Source of the DNA: Clostridiales bacterium
GTDB taxonomy: Bacteria > Bacillota > Clostridia > Caldicoprobacterales > DTU083
NCBI GenBank assembly: GCA_012838915.1
Contig: DUOI01000048.1
Span: forward strand, 1-43,967
DNA: 43,967 nt
Direction of reading: 5' to 3'
The position numbers were made by a program, and so were the translations under genes. Below, one piece after another: positions 1 to 43,967 of this stretch; position 1 is the stretch's first letter, and every line of letters starts with the position of its first letter. Below the pieces are notes generated by a model. That model was not told where the DNA came from. It was given only the letters and a program-made list of their open reading frames with translations, and searched no databases.

Positions 1-944
1 TAAATGACTTTAATTGCCATATCCTTGCACTCGGCACCACAATATCCGCATAGTACACATTTTCCCCTGTCCACATGAGCTTTTCCATCACGTAGAAACA
101 AAGCATTTTGAGGGCATCTCCTTATACATCTGCCACAGCCTTGACAATAATATTCAATAATGAGTTCTCTTCTATACTGATTCAATTGACTGGTTAAGGA
201 TTTTGAAACAGTGCCATTGACAAAGTACTCCACATTGGCATCTACCTCTTCAACACGCTGCATGCCCATTGCAACGGAATGGGCATACGGAAAGTTCATG
301 ATATAATTCATGGCCTCATGATAGTGCTGCAACAGATGTCCGCCTCCAAGTGCTTTCATGATGTATATGCCTTTACCTGCCTGCCAGGCCCGGGCAATGG
401 CTTGTTCCATTTTTTTACGGGTTCCGTCAACCACGCCCAACCCGCGATAGTTCAGTATAGGATGAATCACGTCAATATCCTTCATTTCAGTTGCTGCAAT
501 AACTGCAGCAACATGATGGGTGGAAATTCCTACAGCCCTGATTATACCCTTCTCCTTTTGCCGGATATAGTATTCAAGAGCCTCCTCATGACCTTTCAGA
601 GTGAGGGGACCTTCCTGTTCATGAAGAAGAAATATATCTATATAGTCCCTGCCTATACCTTTCAGAGCCCGGTCAAGGGTTTCCTTTGCTGTCTTGCTGT
701 CGTAGGCATAGGACTTAGAAGATACAATCAAATCAGGCTTACTTTTCAGCGCTTCCTTAATAAAAGGATAGGTCTGGTACAGATCTGCGGTATCGATAAA
801 ATTGATACCCAAATACAAAGCCCTGTTTATTACACGACAGCCCTCCTTCAACGACAAGTTTCTTTGAAGGGGGCTGATAGTAAGTGAACCAAAACAGATA
901 CGGGATACTTTTATTCCTGTTTTCCCCAATTCGCTGAATTCCAT
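1..944 (-). CDS. Aldo/keto reductase with C-terminal two-cluster ferredoxin domain
   Basis: The minus-strand frame starts at the ATG at 942-944 and stays open for 314 codons; the last two window bases read TA, so the stop codon is probably cut by the edge and the protein is essentially complete. The N-terminus reads MEFSELGKTGIKVSRICFGS, typical of the aldo/keto reductase (TIM barrel) family, followed by the NFIDTADLY segment with the conserved Asp and Tyr. The last 55 residues carry two CxxCxxCxxxC motifs (CQGCGRCIRRC and CVLCGYCGAEC), each expected to bind a [4Fe-4S] cluster. The family is a predicted NAD(P)H or ferredoxin-linked oxidoreductase of unknown substrate, common in anaerobes. It lies 6 bp after ireB with only a weak ribosome binding site, so it may be translationally coupled. 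Confidence 0.88.
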   Translation of the reverse strand, partial: MEFSELGKTGIKVSRICFGSLTISPLQRNLSLKEGCRVINRALYLGINFIDTADLYQTYPFIKEALKSKPDLIVSSKSYAYDSKTAKETLDRALKGIGRDYIDIFLLHEQEGPLTLKGHEEALEYYIRQKEKGIIRAVGISTHHVAAVIAATEMKDIDVIHPILNYRGLGVVDGTRKKMEQAIARAWQAGKGIYIMKALGGGHLLQHYHEAMNYIMNFPYAHSVAMGMQRVEEVDANVEYFVNGTVSKSLTSQLNQYRRELIIEYYCQGCGRCIRRCPQNALFLRDGKAHVDRGKCVLCGYCGAECKDMAIKVI

Positions 945-950
945 CTATAA

Positions 951-1220
951 TCAGTCATCCAATCCACTGTTTTCAAGATAAAAGCGAACTAATTCCTCTA
1001 AAAGTTCATCTCGTTCCAGCCGACGAATCAGTGCTCTTGCATTTTGATGACTGGTGATATAGGTAGGATCACCGGAGATAAAATACCCCACAAATTGGTT
1101 TATAGGATCATATCCTTTTTCCTTTAATGCCTGAAATACCTTCTCAAAGATTTCCTTCGGTGTAATTGAAGGTTCTTTCTCAAGCCTGAATCTCATGGTT
1201 TGCTGAAAATCCTTCTTCAC
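951..1220 (-). CDS. ireB: IreB family regulatory phosphoprotein (UPF0297)
   Basis: An 89-residue protein matching the IreB/UPF0297 family from end to end: [40 protein letters not shown] and [12 protein letters not shown] are family-typical. In Enterococcus, IreB is phosphorylated by the PASTA kinase IreK and negatively controls cephalosporin tolerance. The frame extends to a TTG at 1253, but a GGAGG at about 1229-1233 lies 8 bases before the GTG at 1218-1220, and starting there gives the usual family length (89 aa). In most Firmicutes this gene sits between alaS and ruvX; here it follows whiA by 85 bp. Function is inferred from family membership. Confidence 0.9.
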
Positions 1221-1267
1221 AAAATCGCCCTCCACATTTGCCTTATATCTCAATGGCTTGCCACATT

Positions 1268-1276
1268 ACTATATCA
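1268..1276 (-). promoter_or_regulatory. Possible extended -10 promoter for ireB
   Basis: Read on the minus strand, TGATATAGT matches an extended -10 (TGnTATAAT) 48 bases before the chosen ireB start, in the 85-bp gap after whiA. No good -35 is visible. It would allow ireB to be expressed apart from the long upstream operon. Confidence 0.35.
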
Positions 1277-1305
1277 CATGCACTGCAGATTTTCTACCAT
1301 TTCCT

Positions 1306-2292
1306 TCATTTGTTCATCTGTGCTTCAACTTTTATTCTTTGATTGTTTCTATGATCCTCTGCTATTTTATCCAGTTTTCTTAAACGATGGTTAATGCCGG
1401 ATTTGCCTACTTTGGGTGAAAGCAGTTCACCCAGCTCCCTTAAGCTGGCATTGGGGTGCATCAGCCTTAATTCAGCTACTTCTCTTAAGGGAGCTGACAG
1501 ATTGCTGAACCCGATATTATCCCGAATATATTCTATATTTTCTGTTTGTCTCACTGCCGCGTTAATGGTTTTGCCCAAATTTGCTGTTTCACAATTAACA
1601 ATTCGGTTGATATTGTTTCGCATATCTTTGTAGATTCGTATATTTTCGAAGTTCAACAGAGCCGTATGGGCTCCAATCAAGCTGAGAAGGTTAACAATAT
1701 GTTCACCTTCTTTAAGATATACTACAAAAACATTTTTTCTTTCAATCAATTTTGCACGAAGGTCAAACTCCCGTATAAGCTGACACAAACTTTCTGCATA
1801 TTTTCTGGAATGAGCAATATATTCCAGGTGATAAGCCTTTTCCGGATCACTGACTGATCCGCCCCCCAAAAATGCACCTCTTAAGTATGCCCTTTTGCAG
1901 CATTTTTTTCGAATCATCTGCTTGTTTATATATCCCAGTTTAACATTTATTTTGTCATCCACATCATGGATCAGAATGTTTGAATCCTCCAATATCATTT
2001 GAGAGTCTTCAGGTGCGGTAATAATCAGTATATAGCTATTGTTTTTTCGAAGCCTGCGGTTTTTCCTCACCAGTACTTCAGGAGAAATCTTATACAAATC
2101 CTTAACCAGCATGAAAATACGCCGTGCAATGGAAGCATTTTCTGTACTAAACTTCAGCTTAACTTTTTTTTTGCCCGCCATTTGAATAATTCCACTGGTG
2201 TGGATAAGAGCAGTCAATTCAGCTAACTTACAACAGGACCTTCGAAATTCAATCCTGCAGATTTCATTCTTTGCCTTGGATGAAAAAGACAC
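1306..2292 (-). CDS. whiA: DNA-binding protein WhiA
   Basis: 328 residues. The start MSFSSKAKNEICR, the GAFLGGGSVSDPEKAYHLE block and the C-terminal ASLRELGELL / KSGINHRLRKLDKIAE helix-turn-helix are characteristic of WhiA, a protein with a LAGLIDADG-homing-endonuclease-like N-terminal fold and a DNA-binding C-terminal domain. In Streptomyces it controls sporulation septation; in Bacillus it affects division and chromosome segregation. The start is a GTG (2290-2292) preceded by a G-rich ribosome binding site. It lies 29 bp after rapZ. In many Firmicutes a yvcK/glmR gene separates rapZ from whiA; none is present here. Confidence 0.96.
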   Translation of the reverse strand: MSFSSKAKNEICRIEFRRSCCKLAELTALIHTSGIIQMAGKKKVKLKFSTENASIARRIFMLVKDLYKISPEVLVRKNRRLRKNNSYILIITAPEDSQMILEDSNILIHDVDDKINVKLGYINKQMIRKKCCKRAYLRGAFLGGGSVSDPEKAYHLEYIAHSRKYAESLCQLIREFDLRAKLIERKNVFVVYLKEGEHIVNLLSLIGAHTALLNFENIRIYKDMRNNINRIVNCETANLGKTINAAVRQTENIEYIRDNIGFSNLSAPLREVAELRLMHPNASLRELGELLSPKVGKSGINHRLRKLDKIAEDHRNNQRIKVEAQMNK

Positions 2293-2321
2293 AAAAATGC
2301 CCCCTTTTATTCAAAAAAACA

Positions 2322-3185
2322 TCATACCTCATTGATATCTCTATGCTCCTGTATCACGTGATGGCCGCGTCTGCGCAGCATATCCGCAGCAGCATCGGCG
2401 ATGGTAACAGAGCGGTGAACTCCGCCTGTACAGCCTATACCAATAACCAATTGACTTTTTCCTTCTTTGACATAATAGGGAATTAAAAATTCCAGCATAT
2501 CATCCAGCTTTGACAAAAATGTTTGTGTTTCAGGAAACATAAAAAGGTATTCCTTTACAACCGGCTCTATGCCGGTGTGTTCCTTCAACTCTTCTATATA
2601 AAAAGGATTGGGCAGAAATCGAACATCGAATACAATATCTGCATCCATTAGTATTCCGTGCTTAAATCCGAATGAAATTACGGAAATAATCAGTTTTGGC
2701 TGGTTCCCGTTGTCCGATACCAGCTTAGTGATGATTTCCTTCAGTTGTTTTGGCTGAAGGTTGCTTGTATCTATTATTTTGGTAGCGGTTTTCCGGATTT
2801 TACCCAGCCTTTTCCTCTCCTCGCTGATTCCTTCAATTATCCGGCCTTCTCCTTCCTTTACCAGAGGATGCATCCTTCGTGTTTCCTTATATCTCCTTAC
2901 CAGCACCTCATCTGAAGCTTCCAGGTAGAGAATTTCATAGGTATAGCCTGATTCCCGCATAATTTCCAGGCACTCAAACAAGTCGTCAAAAAAACCGCCG
3001 CCACGGATATCCACTACCACGGCAATTCTGTCTATTTTACCATCGGTCTGATAACACAGCTCAGCAAACTTTGGCATCAGTTTAGGCGGCAGATTATCAA
3101 TGCAGAAAAAACCCAGATCCTCAAGAGAGCGGCTAACCAAGGTTTTGCCCGCTCCGGAAAGACCGGTAACAATTATGAAACGCAT
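2322..3185 (-). CDS. rapZ: RapZ-family nucleotide-binding protein (RNase adapter)
   Basis: 287 residues. The N-terminus has a Walker A motif GLSGAGKT (residues 8-15), and [10 protein letters not shown] and the C-terminal [12 protein letters not shown] signature identify the RapZ/YvcJ family. In E. coli RapZ delivers the small RNA GlmZ to RNase E to control GlmS; in Gram-positives (YvcJ) the target is unclear, with binding of ATP/GTP demonstrated. The start ATG is preceded by GAGGAG. It is 17 bp from the PHP gene upstream and 29 bp from whiA downstream, so it is co-transcribed. The amino-sugar link suits the neighbouring murB. Confidence 0.95.
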
Positions 3186-3202
3186 ATATCACTATCTCCT
3201 CG

Positions 3203-3952
3203 TCAGTGAAGCCGCATAGCTTCCATTGTATTGATAATCCTATTTGGAGGCACTCCGGCTTCTTTTGCAATTTCCATCCCCCTGAGAAAATCTCCCACCC
3301 TGTCTGGTGTATGGGCATCGCTGTTTATGACAAAGCAAGCCCCTTCCTCCAATGCCATTCTAACATATTCCACAGTCATAAATCCATGGCTTGCATTGAT
3401 TTCCAATGCTACATCCAGCTCCGCTGCTTCTTTTGCCAAAACTCTGGTATCAATATCTATCTTCGCACCGGGATGGGTCAGGATTCGGATGGGAAATCGT
3501 CTAATCGCCCGGATCAATGCTTTTGTATTTAACTGTCGCATTGCTTCTCGATTGGCCAAGCCCAGCTTGTCCAATGCATTTTTTGCAAACAAATTCCATG
3601 CATCCTGTAAGGTAGCCGGTTTAACTGCCTTGTGAAAACCCATGAGGATGATGTCAAACTCATCGAGATATTGCGGGGGAATATCAATCTCCCCATCCAT
3701 ACTTATCAAATTGGCTTCGATACCCATTAAAACCTCGATATCGGAAAAATGCTGGTTAATCCTGTTGATTTCTTCCCTCATTTTACTGAGGTCTGAAGCA
3801 GCCATGCCAATTCCAATATGGTTAAATCCGTGATCTGCAATGGCAATCTTTTTTAAACCCTTTTTTTTTGCTGCTTCCACATTTTCCAGAATTGTTCCCT
3901 TTCCGTGACTGTAGCGGGTATGAGTATGATAATCAGCGACAAGCTTATACAA
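3203..3952 (-). CDS. PHP domain metal-dependent phosphatase/hydrolase (YcdX-like)
   Basis: 249 residues, one PHP domain. Metal-binding motifs are visible in order: DYHTHTRYSHG (HxH, residues about 8-18), IADHG, a GIEANL Glu segment, THPGAKID and the C-terminal VINSDAHTPDRVG. This matches the YcdX-like single-domain PHP hydrolases, which act as metal-dependent phosphatases with poorly defined physiological substrates. The start is TTG, 7 bases after AGGAGG. It lies 21 bp after murB and 17 bp before rapZ; this murB-PHP-rapZ-whiA order recurs in Clostridia. The role in wall metabolism is inferred from position only. Confidence 0.88.
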   Translation of the reverse strand: MYKLVADYHTHTRYSHGKGTILENVEAAKKKGLKKIAIADHGFNHIGIGMAASDLSKMREEINRINQHFSDIEVLMGIEANLISMDGEIDIPPQYLDEFDIILMGFHKAVKPATLQDAWNLFAKNALDKLGLANREAMRQLNTKALIRAIRRFPIRILTHPGAKIDIDTRVLAKEAAELDVALEINASHGFMTVEYVRMALEEGACFVINSDAHTPDRVGDFLRGMEIAKEAGVPPNRIINTMEAMRLH

Positions 3953-3973
3953 ATCAAGTCCTCCTGAAGAAAA

Positions 3974-4888
3974 TCAATCTTCGCCAACAATCCTTACCTC
4001 CGGATGCAGTTCCACTCCTGTCTGCTCCTTAACCTTTATCTTAGCTTTTTCTATTAGCTTTATCACATCGCATGCCGTGGCATTTCCTAAATTTATGATA
4101 AAGCCGGAATGCTTTTCGGAAATTTGAGCATCCCCCACTCTCATTCCCTTCAGTCCTGCATCTTGAATCAGCTTTCCTGCGTAATAGCCGACAGGCCTCT
4201 TAAATGCACTGCCTGCACTTGGATAACTCAAAGGCTGTTTCTCCTGCCTCCGCCTGGTCAATTCCTGAATAAGCGCCTTGGACTCCAAATAATCACCCTT
4301 ATTCAACTGCATAAATACTTCAAGAACTATTTTTTTAGTGTTTTGTATTATGCTGGTTCGATATCCCAAAGCCAATTCTTCCTTTTCAAGAATTTTTATT
4401 TTTCCGTCCTCATCTAAAATCGATACCCATTTGATTACATCTTTCATTTCGCCACCATAGGCCCCGGCATTCATGGTGACTGCGCCGCCCAGGGTGCCGG
4501 GTATTCCACTGGCAAACTCCAAACCTTTGAGACTGGATTTCAGTGCCAATCGGGACAAAGCAGACAGAAGAATCCCTGCTTGAGCAAGAATAGTCTCACC
4601 CTTTACCTCCGTTCGGCTAAAACGATCTGCTATTTTAATAACCGCCCCGCGAATTCCCTTATCCTTGACCAGAAGATTGGACCCATTGCCCATTACCATT
4701 AATGGCACATTACAATCTCTCAATATTTCCAAAGCCCTTTGAATCTGTTCAACTTTAGCGGGCAATACCATTAAATCCACCGGACCGCCGATCCGAAATG
4801 AAGTATGTTTTCTCATACTTTCCTGCTGTAAAATCTGATCAGGTTCTAAAAAATCTGACAATTCCTGATAAGCCTTTTCCAAATCCAT
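3974..4888 (-). CDS. murB: UDP-N-acetylenolpyruvoylglucosamine reductase MurB
   Basis: 304 residues, usual size for the Gram-positive (type II) MurB. It reduces UDP-GlcNAc-enolpyruvate to UDP-MurNAc with NADPH and FAD, the second committed step of peptidoglycan precursor synthesis in the cytoplasm. Visible are HTSFRIGGP, the FAD-binding VMGNGSNLLV, FASGIPGTLGGAVTMNAGAYGGE (split here across residues about 122-145), the catalytic-serine region YPSAGSAFKRP and the terminal LHPEVRIVGE with the conserved Glu. ATG start with AGGAG. It follows the solute-binding protein gene by 47 bp. Confidence 0.97.
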   Translation of the reverse strand: MDLEKAYQELSDFLEPDQILQQESMRKHTSFRIGGPVDLMVLPAKVEQIQRALEILRDCNVPLMVMGNGSNLLVKDKGIRGAVIKIADRFSRTEVKGETILAQAGILLSALSRLALKSSLKGLEFASGIPGTLGGAVTMNAGAYGGEMKDVIKWVSILDEDGKIKILEKEELALGYRTSIIQNTKKIVLEVFMQLNKGDYLESKALIQELTRRRQEKQPLSYPSAGSAFKRPVGYYAGKLIQDAGLKGMRVGDAQISEKHSGFIINLGNATACDVIKLIEKAKIKVKEQTGVELHPEVRIVGED

Positions 4889-4935
4889 AAAAGCTAACTC
4901 CTATAAATGTATTTCCGTATAATTTAATTCTATAT

Positions 4936-6201
4936 TCAAGTGTAATCATTTTCACTGTTTTTGATCTGCTCATTTTTATTAAACAGGTTATTCCAAAGAT
5001 TCTCAATTGCTTTATAATTTACTCCCCAAGGACCTGACACGATTCTGTCCAGAGACTGTTCCAAGACCAGCATCTCTGCATCATCTTCATACAAATTCAA
5101 ATCCTTCCTAACGGAAAACATGCCGATGCTCTTTAGCCGGCTCTGTGCTTCCTCCTGTAACAAGCTTTTCAAAAACAATATACATAGCTTTTTTTTCTTA
5201 TCGTTCTGCTGACTCAGCAATCCGTATGCAGCAATTTGATCCATATAGAAGCCGGATTCTCCTCCCAACGGCAAAGGATAAACCTGATATTCCACACCTT
5301 TTCCTGATTCCTGCAGGTTGCGCATATCATAAATGACCTTGCTTCCGCCCAGCAGCATACCTGTCCGTTTCTCCGATGCAAACAATCGAAAAGCAGAAGA
5401 ATAGGATAAGCTTTCCATATCCGGAGGCATTATATCCTGTTCCTCCTCCATCCATTCCATAAACAGACGATATGCATCATTATCTCTAATTTTGCCATCT
5501 TTCTGATAAATCATACTAAGCAGCGGCCTGCTGCTGGCATTGGCATATGTACAGAAGCCATAATAATCAATATTTTTCTTGCCGGACTTTATTTGAAAGC
5601 TGTTTTTCCTGGCTATTAAATCCATCGTTGCATAATCCATGTCATCATTATTCGTCGTGCCGAACCCCAGATCCAGTTCATTTGAAAAAGCATCCTGATT
5701 AATAAAGAGTCCATAACAGCCCATCATATAAGCCACTCCAAGCATCCGCTCACCGGACATTACCCGCTCCAGCGCAGGCTCACGAAATGCCGCCAGATCA
5801 TCCTGATTGAATAGGGGCGATAAATCTTCCAAAAGGTTTTCCGGTACGGATTGCTGATAGATGTCCAATGAAATCATGTCAGGAAGAATATCCCGATCTA
5901 TATCGTCAAACATATACATGTTCAGTCTTTCAGGAGTCACACTTCTTACATCTATGAACACACCCGGATGCTTTCTTTCAAAATTGTTGATACAACTTTT
6001 CAGCCACTGTATATGACTTCCTTTACCGGTTTGTACATAAGGAATGTCCCAAATTTCTATGACACCCGACCATTCGGGCAGCTTTGCCTGAGAGGGAGCT
6101 TTTTTCATTCTGCTGTGTATCCAAATGGGATACATAATCAGAAATATCAAGGAAAACAATATCAAAAATAGAGTAAAAGGCTTTACCTTTCTTTTCGTCA
6201 C
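4936..6201 (-). CDS. Membrane-anchored extracellular solute-binding protein (family 1-like)
   Basis: 421 residues. An uncleaved-looking signal anchor (residues about 9-30, FTLFLILFSLIFLIMYPIW) follows a short basic N-terminus; no lipobox cysteine is present. The rest resembles the sugar-type ABC solute-binding fold: IEIWDIPY, NNFERKHPGVFIDVRS, DMISLD, GVAYMMGCYGLFIN and a late WGVNYKAIENLWN. Family members deliver sugars to ABC importers, but no permease or ATPase gene lies nearby. The frame reaches a TTG at 6219, but GAGGAGG lies 6 bases before the GTG at 6199-6201, which I take as the start. It sits between hprK (66 bp) and murB (47 bp), so a sensing or wall-linked role is possible but unproven. 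Confidence 0.75.
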   Translation of the reverse strand: MTKRKVKPFTLFLILFSLIFLIMYPIWIHSRMKKAPSQAKLPEWSGVIEIWDIPYVQTGKGSHIQWLKSCINNFERKHPGVFIDVRSVTPERLNMYMFDDIDRDILPDMISLDIYQQSVPENLLEDLSPLFNQDDLAAFREPALERVMSGERMLGVAYMMGCYGLFINQDAFSNELDLGFGTTNNDDMDYATMDLIARKNSFQIKSGKKNIDYYGFCTYANASSRPLLSMIYQKDGKIRDNDAYRLFMEWMEEEQDIMPPDMESLSYSSAFRLFASEKRTGMLLGGSKVIYDMRNLQESGKGVEYQVYPLPLGGESGFYMDQIAAYGLLSQQNDKKKKLCILFLKSLLQEEAQSRLKSIGMFSVRKDLNLYEDDAEMLVLEQSLDRIVSGPWGVNYKAIENLWNNLFNKNEQIKNSENDYT

Positions 6202-6267
6202 AGGGATCCTCCTCAGCAAAACCGTTTACTCCATTTATATTGATTGTCAGAAAAAAGTATGACAGCA

Positions 6268-7212
6268 TTACAATTCCTGGATTTCTCCCCCCGAACCCTG
6301 TTGAATCATCGATTTCAAACGGTTATCCAGTTCCTGTGCAGCGTTATAACCCATATTTTTAAGCCTCCAGTTTCGGACAGCAACTTCTACAATAATAGCC
6401 AAGTTCCTGCCCGGTCGCACAGGTAAAATTACCTTGGGCAGCTTTACTCCCAGGATTTCCATGTATTCTTCCTTTAGTCCAAGCCGATCATATTCTTTGC
6501 TGCTGTCCCAGAACTCCAGATAAATTACCATGTCAATGGCCTTATTATTTATAACTGATCCGATTCCGTACATGGCTTTTATGTCAATAATACCAATTCC
6601 CCTAATTTCCATATAGTGGCGGATTAAATCCGGCGCATCACCCACCAAACGATTCTCAGCCACCTTCTTAATTTCAACTGCATCATCTGCCACCAGCCTA
6701 TGGCCGCGCTTAATAAGTTCCAGAGCTGTTTCACTTTTACCGATGCCACTTTCACCCATAAGTAATACTCCCTCACCATATACATCAACCAAAACACCGT
6801 GACGGGTGATTCTAGGCGCCAAAGCCGAATCCAAATAGTTAATCATTCTATGGATAATACTGGTGGTAGCCTTTCGGGAACGGATAATGGGGCAGCCAAA
6901 CAGTTTTGCGGAATCCACCAGGTATTGCGGAACTTCCATGTTTCGCGATATCAATACACAGGGGATACCTGACCCAAAAAATCTGTCCAGACGATGCCGC
7001 CGGGTTTCAGGATCCATACTTTCCAAATAGGTCATTTCCACTTTGCCTATTACCTGCACCCGCTCAATGGCAAAGTAATCAAAAAAGCCTGCAAATTGCA
7101 AACCGGGTCGATTGATATCGCTGGTTTCAATGTCAATGGAAAGGGATTTGCCCTCATATACAACTTCCATATCCAATACTCGAATCATATCTTCGATTGA
7201 AATACTGCCCAT
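6268..7212 (-). CDS. hprK: HPr kinase/phosphorylase
   Basis: 314 residues, the family's usual length. The bifunctional enzyme phosphorylates and dephosphorylates Ser46 of HPr, the switch for carbon catabolite control in Firmicutes. The P-loop GESGIGKS lies at residues 153-160, preceded by the conserved RHG (137-139) and followed by LVADDAVEI and the HprK signature EIRGIGIIDIKAMYG at about 207-221. The frame runs back to a TTG at 7239, but AAGGAG followed 10 bases later by ATG (7210-7212) gives the family-typical start MGSISIEDMI. That start lies 7 bp after the HAD gene's stop, so the ribosome binding site is inside the HAD gene's 3' end. Confidence 0.96.
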   Translation of the reverse strand: MGSISIEDMIRVLDMEVVYEGKSLSIDIETSDINRPGLQFAGFFDYFAIERVQVIGKVEMTYLESMDPETRRHRLDRFFGSGIPCVLISRNMEVPQYLVDSAKLFGCPIIRSRKATTSIIHRMINYLDSALAPRITRHGVLVDVYGEGVLLMGESGIGKSETALELIKRGHRLVADDAVEIKKVAENRLVGDAPDLIRHYMEIRGIGIIDIKAMYGIGSVINNKAIDMVIYLEFWDSSKEYDRLGLKEEYMEILGVKLPKVILPVRPGRNLAIIVEVAVRNWRLKNMGYNAAQELDNRLKSMIQQGSGGEIQEL

Positions 7213-7219
7213 TTTGGAA

Positions 7220-8026
7220 TCACTCCTTTTCCAATACAAACCTCTCTATCGCATATGCGATACCATTTTCATCATTGCCTTTGGTTACATATCGGGCATA
7301 TGATTTTACATAATCAGGGGCATTTCCCATAGCAATTCCCAAGCCGGCATATTTAATCATGGATATATCATTATAACTGTCTCCAATGGCAACTATCTCA
7401 TCCCTTGAAATGTTCAGCATTTGAGCCAATAATGCCAATGCATTACCTTTTGTAGCTTCTGTATTGGTAAACTCCAAATAATTAGGTCTTGAAATCAATA
7501 CCTGCAGAACATCACCATATATCTCCCGGAAGTATTCGTATAACCGCTCAATTCTGGACGGAGTGTCGACTATTAACAGCTTGATAGGCTCCTCCTGCAA
7601 CAATAATTGAAATAGATCCTCAACTTCCGCACCTTGAATCCCTACCATCCTGTGATATAAGCTGCTGAATTCATTATCCTGCTCAAAGAAATAACTACTT
7701 TCATTATAGAATTGTATGTGCAGATTCTGCTTTTTACATTCTACTAGAATTCTATGAGCATACTGCCTTGGAACAGGCTTCCAGGCCAGGGTATCTCCGG
7801 TACGGGTATCCTTTATATAAGCGCCCTGATAGGTAATAATCGGAATATCTATCTGTAATTCCTTGATATAGGGCAGTGCAGAATTAAGCATTCTGCCGGT
7901 GGCAATGGTAACCTGTACACCTCTGTCCCGGGCAGCAAAAAGCGCCCTTTTATTGGCTTCACTGATTTTTAAATCTTTGCCCAACAAGGAATCATCCAAG
8001 TCAACTGCGATTAATTTATAGCTCAA
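7220..8026 (-). CDS. Cof-type HAD-superfamily hydrolase
   Basis: 268 residues. HAD motif I is AVDLDDSLL (residues 8-16) with the nucleophile Asp and Asp+2; ITIATGRM-like TIATGRM is motif II; the late KGNALALLAQ and AIGDSYNDISMIKYAG (motif IV) with GIAMGNAPDYVK place it in the Cof/YkrA group of type IIB HAD phosphatases, which usually act on sugar phosphates or flavin and pyridoxal phosphates. The substrate cannot be told from sequence. The start is TTG with GGGGTGA upstream. It is 22 bp after pspC and 7 bp before hprK. Confidence 0.9.
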   Translation of the reverse strand: MSYKLIAVDLDDSLLGKDLKISEANKRALFAARDRGVQVTIATGRMLNSALPYIKELQIDIPIITYQGAYIKDTRTGDTLAWKPVPRQYAHRILVECKKQNLHIQFYNESSYFFEQDNEFSSLYHRMVGIQGAEVEDLFQLLLQEEPIKLLIVDTPSRIERLYEYFREIYGDVLQVLISRPNYLEFTNTEATKGNALALLAQMLNISRDEIVAIGDSYNDISMIKYAGLGIAMGNAPDYVKSYARYVTKGNDENGIAYAIERFVLEKE

Positions 8027-8048
8027 GCTTTCACCCCAAATTATACAT

Positions 8049-8243
8049 TTACGGCCTTTTGGGAATAATCAGGGCAGCGATGATGTATACAATTAAACCG
8101 CCAATACCAAAAGACAATGCTAATGATAGAACAACCCAGGCAAGTCTGACCAATGTGGAATCTATGTCGAAGTATTCTCCGATGCCACCGCATACCCCGC
8201 TTATTTTCTTGTCGGTATCTGACAAATATAATCTTTTCTGCAT
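8049..8243 (-). CDS. PspC domain small membrane protein
   Basis: 64 residues consisting of one PspC domain: RLYLSDTDKKISGVCGGIGEYFDIDSTLVRLAW is cut here to its key parts RLYLSD, GVCGGIGEYF and DPTLVRL-like DSTLVRLAW, then a single hydrophobic segment (about residues 35-60) and a basic end. Family members associate with the membrane and, in Proteobacteria, tune the phage-shock response; the Firmicute versions are mostly uncharacterised. ATG start with AAAGGAG. It is the first gene after a good promoter at 8270-8299 and therefore likely heads the operon that runs down to position 1. Confidence 0.9.
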   Translation of the reverse strand: MQKRLYLSDTDKKISGVCGGIGEYFDIDSTLVRLAWVVLSLALSFGIGGLIVYIIAALIIPKRP

Positions 8244-8269
8244 GTTTTTACTCCTTTCAATCCTTTCTT

Positions 8270-8299
8270 AGTATATATGCAAAATACTTCATCTGTCCA
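8270..8299 (-). promoter_or_regulatory. Sigma-A-type promoter of the pspC-hprK-murB-whiA operon
   Basis: Minus strand: TGGACA (8294-8299), an 18-bp spacer, then TATACT (8270-8275); each hexamer matches five of six consensus bases. It lies 27 bp before the pspC start codon. No other equally good promoter was seen before ireB, so it may drive most of the 8-kb block. Confidence 0.7.
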
Positions 8300-8322
8300 G
8301 CAAAGAAAAAATGAATAAAGGC

Positions 8323-10179
8323 TTATCCCAGATAATTCTTTATTTCCTGTGCGATCTTTAGGTTCATTCCTTTTACCGCAGCAAGCTGTTCAATACTTGC
8401 TCTTTTAATAATATCAACCGAACCAAAAGCCTGCATCAGCTGCTTCATCCTTTTGGGACCTATTCCAGGTATATCCAACAGCACGGAATGGACATTGCTT
8501 TTGCTTCGCAGGCTGCGATGATAGGTGACAGCAAACCGATGAGCCTCATCCCGTATTCTTTTTAGCAGATGCAAGGCATATGAGTTTCCGGGTAGAACAA
8601 TGGGGTCTCCGTATTCCCTTGGATATATCTCATCATATTTTTCCGCCAGTCCTATGGCTGGAATATAATCTATACCCAGCTTTTTCATTGATGACAGAGC
8701 CGCTCCCAGTTGACCCTTCCCTCCGTCTATTACAATTAAATCCGGGAAGCGGGAAAATTTACCCAGGGAATAATCTTTACCTTCCACATCCAATTTTCTT
8801 CTTTCATCCAGCCCTCTCCTGAATCTTCTTTCCACTACCTCAGCTATGCTGGCAAAATCATTGGAGCCTTCCACGGTTTTAATCTTAAATCTGCGATACT
8901 CCTTCTTAACGGGCTTTCCGTCTTCAAACACCACCATGGATCCTACTGACTTGGCACCCTGTGTATTGGAGATATCATAGGCTTCCATGCGTACCGGCGT
9001 TTTGATTAAGTTCAGTACTTTCTGTAATTCCAAAATAGCCCCATGGGTGCGGGCATACTCCCTTTCAGCTTTTCTATTATATGTCTGCAAATATTCTTCT
9101 GCATTTCGTAAAGCCAATTTAACCAATTTATGCTTTTCCCCCCTTTTGGGGATTCTAATGTAAACCCTGCTGCCTTTTCGTTCCGTTAACCACTTTTCAA
9201 TTATTTCACGATCATCAATATCTTCCTGTATCAATATTTCCGTGGGAATAAAGGCAGAATCCCCATAAAACTGTTTAATATAGGAATTGATAACCTCCTT
9301 ATCGTCTGTATCTGCAGTATCCTCCAGTACATGATGCTCGGCAGATATTAATTTTCCGCTGCGAATAAAGAATATTTGTACCGCTGTCTTATCGGATTCC
9401 TGATAAAATGCCAAAATATCCTGATCAGCCATTGAAGTGGACATGATTTTCTGGTTCTCCAGAACTTTTTCCACTGCCCGGATTTTATCTCGAAGGGAGG
9501 CTGCCTTTTCATATTGCAGCTTATCCGCTGCTTCTCCCATTTGCTTGCGTAGCTCTTCCAGAAAATCCTCCTGTCTGCCCTCTAAGAAACGACAGACTTC
9601 CTTGATCATTTCCTGGTAATCTTGTTTGCTTACATTTCCAAGACAAGGTCCCCAGCACTGGCCGATATAATAATTAAGACAGGGTCTGCCTGATTCCTGA
9701 CCTTCATTTATTATCCGATTGCATGTGCGGATAGGAAAAATGTTTTTTATCACTTTTATGGTATCCCGGACTGCCTTGGCACTGGTATAGGGTCCAAAAT
9801 ATCGATGCTTATCCTTTTTTATTCTTCTGGTAAGCAGAATGCGGGGGTATTCCTCTCCAGTGGTAATTTGAATAAAGGGATAGTGTTTGTCATCCTTGAG
9901 CAAAATATTGTATTTCGGACGATGCTTCTTTATCAGGTTGGACTCAAGAATCAGCGCTTCCACTTCATTGTCGGTCAGGATGTATTCAAAGTCCTTCACA
10001 TTGGATACCATTGCTCCGACTTTCCCTGTATGACCGGTTGACCGAAAATATTGTCTTAGTCTATTTTTAAGGGATACCGCTTTTCCAATATATATGATTC
10101 TTCTATTATCATCTTTCATTATGTATACACCGGGTTGTTCCGGTAAATTGTTTAATTTTGTTTCCAGACTGGTGTTCAT
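8323..10179 (-). CDS. uvrC: Excinuclease ABC subunit C
   Basis: 618 residues, full length for UvrC, the nuclease that makes both incisions in nucleotide excision repair. Domains in order: GIY-YIG nuclease (PGVYIMKDD and YIGKA, residues about 13-90), a cysteine-containing linker (CNRIINEGQESGRPCLNY and GQCWGPC), a UVR motif for UvrB binding (about 200-235), the RNase H-like C-terminal nuclease (EAYDISNTQGAKSVGSM; DLIVIDGGKGQL) and a tandem helix-hairpin-helix (IPGIGPKRMKQLMQAFGS). ATG start with GAGAGGTG. It has its own promoter at 10231-10259 and is separated from the PBP gene by a terminator, so it is probably monocistronic. Confidence 0.98.
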   Translation of the reverse strand: MNTSLETKLNNLPEQPGVYIMKDDNRRIIYIGKAVSLKNRLRQYFRSTGHTGKVGAMVSNVKDFEYILTDNEVEALILESNLIKKHRPKYNILLKDDKHYPFIQITTGEEYPRILLTRRIKKDKHRYFGPYTSAKAVRDTIKVIKNIFPIRTCNRIINEGQESGRPCLNYYIGQCWGPCLGNVSKQDYQEMIKEVCRFLEGRQEDFLEELRKQMGEAADKLQYEKAASLRDKIRAVEKVLENQKIMSTSMADQDILAFYQESDKTAVQIFFIRSGKLISAEHHVLEDTADTDDKEVINSYIKQFYGDSAFIPTEILIQEDIDDREIIEKWLTERKGSRVYIRIPKRGEKHKLVKLALRNAEEYLQTYNRKAEREYARTHGAILELQKVLNLIKTPVRMEAYDISNTQGAKSVGSMVVFEDGKPVKKEYRRFKIKTVEGSNDFASIAEVVERRFRRGLDERRKLDVEGKDYSLGKFSRFPDLIVIDGGKGQLGAALSSMKKLGIDYIPAIGLAEKYDEIYPREYGDPIVLPGNSYALHLLKRIRDEAHRFAVTYHRSLRSKSNVHSVLLDIPGIGPKRMKQLMQAFGSVDIIKRASIEQLAAVKGMNLKIAQEIKNYLG

Positions 10180-10230
10180 TAAACTACACCTCTCCCGTTT
10201 ATCTTTAAAACCTATGCGGCTTACTAATTA

Positions 10231-10259
10231 ATTGTATAGAAAGTTGATGAATTTCGCAA
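10231..10259 (-). promoter_or_regulatory. Likely uvrC promoter
   Basis: Minus strand TTGCGA (10254-10259), exactly 17 bp, then TACAAT (10231-10236), 51 bp before the uvrC start codon and directly after the terminator of the PBP gene. Confidence 0.65.
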
Positions 10260-10268
10260 TCATTATAC

Positions 10269-10292
10269 AAAAGAGAAGCGTTAAAGCTTCTC
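10269..10292 (-). terminator. Intrinsic terminator after the PBP gene
   Basis: Minus strand GAGAAGC, a 6-base loop, GCTTCTC (10273-10279 with 10286-10292), followed by TTTTGT. It lies 13 bp beyond the PBP stop codon and ends the ftsW-PBP transcript. Confidence 0.75.
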
Positions 10293-10304
10293 CTTTATTC
10301 CTTA

Positions 10305-11711
10305 TTAGTATCCTGATTTTACAGCTTCCCTTAAAATTTTTCCTGCCAGGGGAGCAGCCTTGTTTCCACCCGTCCCCGCATTTTCCAGTATTACTGCAAT
10401 AGCCAGGGTGGGTTCTTCAGCAGGTGCAAAGCCTATGAACCATGCATGAGGGTTATCCTCCGGACCCACCTCGGCCGTTCCGGTTTTTCCGGCTATCAGC
10501 AGGCCGGTGGTGCGCGCTTTTTTACCGGTACCGTTTTCCACCACATCTATCATCATATTGGTTAAAGCTTGCGCCGTTTCAGTTGATATGGGTGAAGCAA
10601 GTTCGTTACTGTTTTGCAGACGAATTCTTCCGGACCGGGACTCAATCCCGTAAATCAACCTGGGTTCCGTCATGATTCCTCCGTTTGCAATGGTAGATGC
10701 AATCATAGCCATATGGAGTGGACTGACAAGTATTTTGCCCTGACCTACACCAGACCAGGCCAATTCCTCTGCATCGGTTTGGCGGCTGACAGGCAGCCGG
10801 CTTTTTGTTGTCTTGATATCCGAAAAAACAAAATCCTTATTAAAACCAAATGCTTCAGCTGTTCTTTTCAATTCTTTCCAACCCATTTCCTGAGATAATT
10901 TTGCAAAATAAGCATTACAGGAGACTTCCATGGCACGGGAAAGATTCACTTCACCGTGAGCCTCCCCGCCGCTGCAGGTAATCACAACCCCGTCAAATTC
11001 CGTAACCCCCCTACATTCCACAGTATATTCCTGAATTTCATCCATGGATTCCAGGGCTGCCGCAGCGGTAACCACCTTCATTATGGAGCCGGGGGAATAC
11101 TGTCCGTGGGAAGCCTTATTCAGCAGGCTTTCTTCCGCCGGCTCTTCATAAGTTGAAGAAAGGTTAAAAGAAGGCTGGCTGACCATGGCAAGGATTTCTC
11201 CGGTTTGCGGCCGCATTAATACTACACTGCCCTTTTGTTTACCCATGGCTTCAACTATAAATTTTTGAAGTTGGATGTCTATGGTTAAAATTACATTGTT
11301 CCCCTGCTCCTGATCCAGAAAGGCCTTTTGATAGATACGTTCGAACAGATTGTTGTCATACCCCAATAGATATCGGATATAAAGAACTTCGGCACCGATA
11401 CCGTATTGCCCGGAGCCGATTACATGAGCAGCATATTTACTGTCCTTGTGATAATCCCTATAATACGTAACCGTATTGCCGTTTTTAGCGGTGGATTTGG
11501 TATCTACCAGTACCTTTTGATTCCGGTCCATGATGCTGCCAGGTATAATTTTGGGGTTCACCATATCCACCCTTACCCTGGCATTGCTGGGGTCGGAAAA
11601 CCACCTGTCGCTGTATAGAAATAAATTATAGTAGAAGTATACTGTCAGCAATAGAAAGAGTCCCAGCAGAATGAATAGAGCACCTCGCATATTGCGTTTC
11701 AAATGCTTCAT
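10305..11711 (-). CDS. Class B penicillin-binding transpeptidase (PBP2/FtsI type)
   Basis: 468 residues. One N-terminal membrane anchor (about 9-31), a short pedestal region (GSIMDRNQKVL, residues 58-68), then the transpeptidase domain with the three active-site motifs SIMK (209-212, nucleophile Ser209), SCN (264-266) and KTGT (409-412). It cross-links peptidoglycan outside the membrane. At 468 residues it is shorter than typical PBP2b/SpoVD proteins and lacks C-terminal PASTA domains. It lies 16-17 bp after an FtsW/RodA-type gene, the usual clostridial pair of glycan polymerase and partner transpeptidase. Whether the pair serves elongation, septation or spore wall cannot be decided from sequence. 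Confidence 0.93.
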   Translation of the reverse strand: MKHLKRNMRGALFILLGLFLLLTVYFYYNLFLYSDRWFSDPSNARVRVDMVNPKIIPGSIMDRNQKVLVDTKSTAKNGNTVTYYRDYHKDSKYAAHVIGSGQYGIGAEVLYIRYLLGYDNNLFERIYQKAFLDQEQGNNVILTIDIQLQKFIVEAMGKQKGSVVLMRPQTGEILAMVSQPSFNLSSTYEEPAEESLLNKASHGQYSPGSIMKVVTAAAALESMDEIQEYTVECRGVTEFDGVVITCSGGEAHGEVNLSRAMEVSCNAYFAKLSQEMGWKELKRTAEAFGFNKDFVFSDIKTTKSRLPVSRQTDAEELAWSGVGQGKILVSPLHMAMIASTIANGGIMTEPRLIYGIESRSGRIRLQNSNELASPISTETAQALTNMMIDVVENGTGKKARTTGLLIAGKTGTAEVGPEDNPHAWFIGFAPAEEPTLAIAVILENAGTGGNKAAPLAGKILREAVKSGY

Positions 11712-11727
11712 CTTTCCCTATCACCTC

Positions 11728-13140
11728 TTATGACTCGTTTTCTTTTGCTTCTTCATCCATATCGTCCTCATTGTACTCATCATGGTTACTTTCATGTCCT
11801 TCCATTTCCCTGGCAAATCGATAATTCCTTATACATACACTTTGAATCAAACCCAGTAATGCAAAGCTGGCCACCATAGAACTGCCTCCGTAGCTGATAA
11901 AAGGCAGCGTGACTCCTGTAAGGGGAATCATCTTTACCACCCCACCGATAATAATAAAGGCTTGGACAGCCAGCGAAACAGAACTTCCACATGCCAGCAG
12001 CATATCGTTTGAAAATTGTGCCAGGGTAGCTTTATGCATGCTTCGTATCAGAATTAGTGCAAAAAAACCAATAACCATGCCTCCTACCAAAATACCGAAT
12101 TCTTCACATATTGCTGCAAAGATAAAATCTGTACGAGAAGCCGGGATGATATTAGGACTTCCCAGGCCCAGGCCAAGTCCAACCAAACCACCACTCCCCA
12201 TGGCTATCAGCGATTGTGCCACCTGCCAGCCTTTCCCTCCTATGTCTGCCCAGGGATTCTTCCAAGCTTCTACCCTGACCCTTACATGAGAGAAGATTTT
12301 ATAACCGATTATTGAAGCCAATGCACCTGCACCTGCAGCAGCCATGGTAATCAGCCAATCGTTTGTACTGATTTGATAAACAAATAAAAAAACGATAAAA
12401 TAATGCAATGCACTTCCTAAATCCTTTTGTAAAACAATCCCAAGAATGCAGGCTGCTACAAACAAAAAAAGCGGAATCTTTTCCCGGAAGGTTTTTTCCT
12501 CACTTAATGTATTCGCCAGCGCCAAAATAAAAATCACCTTTACCAATTCCATAGGCTGAACTAAAATCGAGCCAACGGGAAGTCTGCTGGTAGCCCCTCC
12601 CGACTCCTCGCCGAAGAAAGCAACTAAAAACAAGGTAACAGCTCCTAATGCCATTAAAGGATAAATCATCTTCCCCAGGCTTTTAAACCGAGGCATAATT
12701 AACATTACGACAAACAGTATTACACTGCCTGCAGTAAACCATTCCACCTGTCGTAATGCCAATTCAGGAGTAAGCCGCTGCAGCATGACAAAGCCCAGTA
12801 TAGCAAGGGTATTCACCATTAACAGCAATATTTCATCCATTCCAGGAAACAGGTAATATAGCAGATAAAACTGAAATAAAACTATCGCTGACACCAGTAG
12901 CCCCATAAGCACAGTATCAATGTTAAAATTTTGTGAATCCTGCATGGCAAGCAGCCCAAAGGAAGTCAGCGTAAACAGAACCAATACAAAGGGAATATTA
13001 CCAGTGGAACGATTTACAGGCTTCTCTGAAAATAAATCCTGCAGTGTTCTGGCTGCACTTTTGGCAAAAACATATATAATCAATAGAACAAACCAATAGC
13101 GCAAAGTTAAAGCTAATATTTCATATTGTTTATCATTCAC
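11728..13140 (-). CDS. FtsW/RodA/SpoVE family peptidoglycan polymerase
   Basis: About 470 residues with ten hydrophobic segments and a long acidic C-terminal tail (rich in Glu and Asp). SEDS-family motifs are visible: LQKDLGSALHYF, GKGWQVAQSLIAMGSGG, IFAAICEEFGILVG and the late GVTLPFISYGGSSM. SEDS proteins polymerise lipid II into glycan strands with a partner class B PBP, which is the next gene. The frame can start at TTG 13143, but GAGG is better spaced (7 bases) for the GTG at 13138-13140, which I prefer. The preceding 360 bp holds two adjacent palindromes right before the start (13159-13187). Confidence 0.94.
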   Translation of the reverse strand: MNDKQYEILALTLRYWFVLLIIYVFAKSAARTLQDLFSEKPVNRSTGNIPFVLVLFTLTSFGLLAMQDSQNFNIDTVLMGLLVSAIVLFQFYLLYYLFPGMDEILLLMVNTLAILGFVMLQRLTPELALRQVEWFTAGSVILFVVMLIMPRFKSLGKMIYPLMALGAVTLFLVAFFGEESGGATSRLPVGSILVQPMELVKVIFILALANTLSEEKTFREKIPLFLFVAACILGIVLQKDLGSALHYFIVFLFVYQISTNDWLITMAAAGAGALASIIGYKIFSHVRVRVEAWKNPWADIGGKGWQVAQSLIAMGSGGLVGLGLGLGSPNIIPASRTDFIFAAICEEFGILVGGMVIGFFALILIRSMHKATLAQFSNDMLLACGSSVSLAVQAFIIIGGVVKMIPLTGVTLPFISYGGSSMVASFALLGLIQSVCIRNYRFAREMEGHESNHDEYNEDDMDEEAKENES

Positions 13141-13143
13141 CAA

Positions 13144-13504
13144 ATTACCTCACTCATTCGGAAGAATTCCGTCATCATTAATGATGATATATTCTTCTAT
13201 TCATGGCCACCTAAAAAAGTATATTCGATACCGTGCTGCAAATCCCTTCTCTTCAATATTGAGGAAGCTTTACAATTTATTATTGGTTTATAACTCATTT
13301 CCTAATCTTTGTGTACAAATAATTTATAAGGCATACAAGTTTAAAAGTTCACAGATTTACGAGGGATAATCGAGAATATTTTTGAAAAATATTTATATGA
13401 TGTTAAAGAGGGTAATTTTTGCAACCTAGGGATGTGTAAGTCCTAAAATACTGAAAATATTTACAAGCGGTAAAAAGTAGTTGAATTCAGGCATACCAAA
13501 AACA
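13144..13504. other. Intergenic region with three inverted repeats upstream of ftsW-like gene
   Basis: About 360 bp without a gene. It holds an interrupted palindrome CGGAA-N3-TTCCG (13159-13171), immediately followed by a perfect 16-bp palindrome TCATCATTAATGATGA (13172-13187), and further out a perfect AT-rich inverted repeat AATATTTTT-G-AAAAATATT (13375-13393). No convincing sigma-A promoter was found, though several TATA-like hexamers occur on the minus strand. Confidence 0.6.
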
Positions 13505-13538
13505 GTCAAACCCGCAAGTCTGCACGACAAGCGGGTTT
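13505..13538 (-). terminator. Terminator after tRNA-Arg
   Basis: Minus strand AAACCCGC, a 15-base loop, GCGGGTTT (13531-13538 with 13508-13515), a perfect 8-bp stem beginning one base after the tRNA CCA end, followed by GACTGTTTTT. Confidence 0.7.
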
Positions 13539-13614
13539 TGGTGCGTCTGGCAGGAGTCGAACCTGTGACCTTTCGAGTCGGAGTCGAACGCTCTATCCAC
13601 TGAGCTACAGACGC
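13539..13614 (-). tRNA. tRNA-Arg (anticodon CCG)
   Basis: Read on the minus strand the 76 bases fold as a full cloverleaf. The acceptor stem is GCGTCTG pairing with CAGACGC, then discriminator A and an encoded CCA (13539-13541). The D arm is GCTC-AGTGGATA-GAGC. The anticodon arm is TTCGA-CTCCGAC-TCGAA, with CCG at positions 34-36, reading CGG arginine codons. The T arm ACAGG-TTCGACT-CCTG(C) carries the TTCGA consensus. It has its own promoter (13626-13654) and terminator. Confidence 0.96.
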
Positions 13615-13625
13615 CTAACATAAAA

Positions 13626-13654
13626 AGTATAGCACAGATTCAAAAAGCCAACAA
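13626..13654 (-). promoter_or_regulatory. tRNA-Arg promoter
   Basis: Minus strand TTGTTG (13649-13654), 17 bp, TATACT (13626-13631), with TG one base ahead of the -10 (TGCTATACT, an extended -10). It ends 11 bp before the tRNA's first base. A short imperfect hairpin (13654-13682, AGGGT/ACCCT) just upstream may weakly terminate cdaR transcripts. Confidence 0.7.
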
Positions 13655-13697
13655 GGGTAATCTGGGATTATAGTCTGACCCTGAAGGAAGGGACGAT

Positions 13698-14972
13698 TTA
13701 TTCCTGTTGCTCTTCTGTAATTGGGGATTCATCTATAAACCGAACATTTACCGTTACAGTGTCATTGGATACATGTAAGATCTGCGATCTGTCCGGCACC
13801 TTGAAGATTAGAGGCAATTGATATTGTCCTGGCTCCAGCGCCCCTCCCTGTGGGCTGAGCCGCGACAAGTCCACTGCAGGAGCTAGGTCTTGTGCAGTAA
13901 TGCCATTGATTACTGTAAATGGGCCTGCAATTTGAATTGTTATTGCAGAAGTATCCACTGTCGCTTCATATCCCTCCGGAACATTCTGTAGCTCAATTTG
14001 TTCTACCACTAGATTGGTGTTAATAGTAGTTTCACTGATATTTACCACTACATTAACGCTGGCAGGCTGCCCCGGCTCCAGGAAAATCCCGTTTTCCAAT
14101 AGAATATTTACCTTTGCCCGTACATCATCAACCGCCCCTTGTATGTTAATAGGCTCTGTTGACAGGGACGAAATTTTTTCGATGACGCTGGCATACCCAT
14201 TGACTGCAATCTGCTCAATATCCATCGAGATGCTGTCCACTACAAAACCATTGGCAGGCTCTCCTATTACATTAGCTTTCACTGCCATGGTTTTAACAGG
14301 ATATATGGGTATGGTTACTAAAGCAGAGCTTTGCCGCATATTCAAATATTTTGATTCTACAGTTCGTCCTTCTGCGTCCACCAGCTTTATAAGAAGGGAT
14401 TGGTCAATAGTACTTACAGCTTTGTCCAGGTTTAGCTGTACTACACCTTGCACCACGCTCTCTACCAGAGACTGGGCTCCATAAACGGTTATGGTACTTG
14501 GTTCTACGGTAGGCTCATGTACGTGATAACCCTGCTCACTCTGACCGGTCAATTCCACGACAACCGGAATCAGTTTGCTGGTAACTTTGTCAATTGTTAC
14601 AGAAATCTCGGGTATCTTGTCCAGCTTTACTTCCCGGGGAAGAAGCCCCTCTATATCCAATGCCACCTGTTGAGTGCCAGTCCAGTCTATATCGCCCAAA
14701 TCCAAGACTGCTTTTAGATTTGAGATATTGACTTTCCTAATATCATTAGCAAGGCCTCTTATTCGGACAGTAATGCTGCTGGCAGGATCCTCAGCCAAGG
14801 TTAAATTTCTTTCATTTAATATTTCCTCATTGATGATTTCTACAGGAATGTCATTTATAGATTTTGTTGTTTCCGGATTCAATTCGCTGACAGCATACAA
14901 CCAGAGAATAATAGCTACAATAACTGATATGATTTTCAAAGACAGGTTGTTTTTTAAGAGCCTACTGTTCAT
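13698..14972 (-). CDS. cdaR: CdaR, regulator of the diadenylate cyclase (YbbR domains)
   Basis: 424 residues. One N-terminal membrane anchor (about 10-29, LSLKIISVIVAIILWLYAVS) is followed by about four YbbR domains on the outer face of the membrane; repeats of the VTVRIRG/VTVYGAQS type recur at roughly 90-residue intervals, e.g. SSITVRIRGLANDIRK, TITVYGAQSLVESV, QIAVNGYASVIEKI and ITIQIAGPFTVING. CdaR binds and modulates CdaA. Its ATG overlaps the end of cdaA by 11 bp, with GGAGG inside cdaA, so the two are translationally linked. The usual third gene, glmM, is not next; a tRNA gene is. Confidence 0.93.
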   Translation of the reverse strand: MNSRLLKNNLSLKIISVIVAIILWLYAVSELNPETTKSINDIPVEIINEEILNERNLTLAEDPASSITVRIRGLANDIRKVNISNLKAVLDLGDIDWTGTQQVALDIEGLLPREVKLDKIPEISVTIDKVTSKLIPVVVELTGQSEQGYHVHEPTVEPSTITVYGAQSLVESVVQGVVQLNLDKAVSTIDQSLLIKLVDAEGRTVESKYLNMRQSSALVTIPIYPVKTMAVKANVIGEPANGFVVDSISMDIEQIAVNGYASVIEKISSLSTEPINIQGAVDDVRAKVNILLENGIFLEPGQPASVNVVVNISETTINTNLVVEQIELQNVPEGYEATVDTSAITIQIAGPFTVINGITAQDLAPAVDLSRLSPQGGALEPGQYQLPLIFKVPDRSQILHVSNDTVTVNVRFIDESPITEEQQE

Positions 14973-15813
14973 TCCTCGACCTCCATTTTTTCGGAATGAA
15001 GGAACGGGGTTCCTTTTCCCTGATGTAAACCTTCTTCAGCATTTCCTTTAAGGTTTTGGAATCCAGATAACGGGTCAACTTACCGTTAACAGCTATGGAA
15101 ATGACACCGGTTTCCTCAGAAACCACGATAGCCAGTGCATCGGATATCTCGGAAATTCCAAGAGCAGCACGGTGACGGGTTCCAAGCTGCTTGCTGATAT
15201 TATTGTTTTCTGTAAGCGGCAGGAAACACCCTGCTGCTGCTATACGATCACCGCGAATAATGACGGCACCGTCATGAAGGGGAGTGTTTACTACAAAAAT
15301 ATTTTCCAGCAGAGAACTTGATAACTCTGCGTCTATTCTTACTCCGGTTTCAATTACTTCGTTTATCCCGGTTTTGCGCTCAATTACAATAAGAGCCCCG
15401 ATTTTCAATCTGGCCATATTTTGAACCGAACGAACAACCTCATTAATCAGAAGGGAAGGATCTTTCTCATCTCTCAGAAAAAGCCTGTCAAAAAGCTGAC
15501 CTCGGCCGATTTGTTCCAAAGCCCTGCGAAGTTCCGGCTGAAACACGATGAGTAGGGCAATTACGCCTACTGTAGCTGTATTCTTTAATATCCAGTAAAT
15601 GGTGTTGAACTGGAGAAGCTCGCTTAGCTTTGTAGCAAACAGCAGTATGGCCAGCCCCTTTAATACTTGTTCAGCCCGTGTTTCCCGAATAAGAAGCAAG
15701 AGCTTATAGAGCACAAAGGCAACAATGGAAATGTCGATAACATGTTGGATGACCCAGGGAAACTGGATATAAGGATCGATATAGGAGATTAATCTGGAAA
15801 GTCCATCCCACAT
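14962..15813 (-). CDS. cdaA: Membrane-bound diadenylate cyclase CdaA
   Basis: 283 residues. Three N-terminal membrane helices (about 23-41, 52-66, 76-92) precede the DAC domain, whose catalytic motifs DGA (181-183) and RHRAA (213-217) are intact. It makes cyclic di-AMP from two ATP; the messenger controls potassium and osmolyte uptake and is essential in many Firmicutes. ATG start preceded by GAGGGG. It forms an operon with cdaR. A TATAAT hexamer lies 36 bp before the start, and a candidate structured RNA with its own extended -10 lies further upstream, so control of this gene may involve a long leader. Confidence 0.97.
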   Translation of the reverse strand: MWDGLSRLISYIDPYIQFPWVIQHVIDISIVAFVLYKLLLLIRETRAEQVLKGLAILLFATKLSELLQFNTIYWILKNTATVGVIALLIVFQPELRRALEQIGRGQLFDRLFLRDEKDPSLLINEVVRSVQNMARLKIGALIVIERKTGINEVIETGVRIDAELSSSLLENIFVVNTPLHDGAVIIRGDRIAAAGCFLPLTENNNISKQLGTRHRAALGISEISDALAIVVSEETGVISIAVNGKLTRYLDSKTLKEMLKKVYIREKEPRSFIPKKWRSRNEQ

Positions 15814-15848
15814 GCTAACACGCCCCTCTTTGGTTGTTAAACATATAT

Positions 15849-15854
15849 ATTATA
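15849..15854 (-). promoter_or_regulatory. Possible -10 element close to cdaA
   Basis: Minus strand TATAAT lies 35-41 bp before the cdaA start codon. The region 17-18 bp further upstream is T-rich (TTTTTT) and a poor -35, so this is a moderate candidate only. Confidence 0.4.
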
Positions 15855-15923
15855 TAACAAATACTGTTATGAAAAAAGGCTTTCATCTACATATTTCCAA
15901 ATCATTGGTCATTATTCGGCTTT

Positions 15924-16071
15924 AAAAGATGGTTCTTCACTCAAATCCGATTTTTGGAAAAATTCCACCCTGGCTGAAGAATATCGGCTTTTTCAATTCT
16001 ATTTACAGCTGTTTACCGGACAAGATAATTCCATCCGGATTTGGAAACGTAGGCCTGTCCTCCCATCCTTT
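15924..16071 (-). ncRNA. Candidate structured RNA upstream of cdaA
   Basis: The 312-bp gap between cwlD and cdaA holds no convincing gene. On the minus strand an extended -10 (16078-16086) predicts transcription starting at about 16071, exactly where AAAGGATGG (16063-16071) begins; this pairs over 9 bp, with one G-T pair, with CCATCTTTT (15924-15932). Inside, GGACAGG can pair with CTTGTCC to close a hairpin that contains a second TTCC/GGAA stem, and CCGAT can pair with ATCGG. I do not recognise a known riboswitch; the ydaO c-di-AMP aptamer motifs are absent. It could be a free small RNA (6S-like in outline) or a cdaA leader. The fold is by eye. Confidence 0.4.
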
Positions 16072-16077
16072 ATCACA

Positions 16078-16086
16078 ATTATACCA
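16078..16086 (-). promoter_or_regulatory. Extended -10 promoter of the candidate RNA
   Basis: Minus strand TGGTATAAT is a perfect extended -10 (TGnTATAAT). A start 7 bases downstream falls on the first base of the closing stem of the candidate RNA. No good -35 is seen, which extended -10 promoters can lack. It lies about 40 bp after the cwlD stop codon. Confidence 0.55.
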
Positions 16087-16125
16087 TATTCATACCCATT
16101 ATAATCTCCTATTGTATAAATTATT

Positions 16126-16914
16126 TCAGACTTTCTGATAATTGTAACAATTAATTGAATTCAAGGGCTTATCAGCCAGATTCGTATAAGGAGTCTGAAT
16201 TCTATCCCAATAAAACGTTTCTTCGTTTGCAAAATACTCCAGAATACCACAAAAAATAGACCATGCAGCTTTATCCTGATATTCATCGGTTATTAACAAT
16301 GACTCTTCTCTGGGGTTTGAAAGAAATCCACATTCTACAATAACAGCAGGCGCACTGCCTGCCTTCAGTATCAACAGATTACTTGCTGCCTTGATCTGCC
16401 TCTTGTTTCCTTCTATCAAATTTTCCAATAACTTGGTCTGAATGCATTGCGCCAGTCTTTTTCCCTCTTCACTGCCTTCCATATAGAAGGTCTGCGCGCC
16501 AAAATACTGGCTTTGTGGAAATTTATTCATATGAATGCTGACTACAATATCAGGATTGCTGTCCCTGATAATCTGAACCCGTTTTCGCATATCTTCTGAT
16601 TTGCGGGAAGCCAGGCTTTCATTGGTTTCTCTGGTTAGAATCACAGTAGCATTGTGTTCGGACAGATATTTCTCAAGCTTTAGGGCAACCTTCAAATTCA
16701 ACTCATCCTCCCTGATACCGGAAGGGCTTACAGCACCCGAATCAAAACCTCCATGACCCGGATCTATTACAATCACCTTACTGTCTGCGGGAGATGAGAA
16801 CACTGCAGTCATGTCGGATTGCCTGTTTCCAGCAAAGGCAAACATAAATAATGTAATTCCAAATGCTAAACAAACAGTTAATAGAGTTCTTTTGGAAACA
16901 TAATCAAATTTCAT
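16126..16914 (-). CDS. cwlD: N-acetylmuramoyl-L-alanine amidase, CwlD type
   Basis: About 262 residues: an N-terminal signal or anchor segment (LLTVCLAFGITLFMFAFAG), then an Amidase_3 zinc domain with VIDPGHGGFDSGAVS (zinc His), EDELNLKVALKLE (zinc Glu), VSIHMNKFP (zinc His) and VIVECGFLSNPRE (catalytic Glu). The single compact domain, the leader and the length match CwlD, which trims muropeptides to muramic-delta-lactam in the spore cortex. Of the two close ATGs, the one at 16912-16914 is 7 bases from GGAGG and is preferred over 16918-16920. It lies about 95 bp after the giant glucan synthase gene. A vegetative amidase is the alternative. Confidence 0.85.
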   Translation of the reverse strand: MKFDYVSKRTLLTVCLAFGITLFMFAFAGNRQSDMTAVFSSPADSKVIVIDPGHGGFDSGAVSPSGIREDELNLKVALKLEKYLSEHNATVILTRETNESLASRKSEDMRKRVQIIRDSNPDIVVSIHMNKFPQSQYFGAQTFYMEGSEEGKRLAQCIQTKLLENLIEGNKRQIKAASNLLILKAGSAPAVIVECGFLSNPREESLLITDEYQDKAAWSIFCGILEYFANEETFYWDRIQTPYTNLADKPLNSINCYNYQKV

Positions 16915-16998
16915 CTCCATTCCTCCATTCAGTGACTCTCGATATAAAAGCTATGTTATTGCCGCTCTGTTTATTCCCCATATCACTGATTGAAGGAA

Positions 16999-17024
16999 GG
17001 AACCGAGCCTCAGTGCTCAGTTCC
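16999..17024 (-). terminator. Hairpin at the end of the glucan synthase gene
   Basis: Minus strand GGAACTGAGC, 6-base loop, GCTCGGTTCC (17015-17024 with 16999-17008), a 10-bp stem with one T-G pair that includes the stop codon. The tail TTCCTTC is only weakly T-rich, so termination may be partial. Confidence 0.4.
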
Positions 17025-20000
17025 CATGGTAACTACAATGTGGTGGGGTTTCCCATCATCTGTCAAAGGAATGAATGATGCATCCAATTGCCGGCCGTCC
17101 AAAATAATGCTCTTTACACCTTGCTGTACCTTTTGAGGATTTTTAACCTCTATTCTATATTTGGAGTCCCCATAACGATATGTTATTTCAAACCCGGGCC
17201 AATCATCCGGGATACAGGGATTGATTATCAGATTGCTTCCCTTCTTATTGAAACCAAGTATTTCACTCATGCCAACCCGATACATCCAACTTGCGGAGCC
17301 GGTATACCATGTCCAGCCTCCGCGCCCTGTATGAGGAGGTATTGCATAAACATCGGCAGCCATTACATAAGGCTCCACTTTATAGGTAGATACATCCAAA
17401 TGAGACTTGGCATGATTTATGGGATTAATCAATTGAAACAGGCTATAGGCTTGATTTCCGTCACCCAATCGGGTATAAGCCATCACCGCCCAAATTGCTG
17501 CATGGGTATATTGACCGCCGTTTTCTCTTACCCCGGGTACATAACCCTTTATATAGCCCGGCTCCAAAGCGGAATGATCAAAGGGAGGTGATAGAAGCTT
17601 TATCAACCCTGCCTCTTCATCAATAAGGTAATGCTTGACAGCACGCATAGCTGCCTCCACTCTTTCTGTTCTTCCACCCCCTGATATGGCTGCCCATGAC
17701 TGGGATATGGAGTCAATGCGGCATTCTTCATTATCCTCCGAACCAAGAGGAGTACCGTCATCAAAGAATGCACGTCGATACCATCCTCCGTCCCAGGCGT
17801 GCTTTTCAATGGAAATCAACAACTCAGCGGCCGCACCTTGATAACGGCTAGCACGTTCCATGTCATCTCTGGCTTTACAAATTGGTATGAAACTATTGAG
17901 AACAGTATACAAGAACCAGCCAAGCCAGACACTTTCGCCCTTTCCCTTGATTCCAACCTTGTCCATTCCATCATTCCAATCTCCACCACCCATGAGGGGT
18001 AATCCGTGACTTCCAAGCCTCATTGCTCTTTCGATAGCGCGTATGCAATGATCATAAATACTTGTCTTTACTTCAGATACCTGTGGAATTGAATATCTGT
18101 CATGTTCATCGGGTTGAAGGGGTTCGTCTTCAAGAAAGGCCACCAACTCGTCCAGAATACCCCAATCCGCTGTTTTCTCGATATAATCTGCGGTGACAAA
18201 AGGCAGAAATAATAAGTCGTCAGTGATTCGGGTCCGTACTCCTCTGAAGGGCGGATGCCACCAATGCTGTACATCGCCTTCAAGGAATTGATGTTCAGCG
18301 GATAAAAGAATCTGTTCCCTCATTAATTTCGGTTCACAATAAACAAGAGCCAACACATCCTGCAACTGATCCCGAAAGCCGTATGCACCTCCGGCCTGAT
18401 AAAATCCGGTCCTCGCCATCAACCGGGCGGAATAGGTCTGATAAATCAGCCATCTGTTAAGCATCAAATCCATAGAAGTATCCGGGGTGGAAACCTTAAG
18501 AACGCCCAGCCTGTCATCCCAGAACTTCTTAACTTCCTTTAGCGCAAGTTCTGCCCGCTCAGTTGAATTATAGGTGTTAATCAGCTGTCTTACACGTTCC
18601 GGGCTCTCTTCCTGACCAAGCAGAAATATAAGCTCCTTGCTTTCCCCAGGATCAAGATTTAATTGTATCTGTATAGCGGAACAAGGATCATGCCATACTC
18701 CTGCCCGATTGGAAAGACACTTTGTCTTCATTGCCTGTGGAAAATCCATTGAACCATTTATACCCAAAAATTCACTTCGAAGGGAAGTATAGGAATGAAT
18801 AGGCAGATTACAGGAAAGAAAAGCTGTTCTGCAAGCAAATTCCTCATTATAGCGGTTATATGCCAGCATACAGCTGTTTTCAGCAATATAATCAGTAATT
18901 ATAAATCGAGCATTTTCTCCCCTGTTAACACCCAGTACCCACTCTACATAGAAAAACAGGGATAGATTTCTTGGTTGATCCGTTTTGTTTTCCAGTGATA
19001 CCCTTACAATCTTGATCGGAGCCTGCACGGGTACAAACATGGTTTGTGTTGATTTTATCCCATAATAGAAACTCTCAAATACGGAATATCCCTGGCCGTG
19101 ACGGATCAGATATGCAGCATTGGTTCTAACGGGCAATGCCGTTGTTGTCCAATATTCTCCTGTCATATCATCACGTATATATATAGCTTCCCCAGCCGGA
19201 TCCCGGATCGGGTCATTGGACCAGGGGGTCAGTTTGTTCTCACGGCTGTTCTTATACCAGGTATAACCTGAGCCGGATTCCGTCACCAGAAATCCAAAAT
19301 CCCTGTTGGCTATAATATTGCTCCAGGGAAGAGGTGTGCTTTCCCCCTTTTTCAAATAAATAATATATTCCTTGCCATCCTGTGAAAATCCCCCCAGATT
19401 ATTCTGATAAACCAAATCATTAGGAGGAATAACGGCTTGCTCTCCATCGATATGATATTCAATTTTTCTGGTTTCCAGAGACAGGGCCTTATAAGGCTTG
19501 TATTCCACATTCAATTGGTCGGCAATGCAACCCTTTTCCGCATTTAAAACAAGTCTGGCTGCTGCAAATATCAGATTCAAATCATCCTGAGCTATATTCG
19601 TGCTTTGCAGGATATATACACCACCCGGTTTGCCAGACAGATCTCGGGCATGGCTGACTGCGACCAGCTCCTGTAATCTTTCCTGTACCGGCTGCTCATA
19701 ACTGCTGCCGAATTCATTCAGCAAAATCAAATCCATCCACAAGCACTTCAATCTGAAGTATTCATGGGCAGTAAGCATTTGCTTCACCGTTTCCATATGT
19801 CCCATATTTCCTATCCGTAGAACTACAATGGGCAAATCACCGGATACTCCATATGCCCAAAGAGCAGTCTGACCCTTGCTGTTCACTTTAATTATTTCCC
19901 TTTTCCATTCTTCCGGCGGCCGCACAAACAGGATTTGAGATGCCATGACCTGAAAAAGGCTGGCCTGGCCCGCTGTAATATTTAAGTACCTCAATTCCAC

Positions 20001-23000
20001 CTGGGAATGAGTCCATGCCAGCTCCTGGGCACGATAGGGCATATTGCTGCCCTGATGTTCTCTGGCCAGAGAAATAGCTGATTCCCTTGAATCTGCCACA
20101 CCTGTTATATATGAAACCTGTACTGTTTCACCGGCGGGTATAAAGACCCTTATTCGCATGCTGACAATCGGATCCAGAACAGCACCCGCAGTATTGGACA
20201 GAGGAAATTCAGGATCCATTACCTGAGGATTTTTAAGACTTCTGTGCCTGCCAATAAATTTGGCACGATCTGTTTCATATTGAATATTTCCGACTGCCTC
20301 ACCATCCGTTGTCAAGGTATGAAACAACCACAATCGCTTCTGCTTGTTGTCTCTTGGCCTGCGGTTCACTAGAATTATATTTCTTTCTGACAGGTATTCG
20401 GTGCGCACAAACAGATTTGTGAAAGCCGGATGATCCAATTCTGAAGTGTGTGGATACAACACAACTTCAAAGTAACTGGTTACTTCCATCATTCTCCCGC
20501 TGCCGCTGTGATTGGTTAATGAAATACTTCTTACCTCTCCGTTAAATTCCGGGGAAACTACTACCTCCATCCTGGTTTCAATGTTTCCGTCCTTCCGGCT
20601 GTATACAACCTGATCAGGCTGAAATATAACCCTGTAATCCTTTGGTTTAGTACAGACCGGCTGATAAGCAGCCGACCAATAATTATTGGAATTAAGGTTA
20701 GCGATATAAAACATCATCCCCCAATCATCACGGATTGGATCTTCCCGCCATCTGGTAACAGCCTGTTCCATATATTTACTGTATCCTCCGCCTTTACTGG
20801 TGAGCATGACACTATAGCTCCCGTTGGACAGAAGATTGGTTTCAGGAATAATGGAATCCGGTGAAGTAAATGTTCGTTTGGCCTGAACTTCCTGATGCTG
20901 TCTGCCTTCCTCCAAATCACGATGGTATACAATACTATCATGTTCCTTGATAACAATCTCTCGCCTGGGTATTCTCTCCTGTAACAGCAATTCTGTTGCT
21001 TTTATCATTGGTACAGAATGAAAACGGGTCTGCATGATATTATTATTCAGATAGTTGTTGATCGCGGTTAAAATCATGCCCTGATGATGTGCCATAAAGC
21101 TTTTCACAATCATACTTTTCTTCTTCTTAGGCAGACGTTCCGCTGTATAGTCCACTGCTTCAAAAAACCCATAGCTACCGATCAGTCCTTCAGCCTCCAA
21201 TGCCACCATGTTTTTGTAGGCTGTTAACGGCTGGATGGGTAGTGCAAGAACCGTAGCATATGGAGCCACAACGAAATCGTTTACCAAACCCCGCTTTAGT
21301 CCAAGTTTCGGGACTCCAAAAGCCTTATATTGATAGTTTAAATGGAGATCAAAGGCATAAAATCCGGATTCTGAATTGCCCCATGGGAGGCGATGCTGCT
21401 CACCATGCTGCTTCTGAGCCAGTACTACTGCTGCATAGGTCTCATCCAAAAGAGTGTTGTCATAATTTTTCATGATCAACAACGGCATGAGGTACTCAAA
21501 CATGGTGCCGCTCCAAGAAGTCAATACCCGTCTGTCACCTATCAGTGACAGAGCCCTGCCCAGCTTGAACCAATGCTTTTGAGGAATATCCCCTTTTGCT
21601 ATGGCTATAAAGCTGGCTTGTCTGGCTTCTGATGCCAGCAGATCATAATATGCTTTGCTAAGTTTATCTTCCTCAACGTTCATTCCGATGGCAAACAATT
21701 CTTTCTTGTCATCATATAGGAGCTTGAAATCCATTGCATTGATCAGCAGATTAATATCATCCTGCAACCTATGGCAGCGGATAATGAAATCCTTTACTGC
21801 TGAATAGGATTTTCCAAGGGAAATTTCCAATTGTTTTAACCAGCTCCTGGCTTCAAAAAAACCAGGAGAACGGTTAGCATCTCTGGTCAGAGATGACATG
21901 GTTTCAGATAAACTTCTTAATATCTCCAGGTAGTAATCATATAGATGTTGGATGGACAAGGAATCATTAAGCTTATTTAATAATTCTGCCAGCTTCCGGG
22001 ATGCACTTTTATACACTCCCTTCTCATTCAAAAGGGTTGTGGGTATCTTTTGCAGCTGCTCAACCCATGGAATAAAAAGTGATATCTCCCTTTCATATTC
22101 TGATATTATATGATCCAGCTTTTCATCCTGACCTTCCAAATCATCCAGCAGCATCTGCCACTCCGTAATATTGACTTCCTCGCTGCCAAGTAACATATTC
22201 AGCATGCTTTGATGTTCCAAATTTTCATTTCCGAAATTCTCCAGGAGTATGTCTCGCAGACCCAAAATATTCTCTTTTTCAATTAAAGGACGCTTCAACA
22301 GCTCGTCCAGACTTTGCAGCAAGGTTATCAAATAGCCTACCAGGTTTCCGTTATCAACAGTGGAAACATAAAGTGGCTTCATAGGCTCCAGGGTTTCTGT
22401 ATTGTACCAGTTGTAAAAATGTCCGTTCCATTTGTCCAGTTTTTTCATAGTCCGGACAGTATGCTCTATTTTCTCTACTGTGCTTAAGGTGCTAATATAA
22501 CCAAGATCCCTGGCAGACAATACTGACATTAAATGCAGTCCGATATTTGTCGGGGAAGTCCGGTGAGCTATACCTGTTGGCGGCTCCTGTTGATAATTGT
22601 CCGGGGGCAGCCAGTTTTCTTTTTCATTCACCAACTCCTCAAAATATTTCCATGTCTTTCTTGCTATCTGTCGGATTTTAAGGATCTGCCCATCTGAAAG
22701 CATGAGAGTGCGTTTTTCTTTTGGTTTTCCTGTTTTATAGGCAATATAAGGTGATACTGCCCAGGCTGTTGTGATAATAATATTGAGATACCAAGTTTGG
22801 GGGCGCATAATAGCAGCAACCAGGCAAAATACAACTGACAATAAGACAGACTCCTTCATCTTGTGCCAGTAATCCGATAATTCACCGCGAAATCTCCTAT
22901 CCGAATCTGCAGCAGTAACCCACTCTAACATGTTCTTATGGCTGACAGTCACCCTCCAGACGGAGCGAATGACGGCATCTGTCATAAGAAAAGCCTGGTG

Positions 23001-25619
23001 GGCTACAAAAACAAAGGTAAGGGCAATCTGGGTTGCCAATTTCCGTGTGCCTTCGAAAACGGATCTAACAGGTACACCGGAGAGGTTGCTGCTACCGGAT
23101 ACCAGCTTGCCCACTAAATCGGTTACCAGAGGCAGTAATAGAGTAAAGAATGTCAAGCCCAGCCAAAGGCTTATGGATCCGGGCAGAACAATAAAACTCA
23201 ATACTATAACCAGGTACAGTGCGGGTGAAAGCAAGCTGCGTCTCATGTTATCCATAATCTTCCATCTCGCTAAGGCATTAATGGAATTTTCAATCTTTTC
23301 CCCTTTGTAGTTACGAACCCTAGGAAACAACCAGGGCAGCAGCTGCCAGTCTCCCCTCACCCATCTGTGGAGTCGAAGGGAATAACTGATATAATGTGCC
23401 GGATACCCATCTATTAGCTCTATATCGCTTGCCAGGCCTGCTCTTACGTAAGATCCTTCCAAAAGATCATGGCTCAATACAGCATTTTCAGGAATGGCAT
23501 CATTCAGTACTTTATTAAATATCTCAACATCATAAATACCCTTCCCCGTGAAAATACCTTCCCGGAATAAATCCTGATAGACATCGGATACAGCAGTAGT
23601 ATATGGGTCAACCCCTGTCTGTCCTGAAAAGGTCAGCGAGAAAAAAGAACGGCTTGCACTATCTACCGATACCCCAATTCTGGGTTGCAACAACCCGTAG
23701 CCATCCACTACTCTGGTCCCTTCAGCATTCAGTACGGGTTTATTTAACGGATGTGCCATGGCACCGATTAGTTTTTTAGCATTATCCCTGGGCAATTGGG
23801 TATCCGCGTCCAAGGTAATAACATATTTTATTTTATTCAGTATGGATAATTCTCCGATTTGTATGGAGTAACTGGTTTTTCTGCTTCCTGTCAGCAATTC
23901 ATTGAATTCTGTCAGAGCTCCCCTTTTTCTTTCCCAGCCCATCCAGGAACTTTGACTGGCATTCCATTGGCGATGACGGTGAAAGAAAAAGAAAATATCC
24001 TTTCTGCCATAACGCTGATTCAATTCTTCTATCAGCCGCCTGCCTGTATCAATGATTTTCTGATCCTTATCAGTGTGCTCCTCAGGTCCATCCTTGTAGT
24101 CGCCAATAAGGGCAAAATGTATATTATCTTCCTGATTTGCAAGATAAAATACCTCCATTTGTTCAACAAGTTCTATCACCCTTTTTTCATCTGTTAAAAG
24201 AGTGGGAATAACAACCATAGTTCGATATTTTTCGGGAATCCCGTCTTTCAATTCCAGCTTTGGAATATGATGAGGCTTGCAAATTCTGGTAACCACCCAA
24301 TGAACCAAACTGATTGCAATGCTCAGGATTGGCAGGAAGGATAGTACAGCCGCCGGTATCATACTCCAAGCAGCTGTATTTTCAGAAGTATGCCGGATAC
24401 CTGCCAAAAAGGCAAACCATCCGCCAAAGGTCAACAAACCAATGGATCCAAAATACAAAGCTGCATTCCAGTGCACTCCACTGCTTGGAATGCTCTTCCC
24501 CGCTAATTTCTTCTCAAGCAGTGCTCTGCCGCGATCAACAATGTAGTATCCCACATGGCTGAATTTTTCCATGGATTTATCATCATTTTCCCGGGCACAT
24601 TCCAGAGCTTTGACCGCTACCTGAAACTCATCCTTATCATGCTTCAATGCCAGTCTCTCAACTGTGTGACGGTAATGATCCCTGGTAGCAAAATCCATCA
24701 GGGAATAAACTCCGCCTGGATCCTGTCTTAGTATTCGTTCCAGAACACTTAGATCTTCAAACAATTCTTCCCATTTCAAACCGTTAATGGTTCGAAGGCT
24801 GGTAACAGCATTGCCAATGGCACTCTGATTATATGCCTGTTCCTGGTGTGCCTGATGCACAATTTCATCGGCATCGGTATGTAAAACAGCAAGCTTTCCA
24901 TCCACCCATCGGATTATCGGTGCAGTATCCGCATCCTCATCCCTTAAACGACTAAGCAGTCTTTCTACGTAGGCCGGCTTCAAGGATCTGATTTGATTAT
25001 CATGTTCTATAATAGCTTTTCGGAATTCTTCAGAATTGCTGCTGTCTTCCCTGGATTTTTCCAGACTCTTTAAAAGCTTCTCCGCCCAATAATCTGCCTG
25101 CTTGCGCATTGACATGGTATCAGAAATATAAACAGCAATATCTTTAATGCACTCCAAAAGACAGACGCGCAGCATGGTCGGGAGTGTCCACAACTCTCTG
25201 CTGAAAAGCGGCGAGTGATTTTGATAGCCTTCCAAAAACGCAACAATGGCATCCTCATCTATTTTCCCATCTAAAAGCTCTACCAGACCTGCAGCAATCC
25301 CGTAAACCCGGGCATAACCTTTGTGTTTTCCCTTTGATAGAATCGGAAGATTCAGACAGAAATCCTTTTTAATATTGTATAAAATTTCCTTGTACTGTTC
25401 TTCTATGATATAATAGTTATCCAGCAGCCATTCTGCAGCAGGAATAATATTCCCTTTTGATTTTATTTCCTCATTCGTAGATTGATAAGCTTGAATTAAT
25501 GCTTGTTTATTTTCCTCCAGCTTGGGAAGTTTAGGTCGTACCTTTCTGCCGGAAACGACTGTTTGGTGCTCGGCAGCCATTTCCTCTGCAAGCGACTTCA
25601 ACTGTTCCATATTTGGCAT
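17010..25619 (-). CDS. Cyclic beta-1,2-glucan synthase (GT84-GH189-GH94, giant membrane enzyme)
   Basis: About 2,870 residues (numbered here from the first in-frame ATG at 25646). Order: N-terminal region (1-390); two membrane helices (about 393-417, 426-452); a GT84 glycosyltransferase with the DxD motif DADTQ (613-617), SHDLLEG (725-731) and the HRWVRGDWQ motif (760-768); further membrane helices (about 805-975); a middle (alpha/alpha)6 domain (about 1000-1590; WGNSESGF with Glu1426) matching the cyclising GH189 region; then GH94-type beta-sandwich modules from about 1600 and 2110, and the GH94 catalytic domain with GGDWNDGM (Asp2556). It polymerises UDP-glucose into beta-1,2-glucan, cyclises it and trims chains. 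AAAAGGAG (25632-25639) favours the ATG at 25619 over 25646, although the 12-base spacing is long. Such enzymes are best known from Rhizobium, Agrobacterium and Brucella, with Gram-positive homologues in thermophilic Clostridia. Confidence 0.9.
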   Translation of the reverse strand: MPNMEQLKSLAEEMAAEHQTVVSGRKVRPKLPKLEENKQALIQAYQSTNEEIKSKGNIIPAAEWLLDNYYIIEEQYKEILYNIKKDFCLNLPILSKGKHKGYARVYGIAAGLVELLDGKIDEDAIVAFLEGYQNHSPLFSRELWTLPTMLRVCLLECIKDIAVYISDTMSMRKQADYWAEKLLKSLEKSREDSSNSEEFRKAIIEHDNQIRSLKPAYVERLLSRLRDEDADTAPIIRWVDGKLAVLHTDADEIVHQAHQEQAYNQSAIGNAVTSLRTINGLKWEELFEDLSVLERILRQDPGGVYSLMDFATRDHYRHTVERLALKHDKDEFQVAVKALECARENDDKSMEKFSHVGYYIVDRGRALLEKKLAGKSIPSSGVHWNAALYFGSIGLLTFGGWFAFLAGIRHTSENTAAWSMIPAAVLSFLPILSIAISLVHWVVTRICKPHHIPKLELKDGIPEKYRTMVVIPTLLTDEKRVIELVEQMEVFYLANQEDNIHFALIGDYKDGPEEHTDKDQKIIDTGRRLIEELNQRYGRKDIFFFFHRHRQWNASQSSWMGWERKRGALTEFNELLTGSRKTSYSIQIGELSILNKIKYVITLDADTQLPRDNAKKLIGAMAHPLNKPVLNAEGTRVVDGYGLLQPRIGVSVDSASRSFFSLTFSGQTGVDPYTTAVSDVYQDLFREGIFTGKGIYDVEIFNKVLNDAIPENAVLSHDLLEGSYVRAGLASDIELIDGYPAHYISYSLRLHRWVRGDWQLLPWLFPRVRNYKGEKIENSINALARWKIMDNMRRSLLSPALYLVIVLSFIVLPGSISLWLGLTFFTLLLPLVTDLVGKLVSGSSNLSGVPVRSVFEGTRKLATQIALTFVFVAHQAFLMTDAVIRSVWRVTVSHKNMLEWVTAADSDRRFRGELSDYWHKMKESVLLSVVFCLVAAIMRPQTWYLNIIITTAWAVSPYIAYKTGKPKEKRTLMLSDGQILKIRQIARKTWKYFEELVNEKENWLPPDNYQQEPPTGIAHRTSPTNIGLHLMSVLSARDLGYISTLSTVEKIEHTVRTMKKLDKWNGHFYNWYNTETLEPMKPLYVSTVDNGNLVGYLITLLQSLDELLKRPLIEKENILGLRDILLENFGNENLEHQSMLNMLLGSEEVNITEWQMLLDDLEGQDEKLDHIISEYEREISLFIPWVEQLQKIPTTLLNEKGVYKSASRKLAELLNKLNDSLSIQHLYDYYLEILRSLSETMSSLTRDANRSPGFFEARSWLKQLEISLGKSYSAVKDFIIRCHRLQDDINLLINAMDFKLLYDDKKELFAIGMNVEEDKLSKAYYDLLASEARQASFIAIAKGDIPQKHWFKLGRALSLIGDRRVLTSWSGTMFEYLMPLLIMKNYDNTLLDETYAAVVLAQKQHGEQHRLPWGNSESGFYAFDLHLNYQYKAFGVPKLGLKRGLVNDFVVAPYATVLALPIQPLTAYKNMVALEAEGLIGSYGFFEAVDYTAERLPKKKKSMIVKSFMAHHQGMILTAINNYLNNNIMQTRFHSVPMIKATELLLQERIPRREIVIKEHDSIVYHRDLEEGRQHQEVQAKRTFTSPDSIIPETNLLSNGSYSVMLTSKGGGYSKYMEQAVTRWREDPIRDDWGMMFYIANLNSNNYWSAAYQPVCTKPKDYRVIFQPDQVVYSRKDGNIETRMEVVVSPEFNGEVRSISLTNHSGSGRMMEVTSYFEVVLYPHTSELDHPAFTNLFVRTEYLSERNIILVNRRPRDNKQKRLWLFHTLTTDGEAVGNIQYETDRAKFIGRHRSLKNPQVMDPEFPLSNTAGAVLDPIVSMRIRVFIPAGETVQVSYITGVADSRESAISLAREHQGSNMPYRAQELAWTHSQVELRYLNITAGQASLFQVMASQILFVRPPEEWKREIIKVNSKGQTALWAYGVSGDLPIVVLRIGNMGHMETVKQMLTAHEYFRLKCLWMDLILLNEFGSSYEQPVQERLQELVAVSHARDLSGKPGGVYILQSTNIAQDDLNLIFAAARLVLNAEKGCIADQLNVEYKPYKALSLETRKIEYHIDGEQAVIPPNDLVYQNNLGGFSQDGKEYIIYLKKGESTPLPWSNIIANRDFGFLVTESGSGYTWYKNSRENKLTPWSNDPIRDPAGEAIYIRDDMTGEYWTTTALPVRTNAAYLIRHGQGYSVFESFYYGIKSTQTMFVPVQAPIKIVRVSLENKTDQPRNLSLFFYVEWVLGVNRGENARFIITDYIAENSCMLAYNRYNEEFACRTAFLSCNLPIHSYTSLRSEFLGINGSMDFPQAMKTKCLSNRAGVWHDPCSAIQIQLNLDPGESKELIFLLGQEESPERVRQLINTYNSTERAELALKEVKKFWDDRLGVLKVSTPDTSMDLMLNRWLIYQTYSARLMARTGFYQAGGAYGFRDQLQDVLALVYCEPKLMREQILLSAEHQFLEGDVQHWWHPPFRGVRTRITDDLLFLPFVTADYIEKTADWGILDELVAFLEDEPLQPDEHDRYSIPQVSEVKTSIYDHCIRAIERAMRLGSHGLPLMGGGDWNDGMDKVGIKGKGESVWLGWFLYTVLNSFIPICKARDDMERASRYQGAAAELLISIEKHAWDGGWYRRAFFDDGTPLGSEDNEECRIDSISQSWAAISGGGRTERVEAAMRAVKHYLIDEEAGLIKLLSPPFDHSALEPGYIKGYVPGVRENGGQYTHAAIWAVMAYTRLGDGNQAYSLFQLINPINHAKSHLDVSTYKVEPYVMAADVYAIPPHTGRGGWTWYTGSASWMYRVGMSEILGFNKKGSNLIINPCIPDDWPGFEITYRYGDSKYRIEVKNPQKVQQGVKSIILDGRQLDASFIPLTDDGKPHHIVVTMGTEH

Positions 25620-25675
25620 ATCCGCAAAATACTCCTTTTCATGCATTTATAAAGGGGCGTGTTTATTCCTGGTTG

Positions 25676-25717
25676 AAAAAAAGAATCAACAGCTTAGGTA
25701 AAGCATTGATTCTTTTT
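25676..25717 (-). terminator. Intrinsic terminator after the CBS-domain gene
   Basis: Minus strand AAAAAGAATCAA pairs with TTGATTCTTTTT (25706-25717 with 25678-25689), with an inner GCTT/AAGC stem, and a run of seven T follows GATTC. The stem is nearly symmetrical and could act on both strands. It separates the CBS gene from the glucan synthase gene. Confidence 0.85.
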
Positions 25718-25778
25718 GTAAAGGCAAAATATAGTATGTTCTTTCCTTATCCAAAATATCCAAAACAATGTAATTGCA

Positions 25779-26219
25779 CTATTGAAGCATGTTCATGGGT
25801 TGGGATGGCTCGGATATTTCACTCAGTGCCTGGCCGGCCTCGTTATGGAAGATATGCCTCGTTGCAAAATCACCTATGGCGATCATGCCAACTAATGCTT
25901 CATTTTGTACCACAGGTAACCTTCTTATTTTATTTGTTGCCATTGTTTCCAATGCAGTGTTGACATCCATGTCAGGTTGTGCCGTTATTACATTTTTAGT
26001 CATAACATCTTTGACCAGAGTGGTTTTAGGATCTCCGTTACCGGCAAGACTGCGTACCACAATATCCCGGTCAGTCAGAATGCCTGCTACTTTTCCATCA
26101 GGCTGACACACCGGCATACATCCAATATTATGGGTCTGCATTGACTTTGCAGCATCCATAATTGTATTATCCGGTGCCAAAGCCGCTACATTGGTTGTCA
26201 TAATCTCTTTTACCTGCAT
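25779..26219 (-). CDS. Protein of two CBS domains
   Basis: 146 residues made of a tandem CBS pair (Bateman module): repeat 1 MQVKEIMTTNVAALAPDNTI ... GILTDRDIVVRSLA, repeat 2 VKDVMTKNVITAQPDMDVN ... LVGMIAIGDFATR. No other domain is present. Such stand-alone modules bind adenine nucleotides or derivatives and usually act as energy or c-di-AMP-type sensors; the target is not visible. ATG start with AGGAGTG. It is flanked by a strong terminator and, upstream, by the DnaA-box cluster (26367-26452), so its transcription could respond to DnaA, which is inference. Confidence 0.92.
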   Translation of the reverse strand: MQVKEIMTTNVAALAPDNTIMDAAKSMQTHNIGCMPVCQPDGKVAGILTDRDIVVRSLAGNGDPKTTLVKDVMTKNVITAQPDMDVNTALETMATNKIRRLPVVQNEALVGMIAIGDFATRHIFHNEAGQALSEISEPSQPMNMLQ

Positions 26220-26560
26220 GGCAGATTCACTCCTAATATAAAATATGGTTATTTAATATTAGGGTTACCATTGCACACAAAACTATGCTTTTTCACAACC
26301 ATTGTCATATTTTGTATTTTGATATGATATGATGTAAAATCCTGTAACATTTCATTTGTTAGAAAATTATCGACAAGCTTCTATCCACATTATGCACAGA
26401 ATTATCCACAGATTATATGCCGTATTGCATAGGATATCACATGATTTCCACATAATCCAGCATATATTTATGCCCAGTTGCTTTTATCAATAATATGAAT
26501 TTTAATAAAAGGATTCCTTCATTTTATTAATAAACTCACTGCTCTTTCCAGTCAACTTTC
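26220..26560. other. Gene-free AT-rich region holding a DnaA-box cluster
   Basis: 340 bp between the end of tsaD and the start of the CBS gene. It holds the DnaA-box run described separately, AT-rich stretches on the CBS side (26300-26345), and near tsaD a perfect AT-rich inverted repeat TTAATAAAA / TTTTATTAA that could weakly end tsaD transcripts. No open frame of note and no clear promoter hexamers were found. Confidence 0.6.
26367..26452. promoter_or_regulatory. Cluster of DnaA boxes
   Basis: Plus-strand matches to TTATCCACA, all in the same orientation: TTATCGACA (26367-26375, 8/9), CTATCCACA (26381-26389, 8/9), TTATGCACA (26390-26398, 8/9), TTATCCACA (26402-26410, 9/9) and a weaker ATTTCCACA (26444-26452, 7/9). 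Four lie in 44 bp, two of them abutting. No dnaA, dnaN or rpmH is in the window, so this is more likely a DnaA-binding control or titration site than the origin. Confidence 0.7.
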
Positions 26561-27634
26561 TCATTCTCTATCACCGGTAAGCGACAAATACGGTACAGCG
26601 TTGAGAGACAGTGGAGATACTTTCCCCTGCAGCAAACGATAGTAACCCGCGCTTGCTATCATCGCAGCATTGTCGGTACATAAAACCGGTGAAGGGTAAT
26701 AAAGCTGTATATCAAATTTAGCAGCTTCTTCCTCCATATGCTTTTTAAGAGATGAATTGGCAGCAACACCTCCGGCCATGGCAATTCGCTTTTGATTCAG
26801 CATGCGGGCACAATTAATTGTTTTTTCTACCAAAACATCTATTACCGCCTGTTGAAAGCTGGCTGCCACATCCGCTGTAGAATAGGATTCGCCCTTTTGT
26901 TCCAGGTTATGAAGATAGTTAATAACAGCCGTTTTCAAACCGCTGAAACTGAAATCATAAGGCTTGTCCTTTAATTTCACTCTGGGGAAGGAAACAGCGT
27001 TGGGATTGCCCTGTGTGGCAGTACGTTCCACCGCGGGACCTCCGGGGTAACCAAGCCCGAGGACTCGTGCCACTTTGTCAAATGCCTCCCCAGCAGCATC
27101 ATCCATGGTCTGTCCGAATAATTCATAGCGTCCGTAATCACTTACATGTATAATCTGGGTATGACCTCCTGATACGATGAGGCAGACAAAGGGGGGTTCC
27201 AGCCCACTATGCTGGATATAATTGGCGCTGATATGACCTTCAATATGATGCACTCCAATCAAGGGAACAGACAGGCCGAAAGCCAGGCCTTTGGCCACAG
27301 AAACCCCTACCAGCAATGCACCTACCAAGCCGGGGCCATATGTTACGGCTATTGCATCCAGCCTGTCCTTGGTAATATCAGCTTCCTCCAGTGCACGCCG
27401 AATTACTTCATTAACTGCCTCTACATGCTTTCTGGATGCTATCTCCGGAACCACTCCGCCATATATTTGATGCGTTTCTATTTGAGATGCGATGATATTA
27501 CTCTTCACTTCCCTTCCGTTTTTTACAACAGCAGCTGAAGTCTCATCACAGGAGCTTTCCAAAGCCAGTATATAAATTTCTTCTTTTTCTCTTAATTTTA
27601 TTGCTTTCTCTTTCATTTGTTGAAAATATGACAT
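26561..27634 (-). CDS. tsaD: tRNA N6-adenosine threonylcarbamoyltransferase TsaD
   Basis: 357 residues. ASKA-fold protein of the Kae1/TsaD family: [15 protein letters not shown] near the N-terminus, the metal-binding [40 protein letters not shown], and [13 protein letters not shown] with [10 protein letters not shown]. With TsaB and TsaE it transfers the threonylcarbamoyl group to A37 of ANN-decoding tRNAs. About 18 residues precede the family's usual start, and an internal Met (residue 7) exists, but AAAAGGAG supports the ATG used. It is the last gene of the t6A cluster, 26 bp after the DUF1461 gene. Historically named gcp. Confidence 0.97.
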
Positions 27635-27660
27635 ATGAACTCCTTTTTTAATTAATGAAG

Positions 27661-28362
27661 TCAGTATTTCTTTCGTAAGGATCTAAGGATCCAAAGGGAA
27701 GCCAAACCAAGCAAAACAACCCCTGTACCGGAGTAGGAAATAACCCGGAGTACGGCCTGATTGAAGAAAGGTTCCGGCACCATTTGAATCATGATATCCG
27801 TTTCCGGATTCAGTATCCACAAATCATTATCGAAAAATAGATAGTGGAACTGATCCCAGTAGTATGTAAAATTGGATTGTATAATCGGCACAGCAATGAC
27901 TAACAGAAACAATAGCAAACCAGCTGCTGCCAAATAGGAAGCTGCTAAATACCGAAGTGGTCTTCTGCTGCTGAGAAAATACAGAAAGATCAGGAGTATG
28001 ACCACACTGGAAATGGCAGCATTGCGCACTTTAACAGCAAATTGGAACAGCTCTTTTACATCCAGCATATGCGTTATTTCCCTTTCATTGAAAACCTGTC
28101 TTTGTACTCCGTCTATTTCGGCAGTAATCCGGTCAAGGGAATCCCGCCTGCCCCGGATATAGTCCGTCAACTGCAAGGTAACGCGTTTAAGATCCTCATC
28201 GGACATACCGATCCTCTCGGCAGTGTTCAGTCGTTCATATTGCTGAGCATAAAAGTTCTGATCAAAGGTGACCAGTTGAATTCCGATTACCAGCAGAATC
28301 GGAAACAGTAAAATGGATATCAGAAATCCGATTATATAGTTAACCATGGTCTTGCTGTACAT
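27661..28362 (-). CDS. TIGR01906/DUF1461-type integral membrane protein
   Basis: 233 residues. One N-terminal membrane helix (about 7-29), a roughly 75-residue extracytoplasmic segment ([25 protein letters not shown] begins it; motif RIGMSDEDL), then three more helices (about 108-128, 135-160, 205-228). This layout matches the TIGR01906 family of Firmicute membrane proteins of unknown function. Its start overlaps the end of rimI by 23 bp and tsaD follows 26 bp later, so it is part of the t6A transcript. No catalytic motif was recognised. Confidence 0.82.
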
Positions 28363-28819
28363 TCATCCATCCCCCAATATGAAAATTCCACATAATCAGC
28401 GCATCTTCCAGATTGTTGGAATAATACTTCTTCCTTATGCCGCCTTCCTCAAAACCCAGGGATTTGTACAGGGCGATAGCTGCTTTATTGGACACTCTAA
28501 CTTCAAGTGTCATCCGCTCCATATTCAATCCGGCAGCTTCCTTCATCAAAGTTTCCATTATGAGCCTGCCCACTCCCTGCCGTCGATGATCAGGATGAAC
28601 GGCAATATTTGTAATGTGGGCTTCATCAAGTATCAGCCACATGCCGCCATAGCCTATTAATTGGTTGTTATCCCTGACTACATAATACTTTGCACATTGA
28701 TTTTTCTCAATTTCCATGCGAAATGCTTCCCGAGACCAGGGAACGTGAAAACACAATCTTTCCAATTGCAGAACTTCGTCTATATCCTTTTTCGTCATAG
28801 GCATAACTTGAAATTCCAT
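28340..28819 (-). CDS. rimI: Ribosomal protein S18-alanine N-acetyltransferase RimI
   Basis: 159 residues, a single GNAT domain. The acetyl-CoA loop HPDHRRQGVGRLIM (Q/RxxGxG/A) and the late VSNKAAIALYKSLGFEEGGIRKKYY are RimI-typical. RimI acetylates the N-terminal alanine of S18 and in Firmicutes is almost always next to tsaB and tsaD, as here. ATG start with GGAG; it begins 2 bp after tsaB ends. Confidence 0.92.
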   Translation of the reverse strand: MEFQVMPMTKKDIDEVLQLERLCFHVPWSREAFRMEIEKNQCAKYYVVRDNNQLIGYGGMWLILDEAHITNIAVHPDHRRQGVGRLIMETLMKEAAGLNMERMTLEVRVSNKAAIALYKSLGFEEGGIRKKYYSNNLEDALIMWNFHIGGWMNVQQDHG

Positions 28820-28821
28820 AA

Positions 28822-29526
28822 TTATTTCTCCGCCTGTTGCTTTCTTTTTTGCTCAGCTTGGGATTGTCTCAAATAAAAGGGCTTCAAATCACGATAATGA
28901 ATCGCATTTCCCGCCATTGCCTCCCGCCTGCCCAGCCATGCTATGGTGGAAGCCCTTTGACAAGCAAGGTAACCGGGAGCAAAAAAAGCAGAATCCTTAA
29001 GGATTTCTTCCAGTTTAGCACGATGCGCCCACAGTCCGTCTCCCACAAAGAAAACAGGTTCATTATAGTCAGCCAGTTGCTCTGCCAGCCGGATAACCGG
29101 CAGGGCAGAATAAGGCATCAGCCTGGTGCATTCCTTTTCTTTTCTTCTATAAAGACTTGTGTATACCTGTTCCCGTCTGGCGTCCATTACTGGACAAATC
29201 AGACCATTCAAGCACAGAACATTCCAGGCCAGGGCATCTAATGTGGGCACGGATACCACCGGTTTATCCACAGCCTGCGCCAACCCCTTTACCGTTGAAA
29301 TCCCGATTCGCAAACCGGTAAAAGAACCGGGTCCTCCTGAAACAGCAAACAAATCCAGGTCGCTTAAATGTATTCCACTGGATAGAAGTGCCTCTTCAAC
29401 CAGGGGCATAAGTATTTCTGAATGATTTCTTTTATGATGGTGATATGTTTCATACAATAGCTGTTCATCATCCAAAACCGCAACTCCTGCTACTATGGAT
29501 GAAGAGTCAATTGCCAGTACCTTCAT
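28822..29526 (-). CDS. tsaB: tRNA threonylcarbamoyladenosine biosynthesis protein TsaB
   Basis: 234 residues. VLAIDSSS, HSEILMPLVEEAL, FAVSGGPGSFTGLRIGISTVKGLA and a central VMDARREQVYTSLY are the TsaB signatures. It is a catalytically inactive TsaD paralogue that dimerises with TsaD. Its ATG overlaps the end of tsaE by 20 bp with GGAGGTG inside tsaE, indicating translational coupling. Confidence 0.96.
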   Translation of the reverse strand: MKVLAIDSSSIVAGVAVLDDEQLLYETYHHHKRNHSEILMPLVEEALLSSGIHLSDLDLFAVSGGPGSFTGLRIGISTVKGLAQAVDKPVVSVPTLDALAWNVLCLNGLICPVMDARREQVYTSLYRRKEKECTRLMPYSALPVIRLAEQLADYNEPVFFVGDGLWAHRAKLEEILKDSAFFAPGYLACQRASTIAWLGRREAMAGNAIHYRDLKPFYLRQSQAEQKRKQQAEK

Positions 29527-29983
29527 AATCCATTAACACCTCCTCCAGGGCAGCGAACCTATTTCCCATCGGCTCCACAACTATTTTCCTGCTGTTTTCA
29601 TCATACAGCCGGAATATGGTAATTTTAAGATACTCTTCAGGGAGCAAAAACCCCAGCCTCTCCGGCCATTCAACAATGGAAACACCGCTTCCAAAAAAAT
29701 AATCCTCATAATCTAGATCATACAACTCTTCTGGTTCACTTAATCGGTAAATATCAAAATGATATACAGGTATTCGGCCAACATAGGTATTCATTAATGT
29801 GAATGTGGGACTGGTAACCATTCCAATAACACCGACCCCGTGGGCAATACCCCTGGATAATACGGTCTTACCGCTCCCCAATTCACCAAACAATAGAATA
29901 ATGTCCCCTGGTTTTATATTTTCTCCAATCCGTTTACCCAATCTATACGTTTGCTCTTCTGAGTGAGACAGCCAGGTCAGCAT
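29507..29983 (-). CDS. tsaE: tRNA threonylcarbamoyladenosine biosynthesis ATPase TsaE
   Basis: 158 residues, the usual size. P-loop GELGSGKT at residues 33-40, SPTFTLMNTY, and FDIYRLSEPEELYDLDYEDYF cut to its key HFDIYRL and the late IVEWPERLG. TsaE is the ATPase that drives turnover of the TsaBD complex. First gene of the t6A cluster, with GAGGTGA upstream; the 165 bp ahead of it contain the ribU terminator and TATAAT-like hexamers near 30040, without a clear -35. Confidence 0.96.
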   Translation of the reverse strand: MLTWLSHSEEQTYRLGKRIGENIKPGDIILLFGELGSGKTVLSRGIAHGVGVIGMVTSPTFTLMNTYVGRIPVYHFDIYRLSEPEELYDLDYEDYFFGSGVSIVEWPERLGFLLPEEYLKITIFRLYDENSRKIVVEPMGNRFAALEEVLMDYEGTGN

Positions 29984-30103
29984 AAATCACCTCATCCGCA
30001 CGCTTTTCTTTAGCACACTTGCTAAGACTGTATTCATAGTATATTATATCCCGTATTGTATCATATAACTAATCCTTGGATGAATAGGAATTTCCTCTAA
30101 TAG

Positions 30104-30129
30104 AAAAAAATCGGGGAAACCCGATTTTT
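30104..30129 (-). terminator. Intrinsic terminator after ribU
   Basis: Minus strand AAAAATCGGG-TTTC-CCCGATTTTT followed by more T; the stem is a perfect 10 bp (30120-30129 with 30106-30115) with a four-base loop and seven T at the 3' end. Confidence 0.9.
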
Positions 30130-30148
30130 GTTGTAAAAACGCTTTATA

Positions 30149-30772
30149 CTATTTATGCAATACAGGGGAAAGCTTTTTGTAAGTCAATAAAGTAATTGAG
30201 GATACAATGGAGCTCTTAAGCAGGTTGAAGGGCGCTATGGCAAATAGGATAAAACTTCTCATATCCTTTACTATGCTCAGAGGTGAGGATTCAATAATCT
30301 GCTCAAGGGGCATGAATTTCTGATACAAAGGCAAGATTAAAAAATAATTTGAAAAGCAGGCACTGACTGTCATAAAAACAACACCTGCCAGCAAACCAAG
30401 AACAGCATTTTTTTTGCTTTTATTTCTCATATATATTATTGAAGCAGGCACAATGAAGAAACTGCCCACAATAAAGTTGGATAATTCCCCTATACCCCCG
30501 GTATCGGTACCCTTGATCAAAATGTTGAGGATGTTTTTGATCAGCTCGATTAGAACCCCGGCAACCGGACCGAGGGCAAAACCACCCATCAGTGCAGGCA
30601 AATCACTCAGATCCAGTTTTAAAAAAGGCGGAAAAAACGCTGCCAGGGGAAAAGAAAGCAACATCAGTACAAAAGCCACAGCAGAAAGCATGGCAATCTT
30701 AACCAGATTCCTGGTGGTAAATTCGATTCTTAAGATATCCTGAATCGATGCTGTTTGGATTGTGTTGTTCAT
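30149..30772 (-). CDS. ribU: ECF transporter substrate-binding (S) component, riboflavin type
   Basis: 207 residues with about six hydrophobic segments. The start of the core, RNLVKIAMLSAVAFVLMLL, FPPFLKLDLSDLPALMGGFA, GPVAGVLIELIKN and the later FFIVPASIIYMRNKSKK are typical of RibU-like S components, which capture riboflavin and pair with a shared EcfA/A'/T energising module encoded elsewhere. The gene stands alone behind an FMN riboswitch, which is strong independent support for riboflavin or another flavin as substrate. ATG start with AGGAGG. Confidence 0.93.
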   Translation of the reverse strand: MNNTIQTASIQDILRIEFTTRNLVKIAMLSAVAFVLMLLSFPLAAFFPPFLKLDLSDLPALMGGFALGPVAGVLIELIKNILNILIKGTDTGGIGELSNFIVGSFFIVPASIIYMRNKSKKNAVLGLLAGVVFMTVSACFSNYFLILPLYQKFMPLEQIIESSPLSIVKDMRSFILFAIAPFNLLKSSIVSSITLLTYKKLSPVLHK

Positions 30773-30829
30773 ATTATATTCCTCCTGAAAATTTTTAGGA
30801 AATAAACAATGAACTACCGGATTACACGT

Positions 30830-30855
30830 AAAAAACCCCTGAACACTTTCAGGGG
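30830..30855 (-). terminator. Riboswitch-controlled terminator
   Basis: Minus strand CCCCTGAA-AGTG-TTCAGGGG (8-bp stem, 30836-30855) followed by six T, located between the FMN aptamer and the ribU start. Its 5' arm plus loop (30845-30854) is exactly complementary over 10 bases to the 5' side of the aptamer's P1 region (30981-30990), which gives the alternative antiterminator. Confidence 0.9.
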
Positions 30856-30879
30856 CATGGGAAACATATCGATAAACGC

Positions 30880-30990
30880 ACTTTCTCCCATCCAGACTAT
30901 ACTGTCGGTACCGGAATTACACCGGATCAATCCCTGTAAGGGACTCGCGGACTATACCGCCGGTCAGGAATTTCACCCTGCCCTGAAAGT
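30880..30990 (-). ncRNA. FMN riboswitch (RFN element)
   Basis: On the minus strand the conserved RFN blocks occur in order: GGGCAGGGTGAAATTCC, GACCGGCGGTATAGTCC, CGCGAGTCCC, GGTGTAATTCCGG, CCGACAGTATAGTC and TGGATGGGAGAAAG. P1 is ACTTTC/GAAAGT (30985-30990 with 30880-30885). FMN binding stabilises P1, frees the downstream terminator and stops transcription of ribU; without FMN the 10-base alternative pairing prevents the terminator. Confidence 0.97.
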
Positions 30991-31012
30991 TCGTTGTTTA
31001 TTTTCTGACAAC

Positions 31013-31041
31013 ATTATAACCTATCGCTTGCTAAAAATCAA
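31013..31041 (-). promoter_or_regulatory. ribU promoter
   Basis: Minus strand TTGATT (31036-31041), exactly 17 bp, then perfect TATAAT (31013-31018). Transcription would start near 31006, about 16 bases before the aptamer. The remaining 60 bp to the tex stop codon show no clear terminator. Confidence 0.85.
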
Positions 31042-31103
31042 ACTATATTTTAATAATGCATTGGGCTGCACTATATTGACCGGCATGCAGTCTTCTGGTT
31101 GTT

Positions 31104-33254
31104 TTATACATCTTTCATTGTCAATGAAATCCGTTTTCGGTTCACATCTACATCCAGCACCTTTACGGTTACAATGTCGCCTACCTGGACAACATCCATG
31201 GGATGCTTTACAAATTTATCCGATAATTGGGAGATATGAACCAGACCATCCTGATGTACCCCAATATCTACAAATACACCAAAGTCAATGACATTGCGGA
31301 CCGTTCCTTTCAGAACCATATCCGGCTTTAAATCCTTCAACTCCATGATATCGGTACGCAGGATAGGCAGGGGCAGCTCATCCCTTGGATCCCGGCCGGG
31401 CTTTTTTAGCTCCTGAATGATATCCTGAAGAGTAGGAAGGCCTACTCCCAGAGTTTTGGATAATTCTCTCAAATCCCAATTGATAGATTCAACAGCCAAT
31501 TTTTTCAGACTGTCGCTTTGGATGGTTTTTAAGGACTCACCTTTCCATTCCAGCAATTGTATAACAGCGTTATAGGATTCCGGGTGTACTGCGGTATTAT
31601 CCAGAACATTGTCGCCATCCGGGATTCGAAGGAAACCGGCACATTGCTCAAAGGCTTTAGGGCCCAGCATGCTGACCTCCAATAATTGCTTTCGGTTTGA
31701 AAATTTTCCTTTCTCCCGGCGACAGGCAACGATATTTCTTGCAATAGTAGGTGTAATTCCCGATATATACTGCAGAAGAGAAGGGGAAGCTGTGTTTAAA
31801 TCTACTCCTACACTGTTTACACAATCCTCAACTACACCCTTTAAAGCTTCAGCTAATCGTTTCTGGTTGACATCATGCTGATACTGACCTACGCCGATGG
31901 ATTTGGGATCGATTTTTACCAATTCTGCCAGCGGATCCTGCAGCCTTCTTGCGATGGAAATCGCGCTTCGAAGGGCTACATCATAATCAGGAAATTCTTC
32001 GCTGCTCAACTTGGAAGCAGAATATACCGAGGCACCTGCTTCATTGACTATGATATATTGTAATTGTCTGTTCAGCTCTCTGCATAATTCTGAAATAACC
32101 GCTTCACTTTCCCGGGAAGCTGTTCCGTTTCCAATGGCAATAATACTTACCTGGTAATCTTCAATTAGTTTTCTCAGGATACTCTTCGCCTGCTCCTTAT
32201 TATGATTTGGCAGGGTCATATATACTACAGATGTATCCAATACATTACCGGTTTCATCCACTACAGCAATTTTATTGCCAGTGCGGTAACCGGGATCCAC
32301 ACCCATTACTATTTTCCCTTTAACAGGAGGTTGCAGCAATAGATTACGAAGGTTTTCACCAAATACCCTTATTGCCTGTTCTTCCGCCTTTTCTGTCAGC
32401 TGGTTACGGATTTCCCGCTCGATGGATGGAGCAATCAGTCTTTTATAGGAATCCGCAACTGTCATTTGCAGTAACTCCGAGCTGATGCTGGGACGAACTA
32501 TTACCTTGCTGCTTATAAATTGCACAATTTTCTCTTCATCCACCCTTATTTTAACCGATAAAAATTTCTCGGCTTCTCCGCGGTTTATGGCTAATACCCG
32601 ATGAGGAACAATTCGGTTCAAAGCTTCACTGTAATCATAATACATCTCATAAACCGATGGCTCTTCCTTTGCAGCTTTGGTTTCCAATACTCCATAGCGA
32701 AAAGTGTACTCTCTTGTGAGCCTTCGATAGTCAGCGTTATCAGATATCATTTCTGCTATTATATCCAATGCAAAGTTTATAGCCTCTTCCTCTGATTCCA
32801 CTTCCTTTTCCGGATTTATGTAATCTTTAGCCAGTTCCTCCAGACTGCCCTGCTCTTGATCCTGGCGTAATATAATTTCAGCAAGAGGCTCCAAACCTTT
32901 TTCCTTTGCAATTATTGCCCTTGTTCTGCGTTTGGGACGATAGGGACGGTAAAGATCGTCCAGCTCTGTCATAGTCTGGGCCTTTTGAATGCTTTTGTGC
33001 AGCTCATCTGTCAATTTCCCCTGTTCGTTGATTAAATGGATTACTTCCTGTCTGCGATTTTCCAGGTTTCGCAAATAGGCCAGTCTGTCATTCAACTCCC
33101 TTAATACACTGTCACTCAATCCCCCGGTTATCTCTTTCCGATATCTTGCGATAAAGGGTATGGTGTTGCCTTCATCAATTAACTTCAGCGTGTTCTTCAC
33201 TTGCTGTTCACTGATTTCAAATTCCCTTGCCAGCAGGGATGAAATACCTTGCAT
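31104..33254 (-). CDS. tex: Tex family S1 RNA-binding transcription accessory protein
   Basis: 716 residues, full length for Tex. Order: N-terminal Tex helical domain (EISEQQVKNTLKLIDEGNTI and FIARYRKEITGGL), a YqgF/RuvC-like domain (VMGVDPGYRTGNKIAVVDE, near residue 318), tandem helix-hairpin-helix (VGVDLNTASPSLLQYISGIT), and an S1 domain at the C-terminus (DMVLKGTVRNVIDFGVFVDI; HQDGLVHISQL). Tex binds nucleic acid and influences transcription; its exact role is not settled. The frame reaches a GTG at 33272, but GGAGG is 6 bases from the ATG at 33252-33254, which I use. Confidence 0.96.
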   Translation of the reverse strand: MQGISSLLAREFEISEQQVKNTLKLIDEGNTIPFIARYRKEITGGLSDSVLRELNDRLAYLRNLENRRQEVIHLINEQGKLTDELHKSIQKAQTMTELDDLYRPYRPKRRTRAIIAKEKGLEPLAEIILRQDQEQGSLEELAKDYINPEKEVESEEEAINFALDIIAEMISDNADYRRLTREYTFRYGVLETKAAKEEPSVYEMYYDYSEALNRIVPHRVLAINRGEAEKFLSVKIRVDEEKIVQFISSKVIVRPSISSELLQMTVADSYKRLIAPSIEREIRNQLTEKAEEQAIRVFGENLRNLLLQPPVKGKIVMGVDPGYRTGNKIAVVDETGNVLDTSVVYMTLPNHNKEQAKSILRKLIEDYQVSIIAIGNGTASRESEAVISELCRELNRQLQYIIVNEAGASVYSASKLSSEEFPDYDVALRSAISIARRLQDPLAELVKIDPKSIGVGQYQHDVNQKRLAEALKGVVEDCVNSVGVDLNTASPSLLQYISGITPTIARNIVACRREKGKFSNRKQLLEVSMLGPKAFEQCAGFLRIPDGDNVLDNTAVHPESYNAVIQLLEWKGESLKTIQSDSLKKLAVESINWDLRELSKTLGVGLPTLQDIIQELKKPGRDPRDELPLPILRTDIMELKDLKPDMVLKGTVRNVIDFGVFVDIGVHQDGLVHISQLSDKFVKHPMDVVQVGDIVTVKVLDVDVNRKRISLTMKDV

Positions 33255-33417
33255 ATGCTTCCTCCATATCACTTTTTATAACTCATATTTCATTTTACAA
33301 ATTGCAGTTTATCATAAAAGCCTCTTCCGGGGAACATTTAATGATATTTTATTTCGAGTTTTTCGTATAAGAGTAATGCATATCTATGCATAAAATACTC
33401 ATAAATTGCGAATATCA

Positions 33418-33446
33418 TTGACAGGCAGTCTTAACTGATGTATATT
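33418..33446 (+). promoter_or_regulatory. lysA promoter
   Basis: Perfect TTGACA (33418-33423), 17 bp, TATATT (33441-33446). Transcription would start near 33453, leaving a leader of about 115 bases that contains a perfect 9-bp hairpin (GGCCGGTTT at 33488-33496 with AAACCGGCC at 33511-33519). That hairpin has no T-run and is not a terminator; the leader is too short for a lysine riboswitch. Confidence 0.88.
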
Positions 33447-33568
33447 TTAAACTTGAATGTATTTCAAAAACAACCTGAAACTGTAATGGCCGGTTTGGAA
33501 ATTAAAACTGAAACCGGCCTGTAGCGATGCAACTTTGAATTGACTCAAATAAAATCGGAGGTAGGTTA

Positions 33569-34825
33569 ATGGATCATTACTATACTAAAAAGACAAATTT
33601 TTATGGAAATACTGATCCGCATGAATTGATTGAACAATACGGCAGCCCCCTTTATGTGTATAACGAAAACATTTTGCGCCAACGCTGCAGAGACATGGCA
33701 GATTTCATTCCCTGTGCAAACTATACTGCAAACTATTCTACAAAGGCAAACGCCAATCTGGAGCTTTTAAGAATTATTCGTGAGGAAGGCCTGCATGCTG
33801 ATGCCATGTCACCAGGTGAAATCTATGTGCTTTTAGCCGCAGGATTTCTTCCGGAACAAATATTATACATTGGCAACAATGTATCAATAGAAGAAATGAT
33901 GTATGCAGTCAACCTGGGGATTACAGTAAGCGTAGATTCTCTGTCACAATTGGAAACCTTTGGGCGGCATAACCCAGGTGGAAATGTAGCGGTACGCATT
34001 AACCCGGGATTTGGAATCGGACATCATGAAAATGTGGTTACGGGCGGCAAGAAAACCAAGTTTGGTATAAATTGCAACCGTATTAACGACATTAAAGCGC
34101 TCATTAAGGAATACGATCTTAATCTAGTTGGTATAAACCAGCATATCGGTTCCCTGTTCATGGAAGGTGAACCCTATATCCAAAGTATCCGCATGCTTCT
34201 TGACATCGCAGCTCATTTTGAAGGGCTTCGCTTTATAGACATGGGAGGCGGTTTCGGGATTCCCTATCAAAAACAGCTTGGAGAAAAGCCGCTGGAGCTG
34301 GAATTATTTGGTCGACAGGTAGCAGAGCTTCTTAATGACTGGGCTTCTCGTTACAATCCAGGCGTACAGTTCATGTCTGAACCGGGACGTTATGTAGTGG
34401 CAGAATGCGGGGTTCTTCTGGGTACGGTTCATGCCCGAAAAGAAAACGGAGGTATAAATTATGTCGGTACCGATTTAGGATTCAATGTTCTTGCCCGTCC
34501 TGTTATGTATGATGCCTGGCATGATATCGAGGTCTACCAAAAAAACAAGCAGGCTGATTATTCCAAACCGGAAACAGTTACAATAGTAGGCAATATCTGC
34601 GAAAGCGGCGACATTATTGCTCATAGCAGACAATTGCCTCATATCGGTATAGGAGACATCCTGGGAGTAATGGATGCCGGTGCATACGGTTATTCCATGT
34701 CCTCCAATTACAACAATCGGCTGCGCCCCGCAGAGGTAATGATCCAAAGAGATGGAACACATAAATTAATCAGGCGCCGGGATACTCTGGAGGATATGTT
34801 GCGTACTTTTCCTTCCGGTGAATAA
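33569..34825 (+). CDS. lysA: Diaminopimelate decarboxylase-type PLP enzyme
   Basis: 418 residues, fold-type III PLP-dependent decarboxylase. YSTKANANLELL places the PLP lysine at Lys59; HIGSLF, DMGGGFGIPY, SEPGRYVVAECG, the catalytic ICESGDIIA and GAYGYSMSSNYNNR are conserved family segments. It converts meso-diaminopimelate to lysine and CO2, the last step of lysine synthesis. ATG start with GGAGG 7 bases away. It stands alone on the plus strand. A related carboxynorspermidine- or ornithine-type decarboxylase is less likely given the CESGD and EPGR motifs. Confidence 0.92.
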   Translation: MDHYYTKKTNFYGNTDPHELIEQYGSPLYVYNENILRQRCRDMADFIPCANYTANYSTKANANLELLRIIREEGLHADAMSPGEIYVLLAAGFLPEQILYIGNNVSIEEMMYAVNLGITVSVDSLSQLETFGRHNPGGNVAVRINPGFGIGHHENVVTGGKKTKFGINCNRINDIKALIKEYDLNLVGINQHIGSLFMEGEPYIQSIRMLLDIAAHFEGLRFIDMGGGFGIPYQKQLGEKPLELELFGRQVAELLNDWASRYNPGVQFMSEPGRYVVAECGVLLGTVHARKENGGINYVGTDLGFNVLARPVMYDAWHDIEVYQKNKQADYSKPETVTIVGNICESGDIIAHSRQLPHIGIGDILGVMDAGAYGYSMSSNYNNRLRPAEVMIQRDGTHKLIRRRDTLEDMLRTFPSGE

Positions 34826-34902
34826 ACAAGCCTCATCTGTTCCACAACGATTTAAATATAACGGTAGATACTTTATTTAGTAAAGAAATCCTGCCTAATG
34901 TC

Positions 34903-34931
34903 TTGTCACCATGAATGTTCTGTACTATAAT
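34903..34931 (+). promoter_or_regulatory. degV promoter
   Basis: TTGTCA (34903-34908), exactly 17 bp, perfect TATAAT (34926-34931), 29 bp before the degV start codon. Confidence 0.9.
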
Positions 34932-34960
34932 GAGCACTATTAAATGCAGGAGGAACCGCC

Positions 34961-35836
34961 ATGAAAACAATGCAACCGGTTATTGTCATAGATTCGTGTA
35001 CCGATCTCCCCTACGACTTCATTAAGAAGCACAGTATCCCTGTTGTTAATTTTACCTATCACTTTAAAGATAAGGATTATATCGATGATTTTTTTCAGAG
35101 CATGGATGATAAATCCTTCTATGAAGATGTGCGCAACGGCGAAATGCCCACTACATCCCAAGTCAATGCCGAGGATTATATTAAGGTTTTTCGTCCCTTA
35201 TTGGAGGAAAAAAGACAGGTTGTTTATCTTTGCTTCTCATCTGCCCTCAGCGGAAGCTATAACAGCTCCTTGCTGGCGAAAGAAACCTTATTGGAAGAAT
35301 ATCCTGATGCCGACATTACTATAATCGATACCAAAGCTGCCTCCTTGGGTTCCGGTTTAATTGCCTGGTATGCAATCAAAATGCTGGAGGAAGGTGCCAC
35401 TAAAGAAGAATTGATTGAATGGGTGGAAAACAATAAGTTGAAGGTGGCTCACTGGTTTACAGTAGATGATCTGAATCATCTGAAAAGAGGCGGCCGGGTG
35501 TCCGGAACTGCCGCATTCATCGGTACCATGTTGGATATCAAGCCGATCCTGCATGTTGACAGCGAAGGTCGTTTGATTCCGGTTTCAAAGGTAAAGGGCA
35601 GAAAGAAATCAATCCGGGCATTATTCGAAAAGCTTCAGGAAACCATCGTCAACCCGAACGATCAGGTTATATTCATAAGCCATGGTGACTGCCTGCAGGA
35701 TGCCCAATGCCTGGCCGGCCTTATACAATCAAATTATGATGTTCAAGACATTGTTATTAATACAGTCGGACCGGTTATCGGAGCACACTCAGGACCAGGT
35801 ACCATTGCCCTGTTCTTTCTTGCTGTGGAAAGATGA
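34961..35836 (+). CDS. DegV family fatty-acid-binding protein
   Basis: 291 residues, the usual DegV/FakB size. VIDSCTDLPYDFI near the N-terminus, TSQVNAEDYIKVF, FSSALSGSYNSSLLA, TKAASLGSGLIAW and a C-terminal PVIGAHSGPGTIALFF are the family signatures. DegV/FakB proteins hold a fatty acid for phosphorylation by FakA; no fakA is in the window. AGGAGG precedes the ATG. It has its own promoter and a bidirectional terminator, so it is a single-gene transcript. Confidence 0.94.
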   Translation: MKTMQPVIVIDSCTDLPYDFIKKHSIPVVNFTYHFKDKDYIDDFFQSMDDKSFYEDVRNGEMPTTSQVNAEDYIKVFRPLLEEKRQVVYLCFSSALSGSYNSSLLAKETLLEEYPDADITIIDTKAASLGSGLIAWYAIKMLEEGATKEELIEWVENNKLKVAHWFTVDDLNHLKRGGRVSGTAAFIGTMLDIKPILHVDSEGRLIPVSKVKGRKKSIRALFEKLQETIVNPNDQVIFISHGDCLQDAQCLAGLIQSNYDVQDIVINTVGPVIGAHSGPGTIALFFLAVER

Positions 35837-35852
35837 TATACTAATGCAAAAG

Positions 35853-35895
35853 AAGCAGCAATACATGTCTGCCTGGGCATGATTGCTGCTTTTAT
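35853..35895. terminator. Bidirectional terminator between degV and the LysM gene
   Basis: AAGCAGCAAT (35853-35862) pairs with ATTGCTGCTT (35882-35891) in a perfect 10-bp stem; T-rich sequence follows on the plus strand (TTTTATTTA) and a run of A (TTTTGC on the minus strand) precedes it. It sits between convergent genes. Confidence 0.85.
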
Positions 35896-35946
35896 TTATA
35901 TTCTGAACATTGTCTTTTGCTGCCTATACACCATCTGTATTTCAAT

Positions 35947-36651
35947 TTATGCACGAGGTACGCAGATAACCTGGCCAATTTGCAGCGCATCCGGATTGAC
36001 ACCTGGGTTGGCATCTATCAGAGCCTGGACACTGATATTGAATCTTGCTGCGATACTGAAGAAGGTGTCTCCCGCACGTATGACATATTCGCTGGAACCG
36101 CTGGGACAGGCACCCTGTGGAGGAGCCGGAATGCATATAATCTGACCTACTCGCAAGGAGTTGGGATCAATGCCTGGATTGGCTGCAATTATTGCTGCAA
36201 CGGTTACATTGAATCTGTTTGCAATTGCAAACAGTGTATCGCCGCTTCTTATGGTATAAAACTGCCCTCCTGGACATGCCGGAACGCCTGGGCGAGGAAT
36301 ACAAATCCGCTGACCAATCATCAGGCGATTGGGATCCACATTTGGATTGGCTGCCATAATAGCCGCAACTGTTGTATTAAACCGCGCAGCCAGGGAGAAG
36401 AAAGTGTCTCCTGCCTGAATAATATAAGGCTGCGTACCCATTGGACACTCACCGGGCATGGGAGCACCGGGAATACAAATACGCTGGCCGATCATCAGCC
36501 GGTCGGGGTTGACACCGGGGTTGGCTGCCATAATGGCAGCTACTGTCGTGTTAAAACGGATTGCCAATGAGAAATAGGTGTCACCGGCACGAATGGTATA
36601 GGGCTGCGTGCCGCTGGGACATGTCTGATAAACATCATATCCGTCATACAT
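35947..36651 (-). CDS. Protein of four LysM domains
   Basis: About 234 residues made almost wholly of four LysM repeats of about 55-58 residues: each runs from CPxG through YTIRAGDT(Y/F/L)FSIA.RFN(T/I)(T/S)V, AANPGV(N/D)P and ends IGQ.ICIP. Every repeat begins with a Cys and has another in the ICIP/ICVP end, eight in all. There is no signal peptide or membrane helix. LysM binds N-acetylglucosamine polymers; leaderless, multi-LysM proteins in Clostridia are often spore-coat or cortex proteins such as SafA, which is inference here. Start: ATG at 36651 is preferred, but TTG at 36657 is better spaced from GGAGGTGA (36661-36668). Confidence 0.88.
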   Translation of the reverse strand: MYDGYDVYQTCPSGTQPYTIRAGDTYFSLAIRFNTTVAAIMAANPGVNPDRLMIGQRICIPGAPMPGECPMGTQPYIIQAGDTFFSLAARFNTTVAAIMAANPNVDPNRLMIGQRICIPRPGVPACPGGQFYTIRSGDTLFAIANRFNVTVAAIIAANPGIDPNSLRVGQIICIPAPPQGACPSGSSEYVIRAGDTFFSIAARFNISVQALIDANPGVNPDALQIGQVICVPRA

Positions 36652-36683
36652 ATACAACTTTCACCTCCAATTGGATATGTTAC

Positions 36684-36710
36684 ATTATATGCATGATCAT
36701 TGGAGATGTT
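36684..36710 (-). promoter_or_regulatory. Possible promoter of the LysM gene, sporulation-type
   Basis: Minus strand CATATAAT (36684-36691) resembles both a sigma-A -10 (TATAAT) and the CATA-type -10 of sporulation factors sigma-E/sigma-K; AACA (36707-36710) lies 15 bp upstream in the place of a sigma-K -35. No sigma-A -35 is visible. Confidence 0.35.
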
Positions 36711-36739
36711 CGTTGCTATAAAGGATAATCCGCTAAGCT

Positions 36740-37249
36740 TCAAGGCATGGGCAAAACCTGGCTGTTATGATATTCCAAATAACTGTAGTAGATATCCTCC
36801 TTAAAATGATGAGGACCGTCTTCCCTAATAAGCTTCCAATTATTTTTTTTATCCAGATTTATAATGCTGGTATCAGCAGGATAACTCTTATGAATCTTTG
36901 TGACATATCCAATTTTGCAAAAGGGAATGAGCTTAATATAGATTTCCCCGCCGCCAATAATAAATATATCATCATCCCGATAGGAAGCAAGCAGCTTGAA
37001 AAGCTCAGGAAAGGAATGGCAGATAATAGCATCTTCTGCCGAAAAGTCTTTCTGCCTTGTTAATATTATATTGGTTCTGCCCGCCAAAGGTTTTCCGCCC
37101 GGAAAGGTTTGCAGGGTTTTCCGTCCAAGAACAACAACTCGATTCAATGTTTTGGCCTTAAACTGTTTCAAGTCATCGGAAATTGGCTGCAGCAAAGCTC
37201 CATCTTTTCCGATGTTCCAGTCCCTGTCCACAGCTACAATAAAATTCAT
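36740..37249 (-). CDS. dfrA: Dihydrofolate reductase
   Basis: 169 residues, the usual bacterial length. MNFIVAVDRDWNIGKDGALL, DDLKQFKAKT, VVVLGRKTLQTFPGGKPLAGR and IIGGGEIYIKLIPF are the DHFR folate and NADPH-binding segments. It regenerates tetrahydrofolate from the dihydrofolate made by ThyA, whose gene ends 19 bp upstream; the two form the classic thyA-dfrA operon. Confidence 0.95.
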   Translation of the reverse strand: MNFIVAVDRDWNIGKDGALLQPISDDLKQFKAKTLNRVVVLGRKTLQTFPGGKPLAGRTNIILTRQKDFSAEDAIICHSFPELFKLLASYRDDDIFIIGGGEIYIKLIPFCKIGYVTKIHKSYPADTSIINLDKKNNWKLIREDGPHHFKEDIYYSYLEYHNSQVLPMP

Positions 37250-37268
37250 ATCTGCACCCTGCTTTCAG

Positions 37269-38099
37269 TTATATTGCAATGGGAATGTTCTTTACCTGTG
37301 GCCCTGCTATATACCCCTCCAACCGAAAATCATCCACAGTAAATGCATAAAAATCCTTTACACTTGGATTTACTATAAGCTTAGGGGCAGGATACTGGGG
37401 ACGCTTGATTAATTCCTTAATTATGGGAATATGCCTGTCATATATATGTGCATCCGCTATTACATGAACCAGTTCACCGGCCTTCAATCCGCTGACTGCT
37501 GCAAACATATGCATAAGAATTGCATATTGACACACATTCCAATTGTTGGCAGGTAGTACATCCTGTGATCTCTGGTTTAAAATAGCATTCAGTTTATTCC
37601 CTGTTACATTAAAGGTCATGCTGTATGCGCATGGATAAAGATTCATTTCATGAAGGTCGGCGTGAACATAAATATTGGTTATAATTCTACGGCTATAGGG
37701 GTTATGCTTCAAATCATACAAGACCCGATCAACCTGATCGAATTCCCCTTCCTTGTACTTGTGTTTAACAGAGAGCTGGTAACCATATGCTTTACCGATG
37801 GATCCTTCCTCATCAGCCCAAGCATCCCATATATGGCTGTTTAAGTCCCTTACATTATTGGATTTTTTCTGCCAGATCCATAAAATCTCATCAATTACCT
37901 TTTTTAAGGGAGTAGGCCGCAGTGTCAGAATAGGAAACTCTTCTGACAAATCATATCGATTTACTATTCCGAATTTTTTTATTGTATGTGCCGGCGTTCC
38001 ATCTTCCCAAACAGGCCTTATCTTTTGCCCCTCAGTACTTGTCCCGTTTTCCAATATATCATTACACATATCGATAAAGATCTTATCCGCTTTACTCAT
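37269..38099 (-). CDS. thyA: Thymidylate synthase ThyA
   Basis: 276 residues. Conserved positions of ThyA are present: catalytic Cys157 in NLYPCAYSM, the dUMP-binding NQRSQDV (175-181), NVCQYAILMHM with the aligned Asn, and AHIYDRH. It differs from the E. coli type: the PCH motif is PCA, GLPFN is PANNWN and GGDTHLY is IADAHIY, a divergent subtype that I believe occurs in other Firmicutes. It methylates dUMP with methylene-tetrahydrofolate. ATG start with GAGGT. It has an extended -10 promoter overlapped by an inverted repeat. Confidence 0.93.
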   Translation of the reverse strand: MSKADKIFIDMCNDILENGTSTEGQKIRPVWEDGTPAHTIKKFGIVNRYDLSEEFPILTLRPTPLKKVIDEILWIWQKKSNNVRDLNSHIWDAWADEEGSIGKAYGYQLSVKHKYKEGEFDQVDRVLYDLKHNPYSRRIITNIYVHADLHEMNLYPCAYSMTFNVTGNKLNAILNQRSQDVLPANNWNVCQYAILMHMFAAVSGLKAGELVHVIADAHIYDRHIPIIKELIKRPQYPAPKLIVNPSVKDFYAFTVDDFRLEGYIAGPQVKNIPIAI

Positions 38100-38110
38100 A
38101 TCACTACCTC

Positions 38111-38157
38111 ATTTCTGCTAAATAAGCCTTTTAATCATTCTCTATTATAGCAGAAAT
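38111..38157 (-). promoter_or_regulatory. thyA promoter with flanking inverted repeat
   Basis: Minus strand TGCTATAAT (38144-38152) is a perfect extended -10, 45 bp before the thyA start. A perfect 10-bp inverted repeat ATTTCTGCTA (38111-38120) / TAGCAGAAAT (38148-38157) has one arm across the -10 region and the other just before the ribosome binding site, 37 bp centre to centre. The arm over the promoter would not be in the transcript, so a DNA operator is more likely than an RNA hairpin. Confidence 0.5.
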
Positions 38158-38197
38158 CCCCATGGTTGGACAGGAAATGACATTGTTATTGTTTTTA

Positions 38198-39100
38198 TTA
38201 CTTTCCCGACTGTTCCTCTATATGTTTTAGGATGAAATCAAGGTTTTGCTGATTTTCGGGTTTCAAGAGAGCTTCAAATAAATCCCCTTTTTCCTCTAAT
38301 CGTACTTTCGCATTGAGCAGGTGAAAATCCCCGGGTTGGATCCCCCTTTCAACCTCTTCCCAGGTGACAGGCATGGATATTGTAGCTTTGGGGGTAGCCC
38401 GTGGAGAATATACCATAGTAATGGTTTTTCCTTTCCACATTTGCAGGTAATCAAAATACAGCTTACTTCCTCTGTTTTTTACCATGCGCTGTATAGTGAT
38501 TTTATAAGGATATTTCTGGCTGAAATATCGGCCGAAAAATTCATTGATCTGCCTTGCAGTGTCATAATCATAGCGACTGCCTACCGGTATATATATCTGC
38601 AACCCGCTTGCTCCGGAAGTCTTTATCCAGCTTCGAATATTCAAATCCAGCAATGTATCGTTAATCAACAATGCTATCTCTGCTGCTTCTTCGAAGCTTT
38701 GTACATCTGCAGGATCCAAATCAAAAACCAGGTCAGTGGGATTGTTTTGATTCTGTATGCAATTGAATCCGGTATGAAACTCCAATGCAGCCTGGTTTCC
38801 CAGCCAGATTAGAGAAGCCAGATTGTTTAGAAGGGTATAGTCGTTCTCATTCCACTCACAAGTTTCCAGCCATTCAGGAGCATATTCCGGTGTATTTTTT
38901 TGAAAAAAGGATTTACCGTCTACTCCATCCGGATACCGGATAACAGTCAGCAGGCGATCTCTAGTATGGGGAAGGATATAGGGTGCCAGCTCTACCAGTC
39001 TGGTAATATAATCTATCTTACGGATTCCCAGCTCCGGCCATATAATCTTGTCGGGATTGGTAATCCGTACAGGATAACCGTTTATAATCAATTCACTCAT
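38198..39100 (-). CDS. LigD-type primase-polymerase (end-joining polymerase), stand-alone
   Basis: 300 residues forming one LigD polymerase (archaeo-eukaryotic primase) domain. ITNPDKIIWPELGIRKIDYI, the metal motif FDLDP (126-130; Asp127, Asp129), IKTSGASGLQIYIPV and YFDYLQMWKGKT with the third acidic residue are typical. It fills gaps and adds nucleotides or ribonucleotides at broken ends. In most bacteria this domain is fused to the ligase as LigD; here it is a separate protein whose ATG overlaps the ligase gene by 8 bp. Third gene of the ku-ligase-polymerase operon. No phosphoesterase domain is encoded here. Confidence 0.93.
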   Translation of the reverse strand: MSELIINGYPVRITNPDKIIWPELGIRKIDYITRLVELAPYILPHTRDRLLTVIRYPDGVDGKSFFQKNTPEYAPEWLETCEWNENDYTLLNNLASLIWLGNQAALEFHTGFNCIQNQNNPTDLVFDLDPADVQSFEEAAEIALLINDTLLDLNIRSWIKTSGASGLQIYIPVGSRYDYDTARQINEFFGRYFSQKYPYKITIQRMVKNRGSKLYFDYLQMWKGKTITMVYSPRATPKATISMPVTWEEVERGIQPGDFHLLNAKVRLEEKGDLFEALLKPENQQNLDFILKHIEEQSGK

Positions 39101-40055
39101 TTATGGACCATTCCTTTCCGGCAGCCTGTTCAACCGGACTGTCTGAAAACCCCAATATGGTAGGATTGCGTAAAACCCCTTCATTGGTCCACTCCAGAAA
39201 CCGAATCCAGCAGGTCAGCAAAGGATTCAACCAGGTAACCTGTTGTCTTTTAAATTGTCCGGTCTCCTTAAATGGCGGCACTTGCACTTTGTGCTTCAGA
39301 GCATATTCCATTATTTGCTGCCAATCGTCCTGTGTAAGACCCGAAGATGCTTTCCCAATAAATATCCAATTACTCTCCTGTAAAATGCCCAATATGAGCG
39401 AGTTGGGAAATTCATTCTTCCATTGAACTCCGCACACTGCTGCCAGCATTTTTTTTAAGGTCTTATGCTTGAACCAGTCTCTGTGCTTTTTTGCAGGGTG
39501 ATACAAACTGCTTCTTTTCTTGGATATAATTCCTTCCCAGTTCTTCTTTTTCATCACATCGAATAAACCAGGTCCATCCATATAGCTTTGTGCTATGGCT
39601 ATATTGGAGTCCGTCTTTAAGCAATCCCTAAGAATTCCCTGGCGCTCCCATAAGGGCAGGGCAGTCAATAAGCGACCATTATAATACAAAATATCAAATA
39701 TAATATAGATAACAGGATAATTTTTAATATAATATGGCAACCTGTCAGGGTTGCTAACCCTTTCTCTAATCAGGCTTGAATGAAATGAGGGCTTGCTGTC
39801 TTCCCCCAATACCACCAGTTCTCCGTCAAGAACTGCACTGTCACCTGTAATCATGTCATTAATCGGATGCAATTCAGGATAAAACTCAGTTCTTTGCCGC
39901 CCCTTTTTTGTGAAAATCCGTACCTGCTCTTTGTCTGTACTTCTATTAAAATAGGTCAATCCCCTTATCCCATCCCACTTTATCTGGTAGATCCATTCTT
40001 CTCCGGTTGCAATGGTATCTGAATATATTGGCTCCATAGGTTGTATCCAATCCAT
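39093..40055 (-). CDS. ATP-dependent DNA ligase (LigD ligase module), stand-alone
   Basis: 320 residues. Nucleotidyltransferase motifs are intact: the adenylated Lys26 in IKWDGIRG (motif I), LDGELVVL (III), EGIISKK (174-180, IV) and WFKHKT (V). A C-terminal OB domain follows (about 205-300). It seals double-strand breaks held by Ku and belongs to the LigD ligase-domain family. Small size and the lack of a fused polymerase domain are the main features. It is 16 bp after ku and overlaps the polymerase gene by 8 bp. Confidence 0.94.
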   Translation of the reverse strand: MDWIQPMEPIYSDTIATGEEWIYQIKWDGIRGLTYFNRSTDKEQVRIFTKKGRQRTEFYPELHPINDMITGDSAVLDGELVVLGEDSKPSFHSSLIRERVSNPDRLPYYIKNYPVIYIIFDILYYNGRLLTALPLWERQGILRDCLKTDSNIAIAQSYMDGPGLFDVMKKKNWEGIISKKRSSLYHPAKKHRDWFKHKTLKKMLAAVCGVQWKNEFPNSLILGILQESNWIFIGKASSGLTQDDWQQIMEYALKHKVQVPPFKETGQFKRQQVTWLNPLLTCWIRFLEWTNEGVLRNPTILGFSDSPVEQAAGKEWSINE

Positions 40056-40071
40056 TTAATTTCTCCGTTAT

Positions 40072-40911
40072 TCAACCGGCAGTAGTAGCTTTTTTCTTCC
40101 TGGCCGGGCTTTTTTTCTTAGGCAAAGAGTCGGTTTTTTTCAGATGCTCTGTTTCCTTCAGACTTTCCTGCAAGGCCTGCATTAAATCAATGACATTTGT
40201 TTTGCTTGTTTCCTTAGGCCGTACTACTTCATCACCTTCAATCTTTTTATGTATCATAGTCAGCAATTCCTTTCTATACTCGTCGGTATATTTTTCCGGA
40301 TCAAAAGCAGTAGTCAAGTTCCCTATTAACTGGGTTGCCATGGCTAGTTCCTTTTCGTCTACATCACTGTCAGCTGGAATATTGGGCACCTGTGCCAAGT
40401 CCCGTACCTCATCAGGGTAGAAAATTGTTTCCATAATAAGCAAGTTCTGATATACCCTAATTGCTGCCAGTGATTGTTTGTCCCGAATGGTAACTTTTGC
40501 AATGGCTATCCGACCGGTTTGCTTCATTGCTGCCCTAAGGAGATTGTAAGCCTTCTCTCCGGTTTCCTGGGGCGACAGATAGTAGGATTTCATAAAATAG
40601 ACAGGGTCAATTTCCTCCAGGTTAACAAAATCAAGAATTTCAATTGCTCTGCCGGATGACTGTCGCAGGGCTTCCAAATCCTTATCCTCGATTATAACGA
40701 ATTTACCCGGTTCATACTCATAGCCTCTTACGATATCGTCTTGAGATATCTCTTTATCGCAGGTAGGACATTTTTTCTCATATTTTATCGGCGTCTTACA
40801 CTCCTTGTGAATATACTTAAAGCGAATATCCTTATCTTCTGTAGCAGCAAACATTTTAACGGGAATATTCACCAGTCCGAAACTGATTGATCCCTTCCAC
40901 ATAGTATGCAT
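40072..40911 (-). CDS. ku: Ku protein, DNA end-binding
   Basis: 279 residues, typical bacterial Ku. MWKGSISFGLVNIPVKMF, a possible zinc-binding HKECKTPIKYEKKCPTC, YYLSPQETGEKAYNLLRAAM, and DLMQALQESL near the C-terminus are diagnostic. The last 30 residues are Lys-rich (KKTDSLPKKKSPARKKKA), a DNA-threading tail seen in other bacterial Ku proteins. It binds broken ends as a ring-shaped homodimer and recruits the ligase. GAGGAG lies 9 bases before the ATG. First gene of the operon. Confidence 0.96.
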   Translation of the reverse strand: MHTMWKGSISFGLVNIPVKMFAATEDKDIRFKYIHKECKTPIKYEKKCPTCDKEISQDDIVRGYEYEPGKFVIIEDKDLEALRQSSGRAIEILDFVNLEEIDPVYFMKSYYLSPQETGEKAYNLLRAAMKQTGRIAIAKVTIRDKQSLAAIRVYQNLLIMETIFYPDEVRDLAQVPNIPADSDVDEKELAMATQLIGNLTTAFDPEKYTDEYRKELLTMIHKKIEGDEVVRPKETSKTNVIDLMQALQESLKETEHLKKTDSLPKKKSPARKKKATTAG

Positions 40912-40992
40912 TGGTCTGTGCTCCTCTCAATGAATTTCTATTTCTATGTTTTGTAAGAAATCATTTGTTATACCGAGAAGGATTCAGACGAG

Positions 40993-41029
40993 AAAAAAAA
41001 GACGTCCGCCGTAATCAGCCAATGACGTC
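40993..41029 (-). terminator. Intrinsic terminator after cysK
   Basis: Minus strand GACGTC (41024-41029), 17-base loop with a short inner GCT/GGC pairing, GACGTC (41001-41006), then eight T. It separates cysK from ku. Confidence 0.75.
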
Positions 41030-41083
41030 ATTATTAGTTATACAGGCTATTGTAGTGATACAAAACCCAAATTATTTTTACAT

Positions 41084-42019
41084 CTAGTCTTCCTGGAATA
41101 AAGCCGTGGAAATATACCTTTCACCGGTGTCGGGTAATAGCGCTACAATGGTTTTCCCTTTGTTTTCCGGACGTTTTGCGATTTGGGCTGCTGCATAAGC
41201 TGCGGCTCCGGAAGATATACCCACAATCAGGCCTTCATGCCTTGCCAGGGCCTTTGAAGCTGCAAAGGCGTTCTCGTTCCTTACCCTGAAAATTTCGTCT
41301 ATAATTGAAGTATTCAACACCTGAGGAACAAATCCGGCACCTATACCCTGAATTTTATGAGGTCCGGGTTGTTCACCGGACAGTACAGCGGAATCGTGGG
41401 GTTCAACAGCCACTACTTTGAAATCAGGCTTTCGCTTTTTGATAACTTCACCAACACCGGTTATAGTACCTCCTGTACCTATACCCCCTACAAAGATATC
41501 CACTTCCCCATCCGTATCCTTCCATATTTCTTCAGCTGTTGTTGTTCTATGGATAGCCGGGTTGGCCATATTTTGAAATTGTTGAGGAATAAAGGAATGG
41601 GGTGTTTTTTCAGCAATCTCCTCTGCAGCACGAATGGATCCCTTCATTCCCTCCGGCCCCGGTGTTAATACAACTTCTGCTCCCAGCGCCTTTAGCAGAT
41701 TTCTTCTCTCTATGCTCATGGTTTCCGGCATGGTAAGTATCAGCCGGTACCCTTTTACAGCGCAGACAAAAGCCAGGGCGATGCCGGTATTTCCACTGGT
41801 GGGCTCAATTATTACCGAATCCGGTTTCAAAATCCCCTTATCTTCTGCATCTTTGATCATAGCATAGCCGATTCGATCCTTAACACTTCCTGCGGGGTTG
41901 AAGTATTCCAATTTCATCAAAAGTCGTGCCTTGAGTCCTTCAGCCCTGCTGTAATTGGATACTTCCAACAAAGGAGTATTTCCGATCAATTCTGTTAGAT
42001 TCTTTGCGATTCTGGACAT
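41084..42019 (-). CDS. cysK: Cysteine synthase (O-acetylserine thiol-lyase)
   Basis: 311 residues. PLP Lys47 in [11 protein letters not shown], substrate loop [10 protein letters not shown], phosphate cup [12 protein letters not shown], and late [11 protein letters not shown] are the CysK signatures. It makes cysteine from O-acetylserine and sulfide. AGGAGG precedes the ATG. It is preceded by a 26-bp element (42049-42074) nearly identical to one in front of the Rrf2 regulator gene, so it is likely controlled by that regulator. It is followed by a terminator. Confidence 0.96.
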
Positions 42020-42048
42020 TTAATCTTCCTCCTAAAATCAGGCTCTCT

Positions 42049-42074
42049 TTTCCGAGTATTCCTATATGTTTTAT
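42049..42074 (-). promoter_or_regulatory. Putative CymR/Rrf2 operator upstream of cysK
   Basis: Minus strand core TATAGGAATACTCGGAAA within a 26-bp block identical at 25 of 26 positions to the block before the Rrf2 gene (43928-43953). It lies 30 bp before the cysK start codon, just downstream of a possible promoter (TTGACT, 17 bp, TAAAAC), where a bound repressor would block transcription. The GGAAT core recalls CymR boxes of other Firmicutes. Confidence 0.7.
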
Positions 42075-42126
42075 GATATTATTATATTCTAGTCAATTAA
42101 ATTTGTTTTGTTTTTTATACTTTGCT

Positions 42127-42154
42127 TTTTACCATAATTAGTATTTTACCATAA

Positions 42155-42157
<3 letters not shown>
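42127..42157. repeat. 14-bp direct repeat at the end of metY
   Basis: TTTTACCATAATTA occurs at 42127-42140 and again at 42144-42157, period 17 bp; the second copy includes the metY stop codon. It looks like a small tandem duplication of the gene's 3' end. No strong terminator was found after metY. Confidence 0.6.
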
Positions 42158-43462
<1,305 letters not shown>

Positions 43463-43467
43463 TTATT

Positions 43468-43917
43468 TCAGATATAATACATATAATTATCTGAACCTTT
43501 TAGCCTGTGATAATCATCTACTAAGTCTTCCAGGGTGATGGAATCCACAACTTTATCAATGCAGGAATTAATTTTATCCCACACATTTTTTCTTATACAA
43601 TATTGCATACAGTCGTTATTTTCGTTGTTTGATTCATCTATTACAGACAAATCTCCTTCCAGAGTGCGAAGCACTTTACCTACCGTTATATTTCGCGGTT
43701 CATCGCCTAAAATATATCCACCCTGCGCTCCTTTAATGCTTTTTACCAGCCCTGCTTTACGAAGCATAGAAAACAACTGCTCCAAATAACTGACAGATAT
43801 ATTCTGGTTTTCTGCTATGGTGTTAAGAGGAACTTGTTGATTTACTGAGCTTACAGCCAATTCTACAATAGCCCTCAGCCCGTATCTCCCTTTGGTAGAA
43901 ATTTTCGATTTGATCAC
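43468..43917 (-). CDS. Rrf2 family transcriptional regulator, CymR-like
   Basis: 149 residues. Winged helix of the Rrf2 family: KISTKGRYGLRAIVELA, NISVSYLEQLFSMLRKAGLV and SIKGAQGGYILGDEP. A single Cys lies in NDCMQYCIRK-like region with two Cys, not the three-Cys iron-sulfur pattern of IscR, so CymR-like control of sulfur metabolism is favoured, and the adjacent metY and cysK agree. The start is odd: the only in-frame start is GTG at 43915-43917, which directly abuts GGAG, while the family's normal ATG position reads ATCG (one extra base). The promoter region carries the same 26-bp element as cysK, suggesting autoregulation. Confidence 0.9.
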   Translation of the reverse strand: MIKSKISTKGRYGLRAIVELAVSSVNQQVPLNTIAENQNISVSYLEQLFSMLRKAGLVKSIKGAQGGYILGDEPRNITVGKVLRTLEGDLSVIDESNNENNDCMQYCIRKNVWDKINSCIDKVVDSITLEDLVDDYHRLKGSDNYMYYI

Positions 43918-43927
43918 CTCCGGTATA

Positions 43928-43953
43928 TTTCCGAGTATTCCTATGTGTTTTAT
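43928..43953 (-). promoter_or_regulatory. Putative CymR/Rrf2 operator upstream of the regulator-metY operon
   Basis: Minus strand core CATAGGAATACTCGGAAA, the second copy of the 26-bp element found before cysK. It ends 10 bp before the annotated GTG and overlaps a TATATAAAAC sequence that could serve as the -10. Confidence 0.7.
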
Positions 43954-43967
43954 ATAGTATAATATGA

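Follow-up and report, generated by a model that had tools for sequence, protein, structure and literature searches.

A DnaA-box cluster downstream of tsaD in a Clostridiales genome, with apparent conservation across the phylum

A cluster of DnaA boxes behind tsaD

What does a cluster of binding sites for DnaA, the initiator protein of chromosome replication, do at the end of tsaD (gcp), a gene with no replication gene beside it? The question is raised by an intergenic region of 341 bp (26220 to 26560) in a 43,967 nt stretch of DNA from a Clostridiales bacterium, which was analysed as a whole and is referred to here as the window. The region lies between tsaD (26561 to 27634, minus strand; Pfam TsaD, 4e-103) and a gene encoding a CBS-domain protein (25779 to 26219, minus strand; Pfam CBS, 1e-30). 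The non-oriC DnaA clusters of Gram-positive bacteria have been studied mainly in Bacillus subtilis, and their importance for replication is disputed. Okumura et al. 2012 reportedly counted the cluster between gcp and ydiF as one of six non-oriC clusters in that species. Two genes from tsaD, at 17010 to 25646, the window also encodes a GH94-type protein of 2878 aa that carries glycoamylase, GH94 supersandwich and catalytic domains and resembles cyclic glucan synthases.

As the original prediction had described, four boxes lie on the plus strand within 44 bp (26367 to 26410), one of them perfect, three with a single mismatch, and two abutting. The perfect box C (TTATCCACA, 26402 to 26410) is a column-conserved island in ten genomes of the window's family, f1. 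Box D (TTATGCACA, 26390 to 26398, one mismatch) starts 12 bp from box C, leaving a 3-bp gap, a spacing common to the window and its relatives, and is abutted by box E (CTATCCACA, 26381 to 26389, one mismatch) at 9 bp start to start. Box F (TTATCGACA, 26367 to 26375, one mismatch), 14 bp from box E, is less conserved, and its offset was not seen in most relatives. The weaker fifth box that had been suspected nearby is present as box B (ATTTCCACA, 26444 to 26452, plus strand), which has two mismatches and sits exactly 42 bp from box C, as in relatives; its TGTGGA core is conserved in family f1, and in many relatives a better box occupies the position at a spacing of 42–43 bp. A further position, A (TAATCCAGC, 26453 to 26461, plus strand, three mismatches), is predicted by the 9/42/12 template described below; to judge from its letters it is probably a degenerate remnant and unlikely to be a functional box. 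A DnaA-box cluster has been defined as at least three DnaA boxes with a mean spacing below 100 bp (quoted in PMC7561715), and the four boxes with no more than one mismatch in 44 bp fall within this definition.

We considered whether the cluster could be an artefact of chance or composition. A+T accounts for 70% of the gap, and single boxes occur fairly often in this genome: pattern searches of the 2.18-Mb draft found 40 perfect boxes, about one per 55 kb (19 for a reversed control pattern), which makes a single perfect box somewhat commoner than the one per 130 kb first estimated. The signal, however, is the clustering of boxes and not the single box. At least four same-strand boxes within 44 bp appeared in none of 20,000 dinucleotide shuffles of the 341-bp gap and in none of 300 dinucleotide shuffles of the whole window, in agreement with the early view that the clustering was unlikely to be random. 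Together with the recurrence of the cluster behind tsaD across the phylum with a common spacing, the shuffles leave a chance origin virtually excluded.

Conservation and geometry across the phylum

To place the locus in context, DNA behind tsaD was collected both from relatives and across a sample of the phylum, with one genome for each of 95 families, and a cluster was called where the 350 bp after tsaD held at least three same-strand boxes in a span of no more than 120 bp. An antisense cluster was found in 38 of the 95 family representatives and a sense cluster in one more (42 of 95 families when all genomes were counted). The sample is balanced across families, but its genomes are not independent in phylogenetic terms and many are drafts. 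For comparison, shuffling the motif 300 times yielded 0.07 families on average and never more than 8. No cluster was called in the control stretches 900–1250 bp downstream of tsaD (0/94) or in the last 350 bp of tsaD itself (0/24). In a separate collection of named Bacillaceae genomes, 13 of 17 genera carried an antisense cluster; in the outgroup Escherichia coli K-12, no box with one mismatch or fewer was present in the 1,031 bp downstream of tsaD. Column identity in the boxes exceeded that elsewhere, both in the ten genomes of family f1 (0.86 vs 0.57), where the boxes, like the core of box B, form islands of conservation, and in the Bacillus group (0.93 vs 0.74).

The main test set for the original prediction was whether homologous regions in related genomes would lack clustered boxes. 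It came out in favour of a conserved neighbourhood, because the relatives, Bacillaceae included, do hold clustered boxes behind tsaD. More than half of the sampled families (53/95) nevertheless had no cluster there, including one of the window's own order (f3), so that the cluster is either dispensable in these families or has moved; it should be noted that the survey was anchored on tsaD, and a cluster moved away from the gene would count as absent. In the papers searched there was no report of this conservation, and a search on DnaA plus tsaD returned nothing relevant. The apparent phylum-wide conservation would be the new part, some of which may already be known, whilst clusters of this type are known.

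The spacing of the boxes is also shared. Start-to-start distances peak at 9, 12, 21, 42–43 and 51–52 bp, and a score was computed for every four-box template with steps of 9–22, 30–59 and 9–22 bp, 5,880 in all. In each of three sets, the 34 families of the window's class, the 61 other families of the phylum and the 17 Bacillaceae genera, the top-ranked template was that of 9, 42 or 43, and 12 bp. At least three of its four boxes were present in 16, 15 and 12 genomes of these sets, respectively, whilst five altered spacings gave none and the mirror order (12/42/9) was found in three, zero and zero genomes. The set of other families includes at least one Bacilli genome (the pattern of L215 equals that of L227) and is not independent of the Bacillaceae set; since this common genome belongs to the window's phylum but not to its class, the sets for the window's class and for Bacillaceae are separate. 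In the window, boxes C, D and E follow each other at 12 and 9 bp and box B occupies its template position, so that the C–D and B–C steps fit, with two mismatches in box B and a degenerate position A.

The original prediction rightly placed a B. subtilis DnaA-box cluster next to gcp: of the DnaA-binding regions of that organism, the gcp/ydiF gap is one of the eight strongest (PMC4447404). Like the B. subtilis cluster, the one in the window occupies the gap 3′ of tsaD, with the same box sequence and with boxes that are mostly antisense to the gene. The Bacillus cluster likewise has spacings of 9 and 43 bp, with boxes at 132, 141 and 184 after the stop codon in B. spizizenii. The two differ in that ydiF is convergent in Bacillus, whereas the next gene here, encoding the CBS-domain protein, is co-directional, and in that the 12/9 side (boxes C, D and E) is strong here and boxes A and B are weak. 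As place, orientation and spacing are alike in two classes, the comparison is most simply explained if the cluster was vertically inherited and is orthologous to the gcp–ydiF cluster.

The origin and other clusters of the same genome

Analysis of the draft genome located dnaA, dnaN, recF and rnpA on a different contig, C11, with boxes of their own, and bore out the expectation that the tsaD locus, lacking a replication gene, is probably not oriC. Beside the cluster are only tsaD, the CBS-domain gene and the GH94-type gene, and no DnaA-trio-like repeat was seen by eye next to the boxes. The two sites are linked by a nearly identical double box (TTATGCACAGGATTATCCACA), although oriC adjoins dnaA, dnaN and rnpA and the tsaD locus adjoins no replication gene. 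With one mismatch allowed, the pair TTATGCACA-GAA-TTATCCACA, 12 bp start to start, occurs three times in the genome: at tsaD, beside dnaA at oriC (C11:7430) and at C93:29753. The tsaD and oriC copies differ by one base in 21. The DnaA protein of this genome retains the GRDHTTVIHA recognition motif.

Elsewhere in the genome, clusters lie near spo0A, behind a murG-type gene, upstream of an amino-acid ABC transporter and close to primosome-type genes. The tsaD cluster thus probably belongs to a set of such sites, as does the gcp cluster in B. subtilis. Those at spo0A and murG recur in relatives, each with its own spacing. The spo0A cluster lies between spo0A and a phosphoglucomutase-type gene (L142:2987-3085; G000:C5:24986-25092) and about half of 27 relatives have it behind spo0A as well, also in family f3, whose sampled genomes carry no tsaD cluster. 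As the interval to spo0A is not constant, the cluster may instead be associated with the following gene; a link between replication and sporulation is possible. The murG-type cluster has boxes in both orientations at a fixed spacing and was found in some ten relatives, from families f1 and f4 (L143:2518-2615; G000:C92:10017-10114). Three tandem boxes with spacings of 12 and 9 bp lie about 160 bp upstream of the transporter operon (L273:967-996; G000:C149). The third double box (L272:3745-3773; G000:C93:29744-29773) is near the end of contig C93, which also carries genes resembling dnaB helicase, helicase loader and dnaD.

In closed genomes the distance of the locus from dnaA ranged from 0.04 to 0.48 of the chromosome, a variation so wide that no fixed timing position is evident; a fixed origin distance of the kind known for datA and DARS was not found. 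Genomes with a cluster in the first 350 bp had a median distance of 0.18 and those without one a median of 0.25 (Mann-Whitney p = 0.09), which is only a trend because the genomes are not independent and two of them (G053 and G110), counted as lacking a cluster, have clusters just beyond 350 bp. tsaD is co-directional with the replication fork in 27 of 28 closed genomes. A fixed orientation to the fork was rejected as the conserved property, as tsaD of G096 is head-on and the boxes there keep their orientation to tsaD.

A candidate platform and buffer for DnaA

We propose that the tsaD cluster is an inherited non-oriC site that would bind DnaA cooperatively and buffer the initiator, a reading to which we assign a probability of roughly 0.7 and which, for binding and buffering in this organism, draws on the B. 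subtilis work. There, the gcp/ydiF region, with 10 sites, stands fourth among the tabulated binding regions. It binds DnaA with a Kd of 0.15 µM with ATP and 0.33 µM with ADP, and shows a 16-fold ATP preference at 55 nM; only the eight strongest in vitro regions, gcp/ydiF included, were readily detected in vivo (PMC4447404). Deletion of all six non-oriC clusters leads to early initiation, which is partially relieved when one is restored (reviewed in PMC5295017 and PMC13220808). One of these reviews judged the role of the clusters in initiation not significant (PMC5295017), and approximately 10-fold overproduction of DnaA caused no over-initiation (PMC13220808). Box pairs separated by 2–3 bp are favoured by E. 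coli DnaA in vivo (PMC11317965), and boxes C and D, with their 3-bp gap, have this arrangement. In the proposed mechanism, same-orientation boxes 0 and 3 bp apart and a further box 42–43 bp away, about four helical turns, would provide a platform for the cooperative assembly of DnaA, probably mainly in its ATP form. The resulting complex would take up free initiator and, acting together with the other clusters of the genome, may help to delay or buffer the firing of oriC.

The original prediction had spoken of a DnaA-titration or regulatory site, possibly controlling the CBS-domain gene. Titration is, in our analysis, the best reading; regulation of the CBS-domain gene found no support. The start of that gene lies approximately 150 bp from the nearest box, many genomes of the window's order have a CBS-type gene after the cluster, and one promoter-like match on the minus strand falls at 26440 to 26412; the scanned stretch holds four such matches against 3.1 expected. 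The cluster is nevertheless attached to the 3′ end of tsaD across the phylum and not to its other neighbour, which is no conserved partner outside the window's order. Within family f1 itself, genes other than the CBS type follow the cluster in three genomes (G002, G007 and G011); in Bacillaceae the neighbour is the convergent ydiF-type gene, and elsewhere the neighbours appear quite different, resembling by eye lgt, radical SAM, 5-formyltetrahydrofolate cyclo-ligase and nrdG genes. As neighbour and direction change whilst the cluster stays beside tsaD, a promoter element for the following gene, here the CBS-domain gene, is very improbable.

The same attachment raises the question of whether DnaA acts on tsaD, by blocking or terminating transcription or by shielding the 3′ end when bound in a fixed orientation, and so ties t6A tRNA modification to replication status. 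The boxes hold one orientation to tsaD (190 antisense vs 21 sense), even in G096, where the gene runs against the fork, and in many cases the first of them lies no more than about 20 bp from the stop codon. A simple intrinsic terminator was missing from the first 400 bp in 53 of 83 cluster-bearing genomes and from the 341-bp gap of the window, by a scan that was crude. A second non-oriC cluster of B. subtilis lies at ywlC, which encodes the enzyme before TsaD in t6A synthesis. To judge from gene names, several such clusters in that species adjoin RNA-modification genes (gcp/tsaD, ywlC, trmE and yydA), which may be coincidental. A single orientation would, however, also be expected had the whole cluster been inherited once together with tsaD, and gcp is absent from the listed sets of DnaA-regulated genes in B. 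subtilis (PMC8203912). This absence, together with the strong binding and the six-cluster deletion phenotype in B. subtilis, leads us to favour buffering of DnaA and to regard control of tsaD as unlikely. Less probable again is a site that acts on DnaA and is not a passive sink, whether by inactivating it through ATP hydrolysis, like datA, or by reactivating it, like DARS. The fixed geometry across the phylum does suggest a defined nucleoprotein complex over loose boxes, and the B. subtilis site prefers ATP-DnaA (PMC4447404), but B. subtilis lacks IHF, datA and DARS and is not known to have a regulator of DnaA-ATP hydrolysis (PMC5295017, PMC13220808). E. coli datA is likewise a non-oriC array of DnaA boxes and a negative regulator of initiation (PMC5295017); it differs in requiring IHF, in acting by ATP hydrolysis and in having no link to tsaD.

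Beyond the buffering role that we prefer, a more far-reaching proposal, which we advance only tentatively, is that the fixed-geometry module behind tsaD predates the divergence of Bacilli from the window's class. It would have been retained ever since as a defined complex with DnaA, an old counterpart of datA that is possibly active on DnaA or on tsaD expression beyond passive titration. If the cluster and its spacing have been kept behind tsaD in many families, the site would be under selection and its function could be tested in many species, and the common spacing would offer a concrete template for the assembly of DnaA oligomers away from the origin.
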